Below, piece after piece: positions 1 through 64,000 of a DNA stretch of 64,000 nt. The DNA is taken from NCBI RefSeq assembly GCF_025353065.1, contig NZ_JANXRJ010000103.1:1-64000 (forward strand), written 5' to 3'. A program made the translations under genes and the position numbers. The notes beneath the pieces were generated by a model that was given only the letters and a program-made list of their open reading frames with translations, did no database searches and had not been told where the DNA came from. How positions within the stretch are numbered: the stretch's first letter is position 1; each line of letters begins with the position of its first letter. The DNA comes from Lapillicoccus sp. (GTDB lineage Bacteria; Actinomycetota; Actinomycetes; Actinomycetales; Dermatophilaceae).

Positions 1-1
1 G

Positions 2-382
2 AAGGACATGAGCAACGGCGAGACCGCCGCCGGCGACGGGAAGCCGATCACGATCCGCGGCGCCGTCTTCGCCAAGGGCCTCGGCGTCAACGCCACCAGT
101 GACATCGTCTAGTACCTCGGCGGTGCCTGCTCGTCCCTCACCACCACGGTCGGGATCGACGACGAGGTGGCCGCCTCCGGTGGCAACGTGATCTTCCAGG
201 TCTTCGCCGGGGACACCACGGTGGCGGACAGCGGCGCGGTGACCAACACCTCGCCGACCATGACCCTGACGGCCGACCTCACCGGCGCCGCGTGGCTGCG
301 GCTGCACGTCGACCCCAACGGGCCCACGACCTTCGACCACGCCGACTGGGCGGGGCCGGTGCTGACCTCCGCGGCCCCCTGA
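2..382 (+). pseudogene. NPCBM carbohydrate-binding domain, 3' end, with in-frame stop
   Basis: The reading frame entering from the left edge translates as a nearly complete NPCBM domain (novel putative carbohydrate-binding module), seen in actinobacterial glycosidases and cell-surface proteins. Recognisable pieces are GKPITIRGAVFAKGLGVNA, then TTTVGIDDEVAASGGNVIFQV, and the family ending FDHADWAGPVL. The frame is broken by TAG at 110-112, exactly where the family has its conserved SEIV-Y-DLGG segment (here SDIV-stop-YLGG), so a tyrosine codon TAC probably became TAG. The ORF track reports only the part after the stop (167..382). The true stop is TGA at 380-382. The N-terminal catalytic part, if any, lies outside the window. 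A sequencing error at one base is the main alternative; the domain identity itself is clear. Confidence 0.75.
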
Positions 383-398
383 CGCTCCCGCGGTGACA

Positions 399-450
399 CC
401 GGATTGGCGTCCAGACGCGTCATTGAGAGCGCGGTTTCACCCCAATCCGG
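399..450. repeat. Palindromic repeat family A, copy 1 (52 bp)
   Basis: A 52-bp imperfect palindrome beginning CCGGATTGG and ending CAATCCGG, with central CGCGTCATTGA. Two further copies of exactly the same length lie at 60388-60439 and 61487-61538. This copy sits between the convergent ends of the NPCBM remnant and the PPOX gene, so it could act as a bidirectional terminator. Its inner arms are less well paired than in copy 2. Confidence 0.85.
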
Positions 451-495
451 GGGTCGGGGTCGGGGATCCAGGTCGGGGCGGCTGGTCAGCGCTGG

Positions 496-945
496 TCAGT
501 GCTGCTTCAGCCCGTAGGCCCGTTCCACCACGACGCTGAGCACGAGACGTCCGTCGCGGACCATCGCGCGACGGTAGTCGTCCCAGTCGGGGTGCTCCTT
601 GCCGGCGATCGCCCGGTAGAGCTCGACGAGCTGATCCACCGTGGGGTCGTCGGGGGCCTCGGCGACCGGTGAGATCTCGGCGTGACCCTCGAGCACGGCA
701 TACGACCAGCCGTCGGCGGAGGTGAGCATGAGCGAGACCCGGGGGTCGCGGCGGAGGTTGGCGATCTTGGCCAGGCTGGTGCGGGTCGAGGTGCGCGCGA
801 CGCACTGCTTCGCCGACCACGCGAAGTTGACGACGGACAGCTGCGGGCGGCCGTCCCGGCGGATCGTCGCCAGCGAGCCGATGGTGCGCGACTCGGCGAG
901 CTCGCGGACGTCCGCGGAGAGGTCGATGCGCGCGATGGTGGCCAT
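496..945 (-). CDS. PPOX-class F420-dependent/pyridoxamine-oxidase-like enzyme
   Basis: A 149-residue split-barrel flavin/deazaflavin protein of the pyridoxamine 5'-phosphate oxidase-like superfamily. The pattern is typical of the short F420-binding actinobacterial members: an N-terminal helix (ELAESRTIGSLATIRRDGRPQLSVVNFAW), a middle LRRDPRVSLMLTS strand pair, then GHAEISPV, and a C-terminal VVVERAYGLK. These enzymes reduce or oxidise small substrates with F420 or FMN; the substrate cannot be read from sequence. The ATG at 945 (MATIARIDL) is preferred over the track's 1017 start because the extra 24 residues are arginine-rich and non-conserved. It stands alone, divergent from mrx1 and convergent with the NPCBM remnant across repeat A1. 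Confidence 0.8.
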   Translation of the reverse strand: MATIARIDLSADVRELAESRTIGSLATIRRDGRPQLSVVNFAWSAKQCVARTSTRTSLAKIANLRRDPRVSLMLTSADGWSYAVLEGHAEISPVAEAPDDPTVDQLVELYRAIAGKEHPDWDDYRRAMVRDGRLVLSVVVERAYGLKQH

Positions 946-1040
946 GCGCCCATCCCACCGGGAAGGAATGGGCTGCGTCAACCGTTGACCAGCCCGGGTC
1001 CGATCGCCTCCGCCCACCCCAGCATCCCGAGGAGCAGCGC

Positions 1041-1301
1041 ATGTCCGTCCAGACGCCCGACGCCGGCACGGTGACGATGTACAGCACGAGCTGGTGCGGC
1101 TACTGCGCCCGGCTCAAGACCCAGCTCGACCGCGAAGGCATCCCCTTCACGGTCATCGACATCGAGCGGGACCCCTCGAGCGCCACCTTCGTCGAGGAGG
1201 TCAACCACGGCAACCAGACCGTGCCGACAATCCTCTTCCCAGACGGGTCCGCCGCGACCAACCCCAGCGTCATCGAGGTCAAGAAGCGCCTCGGGCTCTG
1301 A
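1041..1301 (+). CDS. mrx1: Mycoredoxin (glutaredoxin-like, CGYC active site)
   Basis: An 86-residue thioredoxin-fold protein with active site W18-C19-G-Y-C22 and a cis-proline region TVPTILFPDG. This is the mycoredoxin-1 signature; Mrx1 reduces mycothiol mixed disulfides in actinobacteria, using Cys19 as nucleophile. Length matches the family (80-90 residues). The ATG at 1041 follows a clear GAGGAG ribosome site. Its proximity to nudC and the adn genes echoes mycobacterial gene order (Mrx1, UvrD2, NudC, AdnB, AdnA), although no uvrD2 is present here. Cytosolic redox maintenance is the likely role. Confidence 0.92.
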   Translation: MSVQTPDAGTVTMYSTSWCGYCARLKTQLDREGIPFTVIDIERDPSSATFVEEVNHGNQTVPTILFPDGSAATNPSVIEVKKRLGL

Positions 1302-1340
1302 GCCCATTGGTCGTTGACCCGATAGCCGGTATGCCGCCCG

Positions 1341-2351
1341 TCACCAGTGGACCGCGGCCGCCGATCCCCCGCCCGACTCGATCGCCTCGGTGACCGTCTG
1401 CCCCAGCCAGTGCTCGATGATCCGCTGGGCGATGGAGATCCCGCTCGGGGTCTTGAGCTCGCCCGAACGCAGCTGCGCGACGTAGTCCTCGCGGCTCACC
1501 CACCGCGCCTCGGCGATCTCAACGGGATCGACGGTGATCTCGGTGCCGAGCGCCCGCGCGCGGAAGCCGATCATGCCCGAGGCGGGGAACGGCCACGGCT
1601 GGTTGCCGAGGTAGGTCACGTCGGTGACGGCGATGCCGACCTCCTCGCCGACCTCGCGGGTGACCGCCGCCTCGAACGACTCCCCCGGCTCGACGAAGCC
1701 CGCCAGCACCGAGAACCGGCCCTCCGGCCAGGCCGGCGACCGTCCGAGCAGGAGCCGGTCGTCGGCGTCGATGACCGCCATGATGACGGCCGGGTCGGTC
1801 CGCGGGTAGTGCTCGCTGCCGTCGCGCTCGCACCGGCGCGTCCACCCGGAGAGCGCCGGCGCCGTCGGAGACCCGCAGCGGGGACAGAACGGGTGGGCCG
1901 CGTGCCAGAACATCAGGGCCTGCGCCGTGGTGAAGATCCCGGCGTCGCGGGCGCCGAGGTCGAGACCGGCCGCCCGCAGGTTCTGCCAGCGCCCGGCCGC
2001 CGGGTCGTCGTCGTCAGGGGCGTCGCCGACCACCGCGACGTGTGCCGTGGGGTCGCCCCCCGCCGCGCCGTCCTCCGGTGTCTCCTCGCCGAGGAAGAAG
2101 GCCATGAGATCGCGGTCGGCCTCCGTCGGGGACCGTTGCACGAGAACGGTGCCCGTGGCCTCCGAGGCGGCGGCCGACTGCTCGCTCTCGTGGCTGAGGA
2201 CCTCCATCCGCGCGTCCCGCGTCACCGTCACGACGCGCGTCGCGGGATCGGCCAGCAACCGGCTGATCAGCTCGGGGTCCGCGCGGCGGTGAGCAGCGCG
2301 GTCGAGGGTCCCCCGGGAGAGGGCGAGGTGGGTTAGCGCGTCGTGGGCCAC
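1341..2351 (-). CDS. nudC: NAD(+) diphosphatase / decapping Nudix hydrolase NudC
   Basis: A 336-residue Nudix hydrolase that cleaves NAD(H) and can remove NAD caps from RNA. A zinc ribbon starts at Cys156-PRC-159 with Cys174; the fourth ligand is not an obvious Cys and may be His181. The Nudix box at about 218-240 matches Gx5Ex7REUxEExGU perfectly (GFVEPGESFEAAVTREVGEE). The NudC diagnostic motif SQPWPFPxS follows, here as NQPWPFPAS near residue 250. The GTG start at 2351 is preceded by TAGGCT and exactly six bases, so the transcript is probably leaderless. It is divergent from the kinase-like gene at 2446 with a 94-bp shared promoter region. Confidence 0.93.
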   Translation of the reverse strand: MAHDALTHLALSRGTLDRAAHRRADPELISRLLADPATRVVTVTRDARMEVLSHESEQSAAASEATGTVLVQRSPTEADRDLMAFFLGEETPEDGAAGGDPTAHVAVVGDAPDDDDPAAGRWQNLRAAGLDLGARDAGIFTTAQALMFWHAAHPFCPRCGSPTAPALSGWTRRCERDGSEHYPRTDPAVIMAVIDADDRLLLGRSPAWPEGRFSVLAGFVEPGESFEAAVTREVGEEVGIAVTDVTYLGNQPWPFPASGMIGFRARALGTEITVDPVEIAEARWVSREDYVAQLRSGELKTPSGISIAQRIIEHWLGQTVTEAIESGGGSAAAVHW

Positions 2352-2357
2352 GTCGTC

Positions 2358-2363
2358 AGCCTA
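2358..2363 (-). promoter_or_regulatory. -10 box of leaderless nudC promoter
   Basis: On the minus strand TAGGCT is followed by six bases (GACGAC) and the GTG start codon of nudC, placing the transcription start on the start codon itself. Confidence 0.7.
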
Positions 2364-2433
2364 GGCGCATCCCCGGACTCGCCGAGGTCGCGCATCCCCG
2401 GCGAGGTTGCGGGGCCCGCGCGGGCCCACGGCA

Positions 2434-2439
2434 TACCGT
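2434..2439 (+). promoter_or_regulatory. -10 box of leaderless kinase-like gene promoter
   Basis: TACCGT is followed by six bases (GGGGGA) and GTG at 2446. It overlaps one copy of the over-represented GGCATAC heptamer. Confidence 0.65.
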
Positions 2440-2445
2440 GGGGGA

Positions 2446-3864
2446 GTGACTCGCACGCCCCTGCAGCTCGCCGCCCTCGCCAGCTCGGCGGTGCCCGGTC
2501 TGGATCCGGCGGCGGTGCAGGCGGCGACGGCTGCGGCCGACCACTACTACGAGGTCGCGTTCGTGACCGACTCGCAGCAGCGGATGTGGGTCGTCCGCGC
2601 ACCGGTGACCGCGGCGGCCGGGGCCCAGATGGACACGACGGTGGTGCTGCTCGGCCTCATCGCCCGACGGCTGCCGTTCGCGGTGCCGGCGCCCCGGGGC
2701 TTCGTCGGCGTCCCCGAGGGGCGGGTCGTCGTCTATCCCCACATCTCGGGCCGACCGATCAACTTCGCCGCCCTCCCGCCCGGTCCAGGCCTCGCGGCCG
2801 AGCTCGGCCGCACCCTCGCCGCGATCCACAACCTCGACCGCGCGCTCTTCGACGAGGCGTCGCTGCCGGTCTACGACTCCGAGACCTACCGCACCCGCCG
2901 GCTCGCCGACCTCGACCGGGCCGCGGCGACGGGTCACGTGCCGACGGCCCTGCTGTCGCGGTGGGAGCGGGCGCTCGAGGACGTCTCGATGTGGCGCTTC
3001 GCCCCGACGCCCGTCCACGGAGACATCAACGGCGACCAGGTCCTCGTGGGGTTCGAGGACCCGGACGACGTCATGACCGGCCGGGTGCGCGGCATCACCG
3101 GATGGGACGACGCGCAGGTGGCCGACCCCGCCGAGGACTTCGCGGCGATCGTCACCCAGTGTGAGGAGGAGACCATCGAGACGGTGCTCGAGGCCTACGC
3201 CAACTCGCGCGTCGAGCGCCCCGACGCGCACCTGCGGCGACGCGCCCGGCTCGCCGCCGAGCTGCGGCTGCTGACCTCGCTCCTCACCGCCGTGAGCGCC
3301 GGGCGTCGCGACCTCATCCGCGCGTATGCCGTGGACCTGCGCGACCTCGACGAGCGCACCATCGACGAGCCCGACGAGCCCGAACAGCCGGCCGGGCTCG
3401 GTCGCCACGGTGCCGGCGTCCTGCCGTTGCGGGAGTCGGCCTTCGACCGGGAGCAGCTCGACGACGAGGGGTTCGACGAGGAGCATCTCGACGAGGAGGG
3501 GTTCGACGAGGAGGGTTTCGACGAGGACGAGGAGCAGCTCGACGATCTCGATGTCGGCGAGGACACCCAACCGATCTCCGCCGAGCACCTGGGCGAGCTG
3601 ACCGCCGTCATCCCCCAGGACGAGCTCGACCGGATCCGCCGGGATACGGCCTCCGACGACGCGTACTCCGACGACGGCCCGGCCGCGCCCACCGAAACCG
3701 AGCCCCCCGAAACCGAGCCCCCCGAAACCGAGCCCACCGGGTCCGAGCCCACCGGGCCCGAGCCCACCGGGCCCGAGCCCACCGAGCCCAGTGGCACCAC
3801 TACCGGACCGGTGACGAAGAAACCGCCATCCGACTCCGGGATCGACTCCGACACCTGGCGCTGA
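2446..3864 (+). CDS. APH-like phosphotransferase-fold protein with repetitive acidic C-terminus
   Basis: A 472-residue protein. Residues 1 to about 300 have the aminoglycoside/macrolide phosphotransferase fold: YPHISGRPI hinge region, a VHGDINGDQVLV catalytic loop and GWDDAQVADPAEDFA in place of the metal-binding IDWxxxxxGDP. The HGDxxxxN motif is changed at its last position (N to Q), so activity is uncertain. From about 325 the tail is low-complexity: an acidic block of GFDEE/LDEE units and then 15-bp-unit repeats giving TEPPETEPP and TGPEPTGPEP. The GTG start is supported by the six-base-spaced -10 box; the track's 2407 start adds 13 residues upstream of it. Homologous proteins recur beside adnAB in related actinobacteria (my recollection), but the role is unknown. 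Confidence 0.75.
   Translation: MTRTPLQLAALASSAVPGLDPAAVQAATAAADHYYEVAFVTDSQQRMWVVRAPVTAAAGAQMDTTVVLLGLIARRLPFAVPAPRGFVGVPEGRVVVYPHISGRPINFAALPPGPGLAAELGRTLAAIHNLDRALFDEASLPVYDSETYRTRRLADLDRAAATGHVPTALLSRWERALEDVSMWRFAPTPVHGDINGDQVLVGFEDPDDVMTGRVRGITGWDDAQVADPAEDFAAIVTQCEEETIETVLEAYANSRVERPDAHLRRRARLAAELRLLTSLLTAVSAGRRDLIRAYAVDLRDLDERTIDEPDEPEQPAGLGRHGAGVLPLRESAFDREQLDDEGFDEEHLDEEGFDEEGFDEDEEQLDDLDVGEDTQPISAEHLGELTAVIPQDELDRIRRDTASDDAYSDDGPAAPTETEPPETEPPETEPTGSEPTGPEPTGPEPTEPSGTTTGPVTKKPPSDSGIDSDTWR
3697..3790 (+). repeat. 15-bp tandem repeats in the kinase-like gene
   Basis: Three units of CCGAAACCGAGCCCC type are followed by three to four units of GAGCCCACCGGGCCC type. They keep the frame and encode the T/E/P-rich C-terminal tail. 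Such repeats can expand or contract without breaking the gene. Confidence 0.75.
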
Positions 3865-3879
3865 GGGTTCGCGGCGACG

Positions 3880-6800
3880 TCAGGACTCGGGATCGGCTGC
3901 AGGTTCGTCGGCGATCGACCCGAGCAGGGCGAGCAGCTCCTTCTCGCGCGGGAGCCTCGGCCGGACGGTCGTGCCGGTGGCGGCGTAGTAGAAGGCGCCG
4001 TCCACGCGGGAGGTCGGCAGTCCGCGCAGCCGGGCGTAGGCGAGCGCGTAGGTCGCGAGCTGCAGGGCCCGCGGGCGGGCGTCCCGGCCCTGCGGCTCGG
4101 CGCCGGTCTTCCAGTCGACGATCGTGCAGCCCCCGTCGTCGCGGGGGAACACCGCGTCGATCCGGCCGCGCAGGGCGAAGCCGTCGAGCATCGTCTCGAC
4201 CGAGATCTCGATCTCCTCCGGCACCCGCTGCGACCACTCGCTGGCGAGGAACAGCTCCTTCATCCGCGGCAGGTCGGCGTCGTCGCCGGCGTTGTCGTCG
4301 GCGCTACCCGGCAGGTCGAGGAGGTCGACCATCGCGGCGCGGGCGAAGTGCTCCTCCACCCAGGCGTGGAACGCGGTGCCGCGACGGGCTGCGATCGCTG
4401 GCTCGCTGGGCATCGGTCGCCGCAGCTGCAGGGCATAGCGGTCGCGATCAGTGGCCAGCTGGACGACGGCCGAGGCCGACAGATGGCGGGGGACCTCGAC
4501 GACGACGCCGGCGCGGTGGCGGGAGGCCTCACGCTCGCGCAGCAACAGCTCGAGATCCCGTTCGAGCTCGGGGTCCGACGGCACCTCGAGCGGGTCGAGG
4601 CCGGCGGACGACCCGTCGACGTCCGCGTCCTGGACCGCTGACCCGCGGACCCCAGCGGCACCGCCACCCTCCCGAAGCCGCCGCATGGCCACGGTCACGC
4701 GGTCGACCGCCTCGGCGAGCTCGGCCCGTCGGAGCGCCAGGGGGTCGGAGGGCCAGGCCGCCCGGGTCGGCTCCACGAGCCGGGGGTTGGGCGGCTTCGG
4801 CGGGTCGACGGGCGGCATCGGGGCCCAGTGCGACACCGAGACACCGAGACCCGCGGCCGGGTCAAGGGCCTCGGTGAGGAAGGTCGAGGTGACCCGCGGG
4901 GTGGACGCGTCCGACCAGACCGGTGCGGTGAGCAGCAGCGCGGACCGGGCCCGCGTGAAAGCGACGTAGGCCAGCCGACGCTCCTCGGCGAGGGCGTGCC
5001 GGCCGCCCTCGAGGACGAACTGCTCGAACGCCCCCTTGATGTCGTCCCAGTCCGTGGTGGTGCGCCACCCGAAGACCGGCAGACCGTCACGGTCGCCGCG
5101 CAGGTCGTAGGGGACGCCATCCGCCCCCACGCACCAGCCTTTGTCGTGGTCCACACCGACGCTCCACTCGTCGTCGGCGACCGAGCTGCTGACCCCGTTT
5201 GACCGGGCCGGGAAGGACCCCTCGACGAGGCCGGGGATCGCGACACAGTCCCACTCCAGACCCTTGGCCGCGTGCACGGTGAGCACCTGGACGGCGTCCG
5301 TCGACGACTCGATGGTCGGGGTGTCGAGACCGCGCTCCTGCTCGATGGCGGCGTCGATCCAGGCGAGGAAGCCGCTGAGCGTCGGGCGGTCGGCGGAGAC
5401 GGAGAACCCGGCGGCCACGTCGGCGAACGCGTCGAGGTGGGCCCGTGCGGTCGTCGGGGTGTGCTCCGGTCGGGCGAGCACCTCGATGTCGAGACCGAGA
5501 GCGCGCTCGGCCTCGCCGACGAGGTCGGCGAGAGGCAGCCCGGTGAGCTTGCGCAGCCCGCGGACGACGGCACTGAGGCCGGCCAGCCGCTCGAGACCCG
5601 CGGCCGAGACGTACTGCCCCTCGGGTCCCCGCCAGCCCTCCCGGGGCAGGTCGTCGATCGCCTCGACGATGCTCGCCCGCTCCGAGCTCTCCGGTGCTTG
5701 GTCGCGGGCCGTCTCGGGCGGCGGCAGGACGGCCATGCCGGACTCGTCGGAGTCGCGGCCGTCGGTGGACGCGTCGGCGAAGTCGTCGAACTCCGGGGGC
5801 CGGTCGTCCTCGAGCCCGGGCAACGTCACGACCGCGGCACCCTTCGGGCGGGCCTGCTGGCTGCGGGCCCACGTCGCGAGACCGTCGAGGTCGGCCGCGC
5901 CCAGTCGGCAGAGCGGCCCGGTGAGCAGCCGCATCAGCCGGTCGCCCCGCGAGGGGTCCTGGACGACCCAGAGCAGGCTCACGAGGTCACCGACCTCCGG
6001 GGTCTGAAGGAGGCCTCCCAGCCCGACGACCTCGACCGGGAGCTCCTGTGCCCTCAGCGCCTCCACGATCATCGGGAACTGGGCGCGCTTGCGACACAAC
6101 ACCGCTGCCGACAGCCCGGTGCGTCGTCCGCTCGCACGACGCCACCGCTGGGCGATCCAGTGCGCGACGTGTGCGGCCTCCTCCTCGGTGGTCTCGAAAC
6201 GTCCGGCGTGGACCTCGCCGGGCCCCGCGCCCGGACGGGTCGTGAGCGGCACGACGTGCTCGGTGCGCAACGGCGCCGAGGTGCGGTTGGCGACGTCGAG
6301 GATCAGGTCGTCGTTCCGCCAGCTGGTGCTGAGCTGGAGCACCCGCGCCGGACCCCGCACGTCCGCGAACTCCGCCGGAAAGCGCCGCAGCGTCGTGGCG
6401 CTCGCGCCCCGCCAGCCGTAGATCGACTGGTTCGGGTCGCCGACCGCGGTCACCGCGGACGGCCTGTCCGTCCCGGCGAACAGCGCCCGCAGCAGCACGA
6501 GCTGGGCCTCCGAGGTGTCCTGGAACTCGTCGAGCAGCACCGCCCGGAACCGCTGGCGCTCGATGCCGCCGATGGCCGGGAAGCGGGTGGCGAGCTGGGC
6601 GGCCAGCGCCATCTGGTCGGAGAAGTCCATGGCGTCGCGGCTGCGCTTGAGCTCGAGGTAGGACCGCACCATGGGCAGCAGGGCGCGGCGGTTGCGCAGG
6701 GCCTCCAGCACGTCACGCACCGGGAACTTCTGGGCGCGGGACCCTCCCTTGGGCAGCACCTCGAGGTAGGCCTCCATGTCGTCGATGTAGTCGACGACCT

Positions 6801-7446
6801 GCTCGGGCGTGCGCAGGTGCTCGGCGAGCTCGCCGGCGAGCGAGACGACGGCCCCGATGATCGACGACTCCACCGAGGTCACGTCGTCCATCGGCCCGTC
6901 GTAGCACGCCACCGCCTCGGCGGCATACTGCCAGGCGGCCGCCTCGGAGAGCAGTCGCGACTCGGGCTCGTAGCCCAGCCGGAGGGCGTGCTCGCGCACC
7001 AGCCGCCCGGCATACGAGTGATAGGTCGAGACGACGGGTATGCCGCCGAGCGCCTCGGCGCCGTCGTCGTCGAGCGCGCGCGGGGTCCACAGCTGCGTCT
7101 CGGCGAGCCGGTGCAGCCGCCGCCCGATGCGCTCGGCGAGCTCGGTCGCCGCCTTGCGGGTGAAGGTCAGGCCGAGGACCTGGTCGGGCTCGACGTGGCC
7201 GTTGGCGACGAGCCAGACGACCCGCGAGGCCATCGTCTCGGTCTTGCCGGACCCGGCGCCGGCGACCACCAGCAGCGGGTGGTCGGGGGCGGACTCGATG
7301 ATGACCCGCTGCTCGTCGGTCGGCGGGGGGTTGCCGAGGGCCTCGGCGATGTGGCCCGCGGAGAGGGTCGCCCGGGTGGCCGAGCCCGCCGAGCCCGCCG
7401 AGCCCGCCATGGCGACAGGGGTGCTCGTGTCATTGATGGTCGTCAC
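3880..7446 (-). CDS. adnB: AdnB-like UvrD-family helicase with RecB-type nuclease domain
   Basis: A 1188-residue superfamily-1 helicase-nuclease. The motor has Walker A GAGSGKT at 63-69, an LTFTRKAA motif Ia and LLDEFQDT as motif II. The C-terminus has the RecB-family PD-(D/E)XK nuclease: GRIDAVF, then IVDWKTGAE, then LQLATYALAYA. Together with AdnA it should form the actinobacterial end-resection complex that processes double-strand breaks. The track's 1376-residue frame includes an antisense-like N-terminal extension; the GTG at 7446 is preferred because it overlaps the adnA stop as GTGA, which indicates translational coupling. Near the start a 9-bp unit repeats three times and encodes GSAGSAGSA. 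Alternative name: ATP-dependent DNA helicase, Rv3201c-like. Confidence 0.9.
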   Translation of the reverse strand: MTTINDTSTPVAMAGSAGSAGSATRATLSAGHIAEALGNPPPTDEQRVIIESAPDHPLLVVAGAGSGKTETMASRVVWLVANGHVEPDQVLGLTFTRKAATELAERIGRRLHRLAETQLWTPRALDDDGAEALGGIPVVSTYHSYAGRLVREHALRLGYEPESRLLSEAAAWQYAAEAVACYDGPMDDVTSVESSIIGAVVSLAGELAEHLRTPEQVVDYIDDMEAYLEVLPKGGSRAQKFPVRDVLEALRNRRALLPMVRSYLELKRSRDAMDFSDQMALAAQLATRFPAIGGIERQRFRAVLLDEFQDTSEAQLVLLRALFAGTDRPSAVTAVGDPNQSIYGWRGASATTLRRFPAEFADVRGPARVLQLSTSWRNDDLILDVANRTSAPLRTEHVVPLTTRPGAGPGEVHAGRFETTEEEAAHVAHWIAQRWRRASGRRTGLSAAVLCRKRAQFPMIVEALRAQELPVEVVGLGGLLQTPEVGDLVSLLWVVQDPSRGDRLMRLLTGPLCRLGAADLDGLATWARSQQARPKGAAVVTLPGLEDDRPPEFDDFADASTDGRDSDESGMAVLPPPETARDQAPESSERASIVEAIDDLPREGWRGPEGQYVSAAGLERLAGLSAVVRGLRKLTGLPLADLVGEAERALGLDIEVLARPEHTPTTARAHLDAFADVAAGFSVSADRPTLSGFLAWIDAAIEQERGLDTPTIESSTDAVQVLTVHAAKGLEWDCVAIPGLVEGSFPARSNGVSSSVADDEWSVGVDHDKGWCVGADGVPYDLRGDRDGLPVFGWRTTTDWDDIKGAFEQFVLEGGRHALAEERRLAYVAFTRARSALLLTAPVWSDASTPRVTSTFLTEALDPAAGLGVSVSHWAPMPPVDPPKPPNPRLVEPTRAAWPSDPLALRRAELAEAVDRVTVAMRRLREGGGAAGVRGSAVQDADVDGSSAGLDPLEVPSDPELERDLELLLREREASRHRAGVVVEVPRHLSASAVVQLATDRDRYALQLRRPMPSEPAIAARRGTAFHAWVEEHFARAAMVDLLDLPGSADDNAGDDADLPRMKELFLASEWSQRVPEEIEISVETMLDGFALRGRIDAVFPRDDGGCTIVDWKTGAEPQGRDARPRALQLATYALAYARLRGLPTSRVDGAFYYAATGTTVRPRLPREKELLALLGSIADEPAADPES

Positions 7447-10400
7447 GTGAGGACGTCCCCCTCGGGCTGCACCGGGCACGACGACTTCACCGGGCAGTAG
7501 AGGCACTGCGTGCCCTGGGTGGCGACGACCACGGCCCCGCTCATCCCCTCGGCGGTGAGCGCGATGAGCTCCTCGGCCCAGTGCGGGTCCTCCTGGTCGG
7601 CCAACGGTGGCTGCTCCATCAGGGCGTTGTCCTTCGGCGCCTTCTTGCCGAGGCGCAGGATCGCCGCCCCGGCCGACTCGCGCCCCTCGTCGAAGCCGCC
7701 GTGCTCGGTGGCGACCTGGTAGGTCGCCAGCTGGGGATGGACCAGGACGGCGGCCCTCGTGGGCGCCGACGACCCGGTCTTGTAGTCGAGGACCCGCAAC
7801 CGCCCTGCAGCGTCGCGCTCGAGGCGGTCGACCCTCCCGGAGATCGTCGCCCGCCCGACCTCCACACATAGGCCCACCTCGCTGCCCACCTTCTCCCACC
7901 CCTCGCGCGCCGCCCGCGCGTAGTAGTCGACGAGCCGCCCCACCATGTCGTGGGCGTCGTCGCGCAGCCGGTCGTTGACCCACCCCGGGGGGAGTCCGAG
8001 CCGACCCCACCGGCGGTCGACCTCGGCGACGAGGGTCTCGCGGTCGACGTCGTCGCCGAGGTCGTGGGCGATGTCGTGGACCAGGGTGCCGAGGTTGGCC
8101 TTGCCCTGGCTCGGCGAGTCACCTCCGGCGGAGGTGAGCAGCCAGCGCAACCCGCAGGTGGCGAAGGCCTCGACCTTGGACGGGGAGATCCGGACCTGCT
8201 GCTCCGGGCGACGCAGCGGCCGGTCGTCGGTGAGCAGCCGCTGCGCCCACCACTGGTCGGGGTCCGCCCCCGAGACCTCCGCGTCGGCCAACCGGGCCAG
8301 CGCCCCGGCTGCCGTCGCGGCCTGGGCGACGTCGCCGACGACCAGGGTGCGGCGCAGCCGCGCGACGAGCGCCGGAAGGGTCAGGGGTGCGGCCACGTCG
8401 ACGAGTGGCCGCAGGCCGTCGCCGGCTTTGGTGCCGGTCGCGCCGGAACCCTCCTCGTCAGGGCCTGCTGAGACCTCGGGTCCCTGGGTGCCGGTCAAGG
8501 GGTCGACGAGGTCGAGGTAGACCGACGGCTGCTCGTCCTCGCTGCGCACCGCCGTCACCAGCAGCCGTTCCTGAGCGCGGGACACCGCCACGTGGAAGAG
8601 CCGCGTCTCGTCGTAGCGCACCGCCGCCTGTGCCGCCCGCATCGAGGTCCCCCGGCCGGTGACGACGGCGACGAGGTCCTCGGACCCGAGCAGCGATCCC
8701 CGCAGCCGCAGGTCGGGCCAGACCCCTTCCTGGACCCCGGCGACCACAACGAACGGCCACTCCCGACCTGCCGCCGACGCCGGGGTGAGGACCGCGACGG
8801 ACTGTCCCTCGGGCGCTCGGGGGACGAGGGTGTCACCGGGCACGTCCTGGCTGCGGACGTGCTCGAGGAAACGGTCGGGACCGGCACCGGGCAGCCGGTC
8901 GACGAAGGCGGCGACGGCGCCGAAGAGGGCGACCACCGCGTCGAGATCGCGGTCCGCGCGGGCCCCACGAGCCCCTCCGGACAGGGCGATCCGCCGCCAG
9001 CGACCAGCGATGTCGAGCCCCTCCCAGATCGCCCACAGCACGCCCTCCGCGGTGACGCCGGGAGCCCAGCTGCGTTCTGTGTCAACGCTGTCGGAGCCGT
9101 CGGGCACGTCGACCACCCGGGCGGCGTCCAGCCCGCGGGAGATGGCGGAGGCGAGGCGCCGCACCGGTCGGCCCTCGAAGCCGAGGGCCGTCGCCTCCGG
9201 AAGGTCCAGGAGCACGGCCCCCAGCAGCTCGTCACTGGTGCGGTGCCCACCGGCGTCGAGCTCGGCCCGGCGCAGCAACCGGCGCAGGCGGCGCAGGTCG
9301 ACGGCGTGGCAATCGGCCGCTGGCGAGAGCAGCAGGTCCACCGCCTCCTCCGGCTCGATGACGGCCTGGGGGTCCTTGGCGAGCCGCAGGACGAGGTCGA
9401 GGAGGGCGAGCAGCGGGCGGACCGCGACCTCGTCGCGCACGGGGATCTCCCCGCTCGCGGCGGCGACGGGGACCCCCTGCGACACCAGGGTCCGACGCAG
9501 GGTCGCGTCGCGCCCCTTGCCCCGGACGATGACCGCCATGTCGCCCCACGGCATCCCGTCCAGGAGATGGGCCCGTCGCAGCCGCGCGGCGATGTGGGCA
9601 GCCTCCTGCGAGGCGGCGCGCAGCAGGGCGACCTCGACCGTCTCGGCGTGCGGGAGCCCGACGCGGCCGGCCACGACCTCGCGCTGGGTGCTGCCGCCGA
9701 GGGCGCCGATGCGGCGAGCGAGACGGTCGGTGACCGAGCGCAGCGCCTCCGGCTGGCGGTATGCCGTGGGCAGCACGATCGTCGGCGGCTCACCCTCGCG
9801 GCCGGGCGCCAGCGCGGTCCAGCCGGTGGCGAGGATGCGGGGGTCGGCTCCGCGGAAGGTCTGCACGGCGCTGTCGGGGTCGCCGAGCAGGACGAGGTCG
9901 ATGCCGGCGGCTCCGAGCACCCCGAGCAGCCGTGCCGCCGCCGAGGTGAGCTCCTGCGCGTCGTCGACCACGACGAGGCGGACCTGCTCCCGGAGCCGGT
10001 CGAGGGCGGCGAGGTCGTCCTCGAGGAGGTCGGCGGCTGCGGTGAGGATCCAGGCCGGGTCGTAGGCGCCCGGACGAGAGAGGGCTGTCACCTCGTCGTA
10101 CTCCGCGAGCACCTGCGCGGCCGCTTCCCACTCGGGGCGGTGGTGCTCGCGTCCGAGCGCCGCCAGGTCATCGGCCTCGAGACCGTGCTCGACCGTGCGC
10201 ATGAGCAGGTCACGCAGCTCGGAGCGGAAGCCGCGCTTGTCGAGGGCCACGTCGAGGTGGTCGGGCCACGCGGGTCCTCGGACCTGGCCGGACGCGTGCC
10301 CGGCGAGGAGGTCGCGCAGGATCACGTCCTGCTCCGGCCCGCTGAGCAGACGCGGCGCGGGCTCGCCGCGCAGGGCCGCCTCGCGCCGCAGGATGCCGAA

Positions 10401-10712
10401 CCCCAGAGCCTGGTGGGTGCGCGCCAGGGGCTCGGTCGAGGTGCGGTCGAGCCTCGCGGTCACGCGCTCGCGGAGCCGGGCCGCTGCAGTCCGGGTGGAG
10501 GTGAGCAGAAGGCACTCGTCAGGCTGCAGGAGCCCGGCGGCCACCCGGTCGACGACGACCTCGACCGCGGTCGTCGTCTTGCCCGTGCCCGGGGCGCCGA
10601 GCACCCGCAGGAGGGGACCGCGGTGCGCGAGGACGCGACGCTGCGCCTCGTCGAGCGGGGGCGCCGCCACGACGAGCGCTGGAGCACGGCGCAGGTCGAC
10701 CACGGGAGCCAT
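7443..10712 (-). CDS. adnA: AdnA-like helicase-nuclease with Fe-S cysteines
   Basis: A 1089-residue partner of AdnB. Walker A is GAPGTGKT at 39-46; motif II reads VVDDAQE rather than DExQD, a deviation expected for the less active motor of the pair. The C-terminal nuclease has GRVDRLERDAAGRLRVLDYKTG and HPQLATYQVA. Four cysteines fit the AddB/AdnA iron-sulfur staple: one in FATCGLRWLL at the front of the nuclease domain, and C-x2-C-x5-C in CLYCPVKSSCP near the end. It is the first gene of a two-gene operon, overlapping adnB by four bases. Its ATG at 10712 has no strong ribosome site. Family assignment is firm; division of labour between the two motors is inferred from mycobacterial work. Confidence 0.9.
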   Translation of the reverse strand: MAPVVDLRRAPALVVAAPPLDEAQRRVLAHRGPLLRVLGAPGTGKTTTAVEVVVDRVAAGLLQPDECLLLTSTRTAAARLRERVTARLDRTSTEPLARTHQALGFGILRREAALRGEPAPRLLSGPEQDVILRDLLAGHASGQVRGPAWPDHLDVALDKRGFRSELRDLLMRTVEHGLEADDLAALGREHHRPEWEAAAQVLAEYDEVTALSRPGAYDPAWILTAAADLLEDDLAALDRLREQVRLVVVDDAQELTSAAARLLGVLGAAGIDLVLLGDPDSAVQTFRGADPRILATGWTALAPGREGEPPTIVLPTAYRQPEALRSVTDRLARRIGALGGSTQREVVAGRVGLPHAETVEVALLRAASQEAAHIAARLRRAHLLDGMPWGDMAVIVRGKGRDATLRRTLVSQGVPVAAASGEIPVRDEVAVRPLLALLDLVLRLAKDPQAVIEPEEAVDLLLSPAADCHAVDLRRLRRLLRRAELDAGGHRTSDELLGAVLLDLPEATALGFEGRPVRRLASAISRGLDAARVVDVPDGSDSVDTERSWAPGVTAEGVLWAIWEGLDIAGRWRRIALSGGARGARADRDLDAVVALFGAVAAFVDRLPGAGPDRFLEHVRSQDVPGDTLVPRAPEGQSVAVLTPASAAGREWPFVVVAGVQEGVWPDLRLRGSLLGSEDLVAVVTGRGTSMRAAQAAVRYDETRLFHVAVSRAQERLLVTAVRSEDEQPSVYLDLVDPLTGTQGPEVSAGPDEEGSGATGTKAGDGLRPLVDVAAPLTLPALVARLRRTLVVGDVAQAATAAGALARLADAEVSGADPDQWWAQRLLTDDRPLRRPEQQVRISPSKVEAFATCGLRWLLTSAGGDSPSQGKANLGTLVHDIAHDLGDDVDRETLVAEVDRRWGRLGLPPGWVNDRLRDDAHDMVGRLVDYYARAAREGWEKVGSEVGLCVEVGRATISGRVDRLERDAAGRLRVLDYKTGSSAPTRAAVLVHPQLATYQVATEHGGFDEGRESAGAAILRLGKKAPKDNALMEQPPLADQEDPHWAEELIALTAEGMSGAVVVATQGTQCLYCPVKSSCPVQPEGDVLT

Positions 10713-10923
10713 CCCATCACGCAGGACCGACAGCGGGCTCGGTGGCGCGGCGGCGATGGCGCGTCAGAGCCGGATCACGTGGCCCGGGTTGACGGAGCCC
10801 GGCCTCCGAGTGGTCAGCTCTGGTCGATCCCAGGCTCCCGGAAGGACCTCTCCTGACCTCTCGACGACGCGCCCCGCCCAGGCGTCGCCAGTGGTCACCT
10901 TTGGCGAGGCCCCGGCATCGCCA

Positions 10924-11709
10924 TCAGCGAGCGACGAGCTCCACCTCGAAGCCCGCCTCGTCCTCGAGGTATGCCGCGTAGTGACCCGGCCCCCCGGCAT
11001 ACGGGTAGCGGTCGGTGAACATCAACGACCAGCCGTGACGCGGCCCGGCGCTGACGAGTCGGTCGACCTCGGCACGGGCGCCGGCATGGAAGGCGAGGTG
11101 GTTGACGCCTGCGCGCGTGCGGTCGTGGCCGCCGCGGACGTCGCGGCCGGCCTCGAGCACGAGGTAGGTGGCGCCCAGCTGCCACGACTCCCCCGTCGGC
11201 CAGGTGTCTTCTCGCGCGTAGCCGAGCTCGCTCAGCAGCCACCCCCAGCTCGTCTGTGCCGCAACGAGATCCGTGACCCACACCTCGACGTGGTGAAGCG
11301 TGCCCCGTGGAGCAGCAGGGAGCGACGGCGTCGCGTCGGCCCCCGTGCCCCCAGAGAGGTCGGGCTCCCACCGGGCCCGGGCCAGATCGACCCGCAGCCC
11401 CTCGAGCGTCCCGCGGACCAGCGGCGTCCCCTCCTCGCGGTAGTGCTCGAGAGCCCGTTCCTCGAGCCCCTGCGGCGGGTGGCCCCCCGCACGCAGCACC
11501 CGCCACCACGGCAGGTCGGCTCCGTAGCGGCTCAGCACGTTGCCGACGAAGCGGGGCCCGCGACCGCCGACCATCTCCGCGATGTCGCCATAGGTCGCGA
11601 CCTTCCCCTCGGGGATGCGCGCGACGACCTCCAGGACGTCCTCGACCTTCTCCGGCAACGTGGCCGGCGAGGGCGGCTCGCGCTCCCCGTCGACGGTGCT
11701 TCGCGTCAT
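10924..11709 (-). CDS. Alkyltransferase-like (ATL) domain fused to a VOC/glyoxalase domain
   Basis: A 261-residue two-domain protein. Residues 15-100 are the MGMT C-terminal DNA-binding domain (VLEVVARIPEGKVATYGDIAEMVGG ... RFVGNVLSR). The reactive Cys of PCHRV is replaced by Trp68 (PWWRV), the hallmark of alkyltransferase-like proteins, which flag O6-alkylguanine for nucleotide excision repair without transferring the alkyl group. Residues about 135-261 form a vicinal-oxygen-chelate domain (HHVEVWVTDL ... GHYAAYLEDEAGFEVELV). An ATL gene near adnAB also occurs in mycobacteria (Rv3204), but this fusion is not one I recognise. A CAGGAT box lies six bases before the ATG, indicating a leaderless transcript. 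The VOC substrate is unknown. Confidence 0.82.
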   Translation of the reverse strand: MTRSTVDGEREPPSPATLPEKVEDVLEVVARIPEGKVATYGDIAEMVGGRGPRFVGNVLSRYGADLPWWRVLRAGGHPPQGLEERALEHYREEGTPLVRGTLEGLRVDLARARWEPDLSGGTGADATPSLPAAPRGTLHHVEVWVTDLVAAQTSWGWLLSELGYAREDTWPTGESWQLGATYLVLEAGRDVRGGHDRTRAGVNHLAFHAGARAEVDRLVSAGPRHGWSLMFTDRYPYAGGPGHYAAYLEDEAGFEVELVAR

Positions 11710-11715
11710 CGCGCC

Positions 11716-11721
11716 ATCCTG
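11716..11721 (-). promoter_or_regulatory. -10 box of leaderless ATL-VOC promoter
   Basis: CAGGAT on the minus strand is followed by six bases and the ATG at 11709. Its first base deviates from TANNNT. Confidence 0.5.
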
Positions 11722-11776
11722 TCAGGACCCCTGCCACATCCCCCGTGGCGCACCGGTCTGTGCAACCCTGCGGGGC

Positions 11777-12163
11777 ATGACGATTCGTGGCCGCGACCGA
11801 CAGGGCTGGCTCGGCGTCGTCCTCAACGCCCCGGACGCGCGGGCCCTCGCGACGTTCTACCGCGACCTCCTCGGCTGGCCGCTGGCCGACGACGAGCCGG
11901 ACTGGTGCACGATGCAGATGCCCGACCTCCCGGTCAACCTCGCCTTCCAGACCGAGACCGACTACGTGCCGCCGGTCTGGCCCGCCACGTCCGGCCACCC
12001 GCAGATGCAGCTGCACCTCGATCTCGGGGTCACCGACCTCGAGGGCGCCACCGCGGATGCCGTCGCCCTCGAAGCGACGCTGCCGGAGCACCAGCCGCAG
12101 CCGGACGTTCGCGTCCTCCTCGACCCGGCCGGGCACCCGTTCTGCCTCTATCTGGACCGCTGA
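11777..12163 (+). CDS. VOC (glyoxalase/bleomycin-resistance-like) family protein
   Basis: A 128-residue single VOC module: an N-terminal strand GVVLNAPDARALATFYRDLLGWPL and a C-terminal VRVLLDPAGHPFCLYLDR. This is the glyoxalase_6-type group common in actinobacteria; most members have no known substrate. The ATG at 11777 (MTIRGRD) is chosen because the track's longer frame (from 11615) overlaps the divergent ATL-VOC gene and lacks family similarity. It is divergent from that gene, separated by 67 bp. Possible roles range from small-molecule binding to resistance; none can be chosen from sequence. Confidence 0.8.
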   Translation: MTIRGRDRQGWLGVVLNAPDARALATFYRDLLGWPLADDEPDWCTMQMPDLPVNLAFQTETDYVPPVWPATSGHPQMQLHLDLGVTDLEGATADAVALEATLPEHQPQPDVRVLLDPAGHPFCLYLDR

Positions 12164-12192
12164 CCGCCCCTGCCGGGGAGCGGTAGGACCCC

Positions 12193-12819
12193 TCAGCCGA
12201 GGAACCCCACCACGATGAGCAGGATCGGCAGCCCGAGCAGGGCGATGTCGGTGAGCTCCCAGGTGCGGGTGACCTGACCCTCCGGAGACACCTCGGGACG
12301 CCCGTCGGCGACCATCTCCGACCACTCGTCGCGAGCGAGCTCCACGGACTGGGCGGCACTGCGGACGGTAGCCCCGTCGGAGGGCGGGGCCTGGCTCGTG
12401 CTGCCGGTCATCGCCTGCCGACCCACGCCGTTGAAGCCGAGTATGCCGGCTCCGCGCGGCCGCTGGATGTGCGAGGAGATCGCCCACGCGGCATACGACG
12501 CGCCGGTGTCGGTGTAGACCTCGAGGTTCCACCGGGTCGCGACGTCGTCGACCCGCGCCCACGGCACCACGGTGCGCCGGATGGGGTTGTTGACGTGCAC
12601 CCCGGCGAGACTGACGGCGAGCGACGGGCGGGTGAACAGCACCCAGCCGCAGGCCGCCCCGAGGAGCATGAAGCCGTCGAACACCAGGGAGAACGACCTC
12701 GTCACCACCGAGGTCACGACGATCCCGACACACAGCACGGTGGCGATGATGCCGAGCGCGACAGATCCGCGCTGTCGCAGCGTGCGCAGAGCCGCGGTGG
12801 ACGGTGACGTCTCGGCCAT
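12193..12819 (-). CDS. PH-domain-containing membrane protein
   Basis: A 208-residue protein with two closely spaced N-terminal membrane segments (VALGIIATVLCVGIVVTSVV and FDGFMLLGAACGWVLF, residues about 19-62), a bacterial PH (bPH_6-type) domain with VHVNNPIRRTVVPWARVDDVATRWNLEVYTDTGASYAAWAI, and a C-terminal hydrophobic segment ALLGLPILLIVVGFLG. Small actinobacterial membrane proteins of this kind have no established function. It lies between the VOC gene (convergent) and deoC (divergent) and appears monocistronic. No clear -10 box at the N6 position was found. Confidence 0.78.
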   Translation of the reverse strand: MAETSPSTAALRTLRQRGSVALGIIATVLCVGIVVTSVVTRSFSLVFDGFMLLGAACGWVLFTRPSLAVSLAGVHVNNPIRRTVVPWARVDDVATRWNLEVYTDTGASYAAWAISSHIQRPRGAGILGFNGVGRQAMTGSTSQAPPSDGATVRSAAQSVELARDEWSEMVADGRPEVSPEGQVTRTWELTDIALLGLPILLIVVGFLG

Positions 12820-12941
12820 GCGGGCGGACTCCAGGTTCGGGTGGTCAGGGTCAGGCGGCGGGCGATCCAGCGGCCAGCCGAGTCTCTCACGCAGGTCCCG
12901 ACGACACCTCCCTCCGGGTGCTCCCCCACCGCCCCGCGCCC

Positions 12942-12947
12942 TAGACT
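12942..12947 (+). promoter_or_regulatory. -10 box of leaderless deoC promoter
   Basis: TAGACT, then six bases (CCCCCG), then the GTG start at 12954. One of the best matches in the window. Confidence 0.75.
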
Positions 12948-12953
12948 CCCCCG

Positions 12954-13946
12954 GTGACCTCCACTGCCGACAAGGGCGACGCCGCCTCGAGGGCTCGCGA
13001 CCTGCTCGGGGTCGGGCGCCTCACGAACGCGGCTCTGACGACGTGGCTGCACGGGCTCCCGGGGGTCGACCAGGTGGGCTGCGAGGCGCGAGCCGCGGCA
13101 CTGGGCACCCGCTCGATCAAGACGACGGCGAAGGCCTGGGCGATCGACGCCGCGATCTCGATGATCGACCTCACGACCCTCGAGGGTTCCGACACCCACG
13201 ACAAGGTCCGGTCGCTCTGCGGCAAGGCCCTCGTGCCCGACCCCACCGACGCCACCACGCCACGGCCGGCCGCGATCTGCGTCTACGGCGACATGGTCGC
13301 GACAGCCAAGAAAGCGTTGGGAGACAGCGGGATCCGTGTTGCCTCGGTCGCGACAGCCTTCCCCTCGGGCCGAGCCAGTATGCGGGTGCGCCTCGCCGAC
13401 ACGCGGGACGGCGTGCAGGCCGGCGCCGACGAGATCGACATGGTCATCGACCGGGGGGCGTTCCTCTCGGGCCGCTACCTCGAGGTCTTCGACCAGATCG
13501 CCGCGGTCCGGGAGGCGTGCCTGCGTGCCGACGGGAGCAGCGCCCACCTCAAGGTGATCATGGAGACCGGCGAGCTGGCGACCTACGACAACGTCCGGCG
13601 CGCTTCCTACCTGTCGATGCTCGCCGGTGGGCATTTCATCAAGACCTCGACGGGCAAGGTGTCCCCCGCGGCGACCCTGCCCGTCACCCTCGTCATGCTC
13701 GAGGCGGTCCGCGACTGGCGCGAGCTCACCGGCACCCAGGTCGGGGTCAAGCCGGCCGGCGGCATCCGGACGAGCAAGGACGCACTGAAGTACCTCGTCA
13801 TGGTCAGCGAGGTCGCCGGCGACGACTGGCTCGACCCCGACTGGTTCCGCTTCGGTGCCTCGAGCCTGCTCAACGACCTGCTGCTGCAACGGCAGAAGCT
13901 CCGGACCGGTGCCTACTCCGGCGCCGACTACGTGACGATCGACTGA
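12954..13946 (+). CDS. deoC: Deoxyribose-phosphate aldolase
   Basis: A 330-residue class I aldolase that splits 2-deoxyribose 5-phosphate into glyceraldehyde 3-phosphate and acetaldehyde. The Schiff-base lysine is Lys200 in HLKVIMETGEL and the second essential lysine is Lys230 in FIKTSTGKVSP; the phosphate loop is VKPAGGIRTSKDA. It is longer than E. coli DeoC (259) because of an N-terminal extension, usual for the actinobacterial DeoC2 type. It starts at GTG with a six-base-spaced TAGACT box. It leads an apparent operon with the aldehyde dehydrogenase pair (11-bp gap to the next gene), an arrangement that removes the acetaldehyde product. Confidence 0.95.
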   Translation: MTSTADKGDAASRARDLLGVGRLTNAALTTWLHGLPGVDQVGCEARAAALGTRSIKTTAKAWAIDAAISMIDLTTLEGSDTHDKVRSLCGKALVPDPTDATTPRPAAICVYGDMVATAKKALGDSGIRVASVATAFPSGRASMRVRLADTRDGVQAGADEIDMVIDRGAFLSGRYLEVFDQIAAVREACLRADGSSAHLKVIMETGELATYDNVRRASYLSMLAGGHFIKTSTGKVSPAATLPVTLVMLEAVRDWRELTGTQVGVKPAGGIRTSKDALKYLVMVSEVAGDDWLDPDWFRFGASSLLNDLLLQRQKLRTGAYSGADYVTID

Positions 13947-13957
13947 GGACCTGGCCC

Positions 13958-15406
13958 ATGGCGAAGCTCGAGTACGCACCGGCGCCGGAGTCGCGCGCCG
14001 TCGTCGAGATCAGGTCCTCCTACGGCCTGTTCATCGGCGGCGAGTTCGTCGACTCCCAGGGTGGCGGCGCCTTCCCGAGCATCAACCCGGCCACGGAGGA
14101 GGTGCTCGCCGATGTCACCGACGCCAGCGCCGCCGACGTCGACCGGGCCGTGCGAGCCGCGCGCGCGGCATACCGCGGGGTGTGGGGACGGATGGCGGGG
14201 GCCGACCGCGGCAAGTACCTCTTCCGCATCGCCCGGATCCTGCAGGAGCGGGCCCGCGAGTTCGCCGTCCTGGAGACGCTGGACAACGGCAAGCCGATTA
14301 AGGAGTCGCGCGACGTCGACATCCCCCTCGCTGCGGCGCACTTCTTCTACCACGCGGGGTGGGCCGACAAGCTCGCGTATGCCGGGCTGGGTGTGGCCCC
14401 GCAGCCCGTGGGTGTCGTCGGCCAGGTCATCCCCTGGAACTTCCCCCTGCTCATGCTGTCGTGGAAGATCGCGCCGGCGCTGGCCTGTGGCAACACGGTC
14501 GTCCTCAAGCCGGCCGAGACGACGTCGCTGACCGCGCTGCTCTTCGCCGAGGTGTGCCAGCAGGCCGACCTGCCACCGGGGGTCGTCAACATCGTCACCG
14601 GCGCCGGGGCCACCGGACAGGCGCTCGTCGAGCACCCGGGCGTCGACAAGGTCGCCTTCACCGGCTCGACAGAGGTGGGCAAGGCCATCGCGCGCTCGAT
14701 CGCCGGCACCCGCAAGCGGGCCACCCTCGAGCTCGGCGGCAAGGCGGCCAACATCGTCTTCGACGACGCCGCCATCGACGAGGCCGTGACGGGCATCGTC
14801 AACGGCATCTTCTTCAACCAGGGTCACGTCTGCTGCGCCGGATCGCGTCTGCTGGTGCAGGAACCCGTCGCCGACGAGCTCATCCGCAAGCTCAAGCGAC
14901 GGCTCGCCACCATCCGGGTCGGCGACCCGCTCGACAAGAACACCGACCTCGGCGCCATCAACTCCGCGGTCCAGCTGGCGCGCGTCCGCGAGCTGTCCGA
15001 CATCGGCGAGGCCGAGGGTGCCCAACGCTGGAGCCTGCCGTGCGACCTTCCCCCCCAAGGGTTCTGGTTCCCCCCGACCATCTTCACCGACGTCGCGCAG
15101 AGCAGCCGGATCGCCCAGGAGGAGGTCTTCGGACCAGTCCTGTCGGTGCTCACCTTCCGCACCCCGCAGGAGGCCGTGGCCAAGGCCAACAACACCCCCT
15201 ACGGTCTCTCGGCCGGGATCTGGACCGAGAAGGGCTCACGCATCCTCTGGATGGCCGACCAGCTCCGGGCCGGCGTGGTCTGGGCCAACACCTTCAACAA
15301 GTTCGACCCGACCTCGCCGTTCGGCGGCTACAAGCAGTCGGGCTACGGCCGCGAGGGCGGCCGGCACGGCCTCGAGGCCTATGTCACGGCAGGAGACCTC
15401 GGATGA
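13958..15406 (+). CDS. Aldehyde dehydrogenase, complete
   Basis: A 482-residue NAD(P)-dependent aldehyde dehydrogenase. Seen in sequence: GQVIPWNFPLLM oxyanion-hole Asn, KPAETTSLTAL cofactor site, FTGSTEVGKAI Rossmann turn, catalytic Glu in LELGGKAANIVF, and the catalytic Cys292 in NQGHVCCAGSR. The EEVFGPVL segment is also present. It lies 11 bp after deoC, so acetaldehyde from deoxyribose phosphate is the likely substrate (inference). The track's 944-residue frame is an artefact of read-through from the other strand's region; the ATG at 13958 gives the normal family length. It overlaps the truncated paralogue by ATGA. Confidence 0.92.
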   Translation: MAKLEYAPAPESRAVVEIRSSYGLFIGGEFVDSQGGGAFPSINPATEEVLADVTDASAADVDRAVRAARAAYRGVWGRMAGADRGKYLFRIARILQERAREFAVLETLDNGKPIKESRDVDIPLAAAHFFYHAGWADKLAYAGLGVAPQPVGVVGQVIPWNFPLLMLSWKIAPALACGNTVVLKPAETTSLTALLFAEVCQQADLPPGVVNIVTGAGATGQALVEHPGVDKVAFTGSTEVGKAIARSIAGTRKRATLELGGKAANIVFDDAAIDEAVTGIVNGIFFNQGHVCCAGSRLLVQEPVADELIRKLKRRLATIRVGDPLDKNTDLGAINSAVQLARVRELSDIGEAEGAQRWSLPCDLPPQGFWFPPTIFTDVAQSSRIAQEEVFGPVLSVLTFRTPQEAVAKANNTPYGLSAGIWTEKGSRILWMADQLRAGVVWANTFNKFDPTSPFGGYKQSGYGREGGRHGLEAYVTAGDLG

Positions 15407-16356
15407 GCCCGACTGCCACGAGAGGCCCGACGCCGGGCACCAGCGCATCACAGGCCAATTCGCGCGTCGACGTGCGCAAGACCTACAAGCTCTATATCGG
15501 CGGCGCCTTCCCGCGCAGCGAGTCCGGCCGGTCGTATGCCGTCCACGGCGCCGGTGGCCGTGGGACACCGCGGTTCCTCGCCAACGCTGCGCAGGGGTCG
15601 CGCAAGGACGCCCGCGACGCCGTCGTGGCCGCCCGCGGTGCGGTGACCGGCTGGGCCGGCGCCACGGCCTACAACCGGGGGCAGGTGCTCTATCGCGTCG
15701 CCGAGGTGATGGAGGGTCGCGCCGACCAGTTCGCCGGCGAGGTCGCCGCCGCGGAGGGGCTCACCACGGCCCGGGCCCGCGTCGTCGTCAGCGCCGCGAT
15801 CGACCGCTGGGTCTGGTATGCCGGGTGGACCGACAAGGTGGCCCAGGTCCTCGGCGCGGTCAACCCGGTCGCCGGCCCCTTCTTCGACATCAGTGCTCCC
15901 GAGCCGACCGGGGTCGTGGCCGTCCTTGCGCCGCAGGCCTCCTCGCTCCTCGGCCTCGTCTCCGTCGTCGCCCCCGCGATCGCGACCGGCAACACCGTCG
16001 TCGTCGTCGCGAGCGAGCTGCGGCCTCTTCCCGCCGTGGCGCTCGCCGAGGCGCTCGCGACGAGCGACGTGCCGGGAGGGGTCGTCAACATCCTCACCGG
16101 CGTCACCGCCGAGATGGCCCCGTGGCTCGCCTCGCACCGCGACGTCAACGCCATCGACCTCGCCGGGGCCGCCAACGCCACCGGCGTCAGCTGGGGCGAC
16201 CTCGAAGCCGCCGGCGCCGAGAACCTCAAGCGGGTCCTGCGACCAGCGGGCACGGGCACTGTTGCGGTGGAACCCGATTGGACGCTGACCCCGGACCTGT
16301 CGCGGATACGGGCGTTCCTCGAGACCAAGACGGTCTGGCACCCCAAGGGCCGATGA
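15403..16356 (+). CDS. Truncated aldehyde dehydrogenase-like protein lacking the catalytic domain
   Basis: A 317-residue ALDH-superfamily protein, against 480-500 in the family. It keeps the N-terminal portion (YKLYIGGAFPRSESGRSY, GVVAVLAPQASSLLGL, GNTVVVVASELRPLPAVALAEAL, GGVVNILTG) but stops before the ELGGK glutamate and the NQGxxC cysteine, so it cannot be catalytic in the normal way. Start and stop are clean, with four-base overlap with the complete enzyme, so it looks like a maintained partner rather than a recent wreck. Deo-linked double ALDH genes are known in actinobacteria; whether this one is a subunit or regulator is unknown. Confidence 0.8.
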   Translation: MSPTATRGPTPGTSASQANSRVDVRKTYKLYIGGAFPRSESGRSYAVHGAGGRGTPRFLANAAQGSRKDARDAVVAARGAVTGWAGATAYNRGQVLYRVAEVMEGRADQFAGEVAAAEGLTTARARVVVSAAIDRWVWYAGWTDKVAQVLGAVNPVAGPFFDISAPEPTGVVAVLAPQASSLLGLVSVVAPAIATGNTVVVVASELRPLPAVALAEALATSDVPGGVVNILTGVTAEMAPWLASHRDVNAIDLAGAANATGVSWGDLEAAGAENLKRVLRPAGTGTVAVEPDWTLTPDLSRIRAFLETKTVWHPKGR

Positions 16357-16378
16357 GTCCCCGTCTCGATGTCGTGTT

Positions 16379-17014
16379 ATGAACAGCACCACGCGCGCCC
16401 GGGTCGTCGTGCTGGCGGGGCCGTCCGGGTCGGGCAAGTCGCGGCTGGCCGCCCGGCTGCACGGCGCCCACGGGTGGCCCGTCGTGCGCCTCGACGACTT
16501 CTACCGTGACGGCACCGACCCCCGCCTCCCGATGAGGGAGCTCGGCGGCACCCGTCTCGTCGACTGGGACGACCCCGGGTCGTGGGACGCGGATGCCGCG
16601 GTCGGCGCGCTGCGTCGGCTCGTCGTCGAGGGGACCACCGAGGTGCCGCGCTACGACATCGCCCGGTCGGCGGCCGTCGGCACCGACCGGGTATCGATCG
16701 CGGCCGGGGCGCTCGTCCTCGCCGAGGGGATCTTCGCGGCCGAGATCATCGGACGGCTCGGCGACGAGGGGCTGCTCCACTCGGCGTGGTGCGTGCGTCA
16801 CCATCGCTGGCTGACCTTCGTGCTCCGTCTCGTCCGTGACCTCTCAGAGCGCCGCAAGGCGCCCCACATCCTCCTGCGCCGGGGTCTGGCCCTCTGTCGG
16901 GACGAACCGCGGGTCATCGCCCGGATGGGGCGCCTCGGCGCCCGCTGCGCGACGCCGCGCGAGGCCACCAGTGCGCTGGCCGGCGCGAGCGCCGATGCGG
17001 GTGGACCGCGATGA
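16379..17014 (+). CDS. Uridine kinase-like P-loop kinase
   Basis: A 211-residue P-loop kinase: Walker A GPSGSGKS near residue 14, VVRLDDFYRDG carrying the acid for substrate activation, WDDPGSWD and PRYDIA nucleoside-site motifs, and a VLAEGIFAAE Walker B-like strand. This is the uridine kinase/phosphoribulokinase superfamily. Position after deoC and the ALDH pair supports nucleoside phosphorylation, but substrate preference cannot be settled from sequence. It starts 22 bp after the truncated ALDH and overlaps the downstream methyltransferase by ATGA, so all five genes could be co-transcribed. Confidence 0.82.
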   Translation: MNSTTRARVVVLAGPSGSGKSRLAARLHGAHGWPVVRLDDFYRDGTDPRLPMRELGGTRLVDWDDPGSWDADAAVGALRRLVVEGTTEVPRYDIARSAAVGTDRVSIAAGALVLAEGIFAAEIIGRLGDEGLLHSAWCVRHHRWLTFVLRLVRDLSERRKAPHILLRRGLALCRDEPRVIARMGRLGARCATPREATSALAGASADAGGPR

Positions 17015-17844
17015 GGCCGTTGCTCGTCACCACCCGCAACGCGACCTTCCAGCAGTGGGAAGCGTTGCTCACCAACCGGACTCGTCGCCGCAAGTCGGGG
17101 GAGTTCGTGGTCCAGGGCGTCAGGCCGATCAGTCTCGCGGTCGAGCACGGCTGGACGGTGCGGGCCGTCATCCGCGGAGAGGACCGACGCTTGTCGCAGT
17201 GGGCGGCCGAGATGGTGGACCGGACCAGCGCGGCCGGGGCACAGGAGGTCGCGATGAGCGAGGAGCTGCTGCGCGAGCTCGGCGAGAAGGACGAGCAGGC
17301 TCCGGAGCTCGTGGCGATCGTCGGCCTCCGCGAGGACGGGATCGAGCGCGCGCTGCCCGACCACCTCGACCTCGCTGTCGTCCTCGACCGGCCCACGAGC
17401 CCCGGCAACATCGGCACGGTCCTGCGGTCGGCGGACGCCCTGGGCGTCCAGGGGGTCGTCGTGGCGGGTCACGCCGCCGACCCCTACGACCCCCGCTGCG
17501 TCCGGGCGAGCACGGGTTCGCTGCTTGCCGTGCCGGTGGTGCGGATCGACTCTCCCGCAACGGTTTTCGACCGCGTGGCCGCCCTGCGAGAGGTGCGGCC
17601 CGGGCTGCAGGTCGTCGCCACCGACGAGCGCAACGCCGTCGACGTCTGGGACCACGACCTCACCGGCCCCACCATCGTGCTCACCGGCAACGAGACCACC
17701 GGCCTGAGTGCCGCCTGGCGCGAGGCGGCCGACGCCGGCATACGGATCCCGATGGCCGGCTCGGCCAGCTCTCTCAACATGGCCGCCGCGACCACCGCGG
17801 TCCTCTACGAGATCGGCCGCCAGCGGGCGACCGGCCGCCACTGA
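17011..17844 (+). CDS. TrmH/SpoU-family RNA 2'-O-methyltransferase
   Basis: A 277-residue SPOUT methyltransferase. All three SpoU motifs are present: motif 1 DRPTSPGNIGTVLRSADALG, motif 2 IVLTGNETTGLS and motif 3 IPMAGSASSLNMAAATTAVLYE. An N-terminal substrate-binding module (RRRKSGEFVVQGVRPI) resembles the 23S rRNA 2'-O-ribose methyltransferases. It uses S-adenosylmethionine through the knotted C-terminal fold. The start overlaps the kinase stop by four bases. The exact rRNA or tRNA target is not determinable. Confidence 0.88.
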   Translation: MRPLLVTTRNATFQQWEALLTNRTRRRKSGEFVVQGVRPISLAVEHGWTVRAVIRGEDRRLSQWAAEMVDRTSAAGAQEVAMSEELLRELGEKDEQAPELVAIVGLREDGIERALPDHLDLAVVLDRPTSPGNIGTVLRSADALGVQGVVVAGHAADPYDPRCVRASTGSLLAVPVVRIDSPATVFDRVAALREVRPGLQVVATDERNAVDVWDHDLTGPTIVLTGNETTGLSAAWREAADAGIRIPMAGSASSLNMAAATTAVLYEIGRQRATGRH

Positions 17845-17934
17845 CGCGCCCGAGCTCCTCGCGTCCGCGGCACTGGTTGCTCGAGCCACCAGTTCCGCGG
17901 GCGCAAGCGCCATGGGTCGCGACGTGGCCAGTCG

Positions 17935-17940
17935 CATACT
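17935..17940 (+). promoter_or_regulatory. -10 box of leaderless small membrane protein promoter
   Basis: CATACT, six bases (GGGCGC), then the ATG at 17947. Confidence 0.7.
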
Positions 17941-17946
17941 GGGCGC

Positions 17947-18153
17947 ATGACCTGGTCGCGACGACGCGTGCTGATGCTCGTCGCCGGCAGCGGGGAGAGC
18001 CCCCCGGCGGCGGTCGACGCGGTCAATGACCTCTGCCGAGACGCTGCGCGTGCCTCGTGGTGGTGGGGCACCGTCCTGCTCGCCGCTGGTGTCGTCGTGG
18101 CTCTCGGCGGCCTGCCCCGGGGTCGCCGACCGGCCCCGCAACAGCGGCGCTGA
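17947..18153 (+). CDS. Small single-pass membrane protein of unknown function
   Basis: A 68-residue ORF with basic ends (MTWSRRRVL ... RGRRPAPQQRR) and one hydrophobic segment, WWWGTVLLAAGVVVALGGL, at about 38-56. I do not recognise a family. It is credible as a gene because a CATACT box sits exactly six bases before its ATG, the same grammar as other genes here, and it fills a gap between convergent-free neighbours. It precedes the DUF4129/MoxR cluster on the same strand and may be transcribed into it; a second candidate -10 (TAGATT, 18154-18159) follows immediately after its stop. Confidence 0.6.
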   Translation: MTWSRRRVLMLVAGSGESPPAAVDAVNDLCRDAARASWWWGTVLLAAGVVVALGGLPRGRRPAPQQRR

Positions 18154-18229
18154 TAGATTTGTCCGACGGCTGGGCAGGCGACTTTCAGGGGTGGGACATG
18201 TCAGTGACGTGGGTTCGAGGGTGGTGGAC

Positions 18230-19426
18230 ATGTCCGGCATGACCGGCTTCGGGCCGCCGCCTGGCACCCCTGCGGAGTCGGCCCGTCAGCGGCCACCGTC
18301 CTACCTGCCACCCGGAGGCCTCTCCCACCCCTCCGCCGGTATGCCGGGTGCTCCCCTGCCGTCGCCGGTCGCGCCACCCGAGGGTGGTCTGCTCGCCCCC
18401 GGCGCATCGCTGGCACCGGGGGGCGGTGCCGGCCCCACGGCATACTCCGCTGCCCGGTCCGGTCGGCCCGGCCGGACCTTCGGGCCACCGCTGATGACGA
18501 GCTCCCACAAACCCGGGATCATCCCGCTGCGACCGATGGCGCTGGGTGACCTCCTCGACGGCGCCGTGAAGCACAGCCGGCGCAACCCCGGGCCGGTGCT
18601 CGGGCTGACGCTCCTGGTCCTCGGGGTCGGCGTCGTGCCCGCGGTGCTCCTGTCCGGCGTGGCCCTCGCCGGCAACTGGTACGCCGCCCTCGACCTCGGC
18701 GCCGTCCTCAGCACCTCGGAGTTCTCCTTGGTGCTCCTCGGGCTCGGCATCCTCTTCGCCACCCTCGTGGTCACCGGGATGCTCGCGCAGCCGGTGGCCG
18801 AGGCCACCCTCGGTCATCGCCTCGACCTCGGCCAGATCTGGACCGCGGTGCGGCCCCGGCTGCTGCGACTGGTGGGGCTGCAGGCCGTCGTCATCCTGCT
18901 CGTGGCAATTCCCACCGCCCTCGTCGTGCTCGCCCTGGTGCTCCTGCGGAACGGCTCCGGTCTGCTCCTCTTCGTCCTGGCGGCTTTCGGACTGGTCGTC
19001 CTCGTCGTCTGGAACTCCCTGGTCATCGCCCGCACCGTGCTCGCCGGACCGGCGCTCGTGCTGGAACGCAAGACGATCCGGGCCTCCTTCCGCCGCGCCT
19101 GGGCCCTGTCCCGGGGGTCGTTCTGGCGCGTCGGCGGCACCACCGTCCTCGTGACGACCCTCGCCGGCGTCGTCTTCCTGGCCATCGACCTGCCGCTCAC
19201 CCTCGTCCTCAGCCTCCTCAGCCTGCCCTTCAACCTGTCCGCGACGACCGAGCAGGCCGCGACGAGCCTGGCGATCAACATCGCCACGCTCGTGTCGTCC
19301 GCGGTGGTCGTCCCGGTGATAGGCGGCGCGATCTGTCTCGTCTATCTCGACCAACGGATGCGCAAGGAAGGCTTCGACCTCGTCCTCCTCCGGGCTGCGA
19401 GCAGCCGACCGGGCGCCGTTCGGTGA
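18230..19426 (+). CDS. GPDPase-type membrane-domain protein
   Basis: A 398-residue integral membrane protein. About 95 N-terminal residues are proline/glycine-rich and soluble (GFGPPPGTPAE ... YLPPGG); the remainder holds about six membrane segments in the pattern of the glycerophosphodiester phosphodiesterase membrane-domain family (PLRPMALGDLLDGAVKHSRRNP at the start, RASFRRAWALSRGSFWRVGGT in the middle). Function unknown; it heads the conserved set with DUF4129, DUF4350, MoxR and DUF58. ATG at 18230 is chosen because GAGGGTGG lies upstream and earlier in-frame sequence runs into the preceding gene; ATG at 18239 is possible. Its last four bases overlap the DUF4129 gene. Confidence 0.8.
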   Translation: MSGMTGFGPPPGTPAESARQRPPSYLPPGGLSHPSAGMPGAPLPSPVAPPEGGLLAPGASLAPGGGAGPTAYSAARSGRPGRTFGPPLMTSSHKPGIIPLRPMALGDLLDGAVKHSRRNPGPVLGLTLLVLGVGVVPAVLLSGVALAGNWYAALDLGAVLSTSEFSLVLLGLGILFATLVVTGMLAQPVAEATLGHRLDLGQIWTAVRPRLLRLVGLQAVVILLVAIPTALVVLALVLLRNGSGLLLFVLAAFGLVVLVVWNSLVIARTVLAGPALVLERKTIRASFRRAWALSRGSFWRVGGTTVLVTTLAGVVFLAIDLPLTLVLSLLSLPFNLSATTEQAATSLAINIATLVSSAVVVPVIGGAICLVYLDQRMRKEGFDLVLLRAASSRPGAVR

Positions 19427-20217
19427 TCGCCACCGTCCGGACCCTCACCGCGCGTGCCCTGAGCGGTCTCCCTGCCGACCTCTCACCCTCACCCGACGAG
19501 GCCCACCGCTGGGTCACCGAGGAGCTGGCGAAGGACGAGTACCAGGACCGGAGGTCGCTCCTCCAGCGGTTCTTCCAGTGGCTCACGGAGCGCTTCCAGG
19601 ATCTGCTGGGGCAGCCTGGGGGCGGTGGTGTCTCCCTGCCGTCCTTCGTCATCGCCGGACTCGTGGTCGTCGTGCTGGTGATCCTCGGCTACTTCGCCAC
19701 GAAGGTCCGACGGGAGCGGCGCATCGTCACCTCTCACGCCACGGTCCTCGGCGACTCGACCCTGACGGCCGATCAGCTGCGCGCGCGGGCGGCGACCGCA
19801 ATGGCCGAAGAGCGATGGGACGACGCGGTGCTCGACTCCACCCGCGCGATCGCGCGCGACGCCGACAGCCGCACCCTGCTGACCGACGTCCCCTCCCTCA
19901 CCGCCCACGAGATCGGCCGTCAGCTCGCGACGGTCTTCCCCGACCACGTCGGCCCGCTGAGCCGGGCGATGGACCTCTTCGACGCCGTGGCCTATGGCGA
20001 CCTGGCCGCGACGCGAGCGGACGCCGACGCCGTCCGGGCCGCGGACGAGCTGCTCCGTCGGGCCCGACCGCGGCTACCGGACCGTCCGCGCCCGACGTCG
20101 GGCGACGGACCGGCGTCGGGCGACGGACCGGGGTCGGTCGACCTGGCGCGGGCAGGCCACACGGGCCAGTCTGCGGCAGAGGCAGATTCGTTGTGGACGA
20201 CGGGCGCGGGCTCGTGA
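19423..20217 (+). CDS. DUF4129 membrane protein
   Basis: A 264-residue protein: N-terminal soluble segment with EEAHRW-like motif (DEAHRWVTEELAKDEYQDRRSLLQRFFQWLTERF), a single membrane helix (FVIAGLVVVVLVILGYF, about 75-91), and a C-terminal DUF4129 domain with RAAATAMAEERWDDAVLDSTRAIAR and AHEIGRQLATVFPDH. DUF4129 domains accompany MoxR/DUF58 genes and transglutaminase-like proteins; biochemical role unknown. The GTG start overlaps the preceding TGA, and its own stop overlaps the DUF4350 GTG, giving tight translational coupling. The last 50 residues contain a short SGDGPASGDGPGS repeat. Confidence 0.82.
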   Translation: MIATVRTLTARALSGLPADLSPSPDEAHRWVTEELAKDEYQDRRSLLQRFFQWLTERFQDLLGQPGGGGVSLPSFVIAGLVVVVLVILGYFATKVRRERRIVTSHATVLGDSTLTADQLRARAATAMAEERWDDAVLDSTRAIARDADSRTLLTDVPSLTAHEIGRQLATVFPDHVGPLSRAMDLFDAVAYGDLAATRADADAVRAADELLRRARPRLPDRPRPTSGDGPASGDGPGSVDLARAGHTGQSAAEADSLWTTGAGS

Positions 20218-21439
20218 CGACCTCGCTGTGGGACCGCGCCCCCGAGGCCGGTGACGCGGTGCCGGGCGCTGCGGGCGATGTCGCGGCTGATGCCGCGCGG
20301 CGGCGTCCGTCGCGTCGGCGCCTCGTGCGCTGGGCCGTCATCGTCGCGGTGGTCATCGGCGTCGCCCTCGTCATGACCTGGCGGGGCGCCGATGCCGCGA
20401 GCGACGTGCCGCTCGACCCCCGCAACCCCCAGCCCACCGGGAGCCAGGCCCTCGGCCGGGTCCTGGCCGACCACGGGGTCGAGGTCACGGTCGCCCGCGG
20501 TCAGGCCGCCCTGTCGGGCGCGCAGATCGACGGCGACACGACGGTCTTCGTCGCCCGCACCAGCGCTCTCGCGCAGGCCACGATCGACGAGCTCGCCGAC
20601 CTCAGCCGGCAGGCCGGGCGCGTCGTCGTGGTCGACCCCGATCCGTGGGTGCTGCGCTATCTCAGCCCCGAGGTCACCATCGCCCAGACCCGCCGTGACG
20701 GCGCTGACCTCGCGGCCTCGTGCGACACGGCCGACATTCGTCAAGGAGAGCGGATCTCGCACTCCCAGAGCGAGTTCCAGCTACGGGACGGATCCCCGAC
20801 CGACGCCTGCTTCACGACCACGGGGCACTCCGTCTACCTCTCCGTCCCCGCCACGGCGCACCACGCCCCGCTCGTCCTCCTCGGCAGTCGCAGCGCCATC
20901 ACCAACGGCGAGATCGCCTCGGCCGACAACGCGGCCATCGCCCTGCGCACCCTCGGACACTCGGCCCGGTTGGTCTGGTACGTCCCGTCCACGGACGACA
21001 TCCCCACGACCGACCAGTCCCGTGCCGCGGACCTGCTCCCGCCGTCGCTGGTCCCGGGCCTCGTCGTGGTGCTCATGGCCGTCCTCGGGCTCATGCTCTG
21101 GCGCGGCCGCCGACTCGGCCGCCTGGTCCGCGAACCGCTCCCGGTCGTCATCCGCGCTGTCGAGACCACGGAGAGCCGGGGCCGGATCTATCGCCGGGCC
21201 AAGGACACCGGACGCGTCGGCGTCGTGCTGCGTGATGCGACGAGGCGCCGGCTGGCCGGCTACCTCGGGCTGCCGACCGCAGCACCGCTCCCCCAGCTGA
21301 TCACCGCGGTCAGCGACGCCAGTGGCCGTCCCGCACCCGAGGTCGGCTGGTTGCTCGCCGGACCACCCCCGCAGACCGACGACGAGATGCTCGGCCTGGC
21401 CGGGTCGCTCGCCGCCCTGGAGAAAGAGGTACGCCCCTC

Positions 21440-21443
<4 letters not shown>
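20214..21443 (+). CDS. DUF4350 membrane-anchored protein
   Basis: A 409-residue protein with an N-terminal membrane anchor (WAVIVAVVIGVALVMTW), a large extracytoplasmic DUF4350 domain (LDPRNPQPTGSQALGRVLADHGVEV, then TVFVARTSALAQATIDELADLS, VVVDPDPWVLRYL), a second helix (LVPGLVVVLMAVLGLMLW, about 280), and a cytoplasmic tail. DUF4350 has a GATase/periplasmic-ligand-like fold with no defined ligand. The GTG start at 20214 is supported by the GTGA overlap; the track's earlier start (19578) is a shadow of the DUF4129 frame. It is the third gene of the coupled five-gene set. Confidence 0.82.
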
Positions 21444-22714
<1,271 letters not shown>

Positions 22715-22738
22715 CCGTGTCCCCCTCACCCGCCCTAG

Positions 22739-22843
22739 CGTCCGCGCGGACGCGACACCGGTGTGCCGTTGGCGCGGACGTCAGCGCACCACCCTCCGTT
22801 ACGTCCGCGCGAACGCGACACCGGTATGCCGTTCGCGCGGACG
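22739..22843. repeat. Palindromic repeat family C, two copies (42 bp each)
   Basis: Two direct copies, 22739-22780 and 22802-22843, 63 bp apart. Each starts CGTCCGCGCG and ends GCGCGGACG. The second copy has perfect 14-bp arms around a GCGACACCGGTATGC centre; the first differs at three positions, which break two arm pairs. The block fills the gap between the MoxR and DUF58 genes. Confidence 0.85.
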
Positions 22844-22859
22844 CAAGCGCGGTGTGCCC

Positions 22860-24152
22860 GTGGCGGTGAGCTGGCGCTTCCCCATCCTCGTGCTGGTCGG
22901 TCTCGTCGCCGTCGTCATCCAGCCGACCCGCGAGACCGTGCTGCTCTGGCTCGCCCTGAGCATCGTCCTCACGGTGGTCGACCTCCTCTTCGCGGTGAGT
23001 CCGCGACGCCTCGGGATCCAGCGCGAAGGGGGATCCCAGGTGCGGCTCGGCGACAGCGGCACGACCGCGCTGCTCGTGACCAACACCGGCCGGCGGACCC
23101 TGCGCGGACTCGTCCGCGACGCGTGGCAGCCGTCCGCCGGAGCAACCGTCGACCGGCACCGACTCACCCTCAAGAGTGGTGAGCGCCGAAGGTTGACAAC
23201 GATAGTGGTGCCGACCCGTCGGGGCGACCGGCTTGCCGACCGCGTCACGGTGCGCAGCTTCGGCCCGCTGGGACTCGGCGCCAGGCAACGCTCCTTCGAC
23301 GTCGGCGGCGTGATCCGCGCCCTGCCGCCGTTCCACTCGCGCAAGCACCTTCCCTCCCGGTTGGCGGCGCTGCGGCAGCTCGACGGCCGCTCCGCCGTGC
23401 GGATCCGGGGGCAGGGCACGGAGTTCGACTCGCTGCGTGACTACGTCGAGGGCGACGACGTCCGCTCGATCGACTGGCGTGCCACCGCCCGGCGCCAGCA
23501 CGCGGTGGTGCGCACCTGGCAGCCCGAGCGCGACCGCCGGGTGATCCTCGTCCTCGACACCTCGCGCACCTCCGCGGGCCGGGTCGAGGACATGCCGCGC
23601 CTCGACAGCGAGATGGACGCCGCGCTGCTCCTCGCCGCCCTCGCCTCCCGGGCAGGCGACCGCGTCGACCTCATCGCCGGCGACCGCTGGGTCCGCGCCC
23701 GGGTCGGGTCGGCGAGCCGCACGGCGCTGCTCGCCGAGCTCGTCCAGGCGATGTCCCCCCTGGAGCCGGCGCTGCTCGAGGCGTCCTGGCCCACGCTGGC
23801 CGCCGCCATCGCCGACACCAGCCGCCGCCGCGCGCTCGTCGTCCTGCTCACCTCGCTCGAGCCGGCTGCCATCGAGGAGTCGCTGCTACCGACCCTCGCC
23901 ACCCTCACGACCCACCACCGCGTGGTGGTCGCCTCGGTGAGCGACCCCGCGCTGACGGCCATGGCGGCTCGACGCGGGACGACCGCCGAGGCCTACGACG
24001 CCGCGGCCGCCGAGCGCACCCTCACGCTGCGCCAGCGGACCGCCGACGTCCTCGGCCGCCTCGGGGTCACGGTCATCGACGCCGACCCCGAGCACCTCCC
24101 ACCCCGCCTCGCCGACCACTACCTCCTGCTCAAGAGCCAGGGACTCCTCTGA
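22860..24152 (+). CDS. DUF58 (vWA-like) protein, MoxR partner
   Basis: A 430-residue protein with two N-terminal membrane helices (FPILVLVGLVAVVIQ and ETVLLWLALSIVLTVVDLLF) and the DUF58 signature GTEFDSLRDYVEGDDVRSID followed by WRATARR. A vWA-like segment VILVLDTSRTSAG carries a DxSxT metal site. Partner of the upstream MoxR ATPase in a system of unknown output. The start is uncertain: GTG codons at 22854, 22860 and 22866 all lack a good ribosome site; 22860 is a compromise. The gene begins only 17 bases after repeat C, so its translation is no longer coupled to moxR. Confidence 0.85.
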   Translation: MAVSWRFPILVLVGLVAVVIQPTRETVLLWLALSIVLTVVDLLFAVSPRRLGIQREGGSQVRLGDSGTTALLVTNTGRRTLRGLVRDAWQPSAGATVDRHRLTLKSGERRRLTTIVVPTRRGDRLADRVTVRSFGPLGLGARQRSFDVGGVIRALPPFHSRKHLPSRLAALRQLDGRSAVRIRGQGTEFDSLRDYVEGDDVRSIDWRATARRQHAVVRTWQPERDRRVILVLDTSRTSAGRVEDMPRLDSEMDAALLLAALASRAGDRVDLIAGDRWVRARVGSASRTALLAELVQAMSPLEPALLEASWPTLAAAIADTSRRRALVVLLTSLEPAAIEESLLPTLATLTTHHRVVVASVSDPALTAMAARRGTTAEAYDAAAAERTLTLRQRTADVLGRLGVTVIDADPEHLPPRLADHYLLLKSQGLL

Positions 24153-24167
24153 CCCTGGCCTCCTTGA

Positions 24168-24248
24168 CCTCGTTCCGAACACACGTTCTGTCAAATTTCG
24201 CGTGCTCCGGAGCCCCCGGATTGAGCAGAACGTGTGTTCGGAACGAGG
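24168..24248. repeat. Palindromic repeat family B, copy 1 (81 bp)
   Basis: Perfect 23-bp inverted arms (24168-24190 and 24226-24248, outer CCTCGTTCCGAAC) flank a 35-nt loop containing CTCCGGAGCCCCCGGA. It lies between two convergent genes and could be a bidirectional terminator, but it lacks a T-tract. A second copy is at 28822-28910. Confidence 0.9.
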
Positions 24249-24258
24249 AAGGGCTGGC

Positions 24259-25254
24259 TCAGGCGACCGGCGCCAGGTCGCCGCGGTCGCGCGCCGCCAC
24301 GTCGCCGGTCTCGCCGCGACGGACGGCCCACCGACCGAGGGTGAAGACGTAGGTGAAGAAGGCGGCCTCGGCGACCACGCCGACGCCGATCCGCGCCCAG
24401 GTCGGCAGCAGCGACGGCGTGACGAAGGCCTCGATCACCCCGGTGACGAACAGGACGCCGACGAGCCCGAGGGCGACCGACATCGCGGCGCGCCCCTCCT
24501 CCCCGATGGCCTGCACGCGGGTGCGGGGCCCGGGCTCCACCCAGCCCCAGAAGATCTTCAGCCCCACCCCGGCGGCGACGAAGACGGCGGTCAGCTCGAG
24601 CATCCCGTGCGGCAGGATGAGGCCGAAGAACAGCGACGCCTTGCCGTGCGCCCACATCAGCCCGCCGATCAGCGCGACGTTGAGGATATTGGTGAAGAGC
24701 AGGTAGATGACGGGGAGCCCCAGCACGCCGAAAGCTATGCAGAGGGCGGCAACCCACGCATTGTTGGTCCAGATCTTGAAGGCGAAGCTGCCCGCGGCAT
24801 ACTCGCTGTAGTAGCTCGAGAAGTCGTTGTTGATCAGCTGGTCGACCTCCTGCGGCGACATCAGCGCCGACTCGAAGCGCGGGTTCGCGACGAACCAGGC
24901 CCCGATGACGAACGCGACCACGACGTTGACCACGAGGGTCGAGATCCACCAGCGGCGGGTGCGATAGAGCGCCGCCGGGAAGGTCGAGACGACGAACCTC
25001 ACGACGTCGTCCCAGCTCAGGGTGCGGGTGCCGACCGAGCGCAGCCGCGCCTTCGCGAGCAGCGAGGACAGGTGGGCGACGAGGGTCGGCTCGGGCGAGC
25101 GCGTCCGGATCTCCGACAGGTGCGTCGCAACCCGCTGATAGAGGTCGAGCAGCTCGTCCCCCTCCGCGCCACTGAGCTTGCCGCGCTTCGACGAGAGGGC
25201 GTCGAGGCGGCCCCACTCGTGCTGGTGCGCAAGGACATAGGCGTCGAGATCCAC
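24259..25254 (-). CDS. Stage II sporulation protein M-like (DUF95) membrane protein
   Basis: A 331-residue polytopic membrane protein of the SpoIIM/DUF95 family. Soluble N-terminal helical region (WGRLDALSSKRGKLSG ... YQRVATHLSEIRT) precedes about five membrane helices, including TLVVNVVVAFVIGAWFVA and ASLFFGLILPHGMLELTAVF; the latter HGxxEL motif is typical of the family. In non-sporulating actinobacteria its function is unknown. It is divergent from the RDD gene, a pairing common beside MoxR/DUF58 clusters. GTG start at 25254 follows a TACGAT box by exactly six bases, suggesting a leaderless transcript. Confidence 0.85.
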   Translation of the reverse strand: MDLDAYVLAHQHEWGRLDALSSKRGKLSGAEGDELLDLYQRVATHLSEIRTRSPEPTLVAHLSSLLAKARLRSVGTRTLSWDDVVRFVVSTFPAALYRTRRWWISTLVVNVVVAFVIGAWFVANPRFESALMSPQEVDQLINNDFSSYYSEYAAGSFAFKIWTNNAWVAALCIAFGVLGLPVIYLLFTNILNVALIGGLMWAHGKASLFFGLILPHGMLELTAVFVAAGVGLKIFWGWVEPGPRTRVQAIGEEGRAAMSVALGLVGVLFVTGVIEAFVTPSLLPTWARIGVGVVAEAAFFTYVFTLGRWAVRRGETGDVAARDRGDLAPVA

Positions 25255-25260
25255 CCCCTG

Positions 25261-25266
25261 ATCGTA
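25261..25266 (-). promoter_or_regulatory. -10 box of leaderless spoIIM-like promoter
   Basis: TACGAT on the minus strand, six bases, then the GTG start at 25254. Confidence 0.65.
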
Positions 25267-25293
25267 TGCTGTGTGCCCGCCGCCGGTGGCGAC

Positions 25294-25299
25294 TATCCT
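25294..25299 (+). promoter_or_regulatory. Candidate -10 box for the RDD gene
   Basis: TATCCT, about 50 bases before the ATG at 25350; unlike its divergent neighbour this gene has a leader with a purine-rich ribosome site (AGGGGGGG). Confidence 0.45.
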
Positions 25300-25349
25300 T
25301 GTCGACAGCGGCGGTTCACCGCCCGAAGGCAGATCGAGGCAGGGGGGGC

Positions 25350-26165
25350 ATGAGCAGCGCGACCATCGGTGTCGGCGAGGACGACCTCGTCACCGGCGAA
25401 GCCGTCGCCCTCGACCTGCCGCCCGCCTCGATCGGGCCGCGGATGCTCTCCGGCTTCATCGACTACGTCATCGTGTGGGCGGTTGCCTTCGGCTTCGCCA
25501 TCGCCGGCGCGGCGCTGGCCGCCCAGCTCGACGGCGCCCTGGCCAGCGCGGTGTCCCTCATCGGCGTCGTCTTCGCGTGGGTCGTCTACCCCGTCACCGT
25601 CGAGACCCTGACCCGGGGGCGCAGCGTCGGCAAGCTCGCCGTCGGGCTGCGCACCGTGCGCGACGACGCCGGACCGATCACCTTCCGGCACGCCCTTGCG
25701 CGCGGGCTGCTCGGCGTCGTCGAGGTCTATCTCTTCTCGGGCATCCCCGCGGTCGTCTGCAGCATCGTCAACCGGCGAGGCAAGCGGCTCGGTGACATCG
25801 TCGCGGGCACCTACGTCGTACGGGACCGCGTCATCGCGCAGCTCCCGCCCCCGGCCCTGATGCCGCCGCAGCTCGCGACGTGGGCGATGACCGCCGACAT
25901 CAGCCCACTCCCGGACCAGCTCGCGATGGCCGTCCGCACCTTCCTGCCGGCGGCCCGCGCGATGACTCCCGAGGCCCGCGAGTCGATGGGTCGAGCACTC
26001 CTCGACGAGATGAGCCTCTACGTCTCCCCGCCTCCGCCGGCCGGCAACCACCCGGAATACGTGCTGGCCGCCGTCATCGCCGACCGTCGCCGACGTGACC
26101 TCGAGCGGCTCGGCCGCGACGCCACCCTGCGGCGACGGCTCACCGTCCCCGACGAGATCGGCTGA
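25350..26165 (+). CDS. RDD-family membrane protein
   Basis: A 271-residue protein with the RDD core: PPASIGPRMLSGFIDYVIVWAV (the R...D pair in the first helix), a second helix around AVSLIGVVFAWVVYPVTVETL, then GRSVGKLAVGLRTVRDDAGPI and NRRGKRLGDIVAGTYVV. The soluble C-terminal 110 residues are specific to actinobacterial members. RDD proteins may be transport-related; no substrate is known here. ATG at 25350 has a strong purine-rich ribosome site; the track start at 25266 adds a non-conserved segment reading across the promoter. Divergent from the SpoIIM-like gene. Confidence 0.87.
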   Translation: MSSATIGVGEDDLVTGEAVALDLPPASIGPRMLSGFIDYVIVWAVAFGFAIAGAALAAQLDGALASAVSLIGVVFAWVVYPVTVETLTRGRSVGKLAVGLRTVRDDAGPITFRHALARGLLGVVEVYLFSGIPAVVCSIVNRRGKRLGDIVAGTYVVRDRVIAQLPPPALMPPQLATWAMTADISPLPDQLAMAVRTFLPAARAMTPEARESMGRALLDEMSLYVSPPPPAGNHPEYVLAAVIADRRRRDLERLGRDATLRRRLTVPDEIG

Positions 26166-26228
26166 CCCCACAGGCCGCTCGGCAAAGTAAACCCCTCGTT
26201 CCGGTATGCCGCGTGCCTCTCTCCGGTC

Positions 26229-27419
26229 TCACCGCCCGAGGCCCAGGGCGGCATACCCCGGCTTGATCACGGTGTCGATGAGGTCGAGCCGGACGTCGAA
26301 GGGGAGGAAGGCCGACTTCATCGCGTTGATGCTCACCCAGCGCAGGTCGGTGAGGTCCCAGCCGGCCTCGGCGGTCAGCAGCGACGCCTCGCGCGTCATG
26401 GTCGTCCCGCTCATCAGCCGGTTGTCGGTGTTGAGGGTGACCCGGAACCGCAGCCGCTTGAGCAGCGAGATCGGGTGCAGGCCAACGGAACTGGCCGCCG
26501 CGGTCTGGATGTTGCTGCTCGGGCACATCTCCAGCGGGATCCGCGTGTCGCGGACGTAGGCGGCGAGGAGCCCGAGATAGACGTCGCCGAGGTCGACGTC
26601 CTCGAGCGAGGTCAGGCCGCGCGCCGTCGCGGCCGCCAGCCACTCCGGGAAGGGCACGCCCTCGACGGTGATGTCGTCGACGATCCGCACCCCGTGGCCG
26701 AGGCGGTCGGCGCCGCACCACTGGATCGCCTCCCAGATGCTCTTCAGCCCGAAGGCCTCGCCGGCGTGGATCGTGAAGTGGGCACTCTCGCGGCGGAGGT
26801 ACTCGAAGGCCGCGAGGTGGCGAGTGGGCGGATAGCCGGCCTCCGCGCCCGCGATGTCGAAGCCCGCGACCCCGCGGTCGCGGTAGCGCACCGCCAGCTC
26901 GGCGATCTCGCGGCTGTTGGCGGCGTGCCGCATCGCGGTGAGCAGGGCGCCGACCCGGATCGGGCGACCGGCCTCGGCGGCGAGCCGCTCCCCGTCGCGG
27001 AACCCCGCGTTGACCGTCTCGACCACCTCCTCCAGGGTGAGGCCCGCGGTGAGGTGCTGCTCGGGGGCATAGCGGCTCTCGGCGTAGACCACGCCGTCGG
27101 CCGCGAGGTCCTGGACGCACTCGCTGGCGATGCGGAAGAGCCCCTCCTGCGTCTGCATCACCACGAGGGTCTGGTCGAAGGTCTCGAGGTAGCGCGGCAG
27201 CGACCCGGAGTCCGCGCTGTCGCGGAACCACCGACCCAGGGCGCTCGCCTCGGTGGCCGGCAGCCCGGCATACCCGATCCGCTCGGCGAGCTCGATGATG
27301 GTCTGCGGGCGCACCCCGCCGTCGAGGTGGTCGTGCAGCAGGACCTTGGGGGCGCGCCGCAGGACCTCCTCCGTGGGAGGGTCCGTCGTCAGGATGGTGG
27401 GCGGGGTCGAGACGCTCAT
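26229..27419 (-). CDS. add: Adenosine deaminase
   Basis: A 396-residue zinc amidohydrolase-superfamily enzyme converting (deoxy)adenosine to (deoxy)inosine. Metal and catalytic motifs are all present: [41 protein letters not shown] and [12 protein letters not shown]. Length is slightly above the usual 330-360 because of terminal extensions. The ATG is preceded by TAGGGT with six-base spacing, so it has its own leaderless promoter despite following deoA on the same strand (75-bp gap). Part of the nucleoside salvage group with deoA, cdd and the BMP transporter. Confidence 0.95.
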
Positions 27420-27425
27420 CCGCTC

Positions 27426-27431
27426 ACCCTA
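27426..27431 (-). promoter_or_regulatory. -10 box of leaderless add promoter
   Basis: TAGGGT on the minus strand, six bases (GAGCGG), then the ATG at 27419. Confidence 0.7.
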
Positions 27432-27494
27432 GTGACCCCGGTATGCCGCCCTGCCGCTCAGATCGTCTCCGCCCACCCCCCGCCTCAGGGCGCC

Positions 27495-28793
27495 TCAACC
27501 CACCCGGTCGATGACCAGCGGGAGCAGGTCGGGCCGCGACCCCTCGGGAGCGATGAAGAAGGCCCCGTCGAGCGCCTCGAGCGCGCGCTCGAACCGCTCC
27601 GGGGTGTCGGTGTGGAGAGTCAGCAGCGGCTGCCCGCCGCGCACGGACGCGCCGGGCTTGGCGTGCATCTCGATGCCGGCGCCGGCCTGCACGGGGTCCT
27701 CCTTGCGAGCCCGACCGGCCCCGAGCCGCCACGCCGCGACCCCGACCTTCAACGCGTCGAGCGAGGTCAGGACCCCGTCGGCCGGCGCTATGACGACGTG
27801 GGTCTCGCGGGCGGTCGGGAGCGTCGCCCCGGGGTCCCCGCCCTGCGCGCGGATCATCGCGCGCCAGACGTCCATCGCCCGACCGTCCGCGAGCGCGTCG
27901 GCCGGGTCGACGTCCCCGCGACCGGCGCCCGCGAGCATCTCGCGCGCGAGGGTGAGGGTCAGCTCGACGACGTCCGGCGGGCCGCCGCCGGCGAGCACCT
28001 CCACCGACTCGCGCACCTCGAGCGCGTTGCCGGCCGTCAGCCCGAGCGGGGTCTGCATGTTGGTGAGGAGGGCGACCGTGCGCACGCCGGCGTCGGTGCC
28101 GAGCGCCACCATCGTCTCGGCGAGCTCGCGGGCCGAGGCGACGTCCTTCATGAACGCTCCCGACCCGACCTTGACGTCGAGGACGAGCGCGCCGGTGCCC
28201 TCGGCGATCTTCTTGCTCATGATCGAGCTCGCGATGAGCGGGATCGACTCCACGGTGCCGGTGACGTCGCGCAGGGCGTAGAGCTTCTTGTCCGCCGGGG
28301 CGAGGCCGTCGCCGGCGGCGCAGATGACCGCGCCGACCCCCTCGAGCTGCGCGAGCATCTGCTCGGTGGTGAGGGAGGCGCGCCAGCCGGGGATCGACTC
28401 GAGCTTGTCGAGGGTGCCCCCGGTGTGACCCAGGCCGCGCCCGGACAGCTGGGGCACAGCGACCCCGCAGGCCGCGACGAGCGGCGCCAGCGGCAGCGTG
28501 ATCTTGTCACCGACGCCACCGGTCGAGTGCTTGTCGGAGGTCGGCCGGGAGAGCCTGCTGAAGTCCATCCGCTCGCCCGAGGCGATCATCGCGGCGGTCC
28601 AGCGGGCGATCTCCGGGCGGGTCATCCCGTTGAGGAGGATGGCCATCGCGAGCGCCGACATCTGCTCGTCGGCGACCACGCCGCGCGTGTAGGCGTCGAT
28701 GACCCAGTCGATCTGGGGGTCTGACAGCTCGCCACGCCCCCGCTTGGTGACGATGACGTCGACGGCATCGAAGGCTTCGTTCGCTTCGCTCAC
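27495..28793 (-). CDS. deoA: Thymidine (pyrimidine-nucleoside) phosphorylase
   Basis: A 432-residue phosphorylase releasing pyrimidine base and (deoxy)ribose 1-phosphate. Motifs: VIVTKRGRGELSDPQIDWVIDAY at the N-terminus, DKHSTGGVGDKITLPLAP phosphate loop, SGRGLGHTGGTLDKLESIPG (the family signature), and ALVLDVKVGSGAFMKD. GTG start at 28793 is preferred over the track start because it removes a segment lying in repeat B and is preceded by CATGAT at six-base spacing. It would work with DeoC (13 kb) after phosphopentomutase, which is not in the window. It is separated from cdd by the whole tad operon. Confidence 0.94.
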   Translation of the reverse strand: MSEANEAFDAVDVIVTKRGRGELSDPQIDWVIDAYTRGVVADEQMSALAMAILLNGMTRPEIARWTAAMIASGERMDFSRLSRPTSDKHSTGGVGDKITLPLAPLVAACGVAVPQLSGRGLGHTGGTLDKLESIPGWRASLTTEQMLAQLEGVGAVICAAGDGLAPADKKLYALRDVTGTVESIPLIASSIMSKKIAEGTGALVLDVKVGSGAFMKDVASARELAETMVALGTDAGVRTVALLTNMQTPLGLTAGNALEVRESVEVLAGGGPPDVVELTLTLAREMLAGAGRGDVDPADALADGRAMDVWRAMIRAQGGDPGATLPTARETHVVIAPADGVLTSLDALKVGVAAWRLGAGRARKEDPVQAGAGIEMHAKPGASVRGGQPLLTLHTDTPERFERALEALDGAFFIAPEGSRPDLLPLVIDRVG

Positions 28794-28799
28794 GCCCCC

Positions 28800-28805
28800 A
28801 TCATG
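28800..28805 (-). promoter_or_regulatory. -10 box of leaderless deoA promoter
   Basis: CATGAT on the minus strand, six bases (GGGGGC), then GTG at 28793. The repeat B2 hairpin lies immediately upstream and would insulate deoA from tad transcription. Confidence 0.55.
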
Positions 28806-28821
28806 TCGGACGGGTCCGGAG

Positions 28822-28910
28822 CCCTCCTCGTTCCAAACACGCGTTTTACCAAGTTCTCGGGCCCCGGAGGCCACCGGACTTGATAAAACGTGTGTTCGGA
28901 ACGAGGAGGG
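28822..28910. repeat. Palindromic repeat family B, copy 2 (89 bp)
   Basis: Arms of 32 bp (28822-28853 and 28879-28910) pair with three mismatches. Outer sequence CCCTCCTCGTTCC and the CCGGAGG loop match copy 1 at 24168-24248. It sits between the end of the tad operon and the deoA promoter, in line with transcription termination after the pilus genes. Confidence 0.88.
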
Positions 28911-28929
28911 GGTGGCGCGCGGGGGTGGG

Positions 28930-31900
28930 TCAGGCGGAGGCCGGGGTCCGCGTGCCGAGCAGGTGGGTCACGAGTGCCTCGGTCTCGCCCTCCAACGGCA
29001 CGTCGTATGCCGCGAGGGTGCGGCTCATCTCGTCGACCGCCTCGCGGACGGCCTCGATGCCGGCGCGCTGCTGCTCGACCTCGAGCACGTCCCGCCACAG
29101 CACCTGCGAGGTGCGGGCGAGCCGCAGCCCGCCGCCCGCTGCGGCCGCAGCCCCCTGCGCGTCCCCCGCCTCACGGGCGAGCTCGACGAGCCGATGCGCG
29201 ACGCCCACGACGCTGCGCACGATCGAGCGCTCGAGCGCGAGCCCGGCCAGCCAGGAGTAGTGCCCGTCGGCGCGGCCCTCGAACGGTTCGCCCCGGACGA
29301 GCCGCAGGGCCCGCCGGAGGTTCTCGCCCTCGGCGATGCGGCCGTTGGTGCCCTTGGCGCGGTCGACGAGGGTGCAGAAGGCGTGCCAGTCGCAGGCGAC
29401 GCCGCCGCCCAGGGAGTAGCGCCCGCCCCCGTCGACGCGCAGCCGGGCGAGCCCGTCGGGGCCGGCGCCCAGCCAGTCGCGGACCCGCACGAGGGTGGCG
29501 GTGAAGACCGACTGGCTCACGCCGCGGGGCCAGATCGCGCCGGCGAGCACAGCGGGGTGCACGCCGCCGGGGTGGGCGGCGAGGTAGGCGATGATCTCCT
29601 CGGCCAGCGGCCGGGCGCCGGGGTCGATCGGCCCGGGAGCGCGGACGGTGATCGGGCCGAGGAAGCCGACCCGGGCCTCGGTCACGGCGAACGCCCCGTC
29701 GTCGGTCGTCAGCGGCGACATCGGGACGGCAGCGAGTCCCACGCGGTCGGGGGTGTGGGGGACGCTCTCGGCCGCGCCGAACAGCTGCGCGACGGCCGAC
29801 AGGGCCTCGCGACTGACGCGGTAGGCCTCGAGGGTCACCCCGAGGACCGAGGTGGTGAGCATCCCGGCCTCGTCGACCACGAGCTCCCACGACGCGTCGG
29901 GGATGTCGCCGACCCCGACGAGGCCGACGGCCCGGCGGGGGCCCGAGGTGATCAGTGCGAGCCGAGCGAGCAGCTCGGGCGCGACGGGAGCGGCGAGCAC
30001 GGCATACTCCGCCGGACCGTCGGCTCCGCGCGCGAGGCGGCGGGTGAGGGTCTCGTCCCCCGCGACCGCAGGACGGATCTCGAAGCGCTCCGCGAGACCG
30101 GCGAGGTCGGGCGTCGTGTCGATGACACCGGCGCTGAGCTGCTCGATCTCCGGCGGAAGCCCCACGGCTGAGACCTTGACGCCGTCGGACCACGGCTGGG
30201 TGGCCAGCTGGATCGCGAGGGCGATCGCGACCTGCTCGGCGATGGTCGCGTCACCGACGAGCCGGATCGGCCCGGCCGCGGCCTCGAGGTCGATCAGCAG
30301 ATCGGCGCCGGAGCCGTCGCGGCCGAGGGCCACGAGACCGGGGTATGCCGCGACCCCGGCCGACGTCGAGGACCGCCCGAGGTCGTGGCGTCGCAGGGTC
30401 CACGTCGCCCCGTCGTCCTCGGCGCGCCACGGCTCGGGCGCCGCCGGACGCGGCTGGATGAGCATCAGGGTGACCACGTCGTCCGTCGCCCGCGCAGCGA
30501 AGATCTGGGGCGGCACGGTGAGCGAGGCGGCGCAGCGGGCGGCGAGCAGACGGAGCGCCAGGTTGATCCACCGCGCGCGCTCGAGGTCCGCCCCGACGCG
30601 CAACCCGACCTCCGCGGAGACGCCCAGGGCCGACGGGCTCGAGCCACCGCCGTTGCGGCGGCGCTGGCGCATCAGGGCCAACAGGATGCAGGCGGCGAAG
30701 GTGCCACCGGTGGCCAGGCTGGCGACCAACGGGTTGACCGGCTGGACGGGGGACATCGAGCCCTGGTCGGGTCGGCCGGGCGCTGACGGGGGCGCCAGGT
30801 CCGGCGATGGCGCAGTCGCGGGCGCGTTGTCCGGGACCGGTGCGGTAGGCAGGAAGCCGACCCCGGTCACCGAGCTGCCCTGGGGGGCCCACGCCTGCAC
30901 CGCAGGAGCCGTCGTGCCCGTCGGGGTGGTCGTGCCCGTCGTGCCCGTCGGGGCCGTGGTCGAGGGATGCAGGTCGGGCATGGGCGCGGAGACGGCCTGC
31001 CGGGCGGGCGGCGGGGTGACGGGCACGCGGCCGACGCCCACGGCGTCGTCCGGCATGACCAGCTCCCAGCCCGGCTGGATGAGCTTTGCGAGGTGCAGGG
31101 TGCCGCCGCCGGGCTGGACGCGACCCTCGTTGAGGGCGTAGATCTCCTTGTAGCGGCGTCCGTCGCCCAGGTGCTTCTCGGCGATCTCCCACAGGCTGTC
31201 GTGGTGGTGCCCGCGCGGGGGCTCGACGACGTAGACCTTCTTGCCGGCGACGTCGGAGGACGAGGTAGCGGTCGAGGCCGGGATGGCCGAGGCGGCACCG
31301 GTGCTCGCGGGGATATCGGGCGCGCGGGGGCCCATCGTCACGGGGCCGGCTGAGGTCGTGTCCCCCGGCGCCAGGGCGGAGATGGTCGTCGACGGCCGCG
31401 CCGGGGTGGCGTCACTGAGGGCTCCGGTGACGGCGGCGACCTGACCCAGGACGACCGAGCTCAGCAGGACGCCGCCGATGAGCATGCGGGCGAGCCGTTG
31501 CGACGGCCCGGAGAACGGGACCGGCCTCGGGACGCCGTGGTGGTTGACCGCCGAGAAGAGCTCGACGATGAGGCAGACGACGAACTGCAGCCACGCCAGC
31601 CAGACGACGGCGACGAGGACGACGAGCAGCTGCTCGACCCCGAGGTGCTGGGTGAGGTCGTCACGGGTGGGCAGACGGGTCGGGATGGGGGGTCGACCGG
31701 AGAGCCACAGCAGGAGCACCGGCACCCCGACGACGATGGCCAGGAGCGCGACGAGCGACAGGAGGCGACGCAGGACGGACGGTCGGTCGTCCTCGGGCGC
31801 GGCCTGCCGGAAACGCTGCGGGCCACTGGCGCCGACGGGGCCGGAGGCGTCGGCGGCTGAGGACCCGCGCTTACGGCCGGGGGTGATCTTCCGTCCGGAG

Positions 31901-31938
31901 GGGCGCGTCGGGTTCGGTGCCTGGGGCCTCTGGGTCAT
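28930..31938 (-). CDS. Large membrane protein with LysM and BTAD-like domains, tad-linked
   Basis: A 1002-residue protein, last gene of the tad operon. After a basic N-terminus come three membrane segments (LLSLVALLAIVVGVPVLLLWL, LLVVLVAVVWLAWLQFVVCLI and a third around LIGGVLLSSVVLGQVAAVTGAL), a LysM-like segment (VVEPPRGHHHDSLWEIAEKHLGDGRRYKEIY), a Pro/Thr-rich linker, another helix (LVASLATGGTFAACILLAL), and from about residue 840 a winged-helix plus BTAD-type helical repeat region (FTATLVRVRDWLGAGPDGLARLRVDGGGRYSL). BTAD domains normally belong to SARP-type regulators. The ATG at 31938 overlaps the upstream gene by ATGA; the track's 1200-residue frame extends wrongly upstream. Function unknown; similar proteins accompany actinobacterial Flp pilus loci. 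Confidence 0.78.
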   Translation of the reverse strand: MTQRPQAPNPTRPSGRKITPGRKRGSSAADASGPVGASGPQRFRQAAPEDDRPSVLRRLLSLVALLAIVVGVPVLLLWLSGRPPIPTRLPTRDDLTQHLGVEQLLVVLVAVVWLAWLQFVVCLIVELFSAVNHHGVPRPVPFSGPSQRLARMLIGGVLLSSVVLGQVAAVTGALSDATPARPSTTISALAPGDTTSAGPVTMGPRAPDIPASTGAASAIPASTATSSSDVAGKKVYVVEPPRGHHHDSLWEIAEKHLGDGRRYKEIYALNEGRVQPGGGTLHLAKLIQPGWELVMPDDAVGVGRVPVTPPPARQAVSAPMPDLHPSTTAPTGTTGTTTPTGTTAPAVQAWAPQGSSVTGVGFLPTAPVPDNAPATAPSPDLAPPSAPGRPDQGSMSPVQPVNPLVASLATGGTFAACILLALMRQRRRNGGGSSPSALGVSAEVGLRVGADLERARWINLALRLLAARCAASLTVPPQIFAARATDDVVTLMLIQPRPAAPEPWRAEDDGATWTLRRHDLGRSSTSAGVAAYPGLVALGRDGSGADLLIDLEAAAGPIRLVGDATIAEQVAIALAIQLATQPWSDGVKVSAVGLPPEIEQLSAGVIDTTPDLAGLAERFEIRPAVAGDETLTRRLARGADGPAEYAVLAAPVAPELLARLALITSGPRRAVGLVGVGDIPDASWELVVDEAGMLTTSVLGVTLEAYRVSREALSAVAQLFGAAESVPHTPDRVGLAAVPMSPLTTDDGAFAVTEARVGFLGPITVRAPGPIDPGARPLAEEIIAYLAAHPGGVHPAVLAGAIWPRGVSQSVFTATLVRVRDWLGAGPDGLARLRVDGGGRYSLGGGVACDWHAFCTLVDRAKGTNGRIAEGENLRRALRLVRGEPFEGRADGHYSWLAGLALERSIVRSVVGVAHRLVELAREAGDAQGAAAAAGGGLRLARTSQVLWRDVLEVEQQRAGIEAVREAVDEMSRTLAAYDVPLEGETEALVTHLLGTRTPASA

Positions 31939-32438
31939 GGGACTGCTCCGTTGATTCCGGTGACCGCGCTGGCCGTCGCTGTGCCCGCGATGTCGATGGT
32001 GTCGATGTGGACGAGGGACAGCAGCGTGGTCGGGATCGTCGCCTTGAGCGAGACCGTCACCGTGGTGGCGGTGATCTGGGTGGGTCCGTCGAGCGTGTAG
32101 CCGGAGTTCTTCGTGACGTAGTCCGCCGCCGCCGCTTGGGCGTCCGCCTGCTTGAGCACGACCCGGCCGGTGCTGCGCAGCGTGGTTACGTCGATCTGGC
32201 GCGCCCCGGCGCGCGCGGCCTGCTCGGCGACGTCGAAGGCACGGTCCTTCGCGTTGATGACGCGTCCCCCGTCGATGGCGAGACCGGCGACGCCGAAGAG
32301 GACGACGGACAGCCCGATGACGAACACGCTCATCGAGCCGTCGTCGCGCCGCCCACGGCGCACGCGACGGACGGTGCGCACGACTGCGGGAGCACCAGGA
32401 CGGGAGGCGGGGCCTCGGTGCCGACCGTGCTGCATCAT
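31935..32438 (-). CDS. TadG-like pilus assembly protein
   Basis: A 167-residue protein with a basic leader, RRDDGSMSVFVIGLSVVLFGVAGLAIDGGRVINAKDRAFDVAEQAARAG, i.e. the TadE/G prepilin-like pattern of a single helix followed by an amphipathic region with AAR residues. The remainder is extracytoplasmic. This group (Flp pilus assembly TadG-like) anchors or modifies the pilus. Four-base overlaps at both ends show tight coupling inside the tad operon. Confidence 0.75.
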   Translation of the reverse strand: MMQHGRHRGPASRPGAPAVVRTVRRVRRGRRDDGSMSVFVIGLSVVLFGVAGLAIDGGRVINAKDRAFDVAEQAARAGARQIDVTTLRSTGRVVLKQADAQAAAADYVTKNSGYTLDGPTQITATTVTVSLKATIPTTLLSLVHIDTIDIAGTATASAVTGINGAVP

Positions 32439-32929
32439 GGCGTCCCCGTCCTGCGGAACTGGTCGAGGGGCGCGACGCTGGTGCCCCGCACGGTGGTCGA
32501 GCCGGGGAGGCCGACGAGCCCGAGGTCGCCATAGGTGATCACGCAGGAGATCTGGACGGTGACGCTACCGCCGGCGACGAAGTCGGAGGTGTCGACGGCG
32601 GCCGGGCAGGAGGTCGCGCCCATCGACGCCGAGACGGCACTGGCCGCTGCTCCCTGTGCCTCCCCGGACGAGCGGGCCAGTGACGCGGCACGAGCGGCGT
32701 CGCGAGCGGCGGAGTCGACGTCGCCCTGACGCAGGACCAGACGGCCGCCAGCGGCGATGAGCAGCACGAAGGCGAAGAGGAGGGGCACGAGGATGACGAC
32801 CTCCACGGCCATCGACCCGCCGTCCCGTCGACCCGCGCAGCGGAGGGGTCGACGCGACCCACATCCGGAGAGGGAGGAGCCACGACGAAGGACGTGGGTG
32901 CCCGAGCGTCGTCCGACCGACAGCGCCAT
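32435..32929 (-). CDS. TadE-like pseudopilin, second copy
   Basis: A 164-residue TadE-family protein: basic leader ending RRDGGSMAVEVVILVPLLFAFVLLIAAGGRLVLRQGDVDSAARDAARAAS, where the helix with its glutamate at position +5-like (AVEVV) is characteristic. Two cysteines in SCPAAV and ISCVITYG may form a disulfide outside the cell. The start at 32929 is chosen because AGGAGG lies about nine bases upstream; the track's ATG at 32986 has no ribosome site but cannot be excluded. It overlaps the TadG-like gene by four bases. Confidence 0.75.
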   Translation of the reverse strand: MALSVGRRSGTHVLRRGSSLSGCGSRRPLRCAGRRDGGSMAVEVVILVPLLFAFVLLIAAGGRLVLRQGDVDSAARDAARAASLARSSGEAQGAAASAVSASMGATSCPAAVDTSDFVAGGSVTVQISCVITYGDLGLVGLPGSTTVRGTSVAPLDQFRRTGTP

Positions 32930-32993
32930 CGCCACTCCCCCTCCTGCGTGATCTGCGTGATCGGTGATGACCATGGTCTCGGTCATCGTCGTT

Positions 32994-33422
32994 TCAGTTG
33001 TCGGGCCGGAACTGCTCGACCGGCCCCTGCGAAACGGCCGAGATGTTCTCCAGCTGCGGGATCGGCACGAGGGAGAGCGGCTTCGCCGTCACCTCGACAC
33101 GGACGGTGAGCGCCGGAGCCGCCTGCTGCTGGATGACGACGTCCGTGACGAGCCCGTTGCCGATCTTCTTCGCGTAGTCGATCGCCTGCTGCTGGGCCTG
33201 CGCGGGGGTTCCCCCCGTGCGCAGCACCCGGGCAGCCTCTCGGGCGGTCGACGAGACGACCTGGTGACCGAGGTAGAACAGCGCGAACTGCACGGTGATG
33301 AAGATGACGAACATCAGCATCGGCGTGTAGAACAACAGCTCGATCGAGCTCGCGCCCGAGTCACTCCGTCGGAGTCTCCCGGATCGTGCCCGCCGTGCTG
33401 CCGCTGCCAACCCCCCGGTCAT
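32994..33422 (-). CDS. TadE-like pseudopilin, first copy
   Basis: A 142-residue TadE-family protein with basic leader and GASSIELLFYTPMLMFVIFITVQFALFYLGHQVVSSTAREAARVLRTGG, a near-textbook TadE domain (Glu in SIELL, helix, then STAREAAR). The remaining residues form an extracytoplasmic domain. Both ATG (33422) and GTG (33428) are possible starts. It follows the Flp pilin by 10 bp or less and is part of the same operon. Confidence 0.82.
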   Translation of the reverse strand: MTGGLAAAARRARSGRLRRSDSGASSIELLFYTPMLMFVIFITVQFALFYLGHQVVSSTAREAARVLRTGGTPAQAQQQAIDYAKKIGNGLVTDVVIQQQAAPALTVRVEVTAKPLSLVPIPQLENISAVSQGPVEQFRPDN

Positions 33423-33432
33423 CAGCACCCGA

Positions 33433-33669
33433 TCAGGGGGCGGCGGGTACGGGCGGCGTCACCGTGATGTTGGCGGCGGCGGAGGTGATCTTGTCGTAGA
33501 GGACCTTGCTGACGATCCCGACGAGGATGACCAGCACCGAGGTGATGATCACCCACTCGACCGCGGAGGCCCCACGGTCGCCGGCCGCACCGAGGGCACG
33601 GGCCCGGTCGACGCGACGGCGGACGAACAGTTCGAGGACCTGAGCCGGCCCGGCGTGAAGAAAAAACAT
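33433..33669 (-). CDS. flp: Flp-type pilin
   Basis: A 78-residue prepilin: long basic leader (VRRRVDRARALGAAGDRGA), then SAVEWVIITSVLVILVGIVSKVLYDKI, matching the Flp/Fap hydrophobic domain with the conserved glutamate at about +5 of the mature protein (GASAVEW). The short C-terminus AANITVTPPVPAAP is typical of actinobacterial Flp. This is the probable major pilin. It has the best ribosome site in the operon (AGGGGAG, 6 bases before ATG), fitting high expression, and a 99-bp gap upstream that may carry an extra promoter. Codons 2-4 form an unusual T-run (ATGTTTTTTCTT). Confidence 0.85.
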   Translation of the reverse strand: MFFLHAGPAQVLELFVRRRVDRARALGAAGDRGASAVEWVIITSVLVILVGIVSKVLYDKITSAAANITVTPPVPAAP

Positions 33670-33768
33670 GAGCTCCCCTTGTGGTGTCTTTTCGGGCTGT
33701 TCCGGTCATCTGACGGGCCCTGCTCCCCAGCGGTTCCCGAGATTGAGCACTCGTCCTCGGCAGGTCAC

Positions 33769-34695
33769 TCACAGGCCGCTGCTGAGAACTCGTGCAATGG
33801 CAGGGTACGTCAGGAAGGTAAGAAACCCTACACACAGCAGCAGCTGGGCGACGAGCATCGACTGGGACCGCGCCTGCGCCCGACCCTCGGCCTCGGCGAG
33901 CTCGCGCTGCCGCATCGAGTCGGCCCGGGCATACAGCGAGTCGCGCACCTTGGCCCCATCCTCGGCCACCAGGCCGAGCGCGGCGGAGAGGTCGCGCAGC
34001 TCGTCGATCTGCAGCTCGTTACCCAGCTGTCCCAACGCCGCCCACGGCGTGACGCCCTGCAGCCGCGCCGTCCGGAGGGTGTCCCGGATGAGGAGCATGC
34101 CCCACCCGCTGGAGATCCCGGCGGCGGTGTCGAGGGCCTCGGGGACACCGCGACCGCCGCTCAGGTTCATCGCCACGAGGTCGAGGAACGAGCTGATGAC
34201 GTGCCGGAAGTCGCGCCGCCGGTCGGCCGCCGTCCCCCGCAGCTGGAGCGTCGGCAGGACCAGTCCGAGAAGGCCGAGCAGCAGTGCGCCCCACAGCGGC
34301 ACGAACCCGACCGCGGTGACGCCCATCGCGACGAGGACGATGCCCAGGGCGACCGGGACGGCGATCCCGATGACCCCGCAGACGAGGCTCGTGGCGATGT
34401 GGTTCTCGACCGAGCGCAGGGTCATCGCGAGGTCGGCGCGGACGGACGGGGGGAGCCGGACCCCGCGCGCCTCCATGACCTCCCGCACCTGGGCACCGAT
34501 CCGGCGCAGCCGCAGCGACTCTCCCGTGAAGCGGTCGTCCACCGAGAGGACGGAGTCGCGACGGAAGCGCTGCCGGTCGAGGTCGAGGCGGGCGAGCGCG
34601 GAGGCACCGGAGACGGGTCGCTGGTCGAGGAGGGAGACGAGCAGGAAGAAGCCGACACCGGCCACCGCGCCGAAGAGGATGACGAAGGTGATCAC
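33769..34695 (-). CDS. tadC: Flp pilus assembly platform protein TadC
   Basis: A 308-residue inner-membrane platform protein of the type II secretion F (T2SSF) family. An N-terminal helix, a cytoplasmic region, paired helices (LVCGVIGIAVPVALGIVLVAMGV, FVPLWGALLLGLLGLVLPTLQL), the T2SSF helical domain (DFRHVISSFLDLVAMNLSGGRGVPEALDTAA) and a final helix MLVAQLLLCVGFLTFLTYPAI are visible. It would work with TadB and the CpaF ATPase. The ATG overlaps the tadB stop by four bases. Confidence 0.88.
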   Translation of the reverse strand: MITFVILFGAVAGVGFFLLVSLLDQRPVSGASALARLDLDRQRFRRDSVLSVDDRFTGESLRLRRIGAQVREVMEARGVRLPPSVRADLAMTLRSVENHIATSLVCGVIGIAVPVALGIVLVAMGVTAVGFVPLWGALLLGLLGLVLPTLQLRGTAADRRRDFRHVISSFLDLVAMNLSGGRGVPEALDTAAGISSGWGMLLIRDTLRTARLQGVTPWAALGQLGNELQIDELRDLSAALGLVAEDGAKVRDSLYARADSMRQRELAEAEGRAQARSQSMLVAQLLLCVGFLTFLTYPAIARVLSSGL

Positions 34696-35618
34696 CGGCG
34701 CCCCCTTCTCGGTGAGGTCGGGGACGACGCCGACGACGTCGCGCCCTCCTGGGTACCGAGGTGGAGGAAGCGGTCGGGGAGCTCGAACGCCGACAGTCGC
34801 CGCAGCCAGAGCAGGCCGGCGGCGAAGATGAGGACGATGAACAGGAGGACGGCCTGACCGGTGACGGTGCCGTAGGGCTCGACGAAGCCGGGGTTGAGCA
34901 GCCTGAGCCCGAGGACGGCGAAGGCGGTGATGCCGACGACGATCTGCACGCTGCGACGGGTGCTACGACGGCTCGCCATGATGCGGCCGCGCATCTCGAG
35001 CTCGCTGCGGACACTGCGGGCCAGCGAGCTCAGCACGTCACGCAGACCCGGTCCGCGCAGCTTGCCGTTGAGCAGCAGTGCGGCGACGACGAGGTCGGCG
35101 GTCGGGTCGTCGAGGTCCGCCGCCAGCCGGTTCAGGGCCGTGTTGAGCGAGACCCGGACCCGGAGGCGGTCCGCGAGATCGGTGACCGACTTCTGGATGG
35201 CCGGGGAGGCCGCCTCGGCCGATGCCGGGATTGCCTGCTCGAGCCCGACCGCGCCCGCGATGGTGTCCCGGAGCGACTCGGTCCAGGCGGCGAGCCCCTC
35301 GAGCCGGGCGTAGGCGTTGCGCTCGCTGGAGGCCCCACCGACCAGGGCGTTCCAGAAGAAGACGAGGAGCGCGGCGGCCACGGCCAGCACCGGCCAACGC
35401 GTCATCAGGAGCATGAGCAGGCCGACACCGACGGCGATCGGGATCCGCCGCCCGATGCGGGTCGCCAGCCGCCGCAGGTCCGGCCCGAGCACGGATGCTC
35501 CGGCCGCCTTCGGGGGCACGGGCGTGATCCCGAGGACCGCGAGGAGTATCCCCAGGCCGACGAGGGCGCCGAGCCCCACCATCTCGACCACGACGAGGGA
35601 GTCCGCGGAGGTGTTCAC
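34692..35618 (-). CDS. tadB: Flp pilus assembly platform protein TadB
   Basis: A 308-residue T2SSF-family membrane protein: helices at VVVEMVGLGALVGLGILLAVLGI, VGVGLLMLLMTRWPVLAVAAALLVFFW, the cytoplasmic domain with LAAWTESLRDTIAGAVGLEQAI, and C-terminal helices VQIVVGITAFAVLGLRLL and AVLLFIVLIFAAGLLWLRRL. The GTG start at 35618 overlaps the ATPase stop (GTGA); the track's extra 19 residues are upstream shadow. Pairs with TadC to form the platform of the pilus machine. Confidence 0.87.
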   Translation of the reverse strand: MNTSADSLVVVEMVGLGALVGLGILLAVLGITPVPPKAAGASVLGPDLRRLATRIGRRIPIAVGVGLLMLLMTRWPVLAVAAALLVFFWNALVGGASSERNAYARLEGLAAWTESLRDTIAGAVGLEQAIPASAEAASPAIQKSVTDLADRLRVRVSLNTALNRLAADLDDPTADLVVAALLLNGKLRGPGLRDVLSSLARSVRSELEMRGRIMASRRSTRRSVQIVVGITAFAVLGLRLLNPGFVEPYGTVTGQAVLLFIVLIFAAGLLWLRRLSAFELPDRFLHLGTQEGATSSASSPTSPRRGRR

Positions 35619-36919
35619 CGGTAGACCCCCGGTGCCGCACCGGAATACCCGACCCGCATGAGGTCGTCGAGGCACGAGATCGCCGCCGCGGGATGGGCCT
35701 CGCCGTCGGGTCCCAGGGCGAACACCTCGCTCGACAGGACGCGCTCGTCGACGCCGTTGACCTCGCGGATGGAGGTGACGACCCGGCGGAGGCCACCGCC
35801 CGACTCGAAGGAGTTGATCCGCTCGACGAAGAGGACGAAGTCGATCGCCCCCGCGATGAGCATGCTCGCCGCGTCGGCCGGGAGCCGCTCGGCCGACTGG
35901 ATGGCGTAGGTGCAGATGCGGTTGAAGACCTCGAGCGAGCTGTTGGCGTGGATCGTCGAGAGCGACCCGTCGTTGCCCTGGCTCATCGCATTGAGCATCG
36001 TCACGATCTCGTCGCCGAGCACCTCGCCGACGATGACCCGGCTGGGGTTCATCCGCAGCGAGCGGCGGACCAGCTCGGCCATCCCGATGAACCCCTGGCC
36101 CTCGGAGTTGGGCAGCCGCTCCTCGAGGGAGACGACGTTGGGGTGCAGGTCCTCGTATTCCCCGAGCCCGAGCTCGAGGGCACGCTCGACGGTGATCAGC
36201 CGCTCCGACGGGGGGATCTCGTTGGCCAGGGCCCGCAGCAGGGTGGTCTTGCCGGCGTTGGTGGCGCCCGCGATCATGATGTTCTTCCGGGCCCGGACCG
36301 CGGCCGAGAGGAACTCGGCGATCTCGAGGGTCATCGAGCCGTTGCGGACGAGGTCGTCGAGCGAGACGCGGCTGAGGCGGGCGCGGCGGATGGAGAGGGC
36401 CGGCCGCGCGGTCACGCCCATGACCGCCGACAGCCGGCTGCCGTCCGGCAGCCGCAGGTCGAGCTGGGGGTTCGAGGTGTCGAACGGACGGCTCGAGAGC
36501 CCGGAGTATGCCGCGAGCACCTGCACCAGCTCGATGAGCTCTTCGTCGTTGTCGGCGATCGGCGCCGGGCGCTCCTCGTGGCCGTCCGCGAAGCCGACGA
36601 AGATCTGGTCGCAGCCGTTGATGTCGATGTTCTCGACCATCGGGTCGTCGAGCAGCGGCTGCAGCCGGCCGACCCCGAAGAGCGCGGCGTGGATGCCTTC
36701 GGACAGCTCGGCCTCGTCCTCGAGCGTCGGAGGCGTGCGGCCGCCCGCCATCTCGGTGCGCGCGTAGGACTCGAGGGTGCGCGCGATGACGGCGCGGGCG
36801 AACTGGCGCTCGTCCTCGGCGTTCATCAGCCCGACACCGGCGGCGGAGTCCTCACGCCGTTGCCGGGTCAGGGTGTCGGCGACCTCTTCACGGAGTCGCC
36901 GGACGATCAGCTGGTCCAT
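35615..36919 (-). CDS. tadA: Pilus assembly ATPase CpaF/TadA
   Basis: A 434-residue secretion ATPase of the GspE/VirB11 superfamily. N-terminal domain with LLDDPMVENIDINGCDQIFV, Walker A GATNAGKTTLL, Asp-box-like LITVERALELGL, Walker B RVIVGEVLGDEIVTML and His box GSLSTIHANSS. It powers Flp pilus assembly from the cytoplasmic face. The ATG at 36919 has a purine-rich ribosome site (GAGAGGAGAG). It is followed by tadB with four-base overlap and preceded by tadZ with a 65-bp gap. Confidence 0.93.
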   Translation of the reverse strand: MDQLIVRRLREEVADTLTRQRREDSAAGVGLMNAEDERQFARAVIARTLESYARTEMAGGRTPPTLEDEAELSEGIHAALFGVGRLQPLLDDPMVENIDINGCDQIFVGFADGHEERPAPIADNDEELIELVQVLAAYSGLSSRPFDTSNPQLDLRLPDGSRLSAVMGVTARPALSIRRARLSRVSLDDLVRNGSMTLEIAEFLSAAVRARKNIMIAGATNAGKTTLLRALANEIPPSERLITVERALELGLGEYEDLHPNVVSLEERLPNSEGQGFIGMAELVRRSLRMNPSRVIVGEVLGDEIVTMLNAMSQGNDGSLSTIHANSSLEVFNRICTYAIQSAERLPADAASMLIAGAIDFVLFVERINSFESGGGLRRVVTSIREVNGVDERVLSSEVFALGPDGEAHPAAAISCLDDLMRVGYSGAAPGVYR

Positions 36920-36984
36920 CGTGCTCTCCTCTCTCGTTTCCTGGTCGGGACTGACTGGCTGTCGTGGACGTGGGGCGGTCGACC

Positions 36985-37779
36985 TCAGGCGAGCTGCGCG
37001 GCGCGGCGCGCAGCGAGGTCCCGCAGGGACTGCCCGACCGCGGCCACGGACCGCACGAACAGCGACTTCGTCGGCAACGCCTCGAGCGAGTAGCGCATCC
37101 GGCCGGCCGCCTTGGAGTCGACGGCGATCTGGCCGACCACGCTGACATCGAGGCGCGCCTGGTCGAGGATCCGATGGATCTCACCGGTGCTGGCGCGGTC
37201 GCGCTCGTCCGTGACGACCGCCACGCCGATGGGGACACCGAGGGCCTCGCGCGCGGTCAGCTGCTCGATGATCCCCGACAGCCGCTCGCGCAGGTGGTAG
37301 AGCTCCTCGACCGTGGGTCGGGTGAGCACGAGGACGGCGCTCGACGCCGCGAGGACCGGCATCACGGCGGTCTGCGGCACGATCCGGCCGCAGTCGGCGA
37401 TGACGTCGACCTCGGCGATGGCCGCGAGGGCTACGGCGATGTGCTGCCAGCTCGCTCCCAGCGCGGCGACCTGCTCCGGTCGGGTGACCCCGGCGAGCAC
37501 CGCCGGCCCGCCGGCGATGCGCTGCACGTGCGGCTCGACCGATCCCCCCTCGGTCCCCCGTCGCAACGACGACGCGAGGGACATCAGCCCCCGGTCCGCG
37601 AGCAGCGGACGCGACTGCTCGTCGCGGTAGCGGATCGCCATGTCTCCGCCCGAGGTGTCGAGGTCGGCCAGCAGGGTCGGGCGGTCCCAGGTCATCGCCA
37701 TGGCGGCTGCGACGGTGCTGACCCCCGGTGAGCCCTTCGCCGTGCAGACGGAGAACAACGCCACGTCAGCTGCCGCCAC
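36985..37779 (-). CDS. tadZ: TadZ/CpaE-like ParA-family protein
   Basis: A 264-residue MinD/ParA-type ATPase with deviant Walker A (AKGSPGVSTVAAAMA) and LLADLDTSGGDMAIRY as switch region; VIADCGRI serves as Walker B. CpaE/TadZ proteins localise the pilus machine to the pole. Missing is the atypical receiver domain found at the N-terminus of CpaE in Gram-negatives, as is common for the actinobacterial form. Its start lies inside the end of the upstream SAF-domain gene (14-bp overlap). Confidence 0.82.
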   Translation of the reverse strand: MAAADVALFSVCTAKGSPGVSTVAAAMAMTWDRPTLLADLDTSGGDMAIRYRDEQSRPLLADRGLMSLASSLRRGTEGGSVEPHVQRIAGGPAVLAGVTRPEQVAALGASWQHIAVALAAIAEVDVIADCGRIVPQTAVMPVLAASSAVLVLTRPTVEELYHLRERLSGIIEQLTAREALGVPIGVAVVTDERDRASTGEIHRILDQARLDVSVVGQIAVDSKAAGRMRYSLEALPTKSLFVRSVAAVGQSLRDLAARRAAQLA

Positions 37780-38470
37780 GCGTGATGAGGATGACCGCGA
37801 TCTGGTTGGCGGCCGACGCCGCTGCGACGGCTGGCGCGACGTCGGGCGTCACGATGAGGGTGGCGATCCCACCGTTGGACGAGCCCGCCGACGACCCACC
37901 ACCACCGAGGAAGGACCCGCCGCCCGCGCTCGCATCGGCCGAGGGGCCGCGCGACACGACCGCGTTCTCGACGAGGACCGTGGCTTTGCCCTCGACGACC
38001 TGCACGACCTCGACCGTGTCGCCCGTGGAGAGACCGCTTGCCGGCATCCGACCGGAACCGATCGCCACACCGACGGCGACCACGCCCTTCCTGAGGAATC
38101 CCTGGCTGGTGAACATCTGCTGGTCGAGCAGACGACCCTGGGGGATGTTCTGCGACGCGAAGGAGCCGATCAGGCTGTTCGCCGTGGTGGCCGGGAGGAC
38201 GGAGAGCCCGTCCCCGGCGACCCGCTGCACCGCGAGGTCGTCGGCGGTGATGGGTTGGCCGACGGCGATGGCGTGCGACGCGACGAGCACCGGCTCACGG
38301 CTGTCGATCCGCACCGCGAGCAGCCCGGCCACGGCTGCGCCGCCCACGATGAGCAGCACCGCGAGCCCGATCATCGCCGGACGCCGACGCGTGGCGCTGC
38401 CCCCCTTGGGGAAGCGCGTGGACGGTGGGGGCGGCAGCGCAGGCCCTGCCGGCCCCGGAGGCGTGCTCAT
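37766..38470 (-). CDS. cpaB: CpaB/RcpC-like SAF-domain pilus protein
   Basis: A 234-residue protein with one N-terminal membrane helix (MIGLAVLLIVGGAAVAGLLAV, about 33-53) and an SAF domain (VLVASHAIAVGQPITADDLAVQRV ... QGRLLDQQMFTSQGF), as in the Flp pilus protein CpaB/RcpC that helps control secretin or pilus passage through the wall. A glycine/serine-rich insertion (GGGSFLGGGGSSAGSSNGG) lies near the C-terminus. It is the first gene of the tad operon, with ribosome site GGAAGGA and an upstream promoter at 38541-38569. Confidence 0.83.
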   Translation of the reverse strand: MSTPPGPAGPALPPPPSTRFPKGGSATRRRPAMIGLAVLLIVGGAAVAGLLAVRIDSREPVLVASHAIAVGQPITADDLAVQRVAGDGLSVLPATTANSLIGSFASQNIPQGRLLDQQMFTSQGFLRKGVVAVGVAIGSGRMPASGLSTGDTVEVVQVVEGKATVLVENAVVSRGPSADASAGGGSFLGGGGSSAGSSNGGIATLIVTPDVAPAVAAASAANQIAVILITRGGS

Positions 38471-38540
38471 ATCGTGGTTCCTTCCCCCTGGAATGGACGT
38501 CCGAGTGCGCCCGGTGCGGACCCACCGGGCACGACGTCCC

Positions 38541-38569
38541 AGTGTATGACCACCGGTGGGACGACCGAA
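38541..38569 (-). promoter_or_regulatory. Predicted promoter of the tad operon
   Basis: On the minus strand TTCGGT (38569-38564), a 17-bp spacer and TACACT (38546-38541) form a sigma-70-like promoter with a leader of about 64 nt and a clear ribosome site, in contrast to the leaderless promoters of neighbouring genes. Confidence 0.55.
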
Positions 38570-38632
38570 CCGGCTGTTCGGCTCCCTCAGGAGTCGGACA
38601 GCTCAGGCCGGACCTGCCCTGTCGGGAAGGGG

Positions 38633-39061
38633 TCAGGCCGGCGGAGGCCGCCGTCGGCCGGCCGCGTCGAGGTCGTCCGCCCCGAAGGCCTGCGGCAGCA
38701 CGTCCGCCATCGTCCGCACACCCTCGGGGGTCTGCAGCAGGCAGTCGGGCCCACCGTTCTCCCACAGCAGCTGCCGGCACCTCCCGCAGGGCATCAGCGG
38801 CTCGCCATCCCCTCCGACGCACGCGACGGCGACGAGCCGGCCGCCGCCCGTCACGTGCAGCTGCGACACCATGCCGCACTCCGCGCAGAGGGTCACCCCG
38901 TATGCCGCGTTCTCGACGTTGCAGCCGACGACGACCCGCCCGTCGTCGACGAGGCCGGCGACGCCGACCGGGAAGTGGGAGTAGGGAGCATAAGCCTGGA
39001 GCATCGCCTCGATCGCCTTGTCTCGCAGGGCAGCCCAGTCGATCTGGTCCGACCGCGTCAC
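38633..39061 (-). CDS. cdd: Cytidine deaminase
   Basis: A 142-residue tetrameric-type cytidine deaminase converting (deoxy)cytidine to (deoxy)uridine. Zinc ligands are Cys59, Cys92 and Cys95 with catalytic Glu61 (TLCAEC and PCGRCRQ), and FPVGVAGLVDDGRVVVGCNVENAAYG forms the substrate site. The GTG at 39061 is preceded by GAGG at eight bases and lies just after the permease stop, so it is the last gene of the BMP-nup operon. The track's 165-residue version extends into the permease gene. Downstream, transcription would meet the tad promoter region. Confidence 0.94.
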   Translation of the reverse strand: MTRSDQIDWAALRDKAIEAMLQAYAPYSHFPVGVAGLVDDGRVVVGCNVENAAYGVTLCAECGMVSQLHVTGGGRLVAVACVGGDGEPLMPCGRCRQLLWENGGPDCLLQTPEGVRTMADVLPQAFGADDLDAAGRRRPPPA

Positions 39062-39071
39062 GTCGGCATCC

Positions 39072-40370
39072 TCATCGGCCCGAGTAGGGCACGCCGTCGG
39101 CGGCGGGCGACTGGCTGCGACCGACGACACCGGCGACGACGAGCAGGGTGACGAGGTAGGGCAGGGACCCGAGGATCTGGGACGGGATGCTCAGCGGTGT
39201 CCCGATGAAGGAGAGCGCGGTGTTCAGCGCGGACGTGAAAGCGAAGAGGATCGCCGCACCCATCGCCCCGAGCGGGGTCCAGCGCCCGAAGATGACGGCG
39301 GCGAGGGCGATGAAGCCGCGGCCGGCCGTCATGTTGATGCCGAACCCCCCCACGGACCCGATGCTCACGTAGGCACCGGCGAGCCCGGCGATGCCGCCGG
39401 CGAGGAGCGAGTTGCGGAACCGCAGCCGGGTGACGTTGATGCCCAGGGTGTCCGCGGCCCGCGGGTGCTCGCCGACCGCCCTCGTCCGCAGGCCCCACCG
39501 GCTGCGGAACAGCATCAGGTTGAGGACGACGACCACGACGACGGCGAGGTAGACCAGGAGATTGGCCTCGAACAGCACCGGACCGATGATCGGGATCCTC
39601 GACAGCACCGGGATGGTGAGCGGCTGGACGGTGCCCGGCTGGTTGAGGCCGGCGGAGTCCTGCTGGAGCAGCCGGGAGTAGAGGTAGGTCGTGAGGCCGA
39701 GGACGAGGAGGTTGATGACGACCCCGAGCACCACCTGGTTGACCTGGTAGCGGATCGCGAACGTGCCGAGCAGGGCGCCGACGAGGACGCCGGCGACGAC
39801 CCCGGCGATCGTGCCGGCGACGAGGCTGTGCGCGACCGTGCCCACGAGCGCGGCGAGGAAGGCGGCCCCGAGCATCTGGCCCTCGATGGCGACGTTGACG
39901 ATGCCGCTGCGCTCGGACACGGTGCCGGCCATCGCGCCGAGGACGATGGGCACGGCCAGGAAGATGGTCGCCTGGAGCAGCCCCACGGCGTCGAGCTGGG
40001 CGTTGGGGTCGCCGCTCGCCGCCCAGAGCAGGAAGGCGAGGATGACGGCGACGACGGCGAACCACGTGCACAGGGCCCGCACCCGCCCCGCAGGACGACG
40101 GGCGACGAGGTATGCCGTGACGGCCGCGACGAGGACGGCGAGCACGATCGCGGTCAGGGTGGTCGGGACGGTGATCAGGGGGATCGAGACGTAGTCGCCG
40201 GGTGAGTTCAGGCGCAGGCTGGACCGGCCGGAGTCTCCGGCGCCCAGACCGAGCAGGAGGCAGAGGACCGCGCACGAACCCGTTCCGATCGCGAGGTTGC
40301 GGACGGGCCGGGGAGCCTCGACGACGGGGACCCGGGTCTCCTCGGGAGTCAGCTCGAGCGTCATCGTCAC
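39072..40370 (-). CDS. Nucleoside ABC transporter permease, second subunit
   Basis: A 432-residue polytopic membrane protein of the branched-chain amino acid/ribose-type permease family (BPD_transp_2) as found in BmpA-NupABC nucleoside importers. About ten helices; the recognisable core is GTVSERSGIVNVAIEGQMLGAAFLAAL and FRSRWGLRTRAVGEHPRAADTLGINV. The GTG at 40370 overlaps the upstream stop (GTGA); ATG at 40364 is an alternative. The long N-terminal third with four extra helices is usual for the actinobacterial version. Confidence 0.88.
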   Translation of the reverse strand: MTMTLELTPEETRVPVVEAPRPVRNLAIGTGSCAVLCLLLGLGAGDSGRSSLRLNSPGDYVSIPLITVPTTLTAIVLAVLVAAVTAYLVARRPAGRVRALCTWFAVVAVILAFLLWAASGDPNAQLDAVGLLQATIFLAVPIVLGAMAGTVSERSGIVNVAIEGQMLGAAFLAALVGTVAHSLVAGTIAGVVAGVLVGALLGTFAIRYQVNQVVLGVVINLLVLGLTTYLYSRLLQQDSAGLNQPGTVQPLTIPVLSRIPIIGPVLFEANLLVYLAVVVVVVLNLMLFRSRWGLRTRAVGEHPRAADTLGINVTRLRFRNSLLAGGIAGLAGAYVSIGSVGGFGINMTAGRGFIALAAVIFGRWTPLGAMGAAILFAFTSALNTALSFIGTPLSIPSQILGSLPYLVTLLVVAGVVGRSQSPAADGVPYSGR

Positions 40371-41617
40371 CACCCCTTCGCGGCGGTCTGGCCGAGGCTG
40401 CTGCCCTCGGCCCGCATCCGGAAGACCGTCCGGATCAGGGCCGGCGCGGCGATGAAGAGCACCGTCAGTGCCTGCACCACCGAGACGAGGTCGACCGGGG
40501 TCCCGGTCTGGGAGGCCATCCGTTGCCCACCCGCGCGCAGCGCGCCGAAGAGGAGTCCTGCGGCGAGGACGCCGGCCGGCTTCCCCCGGCCGAGCAGCGC
40601 GACGGTGATGCCGTCGAACCCGACGCCGTTGTCGATGCCCCCGACGACCTGGTCGCTCGGTCCCATGATCTGGGCGGCACCTGCTGCCCCGCAGAGGGCT
40701 CCGGCGAGGACCATGGCCCAGACCGCGCCTCCACCGACGGACATCCCGGCCGTGCGGGCGGCAGCCGGGTTGATGCCGATCGCGCGGAGGCGGAACCCGA
40801 GGGTGGTCCGTTCGAGGATGTACCAGACGACCACGCACAGGGCGACGACGACGAGGATGCCGATGTTGGCGCGCAGCGAGCTGCCGAACAGGCGCGGATA
40901 CTTGGTTCCGGGGTTGACCGTTCGTGAGATCGCGTCGGTGAACGGGGGCGCCTGGAACCAGCGCACCGACAGCAGCAGCGCGAGGACGTTGACGCCGATG
41001 TAGTTGAGCATGATCGTCGTGATGACCTCGTGGGCGCCGGTGCGCGCCTTGAGCCCGCCCGCGATGCCGCCCCAGACCGCGCCGCCGATCATCCCGGCGA
41101 GCAGCACGAGGGGCACCTGGATGGGCCACGGCAGGTCGAGGGTGAAACCGACGAAACCCGCCGTTGCCGCCCCGATGACGACCTGGCCCTGGCCGCCGAT
41201 GTTGAACAGGCCGGAGCGGAAGGCGATCGCGACCGACAGACCGGCGAGGGTGACGGGGCCGGCATACACGAGGGTCTCGGAGATCGAGCCGAGGATCTCC
41301 GTCGCGCTCCCCGACGAGAACGTCGCCGGGTCGACGATGGAACCGCGGAAGAGCCAGCCGTAGGCCGGGCCGACGGCGTGCCACGCCGCCGCGAACAGGT
41401 CGCCCGGTGAGGCGAAGAAGTATGCCGCGGCCGCGCGGACCGCCGGATCGGCGAGACAGATGATGACCGCGGCGACCACGAGGGCGAGCACGACGGCCAG
41501 CAGCCCGGTCAGGATCTCGCGCCACACCGACGACCCCGCCGGGGCGGCCGGAGTCGAGGACTTGACCGGCGGCTCGGCCACCTCGGGGGCGGCGGCCGGT
41601 GTGGTCGACGTGCTCAT
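40367..41617 (-). CDS. Nucleoside ABC transporter permease, first subunit
   Basis: A 416-residue membrane permease (BPD_transp_2). Soluble Ala/Pro-rich N-terminus, then about nine helices; core motifs AIAFRSGLFNIGGQGQVVIGA and LGFRLRAIGINPAAARTAGMSV (EAA-like coupling region) are diagnostic for the purine/pyrimidine nucleoside group. Forms the translocation pore with the second permease. Four-base overlap with the ATPase gene upstream and the second permease downstream shows a tightly coupled operon. Confidence 0.88.
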   Translation of the reverse strand: MSTSTTPAAAPEVAEPPVKSSTPAAPAGSSVWREILTGLLAVVLALVVAAVIICLADPAVRAAAAYFFASPGDLFAAAWHAVGPAYGWLFRGSIVDPATFSSGSATEILGSISETLVYAGPVTLAGLSVAIAFRSGLFNIGGQGQVVIGAATAGFVGFTLDLPWPIQVPLVLLAGMIGGAVWGGIAGGLKARTGAHEVITTIMLNYIGVNVLALLLSVRWFQAPPFTDAISRTVNPGTKYPRLFGSSLRANIGILVVVALCVVVWYILERTTLGFRLRAIGINPAAARTAGMSVGGGAVWAMVLAGALCGAAGAAQIMGPSDQVVGGIDNGVGFDGITVALLGRGKPAGVLAAGLLFGALRAGGQRMASQTGTPVDLVSVVQALTVLFIAAPALIRTVFRMRAEGSSLGQTAAKGW

Positions 41618-43155
41618 GAAGCCTCGCTCTCGGAGGGGAAGGGAGCGGCGGGCGCCGAGCCGGCCGTCGTGCCGGCCATGGCGAGCCCGACCTCGTCGGC
41701 CGACGAGCCGGCCGGGAACTCGGCGATGATCCCCCCGCGGTAGATGACGAGGATGCGGTCCGCGAGGCTGAGGACCTCGTCGAGCTCGGAGGAGACGAGG
41801 AGCACCCCGGCCCCCGCGTCACGCGCCTCGATGACCCGACGGTGGACGAACTCGATCGACCCGACGTCGAGTCCTCGGGTGGGTTGGGCCAGGACGAGCA
41901 GGTCGAGGTCGCGCGACATCTCGCGCGCGAGGACGACCTTCTGCTGGTTTCCTCCCGACAACGTCGACGCGGTGGCGGTGGGAGACGGGGTGCGCACGTC
42001 GAACTCGGCGATCTTGGCCCCGGCGTTGTCCTGGATGGCTTCGAGGTCGAGCCGACCGGAGTGGGAGAAGGGCGCCTTCGAGACGACGTCGAGGACGAGG
42101 TTCTCGGCGATGGTGAAATCGGCCACCAGCCCGTCGAGGCTGCGGTCCTCGGGCGCGTAGCCCAGGCCCTGGTCGAGCATCGAGTGGATGTCGGTCGTCG
42201 TGGCGACGCCGCCCTTGAACCGCACCGTCCCCGACGTCGGCTTCTCGAGCCCGACGATGATCTCGGTGAGCTCGCTCTGGCCGTTGCCCTGGACACCCGC
42301 GAGCGCCACGATCTCGCCCCGGCGGACCGTGAGGTCGACGCCGTCCACGGGCACGTGGCCGTCGGGCTGGACCAGACGCAGGTCGGTGACCTCGAGGACG
42401 GCCTCCGCGGGTGCCGCCGGCCGCTTGTCGACGCGCAGGAGCACCGGTCGGCCGACCATCATCGAGGCCAGGGTCTGCTCGGAGTCGGTGGGCAGGGCCT
42501 CGCCGACGACGGCGCCACGACGGATCACGGTGACCCGGTCGGCGATGGCCCGGATCTCCTTGAGCTTGTGGGTGATGATGACGATCGAGGTGCCGCGGTC
42601 GCGCAGCTCGCGCATGATGCTGAAGAGGCCCTGGATCTCGGGCGGGGTGAGGACGGCGGTCGGCTCGTCGAGCACGAGCAGGTCGCAGCCGCGGATGATC
42701 GCCTTGAGGATCTCGACCCGCTGCTGGAGTCCGACGGGGAGCTCCCCGACCCGCGCGTCGGGGTCGACCTCGAGGTGGTATCGGCCGGCCACCTCCACCA
42801 GCTCCGCGCGGGCGGCGGCCTCGTCGAGGAGCCCGGCCCGGGAGCGCTCGTGCCCCAGCATGATGTTCTCCAGGACCGTGAACACGGGAATGAGCATGAA
42901 GTGCTGGTGCACCATGCCGATGCCCGCAGCCATCGCGTCACCGGGGCCGGCGAAGACCGCCGCCTTCCCGTCGATGACGATCTGGCCCTCGTCCGGTGCA
43001 TAGAGCCCGTAGAGCACGTTCATCAGCGTGCTCTTGCCGGCGCCGTTCTCCCCGAGCAGACCATGGATCTCGGCCGGCTCGACGACGAGGTCGATGGCGT
43101 CGTTCGCGACGAGGGCTCCGAATCGTTTCGTGATGCCCCGGAGCTCCAGCCTCAT
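41614..43155 (-). CDS. Nucleoside ABC transporter ATPase (two-domain)
   Basis: A 513-residue ATPase with two ABC domains. First domain: Walker A GENGAGKST, signature VGLQQRVEILKAI, Walker [16 protein letters not shown]. Second domain: degenerate P-loop GVQGNGQSELT, signature LSGGNQQKVVLAREM, Walker B LLVLAQPTRGLDVGS with Gln in place of the usual acid. Asymmetry of this kind is normal in sugar/nucleoside importers. It is separated from the BMP lipoprotein gene by a 128-bp gap holding a hairpin, which could lower expression relative to the binding protein. Confidence 0.93.
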   Translation of the reverse strand: MRLELRGITKRFGALVANDAIDLVVEPAEIHGLLGENGAGKSTLMNVLYGLYAPDEGQIVIDGKAAVFAGPGDAMAAGIGMVHQHFMLIPVFTVLENIMLGHERSRAGLLDEAAARAELVEVAGRYHLEVDPDARVGELPVGLQQRVEILKAIIRGCDLLVLDEPTAVLTPPEIQGLFSIMRELRDRGTSIVIITHKLKEIRAIADRVTVIRRGAVVGEALPTDSEQTLASMMVGRPVLLRVDKRPAAPAEAVLEVTDLRLVQPDGHVPVDGVDLTVRRGEIVALAGVQGNGQSELTEIIVGLEKPTSGTVRFKGGVATTTDIHSMLDQGLGYAPEDRSLDGLVADFTIAENLVLDVVSKAPFSHSGRLDLEAIQDNAGAKIAEFDVRTPSPTATASTLSGGNQQKVVLAREMSRDLDLLVLAQPTRGLDVGSIEFVHRRVIEARDAGAGVLLVSSELDEVLSLADRILVIYRGGIIAEFPAGSSADEVGLAMAGTTAGSAPAAPFPSESEAS

Positions 43156-43190
43156 GGGTGCAACCTCTCACAGAACGGGGGTCGGAGGAC

Positions 43191-43230
43191 ACGTTCGCCC
43201 CGCCGCCCGGACGGGCGACGAGGCGAACGT
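43191..43230. terminator. Hairpin between binding-protein and ATPase genes
   Basis: Perfect 9-bp arms ACGTTCGCC / GGCGAACGT enclose a GC-rich centre that can pair further (CCGCCCGGACGGG). There is no T-tract. It may cause partial termination or protect the upstream message, making the lipoprotein more abundant than the ATPase. Confidence 0.5.
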
Positions 43231-43283
43231 GACGGCGAGGCGGCATACCGGCGGAGGAGCCTTCGCCCGAGGTTGGTCCAGGA

Positions 43284-44372
43284 TCAGCCGCGACCGGGGG
43301 TGGCCGGCTTGATCTCCCCGGAGATGATCTTCGTCTTGATGGTGGCGATCTCGCTCTTGAGATCGGCGGGGATCTTCGCGTCGAACTGGTTGAAGCCGTC
43401 GATGCCCGTGCCGCCGTTCGCCAGCGTCCCGTCGAAGGTGCCGGTGAGGGGCTTGCCGGACTTGACGCCCTCCAGGAACGCGCCGATCCGATCGGGGATG
43501 CCCTTCAGCACGCTCGTCGCGATGTTGGGGCAATCCTGCGGGTAGAAGGTGCAGCCCGGGAAGTCGACCCAGAAGATGGTCAGCTTGCCGCCCTGGGCCT
43601 CGGCCTCCGTCAGCGCACCCTCCCCCGAGGCGCCCGCGACCGGGAAGATGACGTCGGCGCCGGCGCGGAACATCTGCTGGGTGATGGAGCGACCCGTGCC
43701 CTTGTCGTTGAAGCCCTTGCTGGGGTCCGGGCTGACGGCCGTGCCGGTCTTGCCGTTCCAGCCGAGGACCTGGACGGTCTTGCCCTTCTGCTGGTTGTAG
43801 TAGTTCACCCCGTCGAGGTAGCCATCCATGTAGTCGGTCACCGCCTGCGGGAGCAGCGTGCCGCCGAACGTGCCGACCTTGCCCGTCTTGGTGAGCCCGG
43901 CCGCGAGGTAGCCGGCCTGGAAACCGGACTGTGCCGTCTCGAACTTCATGCCGTAGACGTTGGGTGCGTTGGACCCGGAGTCGACGATGGCGAACGGCAC
44001 CGTCGGGTTGGCCATCGCCACCTTCTTCGTCGCGTCGGCGAGGTTGAAGCCGACGGAGACGATCGCCTTGCAGCCGTTCTTCACGCTGTTGGTGAGGTTG
44101 GGCTCGTAGTCCGAGTTGCCCTGGGACTGGATGTAGGAGACCTCGAGAGCAGGGTCCTTCTTCGCCGCGTCCTGCATGCCCTGCCAGGCGGACTGGTTGA
44201 AGGACTTGTCGTCGACGCCCCCGGTGTCGAGGACGATGCAGGCCTTGACCTTCGCGCCGGCGGCCGTCGCCGACGCGCCACTGCCTGCGGTGTCAGTCGG
44301 CTTGCTGCCGCACCCGGCCAGGGCGAGCCCGGCCACGGCGACACCCGCCACGATCTTCAACGATGAACGCAC
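43284..44372 (-). CDS. BMP-family nucleoside-binding lipoprotein
   Basis: A 362-residue solute-binding lipoprotein of the BMP (PnrA/TmpC) family. Signal peptide with lipobox LALAGC (Cys21), mature start KPTDTAGSGA, then KVKACIVLDTGGVDDKSFNQSAW, the family hallmark binding segment, and YEPNLTNSVKNGCKAIVSVGF. It delivers purine or pyrimidine nucleosides to the permeases. The GTG at 44372 has a strong ribosome site (GAGGAG, seven bases). Upstream is a -10 box and a perfect 17-bp palindrome, so the operon is probably repressor-controlled. Confidence 0.93.
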   Translation of the reverse strand: MRSSLKIVAGVAVAGLALAGCGSKPTDTAGSGASATAAGAKVKACIVLDTGGVDDKSFNQSAWQGMQDAAKKDPALEVSYIQSQGNSDYEPNLTNSVKNGCKAIVSVGFNLADATKKVAMANPTVPFAIVDSGSNAPNVYGMKFETAQSGFQAGYLAAGLTKTGKVGTFGGTLLPQAVTDYMDGYLDGVNYYNQQKGKTVQVLGWNGKTGTAVSPDPSKGFNDKGTGRSITQQMFRAGADVIFPVAGASGEGALTEAEAQGGKLTIFWVDFPGCTFYPQDCPNIATSVLKGIPDRIGAFLEGVKSGKPLTGTFDGTLANGGTGIDGFNQFDAKIPADLKSEIATIKTKIISGEIKPATPGRG

Positions 44373-44431
44373 GGCGCTCTCCTCTTCTGGGTCCCGGAAT
44401 ATTCGGGGCGTCACTGAGCCGCCACGACGGC

Positions 44432-44437
44432 ACCATA
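44432..44437 (-). promoter_or_regulatory. -10 box of the BMP/nucleoside transporter operon
   Basis: TATGGT on the minus strand, about 60 bases before the GTG at 44372. Confidence 0.5.
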
Positions 44438-44446
44438 GCGTCCCGG

Positions 44447-44463
44447 TGTCCACTACGTGGACA
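44447..44463. promoter_or_regulatory. Candidate operator palindrome of the nucleoside transporter operon
   Basis: TGTCCAC-TAC-GTGGACA is a perfect 7+3+7 palindrome at the expected -35 region of the BMP promoter. Its form suits a dimeric repressor (GntR, LacI or DeoR class); no such regulator gene is adjacent. Confidence 0.6.
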
Positions 44464-44546
44464 GTTGCGGAGGGGTCGGGGGTCAACCGTTACCGATCCG
44501 CGACCGAAGGTCTGTCACGCACGCCCGGGCGGCCGACCGGGACGGC

Positions 44547-45734
44547 TCAGCGGGTCCCGCCAGCGAGCGCGGCGCCCGCCAGGACCTTCGCACCGATCCC
44601 GATCGCGCGCTCGTCGATGACGACGTCGCCCTGGTGGAGGTCGTAGGTCCGCCCACCGGGGGTGCGGGTGCCGAGCCGGGCCATGGCCCCGGGGACGGAG
44701 CTGAGGTACCACGCGAAGTCCTCGCCTCCGAGGGACTGCGCGGTGGGGGTCTCGAGCGCCCCGGCCGAGAGGACGCCGGCCCGCAACGCCTCGATCGCAT
44801 GACCCTCGTTGACCACCGGCGGCACGCCGGGCACGTGCTTGACGTGCGCGGTCACGGCATAGGGGGCGACGACGGCGTGGATCAGCTGCTCGAGGATCGG
44901 GCCCGACGTCTTCCACACCTCGGCGTCGAGCATCCGCAGGGTGCCGGTCGCCGTGCCGATCGAGGGGATCACGTTGCCCGCGCCGCCGGCGTGGACGCTG
45001 CCCCAGACCAGCGCGACCCCGGCCCGCGGGTCGAGTCGGCGGGACAGGGCGGCAGGCACGTCGGTGACGACCTTGGCCAGCGCGTAGGTGAGGTCCTGCG
45101 TGAGGTGCGGCCGCGAGGTGTGGCCACCGCGACCGGTGAGCGTGACCTCGACGGAGTCGGCGGCGGCGGTGACGGCGCCGACCTTGAGGCCGACCGACCC
45201 CACGGCGATCGTCGGGTCGCAGTGGACGGCGAGGATCCGGTCGACGCCGTCGAGACCACCCGCCTCCATGACGTCGTGCGCCCCACCGGGGATGACCTCC
45301 TCGGCGGGCTGGAAGACCAGGCGGACGCCGAGGCCACGGGCGAGCAGCTCGCCCTCGCGGGCCTTGAGGAGGAGGCCGGCGCCGAGGACGGCACTCGTGT
45401 GGACGTCGTGGCCGCAGGCGTGGCAGACGCCGCTGACGGTCGAGGTGAAGGGCAGGCCGGTGGCCTCGGGCACGGGCAGCGCGTCGAGGTCGGCCCGAAG
45501 CGCCACCCGGTATGCCGGGTGCTCGGCCCCCAGGTCGGCGACCAGACCCGAGACCGGCAGCAGCCGGACGGCGAACCCCGCCGCCTCGAGCCGGTCGGCG
45601 ACGGCGGCGGTCGTCCGGTGCTCGCGGCGCGACAGCTCGGGGTGGGCGTGCAGGTCGCGGCGAAAGGCGATCAGCTCGCTCTCCAGGGCCTCGAACGTCG
45701 TCGGCACGGCGGGGCTCGGGTGCGGGCGGGTCAC
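44547..45734 (-). CDS. M20-family amidohydrolase
   Basis: A 395-residue metal-dependent amidohydrolase (M20D, AbgB/hippurate hydrolase group). Motifs: FRRDLHAHPELSRREHRT, ALRADLDALPVPE, GVCHACGHDVHTSAVLGA with the metal-binding Cys-x-His pair, VRLVFQPAEEVIPGGAHDVM with the catalytic glutamates, and GGEDFAWYL. It hydrolyses N-acyl amino acids or related amides; actual substrate unknown. GTG start at 45734, with a TAACAT box seven bases upstream. In actinobacteria an amidohydrolase often flanks the BMP transporter genes (recollection), suggesting a link to nucleoside or purine-related uptake, but this is weak. Confidence 0.88.
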   Translation of the reverse strand: MTRPHPSPAVPTTFEALESELIAFRRDLHAHPELSRREHRTTAAVADRLEAAGFAVRLLPVSGLVADLGAEHPAYRVALRADLDALPVPEATGLPFTSTVSGVCHACGHDVHTSAVLGAGLLLKAREGELLARGLGVRLVFQPAEEVIPGGAHDVMEAGGLDGVDRILAVHCDPTIAVGSVGLKVGAVTAAADSVEVTLTGRGGHTSRPHLTQDLTYALAKVVTDVPAALSRRLDPRAGVALVWGSVHAGGAGNVIPSIGTATGTLRMLDAEVWKTSGPILEQLIHAVVAPYAVTAHVKHVPGVPPVVNEGHAIEALRAGVLSAGALETPTAQSLGGEDFAWYLSSVPGAMARLGTRTPGGRTYDLHQGDVVIDERAIGIGAKVLAGAALAGGTR

Positions 45735-45867
45735 GCTTTCGATGTTAGTCGGGGGTGGACCGCCCGCTCGGAGCCGGAGGTGGTGGTGTCAGTGGGAGGC
45801 GGTGCTGATGGCCTGGGACTCGGCGACGGGGACACGTGACCGGCTTCGACGACTGGCAGCTCCACGG

Positions 45868-45873
45868 CATACT
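45868..45873 (+). promoter_or_regulatory. Leaderless psuG promoter, -10 box
   Basis: CATACT, six bases (CGGCGC), then ATG at 45880. A TTCGAC -35-like box lies 17 bp upstream. The -10 overlaps a GGCATAC heptamer. Confidence 0.75.
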
Positions 45874-45879
45874 CGGCGC

Positions 45880-46824
45880 ATGTCCAGCCCTGTCGCCGCT
45901 GCCCCCTTCCTCGTCCATGCCGAGGTCGCCCAGGCCCTCGCCGAGGGTCGCGGCGTCGTCGCGCTCGAGAGCACGATCCTCGCTCACGGCCTCCCCCGCG
46001 GCGACAACCGCCGGATCGCCGACGAGATCGAGGACGCGGTCCGCGGCGCGGGATCTGTGCCCGCGACGATCGCCGTGCTCGACGGGGCTGTGCACATCGG
46101 CCTCGACGACGACGACCTCGACCGGATCTGCCACGAGGACGACGTCCTCAAGCTGAGCATCCGCGACGTCGGGGTGGCCGTCGCGCTCAAGCGCACGGGA
46201 GCGACGACGGTCGCCTCGACAGCGGCGCTCGCCCACCGGGCCGGCATCCGGGTCTTCGCCACCGGCGGCCTCGGTGGGGTGCACCGCGGCGCGGCGGAGA
46301 CCTTCGACGTCTCCGCAGATCTCGGGGCCCTCGCCAGGACACCGGTGCTCGTCGTGTGCGCCGGCGTCAAGTCGATCCTCGACGTCGCCGCCACCCTCGA
46401 GATGCTCGAGTCGCTCTCGGTGCCCGTCCTCGGTTACCGCACCGCGCGCTTCCCCGGCTTCTACCTCACCGACTCCGGCCACCGGACTCCGTGGGTGGTC
46501 GACTCCGCGGCACAGGCCGCGGCAGTCGCGCACGCCCGTCGGCTGCTCGGAACCGACTCTGCCGGCGTCGTGCTCGCCAATCCCCTACCCGAGGGGCGGC
46601 AGGTCGACCCCCTGCTGCACGACCGGCTCGTCGCCGAGGGTCTCGCGCTCCTGGCCCGCGAGGGGGTCACCGGCAAGGACGTCACGCCGCGGCTCCTGGA
46701 GTTCTTCCACAGCAGCTCCGGTGGCGAGAGCCTGCGCGCCAACGTCGAGCTGGTGCTGTCCAACGCCGCGCTCGCCGGTGAGGTCGCGGTCGAGCTCGCG
46801 GAGCTGGAGGCGGAGGACCGGTGA
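45880..46824 (+). CDS. psuG: Pseudouridine-5'-phosphate glycosidase
   Basis: A 314-residue glycosidase splitting pseudouridine 5'-phosphate to uracil and ribose 5-phosphate. Family motifs: VVALESTILAHGLPRGDNRRIADEIE, VPATIAVLDG, VASTAALAHRAGIRVFATGGLGGVHRGA (manganese and Schiff-base region), GVKSILDVAATLEMLES, and VVLANPLPEG. Length is the family norm (about 300-315). The track's longer frame begins on the antisense of the amidohydrolase; the ATG at 45880 is fixed by the leaderless promoter. The stop overlaps psuK by four bases. Confidence 0.95.
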   Translation: MSSPVAAAPFLVHAEVAQALAEGRGVVALESTILAHGLPRGDNRRIADEIEDAVRGAGSVPATIAVLDGAVHIGLDDDDLDRICHEDDVLKLSIRDVGVAVALKRTGATTVASTAALAHRAGIRVFATGGLGGVHRGAAETFDVSADLGALARTPVLVVCAGVKSILDVAATLEMLESLSVPVLGYRTARFPGFYLTDSGHRTPWVVDSAAQAAAVAHARRLLGTDSAGVVLANPLPEGRQVDPLLHDRLVAEGLALLAREGVTGKDVTPRLLEFFHSSSGGESLRANVELVLSNAALAGEVAVELAELEAEDR

Positions 46825-47702
46825 CACCGGTGTCGGCGAGCCGGCCGGTCGTGGTCGTGGGCGACGTCGGCATCGACGTGCTCACCCGCCCGCGTATGCC
46901 GCTCGTGCCCGGCGGCGAGTCGCCCTCCGACATAAGACTGGTGCCGGGGGGCGCCGGTGGCAACACCGCTGCCTGGCTCGCGCGGCACGGCGTCGATGTC
47001 GCTCTCGTCGCGCGGATCGGTGCCGACCAGACGGGTGCGGCAGCACGAGGAGCGTTGGAGCGCTTGGGTGTTCGTTGTATCTTTGCGGTCGATGAGGTGC
47101 TCCCGACCTGCGTGGTCGTCGTCCTGGTCGACGATGCCGGCGAGCGGACGATGCTGTCCGACCGCGGCGCCAACAAGGCGTTCGGCGCGGCCGACGTCGA
47201 CCTCGACGCGGCGGCGCTCGGACCGGCCCACCTGCACCTGAGCGGCTACGTCCTCTTCGACCCGTCGTCGCGCGAAGCCGGGCTCGCCGCCCTCGCCGGG
47301 GCGCGCGAGCGCGGTTGGACGACGTCGGTCGACCCGCAGGCCGCCGAGCTCGTGACCGCGGTCGGCCCCGAGGCCTTTCTCGGTTGGGTCGACGGGGTGG
47401 ATCTGTTGCTGCCGAACGAGATCGAGATCGAGGCGCTGGGCGGGACCGAGGTGGCGTTGGAGCACGTCGGCACGGTCGTCGTCACCTACGGCGCTGCCGG
47501 CGCCCGGTGGTTCACCGCGACCGGCGACGAGCACGTCGACGCCCCGGCCATCACCTGCATCGACTCCACCGGAGCCGGCGACGCCTTCAACGCCGGGCTC
47601 CTCGCGAGCTGGCTCGCCGGCGGCTCCCCCGCTGCCGCCCTGACCGCCGGGGTAGCCGCCGGCAGCACCGTCGCCGCGGACGTGGGCGCCCGGCCGGCCT
47701 GA
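46821..47702 (+). CDS. psuK: PfkB-family kinase, probable pseudouridine kinase
   Basis: A 293-residue PfkB/ribokinase-family enzyme: LVPGGAGGNTAAWLARHGVDVALVARIG near the N-terminus and the second signature DSTGAGDAFNAGLLASWL with the catalytic Asp. Coupling to psuG by GTGA overlap supports pseudouridine kinase, which forms the substrate of PsuG; family similarity alone would allow other sugar or nucleoside kinases. No dedicated transporter or regulator is adjacent, so uptake may depend on the BMP system next door. Confidence 0.85.
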   Translation: MTPVSASRPVVVVGDVGIDVLTRPRMPLVPGGESPSDIRLVPGGAGGNTAAWLARHGVDVALVARIGADQTGAAARGALERLGVRCIFAVDEVLPTCVVVVLVDDAGERTMLSDRGANKAFGAADVDLDAAALGPAHLHLSGYVLFDPSSREAGLAALAGARERGWTTSVDPQAAELVTAVGPEAFLGWVDGVDLLLPNEIEIEALGGTEVALEHVGTVVVTYGAAGARWFTATGDEHVDAPAITCIDSTGAGDAFNAGLLASWLAGGSPAAALTAGVAAGSTVAADVGARPA

Positions 47703-47728
47703 CGCGGCATACCGACGGGTGGGGACGA

Positions 47729-47805
47729 GGGACGCAGGACCGGCACGAGTCCGGAATGTGACCCAGTCGCCGGCGCAAACCAGGCACGCGCCGGTCCTGC
47801 GTCCC
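47729..47805. repeat. Palindromic repeat family D, copy 1 (77 bp)
   Basis: Perfect 16-bp arms (47729-47744 GGGACGCAGGACCGGC and 47790-47805) around a 45-nt loop. It lies between psuK and the DUF559 gene and may terminate psuGK transcription. Copy 2 (48724-48800) has the same length; its first 23 bases are identical. Confidence 0.9.
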
Positions 47806-47842
47806 CTGTGGAGAACTTCCGGGCCGTGGGCGCGGCATACGG

Positions 47843-47848
47843 CAGGCT
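47843..47848 (+). promoter_or_regulatory. -10 box of leaderless DUF559 gene promoter
   Basis: CAGGCT, six bases (CGACGG), then ATG at 47855; first base deviates from consensus. Confidence 0.45.
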
Positions 47849-47854
47849 CGACGG

Positions 47855-48772
47855 ATGGATCCCGTCGACGTGCTGACCCGCCTCGGCGGCGTCGCGACAT
47901 GGCGGCAGCTGCGACAGGTCGTCCACTGGCGGCGGATCGGCGCGGCCCTGGACGCCGGCACGATCGTGCGGACCGCTACCGGCCGATACGTGCTGCCCAC
48001 CGCCGACGAGGCGCGGCGTGCGGCATCTCGCCTCACGGCCGTCGTCAGCCACACGAGCGCGGCTGCGCACTGGTGCTGGCCGGTCAAGGCCACGCCCCCG
48101 CTGCCCCACCTGACGATCCGATACAAGCGGCGTATCAACAGCGAACTCTCGGCCGTCCTCCACTACCGCGACCTCGAGCCGGCCGAGGTGGTCGACGGCT
48201 GGGTGACCTCCCGCGCCCGGACGGTGGTCGACTGCTGTTTGGACCTGCCCTTCGACGAGGCGTTGGCCGTTGTCGACTCGGCGCTGCGAACTGGGTTGCG
48301 GCACAGAGAGATCCGAGCAACCACGGCATCCCTTCCCGACCGCGGTCGACGACGCGTGCTTGCCGTGCTGACCGCGGGTGACGCCCGGGCGGCCAACCCC
48401 TTCGAGTCGGTGCTGCGTTCGATCGCGACCTCGGTGCCCGGTCTCGCCGCACAGCCGCAGTACCGCATCCGGCTGACGAGCGGCGGACGGATCCGGGTCG
48501 ATCTCGGCGACGAGGACCTGCGGATCGTCCTCGAGGCCGACAGCTTCGAGTTCCACGCCGCCCGCAAGGGCTTCGACCGCGATTGCCGCCGCTACGACTG
48601 GCTCGTCCTCGACGACTGGCTGGTGCTCCGATTCACCTGGGAGATGGTGATGTTCGAACCCGGCCTTGTCACCTCCATGATCCGCGACGCCGTCTCGCTC
48701 CAGAAGGCGCAAGCGCAGCGCCGGGGACGCAGGACCGGCACGAGTCTGGTTCGTCCCGCCGTCCTCGTCTGA
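47855..48772 (+). CDS. AbiEi-type winged helix + DUF559 (Vsr-like) domain protein
   Basis: A 305-residue protein. N-terminus (VLTRLGGVATWRQLRQVVHWRRIGAALDAGTIVRTATGRYVLP) matches the winged-helix domain of AbiEi-type IV antitoxins. C-terminal part (about 190-290) has the DUF559/Vsr nuclease-like pattern: NPFESVLRSIA, RIRVDLGDEDLRIVLEADS and YDWLVLDDWLVLRFTWEMV, with acidic residues that could form a PD-(D/E)XK site. No toxin gene (AbiEii) is adjacent. Repeat D lies on both sides; copy 2 starts inside the reading frame and encodes the last 16 residues (RTGTSLVRPAVLV end). Function unknown; a nuclease or DNA-binding role is inference. Confidence 0.75.
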   Translation: MDPVDVLTRLGGVATWRQLRQVVHWRRIGAALDAGTIVRTATGRYVLPTADEARRAASRLTAVVSHTSAAAHWCWPVKATPPLPHLTIRYKRRINSELSAVLHYRDLEPAEVVDGWVTSRARTVVDCCLDLPFDEALAVVDSALRTGLRHREIRATTASLPDRGRRRVLAVLTAGDARAANPFESVLRSIATSVPGLAAQPQYRIRLTSGGRIRVDLGDEDLRIVLEADSFEFHAARKGFDRDCRRYDWLVLDDWLVLRFTWEMVMFEPGLVTSMIRDAVSLQKAQAQRRGRRTGTSLVRPAVLV

Positions 48773-48800
48773 TACCGGACACCTGCCGGTCGACAGTCCC
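48724..48800. repeat. Palindromic repeat family D, copy 2 (77 bp)
   Basis: The first 23 bases equal copy 1 (GGGACGCAGGACCGGCACGA...). The right arm is decayed at four positions (GCCGGTC-GACA-GTCCC against GCCGGTC-CTGC-GTCCC). Both copies are followed by CTG. It overlaps the 3' end of the DUF559 gene by 49 bases. Confidence 0.85.
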
Positions 48801-48840
48801 CTGAGCGTCCGACCGCCGTCCCCGGCCGCGCCGAGGTGAA

Positions 48841-49542
48841 TCAGCCGGCGGTGACCTTGGTGGCCGCGAACTGGGCGCCTGCCGCCGCGCTGCCGTTGGA
48901 GACGTACTGCAGGTGGGCGGCGAAGTTGTTGCCGTTGCCGCAGACCGGGTCACCGGTGTTGCAGTAGGACTTGGCCCGCGCCCCGTAGGTGGCACTGGCC
49001 GTCTCGATGGTCTGTCGCTGCAGGCCCAGCGGGTTGCCGAACACGACGATGGCCGCGACCTTCGGCGCGAGAGCACTGGGAAGGACGGTGCCGGCTCCCC
49101 CGGTGGTGGTCTGGAGGCCGAGCGCCTTGTCGACGACCGTCGCGCCCTGGGAGTAGCCGCCCAGCACGAACCGCGTGCCGGGGCAGGACGCCGCGACCGA
49201 CTGCACGTGGTTGACCAGGTCGGTGGATCCCGCTCCGGCACTGGACTGGTTGGTGGCGGCCGCGTAGACGACCGCGTAGGACGAGACGCTGCGCCCGGAC
49301 AGGTCCGACGTCACGTCCGAGGTGAAGGGGCCACCGACGCTTCCCAGGCCCTGCCGCTCACCGGTGCCGCGAGCGAAGACGACGTCGATCGACGAACAGG
49401 TGACGGCCGATGCGGGCGCGGCCGGGAGCACGCCGACCAGGCCGCCGACGACGGCGACCGCTGCGGCACCCAGGCCGAAGCGACGTCGACGAACGGGGGT
49501 CGCACCGGTGCGGTCGACAGGACTGTGGGACGTGGTGGGCAA
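48841..49542 (-). CDS. Secreted cutinase-family esterase
   Basis: A 233-residue alpha/beta-hydrolase of the cutinase family. Sec signal peptide with arginine-rich start and hydrophobic core ending at APASA (cleavage near residue 46). Catalytic triad visible: Ser131 in GGYSQGA, Asp198 in TGDPVCG and His210 in FAAHLQYV. Cysteine pairs C49-C120 and C194-C201 fit the family's disulfides. It may hydrolyse cutin, polyesters or lipid esters outside the cell; substrate unknown. The track start is a TTG codon (49542) preceded by GGATGG; an upstream ATG at 49553 is out of frame. Not in an operon. Confidence 0.88.
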   Translation of the reverse strand: MPTTSHSPVDRTGATPVRRRRFGLGAAAVAVVGGLVGVLPAAPASAVTCSSIDVVFARGTGERQGLGSVGGPFTSDVTSDLSGRSVSSYAVVYAAATNQSSAGAGSTDLVNHVQSVAASCPGTRFVLGGYSQGATVVDKALGLQTTTGGAGTVLPSALAPKVAAIVVFGNPLGLQRQTIETASATYGARAKSYCNTGDPVCGNGNNFAAHLQYVSNGSAAAGAQFAATKVTAG

Positions 49543-49779
49543 GACGAACCATCCGTTTCAGCTCGAGGTCGGCCCGGGAATCCGGGCCGTGGCGGATCTC
49601 CCGCCGCCTTTCCATCGGATCACAGCCCCGCACCAGGTTGTCCAGAGCTCATCGTGCCTCGTGCTGTGGCAAGTCCCACACATCGTCATGGCCCGGAGCT
49701 GACCTACTTTTCGCTGAGGCACAGGGGTCAAGCCCCCGCGCTGGTATGCCGCGCCCGTGCCGGAGAGCAGGATGAGGGC

Positions 49780-50616
49780 ATGACGACGCTCGCCCTCACC
49801 GGGGCCACCGGCCGGCTCGGGGGCCGGGTCGCCCGGCTGCTCGGCCCCGACGTCTCCCGCCTCGTGGCCCGCGACCCCTCCCGACTGACGCCTGAGCAGA
49901 TCGCCGGCAGGCAGGTCGTCGTGGCGAGCTACGACGACCACGACGCCACCGTCGCCGCACTGCGCGGGGTCGACGTCCTCTTCATGGTCTCGGCGGCCGA
50001 GTCGCCCGTCCGGCGCGCGCAGCACCGCACCTTCATTGCCGCGGCCGCCGACGCCGGGGTCGGCCACCTCGTCTACACCAGCTTCTTCGGCGCCTCCCCC
50101 GACGCGGCCTTCACCCTCGGGCGCGACCACGCCGACGCCGAGGCCGCCATCCGCGAGACCGGTATGCCGTTCACCCTCCTGCGTGACAACTTCTACAGCG
50201 ACTTCTTCCCGGTGTTCGCCGGCGAGGACGGCGTCATCCGCGGGCCCGCCGGCGACGGACGGGTCGCGGCGGTGGCCCGGGACGACGTCGCCGACGTCGC
50301 CGCAGTTGTCCTGCGCGACAACGCTGCTCACGTCGGCGCCACCTACGAGCTATCGGGGCCGGAGGCCGTCAGTCTGACCGAGGCCGCCGCCCGGATGTCC
50401 ATCGTCCTCGGCCGCAGCTACACCTTCCACAACGAGACCGTCGAGGAGGCCTACGCGTCCCGCCGCGTCTGGTCGCAGGAGCAGTGGCAGCTCGACGCCT
50501 GGGTCTCGACCTACACCTCCATCCGCGACAGCGAGGTCGCGCGGGTCACCGACGACGTCCTCCGGCTCACCGGTCACCCGGCCCGGACGCTGGAGCAGGC
50601 AATCACGACACCGTGA
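49780..50616 (+). CDS. NmrA-like NAD(P)H-binding oxidoreductase
   Basis: A 278-residue atypical short-chain dehydrogenase. Rossmann motif GATGRLGGRVARLLG at the N-terminus, then VARDPSRL and ALRGVDVLFMVSA, and RDNFYSDFFPVFAGEDGVIRGPAGDGRVAAVARDDVADVAAVVL, the pattern of QorB/NmrA-type quinone reductases or redox sensors. Lacks the YxxxK catalytic pair of classical SDRs. ATG at 49780 fits the Rossmann start; the track's 567-residue frame begins antisense to the cutinase gene. Stop lies 20 bp from the convergent MarR gene. Confidence 0.85.
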   Translation: MTTLALTGATGRLGGRVARLLGPDVSRLVARDPSRLTPEQIAGRQVVVASYDDHDATVAALRGVDVLFMVSAAESPVRRAQHRTFIAAAADAGVGHLVYTSFFGASPDAAFTLGRDHADAEAAIRETGMPFTLLRDNFYSDFFPVFAGEDGVIRGPAGDGRVAAVARDDVADVAAVVLRDNAAHVGATYELSGPEAVSLTEAAARMSIVLGRSYTFHNETVEEAYASRRVWSQEQWQLDAWVSTYTSIRDSEVARVTDDVLRLTGHPARTLEQAITTP

Positions 50617-50636
50617 CTCGCGGCACAAGGGCGGCT

Positions 50637-51155
50637 TCACACTGACGCGGACCGTCGCTCCTCCCACCGGCTCGCGATACCGGCGACCTCCACCGACACG
50701 AACTCGAGGAACTCCACCGACAGGGCCAGTCGGGCGCCAGCCCGCGTCGAGTCGCCACCCACGGTCGCCACCCCGTCGGCCAGGGCCCGGATGAAGGGGT
50801 CGTAGATGCGCCCGGAGTTGAGCATCATGTCGTGCCAGACGTCGTCGCGCACGACGTAGACATCACGCCGGCTCCCGCGCTCGCGCCCACGGTGGATGAG
50901 GTGGACGCTCGCGAGGTAGTTGACGGCCCCGGAGATCGCCGCCGGGCTGACCTCGAGCGCCTCCACGAGATCGGTCGCCGTCATCCGGCCGTCCTCCGTC
51001 GCGAGCAGCGAGGAGAAGACCCGGGCCGGCAGGCGCGGGAAGCCGGCGTCGGTGAACGCCGACCCGAGCCGCTCGACGAACGCGGCCACGGCGGTGGGGT
51101 CCACGGACGCTGGGGCGGACGTGGTCGCCGGGGGTTTCGCTGGACGTCGGGGCAT
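50637..51155 (-). CDS. MarR/GbsR-type transcriptional regulator
   Basis: A 172-residue winged-helix regulator: AAFVERLGSAFTDAGFPRLPARVFSSLLATEDGRMTATDLVEALEVSPAAISGAVNYLASVHLIHRGRERGSRRDVYVV contains the recognition helix and wing. It is divergent from an ABC exporter operon and 52 bp from its start; a near-perfect palindrome lies between. It probably represses the exporter and itself, with release by an unknown compound. ATG at 51155 is preceded by TAAACT with six-base spacing (leaderless). Confidence 0.88.
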   Translation of the reverse strand: MPRRPAKPPATTSAPASVDPTAVAAFVERLGSAFTDAGFPRLPARVFSSLLATEDGRMTATDLVEALEVSPAAISGAVNYLASVHLIHRGRERGSRRDVYVVRDDVWHDMMLNSGRIYDPFIRALADGVATVGGDSTRAGARLALSVEFLEFVSVEVAGIASRWEERRSASV

Positions 51156-51161
51156 GTCAGG

Positions 51162-51167
51162 AGTTTA
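51162..51167 (-). promoter_or_regulatory. -10 box of leaderless marR-type gene promoter
   Basis: TAAACT on the minus strand, six bases (CCTGAC), then ATG at 51155. Confidence 0.7.
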
Positions 51168-51168
51168 G

Positions 51169-51192
51169 AGTATTCAGTTTCTTCTGAACACT
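51169..51192. promoter_or_regulatory. Candidate MarR operator between divergent genes
   Basis: Inverted repeat AGTATTCAG-TTTCTT-CTGAACACT, with one mismatch per arm. It overlaps the -35 regions of both divergent leaderless promoters, so one bound dimer could block both genes. Confidence 0.75.
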
Positions 51193-51195
51193 GTG

Positions 51196-51201
51196 TACGT
51201 T
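51196..51201 (+). promoter_or_regulatory. -10 box of leaderless exporter ATPase promoter
   Basis: TACGTT, six bases (GATGTC), then ATG at 51208. A TTCAGT -35-like box 17 bp upstream lies inside the operator. Confidence 0.7.
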
Positions 51202-51207
51202 GATGTC

Positions 51208-52134
51208 ATGAGTGCTGCGATCGAGATCCGCGACCTCCACAAGTCCTTCGGCTCGTCCGTCGCCCTCGACGGCCTCGACCTCGAGGTCGGGACCGGCGAG
51301 GTCCACGGCTTCCTCGGCCCCAACGGCGCCGGCAAGTCCACGACCCTGCGCATCCTCCTCGGGCTGCTGCGCGCCGACAGCGGCTCGGTCATCCTCCTCG
51401 GCGGCAACCCGTGGACCGACGTCGAGTCCCTCCACCGCCGCCTCGCCTACGTGCCCGGTGACGTCACGCTCTGGCCCACCCTCTCCGGCGGCGAGGTCAT
51501 CGACCTCCTCGGCCGGCTCCGCGGCGGCCTCAACGCCACCAAGCGCACCGCCCTCGTCGAGCGCTTCGGGCTCGACCCCACCAAGAAGGGCCGCACCTAC
51601 TCCAAGGGCAACCGGCAGAAAGTCGCCCTCGTCGCCGCCCTCTCCTCCGACGTCGACCTACTCGTCCTCGACGAACCCACCTCTGGCCTCGACCCGCTCA
51701 TGGAAGCGATCTTCCGCGAGGAGATCCAAGCGGTCCGCGCGGAGGGCCGCACGGTACTCCTCTCGAGCCACATCCTCAGCGAGGTCGAGGCACTCTGCGA
51801 CCGGCTGAGCATCATCCGCGCCGGGCGCAACGTCGAGACCGGCACGCTCGCCGACCTGCGCCACCTCACCCGCACGGGGATCGATGCCGTGCTCGCCGAT
51901 CCACCTGTGCTGCAGGAGATCTCAGCGTTTCCGGGAGTCACGGCCGCCCGCCTCGAGGGCGACCGACTGACGTGCTCGGTGGAGACCACACACCTCGGCG
52001 ACCTGCTGGCCCGGCTCGGGCCACACGGCATACGCAGCCTCACCTCGCAGCCGCCTTCGCTCGAGGAGCTGTTCATGGACCAGTACCGCCGCGGCTCAGC
52101 GCTCACCGACCAGGCGGCAGAGGCACGGGCATGA
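51208..52134 (+). CDS. ABC exporter ATPase
   Basis: A 308-residue ABC ATPase: Walker [11 protein letters not shown]-loop region [16 protein letters not shown], signature [15 protein letters not shown] (variant of LSGGQ), Walker [14 protein letters not shown] and switch SSHILSE. The C-terminal region ([16 protein letters not shown]) is typical of DrrA-type drug or antibiotic exporters. It overlaps the permease by ATGA. The ATG at 51208 is defined by the leaderless promoter; the track's GTG at 51193 lies upstream of the -10. Controlled by the divergent MarR protein (inference). Confidence 0.9.
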
Positions 52135-53732
52135 GCGGGTATGCCGCGACCGGCACCCTCGTGCGGCTCGCCTTGCGCCGCGACCGGATCCTCGTCCCCG
52201 TCTGGGTTCTCGCGCTCGTCGCGCTGGCCGGCGGGTCGGCGAGCTCCACCATCGCGCTCTACCCCGACCCCGCCAAAGCCGTCGAGGCGGCCAGGGCGGC
52301 GGCGCTCAGCCCGGCCATCGTCGGGATGTACGGCCCCATCGCCGACCCGAACAACCCTGACTCGATCGGCGCCCTCAAGACCCTCGTGCTCGGTGGGATC
52401 TTCCTCGCCGTGATGGCCTGCATCCTCGTGCGACGCCACACGCGCAGCGAGGAGGAGGCCGGCCTCACCGAGCTCGTCGGCGCGGGCGTCGTCGGCCGGC
52501 GGGCGCCGCTCACGGCCGCGGTCCTCGTCGCCAGCGTCACGGTCGTCGTCACCTCGCTCCTCGCCGGGCTGTCGATGGCCGGCGCCGGGCTCGGTCTGAC
52601 CGGCTCCCTCGCCTTCGCGGCAGCATGGGCGGGCATCGGCCTGGCCTTCGTCGGAGTCACCGCTGCCGCGGCCCAGCTCACCGAAACAGCGCGCGGTTGC
52701 ACGGGATTCGCGATCGGGACGCTGGGGGTCACCTATCTGGTGCGCGCCGTCGGGGACACCAGCGCCGAGCTGGGCTGGTTGACCTGGGTCTCGCCGATCG
52801 GATGGGCCGAGAAGGTCGAGGTCTACGGGGCGAACCGCTTCATCGTCGCGCTCCTCCCCGCGGTCTTCACGATCGCTCTGATCGGGCTGGCGTTCGCCCT
52901 GCTCGAGCGCCGTGACCTCGGAGCCGGGCTCGTCCCGACCCGGCCGGGTGCCGCCGTGGGGACGCCATCCCTGCGTTCACCGTTCGCCCTCGCCTGGCGC
53001 CTGCAGCGTGGGCTCCTCATCGGGTGGCTCGTCGGCTTCGCCATCTTCGGCCTCGTCCTCGGGGGCATCGCCGGCAACGTCACGTCGTTCGTCGACAGCC
53101 CCCAGGTCGCCGACATGCTCACCAGGCTCGGCGGCAGCGCGGGCAGCCTCGGCGACGTCTTTCTCTCGACCGAGCTGCGCTTCATGGCGATCGGAGCCGC
53201 GGCATACGGCATCTCCGCCGCCCTGCGACTGAAGTCCGAGGAGACCGACCTGCACACCGAGCAGGTGCTCGCGACCAGCGTCAGCCGACGCGCGCTCCTC
53301 GTAGGTCACGCGGTCATCGCGCTGGGTGGCAGCGCCCTGCTGCTCCTCGTGGTCGGTGCCGGCCTCGCCCTCGGTGGAGCGTCCCAATTCAACGGCCTCC
53401 GAAAGGCGCTGGGCCATCTGCTCCCAGCTGCCCTCGCGCCGATCCCCGCGGTGTGGGTCTGTGTCGGGCTCGCGCTCGTCGTCTACGGGGCCCTGCCCAA
53501 GGTCGTCGTCGTCGCGTGGGCGCTGCTTGCGGCCTTCCTCGTCGTGGGGGAGCTCGGGCCGCTCTTCGGCTTCCCGCGCGGTCTGGTCGACCTCTCGCCG
53601 TTCTCGCACGGCACGGTCGTCCCCGGCGGCAGCGTCCCGGGCGCGCCGCTCGTCGCGCTCGCCCTGGTGGCCGCCGCGCTCGTCCTCGCCGCCGGCGTGA
53701 CGTTCCGACGCCGCGACCTCGTCAGCAGCTGA
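52131..53732 (+). CDS. ABC exporter permease (tetronasin-resistance type)
   Basis: A 533-residue membrane protein with about twelve predicted helices in two similar halves (first half to about 255, second from [27 protein letters not shown]). This double-length permease is the TnrB3/multidrug exporter type common in actinobacteria. [17 protein letters not shown] and [18 protein letters not shown] are the conserved cytoplasmic loops of each half. Start overlaps the ATPase stop by four bases. Substrate unknown. Confidence 0.88.
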
Positions 53733-53770
53733 CGCCAACCCACGACCGCGGCCACGGGCTACGGGCCGCA

Positions 53771-53800
53771 CCTTTATCGGGTCACCCGACCCGATAAGGG
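53771..53800. terminator. Bidirectional hairpin terminator
   Basis: TATCGGGTC-ACCC-GACCCGATA: perfect 9-bp stem with a 4-nt loop, extended by CCTT/AAGG. It lies between the convergent exporter permease and manC genes. No T-run on either side, as usual for high-GC actinobacteria. Confidence 0.75.
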
Positions 53801-53803
53801 GAA

Positions 53804-54937
53804 TCAGGTGAGGTGGGTCCGACCGTCGGCGGTGAGCGCCTCGACGACCTTCTTGACGTCCTGCGCGCGGTCCCGCGCGATGACGAGCACCGCGTCGGGA
53901 GTGTCGATCACCACGACGTCATCGAGGCCGACGAGGGCGACGACCCGGCCGCTGCCCGGCACCACGATGCCGGTGCCGTCGACCGTCACGACCGACCCGG
54001 CATCGCCGATGACCTTGACCCCCGGGCGGCCCTCGACGTCGGGCAGCAGCGTGCCCAGGGAGTCGAAGTCACCGACGTCGTCCCACCGGAAAGCGGCCGG
54101 CACGACCGCGACCAGGCCTGCGGCTGCTGCCGGTTCGGCGACGGCGTGGTCGATGGCGATCTTGTCCAAGGTCGGCCAGACCGCACCGAGCGTCGAGAGG
54201 TCGGCCGCGATGGCACGCAGCGAGGCCGCCATCGCGGGGTGCTCAAGGGCCAGGGCGTCGAGCAGCACCGAGGCCTTGACGACGAACATCCCGGCGTTCC
54301 ACCAGAAGCCGCCACCGGAGAGATACTCGGTGGCTGTCGCCGCATCCGGCTTCTCGACGAACTCCTCGACCGCACAGGCCGTCTCGGCGCCGTCGATGCC
54401 GAGCAGGTCGCCCTGGCGGATGTAGCCGAACGCGGTGGACGGAGCCGTCGGGGTGATCCCGATGGTGACGATCTTGCCGGTCCGGGCGACGGCTGCGGCA
54501 GCGTGCACTGCCGCGTCGAAGAGGTCGACCTGGTCGATGACGTGGTCCGCGGCGAACGAGCCGATCACCGCGTCGGGATCCCGCCGCTCGATGATCGCCG
54601 CCGCCAGACCGATCGCGGGCATCGAGTCGCGGGGGCTGGGTTCGGCAATGACGTCGGACGCGTCCGGCAGTTGCGTCCGCACGGCCTCGGCGTGTGCCTC
54701 CCCCGTGACGACGACGACGCGCCCTTCGGCGAGGGGCGCGAGCCGGTCCCACGTGCCCTGGAGCATGGTCCGGCCGGTCCCCGTGAGGTCGTGGAGGAAC
54801 TTCGGGGAGGTGCGGCGCGACACCGGCCACAGCCGCGTCCCGGCGCCGCCGGCCGGGATCACGGCCCAGAACCCGTCGATCGGGCCGGAGGCCCCGTCCG
54901 CCCTGTGCCTGCCGTGCTCGCCGATGCCTGCCGTCAT
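53804..54937 (-). CDS. manC: Mannose-1-phosphate guanylyltransferase
   Basis: A 377-residue nucleotidyltransferase making GDP-mannose for wall glycans and phosphatidylinositol mannosides. Motifs: WAVIPAGGAGTRLWPVSRRTSPKFL (GTP site), EPSPRDSMPAIGLAAAII, FAADHVI, VEEFVEKPD and FWWNAGMFV. It is the single-domain form without a C-terminal phosphomannose isomerase. ATG at 54937 (MTAGIGEH) is preferred; the track's earlier start adds a non-conserved arginine-rich segment. A TACCCT box lies eight bases upstream, so the leader is very short or absent. Convergent with the exporter. Confidence 0.92.
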   Translation of the reverse strand: MTAGIGEHGRHRADGASGPIDGFWAVIPAGGAGTRLWPVSRRTSPKFLHDLTGTGRTMLQGTWDRLAPLAEGRVVVVTGEAHAEAVRTQLPDASDVIAEPSPRDSMPAIGLAAAIIERRDPDAVIGSFAADHVIDQVDLFDAAVHAAAAVARTGKIVTIGITPTAPSTAFGYIRQGDLLGIDGAETACAVEEFVEKPDAATATEYLSGGGFWWNAGMFVVKASVLLDALALEHPAMAASLRAIAADLSTLGAVWPTLDKIAIDHAVAEPAAAAGLVAVVPAAFRWDDVGDFDSLGTLLPDVEGRPGVKVIGDAGSVVTVDGTGIVVPGSGRVVALVGLDDVVVIDTPDAVLVIARDRAQDVKKVVEALTADGRTHLT

Positions 54938-55008
54938 GAGACGCGAGGGTAGGCCATACCGGACATCGGCGGCACGACAGGTCAGGTGCCGAACCGCGTA
55001 CCGCGCTC

Positions 55009-55014
55009 TAATAT
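55009..55014 (+). promoter_or_regulatory. -10 box for the OFA-type transporter gene
   Basis: TAATAT, the closest match to the sigma-70 consensus in the window, about 88 bases before the ATG at 55102. Confidence 0.6.
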
Positions 55015-55101
55015 CGTCGGTGACCGGCACAGACGCCACTGTTGTCCGCCCTGCTGCGGCGTCACCCCCGACCTGCCGGCACCCCGGACGGAGACCCCTC
55101 G

Positions 55102-56694
55102 ATGAGCAAGGACACGACCAACCCCACGCGCACCGCCCACCGGAAGAGGTCGGGTGGTCCGCCGGAGGCGACCGGTCCCCTCGCCTTCCTCGACCGGCGT
55201 CGGACGATCGCCCCGGCCGGCTACAGCCGGTGGCTGATCCCGCCGGCCGCGCTCGCCGTGCACCTCTGCATCGGTCAGGTCTACGCGACGAGCGTCTACA
55301 AGACGTCGCTCGTCGCTCACTTCGGTGCCTCGCAGACGGCGATCGGGGTCATCTTCTCGATCGCCATCGTCATGCTCGGCCTGTCGGCGGCGGTGATGGG
55401 GACGTGGGTCGAGCGCAACGGTCCGCGCAAGGCGATGTTCGTGGCGGCCTGCGCCTGGGCCCTCGGCTTCCTCGTCGGGTCGATCGGCATCGCGACGACC
55501 CAGCTCTGGCTGCTCTACCTCGGCTACGGCGTGATCGGCGGCATCGGGCTCGGCATCGGCTACATCTCGCCCGTCTCGACCCTCATCAAGTGGTTCCCCG
55601 ACCGGCCGGGGCTCGCTACCGGTCTCGCGATCATGGGCTTCGGCGGCGGCGCGCTCGTCGCGAGCCCGTTGTCGCGCCAGCTGCTCTCGGCCTACGACCC
55701 GGCATACCGGCCGTCGGTCTCGACCTCGATCGCCAGCGGGCACGCCCTGACCCTGCTCTTCGTCACCCTCGGCATCGGCTACTTCGTCATCATGATGTTC
55801 GGGGTCGCCAACATCCGGGTGCCGGCGACCGGCTGGACGCCCGACGGGTTCGACCCGGGCTCGGCGCCGACCAAGGCCCTCGTGACGACCAAGAGCGTGT
55901 CGGCGGCCAACGCGATCCGGACCCCCCAGTTCTGGTGCCTGTGGATCGTGCTGTTCTGCAACGTCACCGCCGGCATCGGCATCCTCGAGCAGGCCAGCCC
56001 GATGATCCAGGACTTCTTCCGCGGATCGGACGGGAAGTCCTCGGTGGCCGTCGCGGCCGCCGGCGGGTTCGTCGGCCTGCTCTCGCTCTTCAACATGGCC
56101 GGCCGGTTCGTCTGGTCCACGGCGTCCGACACCATCGGGCGGAAGCCGATCTACGTCGTCTACCTCGGCGGCGGGATCGTCCTCTATGTCGTGCTGGCCC
56201 TCGTCGGCCAGACGGCCACCGCGATCTTCGTGCTCCTGGCCGCGGTCATCCTGTCGTTCTACGGCGGTGGGTTCGCGACGGCGCCGGCCTACCTGCGTGA
56301 CCTCTTCGGCGTCTTCCAGGTCGGCGCGATCCACGGGCGCCTCCTCACCGCCTGGTCGGCCGCCGGCGTCGCGGGGCCGCTCATCATCAACGGCTTCCTC
56401 GACGCGCAGGGCAAGCCGGGCACTCTCACGGCGGCCGCCTACCGCCCGGCGCTGCTGACGATGGTCGGGGTCCTCGCCGTGGGGGTGGTGGCCAACCTGC
56501 TCATCCGGCCGGTCGCGGCCCGGTTCCACCAGCCCGACGGCCCGGCGAAGGCCACCAGGACCCAGGTCGATGTCGCCACCACCGGACCGGCGCCCGGGTC
56601 AGCGCGGCTGCTGGTCTCCTGGGCCCTGATCGTCGTGCTGCTGGCCTACGGCGTCATCCAGACCGGGGTGACCGCGGCCACGCTGTTCCGGTGA
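55102..56694 (+). CDS. MFS transporter, oxalate/formate antiporter (OFA) family
   Basis: A 530-residue twelve-helix major facilitator. After a basic N-terminus the first helices read YSRWLIPPAALAVHLCIGQVYATSVY, then GTWVERNGPRKAMFVAACAW, YGVIGGIGLGIGYISPVSTLIKWFPDRPGLATGLAIMGFGGGALV (OFA signature), and TIGRKPIYVVYLG in the second half. Length exceeds the family norm because of an extended central loop and a C-terminal extra helix. Substrate may be a small mono- or dicarboxylate. ATG at 55102 follows GGACGGAG; GTG at 55042 is too early relative to the promoter and family start. It precedes sdhC on the same strand. Confidence 0.87.
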   Translation: MSKDTTNPTRTAHRKRSGGPPEATGPLAFLDRRRTIAPAGYSRWLIPPAALAVHLCIGQVYATSVYKTSLVAHFGASQTAIGVIFSIAIVMLGLSAAVMGTWVERNGPRKAMFVAACAWALGFLVGSIGIATTQLWLLYLGYGVIGGIGLGIGYISPVSTLIKWFPDRPGLATGLAIMGFGGGALVASPLSRQLLSAYDPAYRPSVSTSIASGHALTLLFVTLGIGYFVIMMFGVANIRVPATGWTPDGFDPGSAPTKALVTTKSVSAANAIRTPQFWCLWIVLFCNVTAGIGILEQASPMIQDFFRGSDGKSSVAVAAAGGFVGLLSLFNMAGRFVWSTASDTIGRKPIYVVYLGGGIVLYVVLALVGQTATAIFVLLAAVILSFYGGGFATAPAYLRDLFGVFQVGAIHGRLLTAWSAAGVAGPLIINGFLDAQGKPGTLTAAAYRPALLTMVGVLAVGVVANLLIRPVAARFHQPDGPAKATRTQVDVATTGPAPGSARLLVSWALIVVLLAYGVIQTGVTAATLFR

Positions 56695-56829
56695 GGCGGA
56701 ACTGTCCGAACGCCCAGCGTGCGCGCCCGGTGGTTGAGCCGCAATCGAATGACAACGAGACAAATGGCACAGGGACGGAGGCCCGGCTCGGACCCGCCCT
56801 CCCGCAGCCCAGGAGGTAAGTTGAGGTGT

Positions 56830-57531
56830 GTGGCCACCTCGACTCTTCCCCCGAGCATCCAGGCCCGGCGCACCACCATCGCGATGAAGCTCGTCATGGC
56901 CGTGTCCGGCTCGCTGTTCGTGCTGTTCGTCATCGCGCACATGTACGGCAACCTGAAGATGTTCGGCGGCCAGGCGGCATACGACGACTATGCCCACCAC
57001 CTGCGCACCCTCGGCGAACCCATCGCCCCCTACTCGGGGGTGCTCTGGATCATCCGGGTGGTGCTGCTCGGCTCGGTCCTCGCGCACATCTACTCCGCCT
57101 TCTATCTGTGGAGCCGGGCGCAGGGTGCGCGGACGACGAAGTACCGGATGAAGAAGGCCGCCGCAGCGACGATCTCGGCGCGATTCATGCGCTGGGGTGG
57201 GGTCGCCCTCCTGCTGTTCCTGATCTGGCACATCCTGCAGTTCACCACCCGCACCATCAACGTCAACGGCAGCCACGACAGCCCCTACGACAACTACGTG
57301 GCCGCGTTCCAGCCCTCGGTATGGTGGGTGTTCGTCATCTACGCCCTCGCGATGGTCGCCCTCGCGATGCACATCAGGCACGGGGTGTGGTCGGCGACCC
57401 AGACCCTCGGCTGGACCGGCAACGTCCGCGCTCGACGACGCGCCAACACGCTCGCCATCACCTTGGCCGCCGTCGTCTCGATCGGCTTCATCCTCCCCGC
57501 CGTCTTCGTCCTGTTCGGCGTCATCAAATAG
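56830..57531 (+). CDS. sdhC: Succinate dehydrogenase cytochrome b subunit
   Basis: A 233-residue membrane anchor of the cytochrome b558 type (five helices, as in the single-anchor SQR of actinobacteria and Bacillus). Helices around MKLVMAVSGSLFVLFVIAHMYGNL, LWIIRVVLLGSVLAHIYSAFYLW, WGGVALLLFLIWHILQFTT, WWVFVIYALAMVALAMHIRHGVW and TLAITLAAVVSIGFILPAVFVLF carry several histidines that can ligate heme. No separate sdhD is present, in line with this type. Start uncertain: GTG 56830 (family-like), or TTG 56821 just after AGGAGG. Confidence 0.9.
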   Translation: MATSTLPPSIQARRTTIAMKLVMAVSGSLFVLFVIAHMYGNLKMFGGQAAYDDYAHHLRTLGEPIAPYSGVLWIIRVVLLGSVLAHIYSAFYLWSRAQGARTTKYRMKKAAAATISARFMRWGGVALLLFLIWHILQFTTRTINVNGSHDSPYDNYVAAFQPSVWWVFVIYALAMVALAMHIRHGVWSATQTLGWTGNVRARRRANTLAITLAAVVSIGFILPAVFVLFGVIK

Positions 57532-57545
57532 TCAAGTGAGTGAGC

Positions 57546-59630
57546 ATGACTGACACCATCACCGAGATCCCCGTCGCGCCCACGGCCCCCGAGGCTCCTT
57601 CTCCTGCGGCTCCCCCCGCTCCCACGGCCCCTGCCGCACCAGTCTTCGACGTGCCGCTGGAGAACGCCGGCATCGCTCACGGGCTCTACCGCGACGGCGA
57701 GAACATCTCCGACACCAAGGCCCCTCCGGGAGACATCCAGAGCAAGTGGACGACCCGCCAGTTCGAGGCGGCCCTCGTCAACCCGGCCAACCGCCGCAAG
57801 CTCACCGTCATCGTCGTCGGCACCGGCCTCGCCGGTGGGTCGGCGTGCGCGACGCTCGGCGAGGCGGGATACAACGTCAAGGCCTTCTGCTATCAGGACT
57901 CCCCGCGCCGGGCCCACTCGATCGCGGCCCAGGGCGGCATCAACGCGGCGAAGAACTACAAGGAGGACGGCGACTCGACCTACCGCCTCTTCTACGACAC
58001 CGTCAAGGGCGGCGACTTCCGCTCCCGCGAGTCCAACGTCTTCCGGCTCGCCTCGGTGAGCACCAACATCATCGACCAGTGCGTCGCCCAGGGCGTGCCC
58101 TTCGCCCGTGAGTACGGCGGTCTCCTCGACAACCGCTCCTTCGGCGGCGTCCAGGTCTCGCGGACCTTCTACGCTCGCGGCCAGACCGGACAGCAGCTGC
58201 TCATCGGCGCCTACCAGGCCCTCGAGCGGCAGATCGCTGCCGGCACCGTCGAGATGAACACCCGCCACGAGATGCTCGAGCTCGTCGTCGTCGACGGCCG
58301 GGCCCGCGGGGTCATCGTCCGAGACATGGTCAGCGGCAAGGTCGAGACCCACCTCGCGGATGCCGTGGTGCTCGCCAGCGGTGGCTACGGCAACGTCTTC
58401 TACCTCTCGACCAACGCGATGGGCTGCAACGTCACGGCGACGTGGCGCGCCCACCGCCAGGGCGCCTATTTCGGCAACCCCTGTTATACGCAGATCCACC
58501 CGACCTGCATCCCGGTCTCCGGCGACCACCAGTCCAAGCTCACGCTGATGAGCGAGTCGCTGCGCAACGACGGCCGGATCTGGGTGCCGAAGAACCGCGA
58601 GGACTGCGGCAAGGACCCCCGCGACATCGCCGAGGAGGACCGCGACTACTACCTCGAACGGATCTACCCCGCCTTCGGCAACCTCGTGCCGCGCGACATC
58701 GCCTCGCGACAGGCCAAGAACGTCTGTGACGACGGGCGCGGCGTCGGCCCGGCCATCGGCGACTTCCGCCGCGGCGTCTACCTCGACTTCACCGACGCCC
58801 TCCAGCGGATGAGCGCCGAGGCGGTCGCGGAGAAGTACGGCAACCTCCTCGACATGTACCAGCGGATCACCGGGGAGAACCCCTACGAGGTGCCGATGCG
58901 CATCTACCCCGCGGTGCATTACACGATGGGCGGCCTCTGGGTCGACTACGACCTGCAGTCCAACATCCCGGGGCTCTTCGTGACCGGGGAGGCGAACTTC
59001 TCGGACCACGGCGCCAACCGGCTCGGCGCGTCCGCGCTCATGCAGGGTCTGGCGGACGGCTACTTCGTGCTGCCCAACACGATCCGCGACTACCTCTCGC
59101 ACGGGCCCTACCCCAAGGTCGAGGAGACTGACGCGTCCGTCGTCGCCGCTCGCACCTCGGTCCAGGCCCGGATCACCAAGCTCCTCTCCATCAACGGCGA
59201 GCGCACGGTCGACTCCTTCCACAAGGAGCTCGGGCACATCATGTGGGAGTACTGCGGCATGGAGCGCAGCGAGACCGGCCTGCTGAAGGCGGTCGACCTC
59301 ATCCGCGGCCTCAAGGACGAGTTCTGGCGCAACGTCAAGGTGCTCGGCAGCGCCGAGGACCTCAACCAGAGCCTCGAGAAGGCCGGTCGGGTCGCCGACT
59401 TCCTCGAGCTCGGCGAGCTGATGTGCATCGACGCCCTGCACCGGCGCGAGTCCTGCGGCGGCCACTTCCGCGTCGAGAGCCAGACCGACGACGGCGAGGC
59501 GCTGCGCAACGACGACGAGTTCGCGTATGTCGCCGCGTGGGAGTGGGGCGGCGAAGAGGGTATGCCGGTCCTCCACAAGGAAGACCTCGTCTATGAGTAC
59601 GTCCACCTGAAGCAACGGAGTTACAAGTGA
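57546..59630 (+). CDS. sdhA: Succinate dehydrogenase/fumarate reductase flavoprotein subunit
   Basis: A 694-residue flavoprotein. An unusual Pro/Ala-rich N-terminus (about 35 residues) precedes the FAD-binding [18 protein letters not shown]; the flavinylated His lies in [18 protein letters not shown]. Substrate-site motifs are [25 protein letters not shown], and [15 protein letters not shown]. It oxidises succinate to fumarate, or the reverse, as part of complex II. ATG at 57546 is preferred, with a GTGAGTGAG purine stretch upstream; GTG 57540 is an alternative. Overlaps sdhB by four bases. Confidence 0.95.
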
Positions 59631-60370
59631 AGATCACGCTCAAGGTCTGGCGCCAGTCCGGGCCGAAGGACTCGGGCGGTCTCGCGACCTACGAGCTCGA
59701 CGACATCACCGAGGACATGTCCTTCCTCGAGGTCCTCGACGTCCTCAACGAGGGGCTCATCACCTCGGGCGAGGAGCCGGTGGCCTTCGACAGCGACTGC
59801 CGCGAGGGCATCTGCGGCATGTGCGGGCTGATGATCAACGGCAGCGCCCACGGTCCCGAGGTCACAACGACCTGCCAGCTGCACATGCGCTCGTTCTCCG
59901 ACGGCGAGACGATCACCGTGGAGCCGTGGCGCGCCGACGCGTTCCCCGTCCTCAAGGACCTGGTCGTCGACCGCTCGGCCTTCGACCGGATCATCCAGGC
60001 CGGCGGGTTCATCAGCGTCAACACCGGTGCGGCGCCCGATGCGCACGCGGTGCCCGTCCCGAAGGAGAACGCCGACAAGGCCTTCGCCTCCGCGGCCTGC
60101 ATCGGCTGCGGGGCCTGCGTGGCGGCCTGTCCCAACGCCTCCGGCATGCTCTTCATGGGCGCCAAGGTCACCCACCTGGGGCTGCTGCCCCAGGGCCAGC
60201 CCGAGCGCGACGCCCGAGTCGTCAAGATGGTCAACCAGCACGACCACGAGGGCTTCGGCGGGTGCACCAACATCGGCGAGTGCGCGGCGGCCTGCCCCAA
60301 GGAGATCCCGATGGACGTCATCTCCCAGCTCAACAAGGACCTCCGCACGGCGATGCAGCACGGGCGGTAG
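59627..60370 (+). CDS. sdhB: Succinate dehydrogenase iron-sulfur subunit
   Basis: A 247-residue protein with the three expected clusters: [2Fe-2S] [10 protein letters not shown] (plus a downstream Cys in TTCQLH), [4Fe-4S] [12 protein letters not shown] and [3Fe-4S]/[4Fe-4S] site [19 protein letters not shown] start overlaps the sdhA TGA. The absence of a longer C-terminal extension is normal for the actinobacterial SdhCAB1 type. Repeat A2 follows its stop by 17 bases and may terminate the operon. Confidence 0.95.
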
Positions 60371-60387
60371 GGACTCCACCTGCGCCA

Positions 60388-60439
60388 CCGGATTGGGGTG
60401 AAAGCGCGTCATCGATGACGCGTTCACACCCCAATCCGG
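60388..60439. repeat. Palindromic repeat family A, copy 2 (52 bp)
   Basis: Best-paired copy: 13-bp outer arms (CCGGATTGGGGTG / CACCCCAATCCGG) and an inner GCGTCATC/GATGACGC stem. It lies between the convergent sdhB and DUF559 genes. Confidence 0.92.
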
Positions 60440-60451
60440 TATGCCGCGGGG

Positions 60452-61408
60452 TCAGCCCGCGCGGCGGGCGGAGAGCTGGTGGTGGGCGCGGCATACCTGC
60501 TCCATGAACGTCTCGGCGATCAGTCGCATCCCGACGAGGTCGATGCGCAGCATCTTCTCGTCCCCGATCACGACCTCGTTCTGCCGCAGGTTGTCGTCCG
60601 TGACCGCCAGCCCCTGGCGGTGCTGGGCGCCGTCGATCTCGACGACGAGCCCGATGTCCTCCCACGCGACATCCAGATAGATCCGGCCCGTCGAGGTGGT
60701 GCGCACGACCTGACGACTCGGCTCTGGGAGACCGTGGGCGCGGCACAGGGCAGCGAAGTCCAACTCCCCGAGCGCTTGGGCGCCGTCCAGGAGGTCGGCG
60801 ATGACCCTGACGATGAACGGCCGGCGACGGAGCAGCGCGACCTCCGCGACCACGTCATCGAGCTGTCGCGGAGTGGCGAGGCGCTGCTGGACCACCATGC
60901 AGAGCACCAGCGCCGCCTGCCGGTCGCTGACCGCCCACGATGCGGCCCGCAGCGCAGCGATCGCCGGCCGGACGCGGGGCACGCCGACCGAGATCACCTC
61001 AGCCGACTGGCGGGCGATGACCGTCCGCTGCCGCACGTCCGCGACGGGAGGTGGTCGGCTGCCATGCGGCACGGAGACCTCCAAGGCGCCGGTCGTGAAC
61101 CCCTTGAGACCCGCCGCGGTCAGTGCCGTCGCGCCGTCGAGAGCAGCGATGCGGTGGCCGACCTCCCACACGGCACGCCACCAGAGGGCCTGCCCCGACA
61201 ACTCCCCCGTGTGCACGGCGATCGTCTGGCGCCCGTGCGCCTTCCATCGCTTCGCACGAAGCTCGGACCGCACCCCGTGCCGGTCGATACCCAGCCCGCG
61301 CAGGACGTCCCGACTGAGGACGCCCTCGTAGATCTTCGCGGCTCGTTCGGCCGTGGCTCGTCGTCCTTCGCCGTTCGTGCGTCTGTCCATCATTCGACGC
61401 TCGCGCAC
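60452..61408 (-). CDS. DUF559 (Vsr-like) domain protein, second copy
   Basis: A 318-residue protein of the same class as the one at 47855. The N-terminus (YEGVLSRDVLRGLGIDRHGVRSELRAKRWKAHGRQTIAV) resembles an AbiEi-type winged helix. The C-terminal region has GRIYLDVAWEDIGLVVEIDGAQH and LRQNEVVIGDEKMLRIDLVGMRL, matching the DUF559/Vsr nuclease-like core with conserved D, E and D-G-x-x-H. Sequence identity to the first copy is low. It is bracketed by repeat A copies 2 and 3. The GTG at 61408 or ATG at 61393 could be the start; neither has a clear ribosome or -10 box. No partner toxin gene is nearby. Confidence 0.72.
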   Translation of the reverse strand: MRERRMMDRRTNGEGRRATAERAAKIYEGVLSRDVLRGLGIDRHGVRSELRAKRWKAHGRQTIAVHTGELSGQALWWRAVWEVGHRIAALDGATALTAAGLKGFTTGALEVSVPHGSRPPPVADVRQRTVIARQSAEVISVGVPRVRPAIAALRAASWAVSDRQAALVLCMVVQQRLATPRQLDDVVAEVALLRRRPFIVRVIADLLDGAQALGELDFAALCRAHGLPEPSRQVVRTTSTGRIYLDVAWEDIGLVVEIDGAQHRQGLAVTDDNLRQNEVVIGDEKMLRIDLVGMRLIAETFMEQVCRAHHQLSARRAG

Positions 61409-61486
61409 GACGCCCGTTTGCGCTACCGCGGCTGACCGGGCTGTGGAAACTGGGACGATCGGCCGTGGGGGTGTGGACGACGCCTC

Positions 61487-61538
61487 CCGGATTGGGGTCT
61501 GAACGCGTCATCGACGACCCGGTATCACCTCAATCCGG
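61487..61538. repeat. Palindromic repeat family A, copy 3 (52 bp)
   Basis: Same length and ends as copies 1 and 2 (CCGGATTGG ... CAATCCGG), with central CGCGTCATCGACGA. It lies upstream of the DUF559 gene and of the narK promoter. Confidence 0.9.
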
Positions 61539-61561
61539 GGCGGGGCGGGCGCCGACCCGGA

Positions 61562-61590
61562 CCTCACGCGGCACGGACCTCACCGTGAGG
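61562..61590. repeat. Short inverted repeat upstream of narK
   Basis: CCTCACG and CGTGAGG arms, 15 nt apart. Function unknown; it could be a regulator site or a weak terminator. Confidence 0.4.
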
Positions 61591-61614
61591 CGGGGTCGGG
61601 GTGAGAACAGGTTT

Positions 61615-61627
61615 ACGGAGGGGTTAC
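61615..61627 (+). promoter_or_regulatory. Candidate GlnR-binding site upstream of narK
   Basis: GTTTAC-GGAGGGG-TTAC gives the AC-n9-AC spacing described for GlnR boxes of mycobacteria. It sits about 20 bases upstream of a -35 box, an activator position. Nitrogen control of narK would be expected. Confidence 0.45.
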
Positions 61628-61636
61628 GGCGCGCCG

Positions 61637-61664
61637 TTCACCGGCAACATCCGGCTCCTAGGTT
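61637..61664 (+). promoter_or_regulatory. Predicted narK promoter
   Basis: TTCACC, 16-bp spacer, TAGGTT (61659-61664). The start codon lies 39 bases later with an AGGAGG ribosome site, so this message has a leader. Confidence 0.55.
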
Positions 61665-61702
61665 CGGAGCCGACACCAGCCCCCCCAGCCAGGAGGACCC
61701 CC

Positions 61703-63232
61703 GTGACCGCGGTGGAGAACGAGACGAACACCGAGGCAACCGTCCCCCCCGGGACGCCCCACCCGACCACGACACCGGAGCGGCCCCGTTCGACGTCCCG
61801 CGCCCGCTCGCGGCTGATCACCGACTGGGACCCCGAGGACACCGTCGCCTGGGAGGCGGGCAACAAGGACATCGCCCGCCGCAACCTCGTGTGGTCGGTC
61901 GCGACCGAGCACATCGGCTTCTCGATCTGGTCGATCTGGTCGGTGATGGTCCTCTTCATGCCGCAGGCGGTCTACGGCTTCACCCCCGCCGACAAGTTCT
62001 TCCTCGTCGCCGTCCCCACCCTCGTCGGCGCCGTGCTGCGCGTGCCCTACACGATGGCCACCGCGACCTTCGGCGGTCGCAACTGGGCCGTCTTCAGCGG
62101 CATCGCCCTCCTCGTGCCGACCACCGCCACGTGGTACCTCATGGTCCACCCCGGCCACTCCTACACGACCTTCCTCCTCGTCGCCGGGCTCGCTGGCCTG
62201 GGCGGTGGCAACTTCGCCTCGTCGATGACGAACATCAACGCCTTCTACCCCCAGCGGATGAAGGGCTGGGCCCTCGGGCTCAACGCCGGCGGGGGCAACA
62301 TCGGCGTCCCCGTCGTCCAGGTCGTCGGCCTGCTCGTCATCGCGAGCCTCGGCAACCGTCGACCCGAGATCGTCTGTGCCGTCTACCTCGTGCTGCTCGC
62401 CGTCGTCAGCATCGGCGCCGCGATGTTCATGGACAACCTCGACCACCAGACCGCCAACGCCGGAGCCATGAAGGACGTCCTCGGGCACGCGGACTCGTGG
62501 CTCATCTCGCTGCTCTACATCGGCACCTTCGGCTCGTTCATCGGCTTCAGCTTCGCCTTCGGGCAGGTCCTCCAGATCACCTTCCTCGCCGGTCTCACGA
62601 GCGGGGCCCCGACCGCGGCGCAGTCGGCCGCCGCCAGCCTCCACGCCGCGCAGATCGCCTTCATCGGTCCGCTCCTCGGCTCGGTCAGCCGGGTCCTCGG
62701 CGGCCGGCTCGCCGACAGGCGCGGCGGCGGCCTGATCACCCTCGTCACCTTCGTCTCGATGGTCGTCGCCGGCGGGATCCTCGTCGCCTCGGGCACGGCC
62801 GACGACGCCACCAAGGGCGCCGCCACCGGTCTGCAGCTCACCGGTCTGATCGCGGGGTTCATCCTGCTCTTCATCCTCTCCGGCATCGGCAACGGCTCGG
62901 TCTACAAGATGATCCCGGCGATCTTCGAGCGGAAGTCCCTCGCCCTCAGGGGCGTCGGCGCCGAGCAGCGTCAGCAGTGGTCGCGCGCGATGTCCGGCGC
63001 ACTCATCGGTATCGCCGGAGCCATCGGCGCGCTCGGCGGCGTCGGCATCAACCTCCTCCTGCGCACCTCGTATGCCGGGTCGGCCAAGTCCGCGACTGCC
63101 GCCTTCTGGGTCTTCACGGCGTTCTACGTCGTTGCCGCCCTGGTCACCTGGGTCCGCTTCGTTCGCCGCCCGAAGGTGGAATCGGTCTCTGCCGCAACGG
63201 TTCCCGACCTCCAGACCCAGACGACCACCTGA
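61703..63232 (+). CDS. narK: Nitrate/nitrite transporter NarK family
   Basis: A 509-residue MFS protein with twelve helices after a 60-residue soluble N-terminus. Nitrate signature in the first half (GLGGGNFASSMTNINAFYP, then GWALGLNAGGGNIGV) and the second (LSGIGNGSVYKMIPAI). Conserved arginine for nitrate binding is in the LRVPYTMA-type segment. GTG at 61703 with AGGAGG six bases upstream fixes the start. The next gene, 2 bp downstream, encodes a nitrate-reductase-like molybdoenzyme, so uptake and reduction are co-transcribed. Confidence 0.93.
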   Translation: MTAVENETNTEATVPPGTPHPTTTPERPRSTSRARSRLITDWDPEDTVAWEAGNKDIARRNLVWSVATEHIGFSIWSIWSVMVLFMPQAVYGFTPADKFFLVAVPTLVGAVLRVPYTMATATFGGRNWAVFSGIALLVPTTATWYLMVHPGHSYTTFLLVAGLAGLGGGNFASSMTNINAFYPQRMKGWALGLNAGGGNIGVPVVQVVGLLVIASLGNRRPEIVCAVYLVLLAVVSIGAAMFMDNLDHQTANAGAMKDVLGHADSWLISLLYIGTFGSFIGFSFAFGQVLQITFLAGLTSGAPTAAQSAAASLHAAQIAFIGPLLGSVSRVLGGRLADRRGGGLITLVTFVSMVVAGGILVASGTADDATKGAATGLQLTGLIAGFILLFILSGIGNGSVYKMIPAIFERKSLALRGVGAEQRQQWSRAMSGALIGIAGAIGALGGVGINLLLRTSYAGSAKSATAAFWVFTAFYVVAALVTWVRFVRRPKVESVSAATVPDLQTQTTT

Positions 63233-63234
63233 GC

Positions 63235-64000
63235 GTGACGGACCTTCTCGAGACGGCCCCTCGCGTGACCGACACCCACTGTCCCTACTGCGGGCTCCAG
63301 TGCGCGATGACCCTCACCGGCGACAGCGCCGCCGACCTCACCGTCACCCCCCGCCGCTTCCCGACCAACCGAGGAGGCCTGTGCCAGAAGGGCTGGACGA
63401 GCGCCGAGCTGCTCCGCCACCCCGGGCGACTCACCACACCCCTGGTGCGCAAGGCCGGCGAGCTCATCGAGACCTCGTGGGACGAAGCGCTCGACCTCGT
63501 CGCCGACACGATGCGTCAGGTCCAGGACGACCACGGCCGCGACGCCGTCGCTCTCTTCGGCGGCGGCGGCCTGACCAACGAGAAGGCTTACCAGCTGGGC
63601 AAGTTCGCACGGGTAGCGCTACGCACCTCGCAGATCGACTACAACGGCCGGTGGTGCATGTCCTCGGCCGCCGCCGCCGGGATCCGTTGCTTCGGCCTCG
63701 ACCGCGGTATGCCGTTCCCCGTCACCGACCTCGGCTCGGCGCACGCCGTGCTGCTGCTCGGCGCCAACCCTGCGGAGACGATGCCACCCTTCCTCGGCCA
63801 TCTGGTGACCTCGGCCGAGGCCGGCGGGCTGATGGTGGCCGACCCCCGGCTCACCCCGACGGCCGCCCGGGCCCTCGAGGGAGGCGGTCTCCACCTGCAG
63901 CTGCGCCCGGGAACGGACGCCGCCCTGGCCCTGGGGATGCTCCACCTCGCCGTCGTGGAACGCCACGTCGACCGCGACTACATCGCGGCCCGCACCTCCG
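63235..64000 (+). CDS. Assimilatory nitrate reductase-type molybdopterin oxidoreductase, 5' part
   Basis: The first 255 codons of a gene running off the window; not in the ORF track. N-terminal [4Fe-4S] motif C16-PYC19-GLQC23 with Cys50 in GGLCQKGW. Further motifs: RHPGRLTTPLVRK, SWDEALDLVADTM, FGGGGLTNEKAYQLGKFAR and NGRWCMSSAAAAG, where Cys141 would coordinate molybdenum. This arrangement fits NasC/NarB assimilatory nitrate reductase or a related formate dehydrogenase; adjacency to narK favours nitrate. GTG at 63235 is the only early start consistent with the motif position; it lies two bases after narK. Confidence 0.85.
   Translation, partial: MTDLLETAPRVTDTHCPYCGLQCAMTLTGDSAADLTVTPRRFPTNRGGLCQKGWTSAELLRHPGRLTTPLVRKAGELIETSWDEALDLVADTMRQVQDDHGRDAVALFGGGGLTNEKAYQLGKFARVALRTSQIDYNGRWCMSSAAAAGIRCFGLDRGMPFPVTDLGSAHAVLLLGANPAETMPPFLGHLVTSAEAGGLMVADPRLTPTAARALEGGGLHLQLRPGTDAALALGMLHLAVVERHVDRDYIAARTS

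Follow-up and report, generated by a model that had tools for sequence, protein, structure and literature searches.

A membrane protein with LysM-like, degenerate ATPase-like and SARP-type regions is a conserved component of one actinobacterial Tad lineage

The last gene of a tad operon

The window, a stretch of 64,000 nucleotides from a contig of Lapillicoccus sp. (NZ_JANXRJ010000103.1), carries a tad operon on its minus strand. Its genes, from first to last, are:

37766..38470, minus strand: RcpC/CpaB gene, the operon's first (Pfam SAF, 4.8e-9)
36985..37779, minus strand: TadZ-like gene, without a Pfam match; named by position and sequence only, and found in the same place in relatives
35615..36919, minus strand: TadA motor ATPase gene (Pfam T2SSE, 1.9e-30)
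34692..35675, minus strand: TadB platform gene (Pfam T2SSF, 1.4e-7)
33769..34695, minus strand: TadC platform gene (Pfam T2SSF, 2.4e-8)
32994..33428, minus strand: TadE-like minor pilin gene (Pfam TadE, 7.4e-9)
32435..32986, minus strand: TadE-like minor pilin gene (Pfam TadE, 3.2e-10)
31935..32438, minus strand: TadG-like minor pilin gene (Pfam Tad, 1.5e-10), coupled to the next gene via ATGA
28930..31938, minus strand: LysM / pseudo-ATPase / SARP-like membrane protein gene, the operon's last

An earlier note on this DNA had described the last product as a 1002-residue protein that is translationally coupled to TadG and ends the operon. Translation of the minus-strand frame 28930-31938 indeed gives 1002 amino acids and a stop codon, and the ATG at 31938 shares 4 bp (ATGA) with the stop codon of the TadG-like gene at 31935-32438. 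Within the window the gene does end the operon; on its 3′ side follow a 91-bp palindromic element and then deoA. Searches of Pfam and NCBIfam with the whole protein returned nothing above threshold, and its domains were resolved via homologs and structure models. The family alignment used throughout comprises 40 homologs; one further sequence (L045) was left out owing to a wrong frame.

31708..31764, minus strand: membrane helix 1, residues 59-77 (hydropathy peak 2.98; helix in the model)
31567..31623, minus strand: membrane helix 2, residues 106-124 (hydropathy and model; holds the invariant VWLAWLQF)
31429..31485, minus strand: membrane helix 3, residues 152-170 (hydropathy and model)
31039..31239, minus strand: LysM-like domain, residues 234-300, predicted outside (model, Foldseek, relatives)
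30730..31038, minus strand: Pro/Thr-rich low-complexity linker, residues 301-403 (sequence; alignment columns unconserved)
30673..30729, minus strand: membrane helix 4, residues 404-422 (hydropathy; RQRRR follows)
29683..30351, minus strand: degenerate FtsK/EccC-like ATPase fold, about residues 530-752 (inferred boundaries; Foldseek matches FtsK and EccC3)
29401..29682, minus strand: OmpR/SARP-type winged helix, about residues 753-846, with recognition helix 809-823
28933..29400, minus strand: BTAD helical domain, about residues 847-1002 (model, Foldseek, hhalign, Pfam matches of homologs)

The operon as a probable inserted cassette

The 9.5-kb tad operon (28930-38470) lies inside a nucleoside-salvage operon, flanked by 27495-28800 and 38633-39130, so that the gene order reads bmp, ABC transporter, cdd, tad, deoA, add. 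In 5/5 close relatives, which belong to the same genus or family, cdd lies next to deoA at a distance of about 30-85 bp, and the identity to the window copies is 73-81% for cdd and 82-92% for deoA. This arrangement points to a probable insertion of the whole tad operon, as one cassette, between the two genes. Window TadA shares about 80% identity with its counterparts in Nocardioides and in locus L004, whereas TadA proteins of the five close relatives reach at most 40%, with 46% only over one 76-residue fragment. The alternative, loss of the operon from all five relatives, is less simple than insertion.

Membrane topology and the LysM-like domain

The several membrane helices proposed in the earlier note amount to four, which we find as hydropathy peaks at residues 59-77, 106-124, 152-170 and 404-422 and which are supported by charge bias. 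Each of the 40 homologs has at least two of the four peaks and usually three or four. Averaged over the family, Lys and Arg make up 15.7% of the N-terminal tail, 6.3% of loop 1, 13.1% of loop 2, 7.5% of loop 3, and 33% of the stretch downstream of helix 4. Since the inner segments contain 13-33% Lys/Arg and the outer ones 6-8%, this pattern fits an N-in/C-in topology that places loop 3 with the LysM-like domain outside and residues ~425-1002 in the cytoplasm. The winged-helix/BTAD region is thereby predicted inside the cell and not outside it.

In the model of residues 50-305, the LysM-like segment adopts the beta-alpha-alpha-beta arrangement of LysM, with a domain pLDDT around 90 or above. 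The protein itself has no Pfam LysM match and reaches NCBIfam LysM only at E 0.02. Most of its top Foldseek matches are Kbp and baseplate proteins that contain LysM, with weak E-values of 0.06-0.8. Relatives do reach Pfam LysM, at 3e-14 and 5e-8, and distant ones carry a textbook LysM sequence. Thus, the earlier assignment of a LysM-like segment stands by fold, Foldseek partners and the scores of relatives, its recognisable sequence being seen through the relatives. LysM domains bind N-acetylglucosamine glycans, and by this assignment the domain presumably binds peptidoglycan.

The same genome encodes a paralog (L095 2110-5607, G000:C113) that lies behind another TadG gene and contains two LysM copies (Pfam 3e-14). 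Consequently, another Tad locus belonging to the wider family is present in this genome.

A degenerate ATPase-like domain

AlphaFold prediction of residues 428-1002 with the 40 homologs yields a model with a mean pLDDT of 86. A Foldseek comparison with the PDB matches it to the motor of FtsK (1.5e-4) and to EccC3 from ESX-3 (1.8e-4), revealing an ATPase-like domain that is absent from the earlier description. This fold probably occupies residues ~530-750. Foldseek prints no range, and we derive this one from the predicted strands and helices together with the residues near G562. A sequence profile of the middle domain matched nothing in the PDB, so the assignment is one of structure comparison.

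While the fold resembles FtsK/HerA-type ATPases, the lysine and serine/threonine of Walker A are not present. None of the 40 homologs has the lysine in columns 556-575, nor does any distant relative aligned there, and in the model a strand ends at G562 and a helix begins at 564 with no P-loop between. A similar situation is described for the DUF domain of EccC5, which is degenerate, lacks a P-loop and starts a helix where the P-loop is expected (PMC11154593). The protein thus shares with the EccC DUF (6umm; EccC5 DUF, PMC11154593) and FtsK a P-loop-less ATPase fold behind membrane helices, but differs from them in having no PDB sequence match, no active motor domains and other partners.

The C-terminal region has a SARP fold

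The earlier note had proposed a SARP-type BTAD region with winged helix, and structure prediction of the C-terminal region finds this fold, an OmpR-type winged helix followed by BTAD. Residues ~752-1000 match AfsR (1.6e-7 and 5.1e-7) and EmbR (1.3e-6) in Foldseek searches of the PDB. Moreover, the family profile aligns by hhalign to four SARPs (AfsR, EmbR and two encoded by the genome itself) over 238 columns with a probability of 97.2% and an E-value of 3.5e-11, and PF03704 (BTAD) is matched by 25/40 homologs. The 1002-residue protein itself has no Pfam match to BTAD and is missed by a PF03704 search of its own genome; a sequence profile of the SARP region, run against the PDB, hit nothing but TPR-type proteins and designed helical repeats. 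With AfsR and its family (PDB 8k60, 8hvr) and EmbR (2fez), the module shares the succession of winged helix and BTAD over ~250 residues. Unlike these proteins, ours is membrane-anchored, and its module comes last in the chain, after a pseudo-ATPase; further, most DNA and RNA polymerase contacts are not kept and the HTH loop is three residues shorter.

The fold suggests a less likely alternative, a transcription regulator tethered to the membrane much as ToxR and CadC are, but with a SARP-type output domain. In such a regulator, the LysM side would sense peptidoglycan or pilus assembly, the pseudo-ATPase would relay the signal, and the winged helix with BTAD would bind DNA at the membrane and recruit RNA polymerase. 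The completeness of the fold and its predicted cytoplasmic location speak for this reading, as do the BTAD matches of the homologs. ToxR and CadC likewise combine a membrane-attached OmpR-type winged helix with a sensor outside, but their DNA-binding domain is N-terminal, they cross the membrane with a single helix, and they lack LysM, BTAD and pseudo-ATPase. We know of no described membrane-tethered SARP regulator. Also in favor of this reading, the SARP module of other large SARPs, for example AfsR, is under the control of an ATPase-type domain (PMC10936776).

Most DNA and RNA polymerase contacts are lost

The DNA contacts of AfsR are S46, Q48, W74, P79, S80, Q81, R87, T88, S91, R92, R94 and K95, and its RNA polymerase contacts include R59, D71, E76 and R173; Q48, W74, P79, T88, R94 and K95 are SARP DNA contacts reported to be highly conserved (PMC10936776). 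We mapped the AfsR residues onto the protein by the hhalign alignment and counted them in the 40 homologs. Only W74, corresponding to W803, is invariant among the six conserved contacts (40/40). R94 corresponds to R820 and is kept in 26/40, while K95 is replaced by D821 (Asp/Glu in 33/40) and T88 by A814 (Ala/Ser in 38/40). Q48 aligns to L778, and the position of P79 falls inside the three-residue deletion of the HTH loop. The conserved set of SARP DNA contacts is therefore not retained. Beyond this set, the base contact R92 corresponds to R818, present in 40/40, and R87 to T813, a position with Asp/Glu in 31/40. As an acidic residue at the position equivalent to 813 is normal in genuine OmpR/PhoB helices, this position alone should not be over-read.

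On the side of RNA polymerase, the contacts of D71 and E76 are lost: D71 corresponds to G800, at a position occupied by Ala, Gly or Ser, and E76 to R805, with Arg in 32/40. R59 and R173 have no confident mapping. The recognition helix carries a net charge of +1 in the window protein and of 0.05 on average in the 40 homologs, compared with +1 to +4 in the four SARPs. Distant relatives vary, and some of them have more SARP-like recognition helices (L083, RARTALTRLRRSLG; L070, TAKNSVSRTRRVLG).

SARP activators bind direct repeats and switch on transcription. A crude motif search over 49 loci found no operator common to several genera upstream of the tad operon; conservation there is genus-specific and promoter-like only. 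Upstream of rcpC in five Cellulomonas loci (L031, L035, L037, L039, L052), a promoter-like TATAGT stretch and an upstream TCCG motif are conserved in a genus-specific manner.

Judged by these residues, the SARP fold of this clade appears to have a decayed standard activation surface, so that DNA binding is unlikely, and we infer that the module no longer acts on DNA. The earlier proposal that it links the state of wall or pilus to transcription is unsupported as stated, most DNA and RNA polymerase contacts being lost. For a tethered regulator, the loss or reversal of Q48, P79, T88, K95, D71 and E76, the shortened HTH loop, the near-neutral recognition helix and the lack of a cross-genus operator in the crude search are adverse, while the invariance of R818 and W803 and the more canonical helices of some distant relatives remain in its favor. 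Rather unlikely, too, is its most specific version, a wall-sensing tethered SARP regulator whose LysM domain reads peptidoglycan or pilus engagement and whose dead FtsK/EccC-like domain relays it, and which would form a built-in feedback switch of the Tad system. A protein with two uses, one as a structural part of the pilus machine and the other as a feedback regulator that represses or activates its own operon while the machine idles or is stuck, would account for both the strict tad linkage and a kept SARP fold with an invariant base-contact arginine. It faces the same residue losses as the tethered regulator, and we consider it improbable.

The family is tied to Tad loci

In a scan of GTDB genomes, a relative of the protein lies directly behind TadG in 61/61 loci from many actinobacterial genera. 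Distant members on plasmids of Curtobacterium, Streptomyces and Micrococcus were likewise found in Tad clusters in 3/3 cases checked. Owing to this constant linkage, we regard the protein as a conserved, lineage-specific Tad component; the earlier claim that it belongs to the pilus system, made from the coupling to TadG, is thus borne out. A Curtobacterium prepilin peptidase was not found in the related loci. Of 297 genomes sampled across the phylum, 34 contain a match to the family, 208 a TadE/G-like gene and 33 both. The co-occurrence (33/34 versus 208/297 overall) has a hypergeometric p of 4e-5, a value that ignores kinship. The one exception (G167) has no TadE/G-like gene, and its match is limited to the SARP region.

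The protein is accessory to Tad overall and constant within one lineage. The Tad pili of Micrococcus luteus are encoded by two chromosomal clusters, each with a TadG-like last ORF (PMC4322843), and the LysM-BTAD part is therefore dispensable in some actinobacterial tad clusters. In locus L020 (5378-8297, a MAG contig), a second series of RcpC, TadZ and TadA follows the LysM-BTAD gene, suggesting tandem Tad operons.

Identity within the family is ~40%, compared with ~77% for TadA, as might be expected of a passenger gene with a decaying regulatory module that is unimportant for the pilus. The fixed position in 61/61 loci and the invariant tryptophans and motifs in every domain of the family contradict this explanation, which we regard as very improbable.

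A possible wall-anchored assembly factor

Our preferred reading, in which we put about even confidence, is a wall-anchored Tad assembly factor that has co-opted the SARP module as an adaptor. The protein would be a dedicated, lineage-specific inner-membrane part of the actinobacterial Tad pilus machine. Three helices and the LysM domain would anchor it in the membrane and attach it to peptidoglycan, while the long Pro/Thr-rich linker and the fourth helix would bring the chain back inside the cell. There, the degenerate ATPase fold and the SARP-derived module may serve as protein-protein adaptors, with the motor, the platform or a polar positioning protein as putative partners. The strict position behind TadG, the presence of TadE/G in 33/34 family genomes and the arrival with the operon as a cassette agree with such a role, as do the N-in/C-in topology with LysM outside, the missing Walker A motif and the near-neutral recognition helix. 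In contrast, a complete SARP module kept over great distances is unexpected for a mere scaffold, R818 and W803 are invariant, and some distant relatives are more SARP-like. Moreover, the tad clusters of M. luteus manage with TadG-like last ORFs (PMC4322843).

By analogy, the assembly factor might play in a single-membrane cell the role proposed for CpaD of the Caulobacter Tad machine, a putative peptidoglycan anchor (PMC13170226). The likeness is confined to this anchoring role, as CpaD is an outer-membrane lipoprotein with an OmpA-like fold and no cytoplasmic part and is not a homolog of the 1002-residue protein.

Genes of this type are already annotated in databases under either domain name; the automatic names "LysM domain protein" and "BTAD domain-containing putative transcriptional regulator" hide a single family. 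PAGK_2369 in the plasmid-borne Tad locus of C. acnes, listed as "TadB" in Table 2 of a 2013 paper, also joins LysM and BTAD in one Tad-locus protein next to TadE genes; the entry comes without further study and without analysis of topology, pseudo-ATPase or contact residues (PMC3666418). In the literature searched, a text search found no paper that joins LysM, BTAD and Tad, and no functional study of a LysM-BTAD Tad protein was found. New here are the recognition of one family with fixed gene order, its topology, the contact-residue test and the pseudo-ATPase domain. Little is known of the anchoring and control of Tad pili in bacteria that lack an outer membrane. A protein that spans wall, membrane and cytoplasm and occurs in all loci of one Tad lineage is an obvious candidate for an anchor or for a signal from pilus to genes. 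It would be either a membrane-tethered SARP regulator or a machine part made from the fold of a transcription activator.

Repeat element and neighboring genes

The palindromic element behind the operon has two copies in the window (24168-24258 and 28826-28916), which measure ~81-91 bp with arms of 21-23 bp. The arms match at 27 sites genome-wide, many of them paired ~58 bp apart, compared with 0 in a reversed-pattern control. They hold CGAACNNNNGTTC, a candidate likeness to the actinobacterial LexA box. On the other strand, 21440-22714 and 22761-24152 encode a MoxR-like AAA ATPase and a DUF58-like protein, both names being taken from the sequence.
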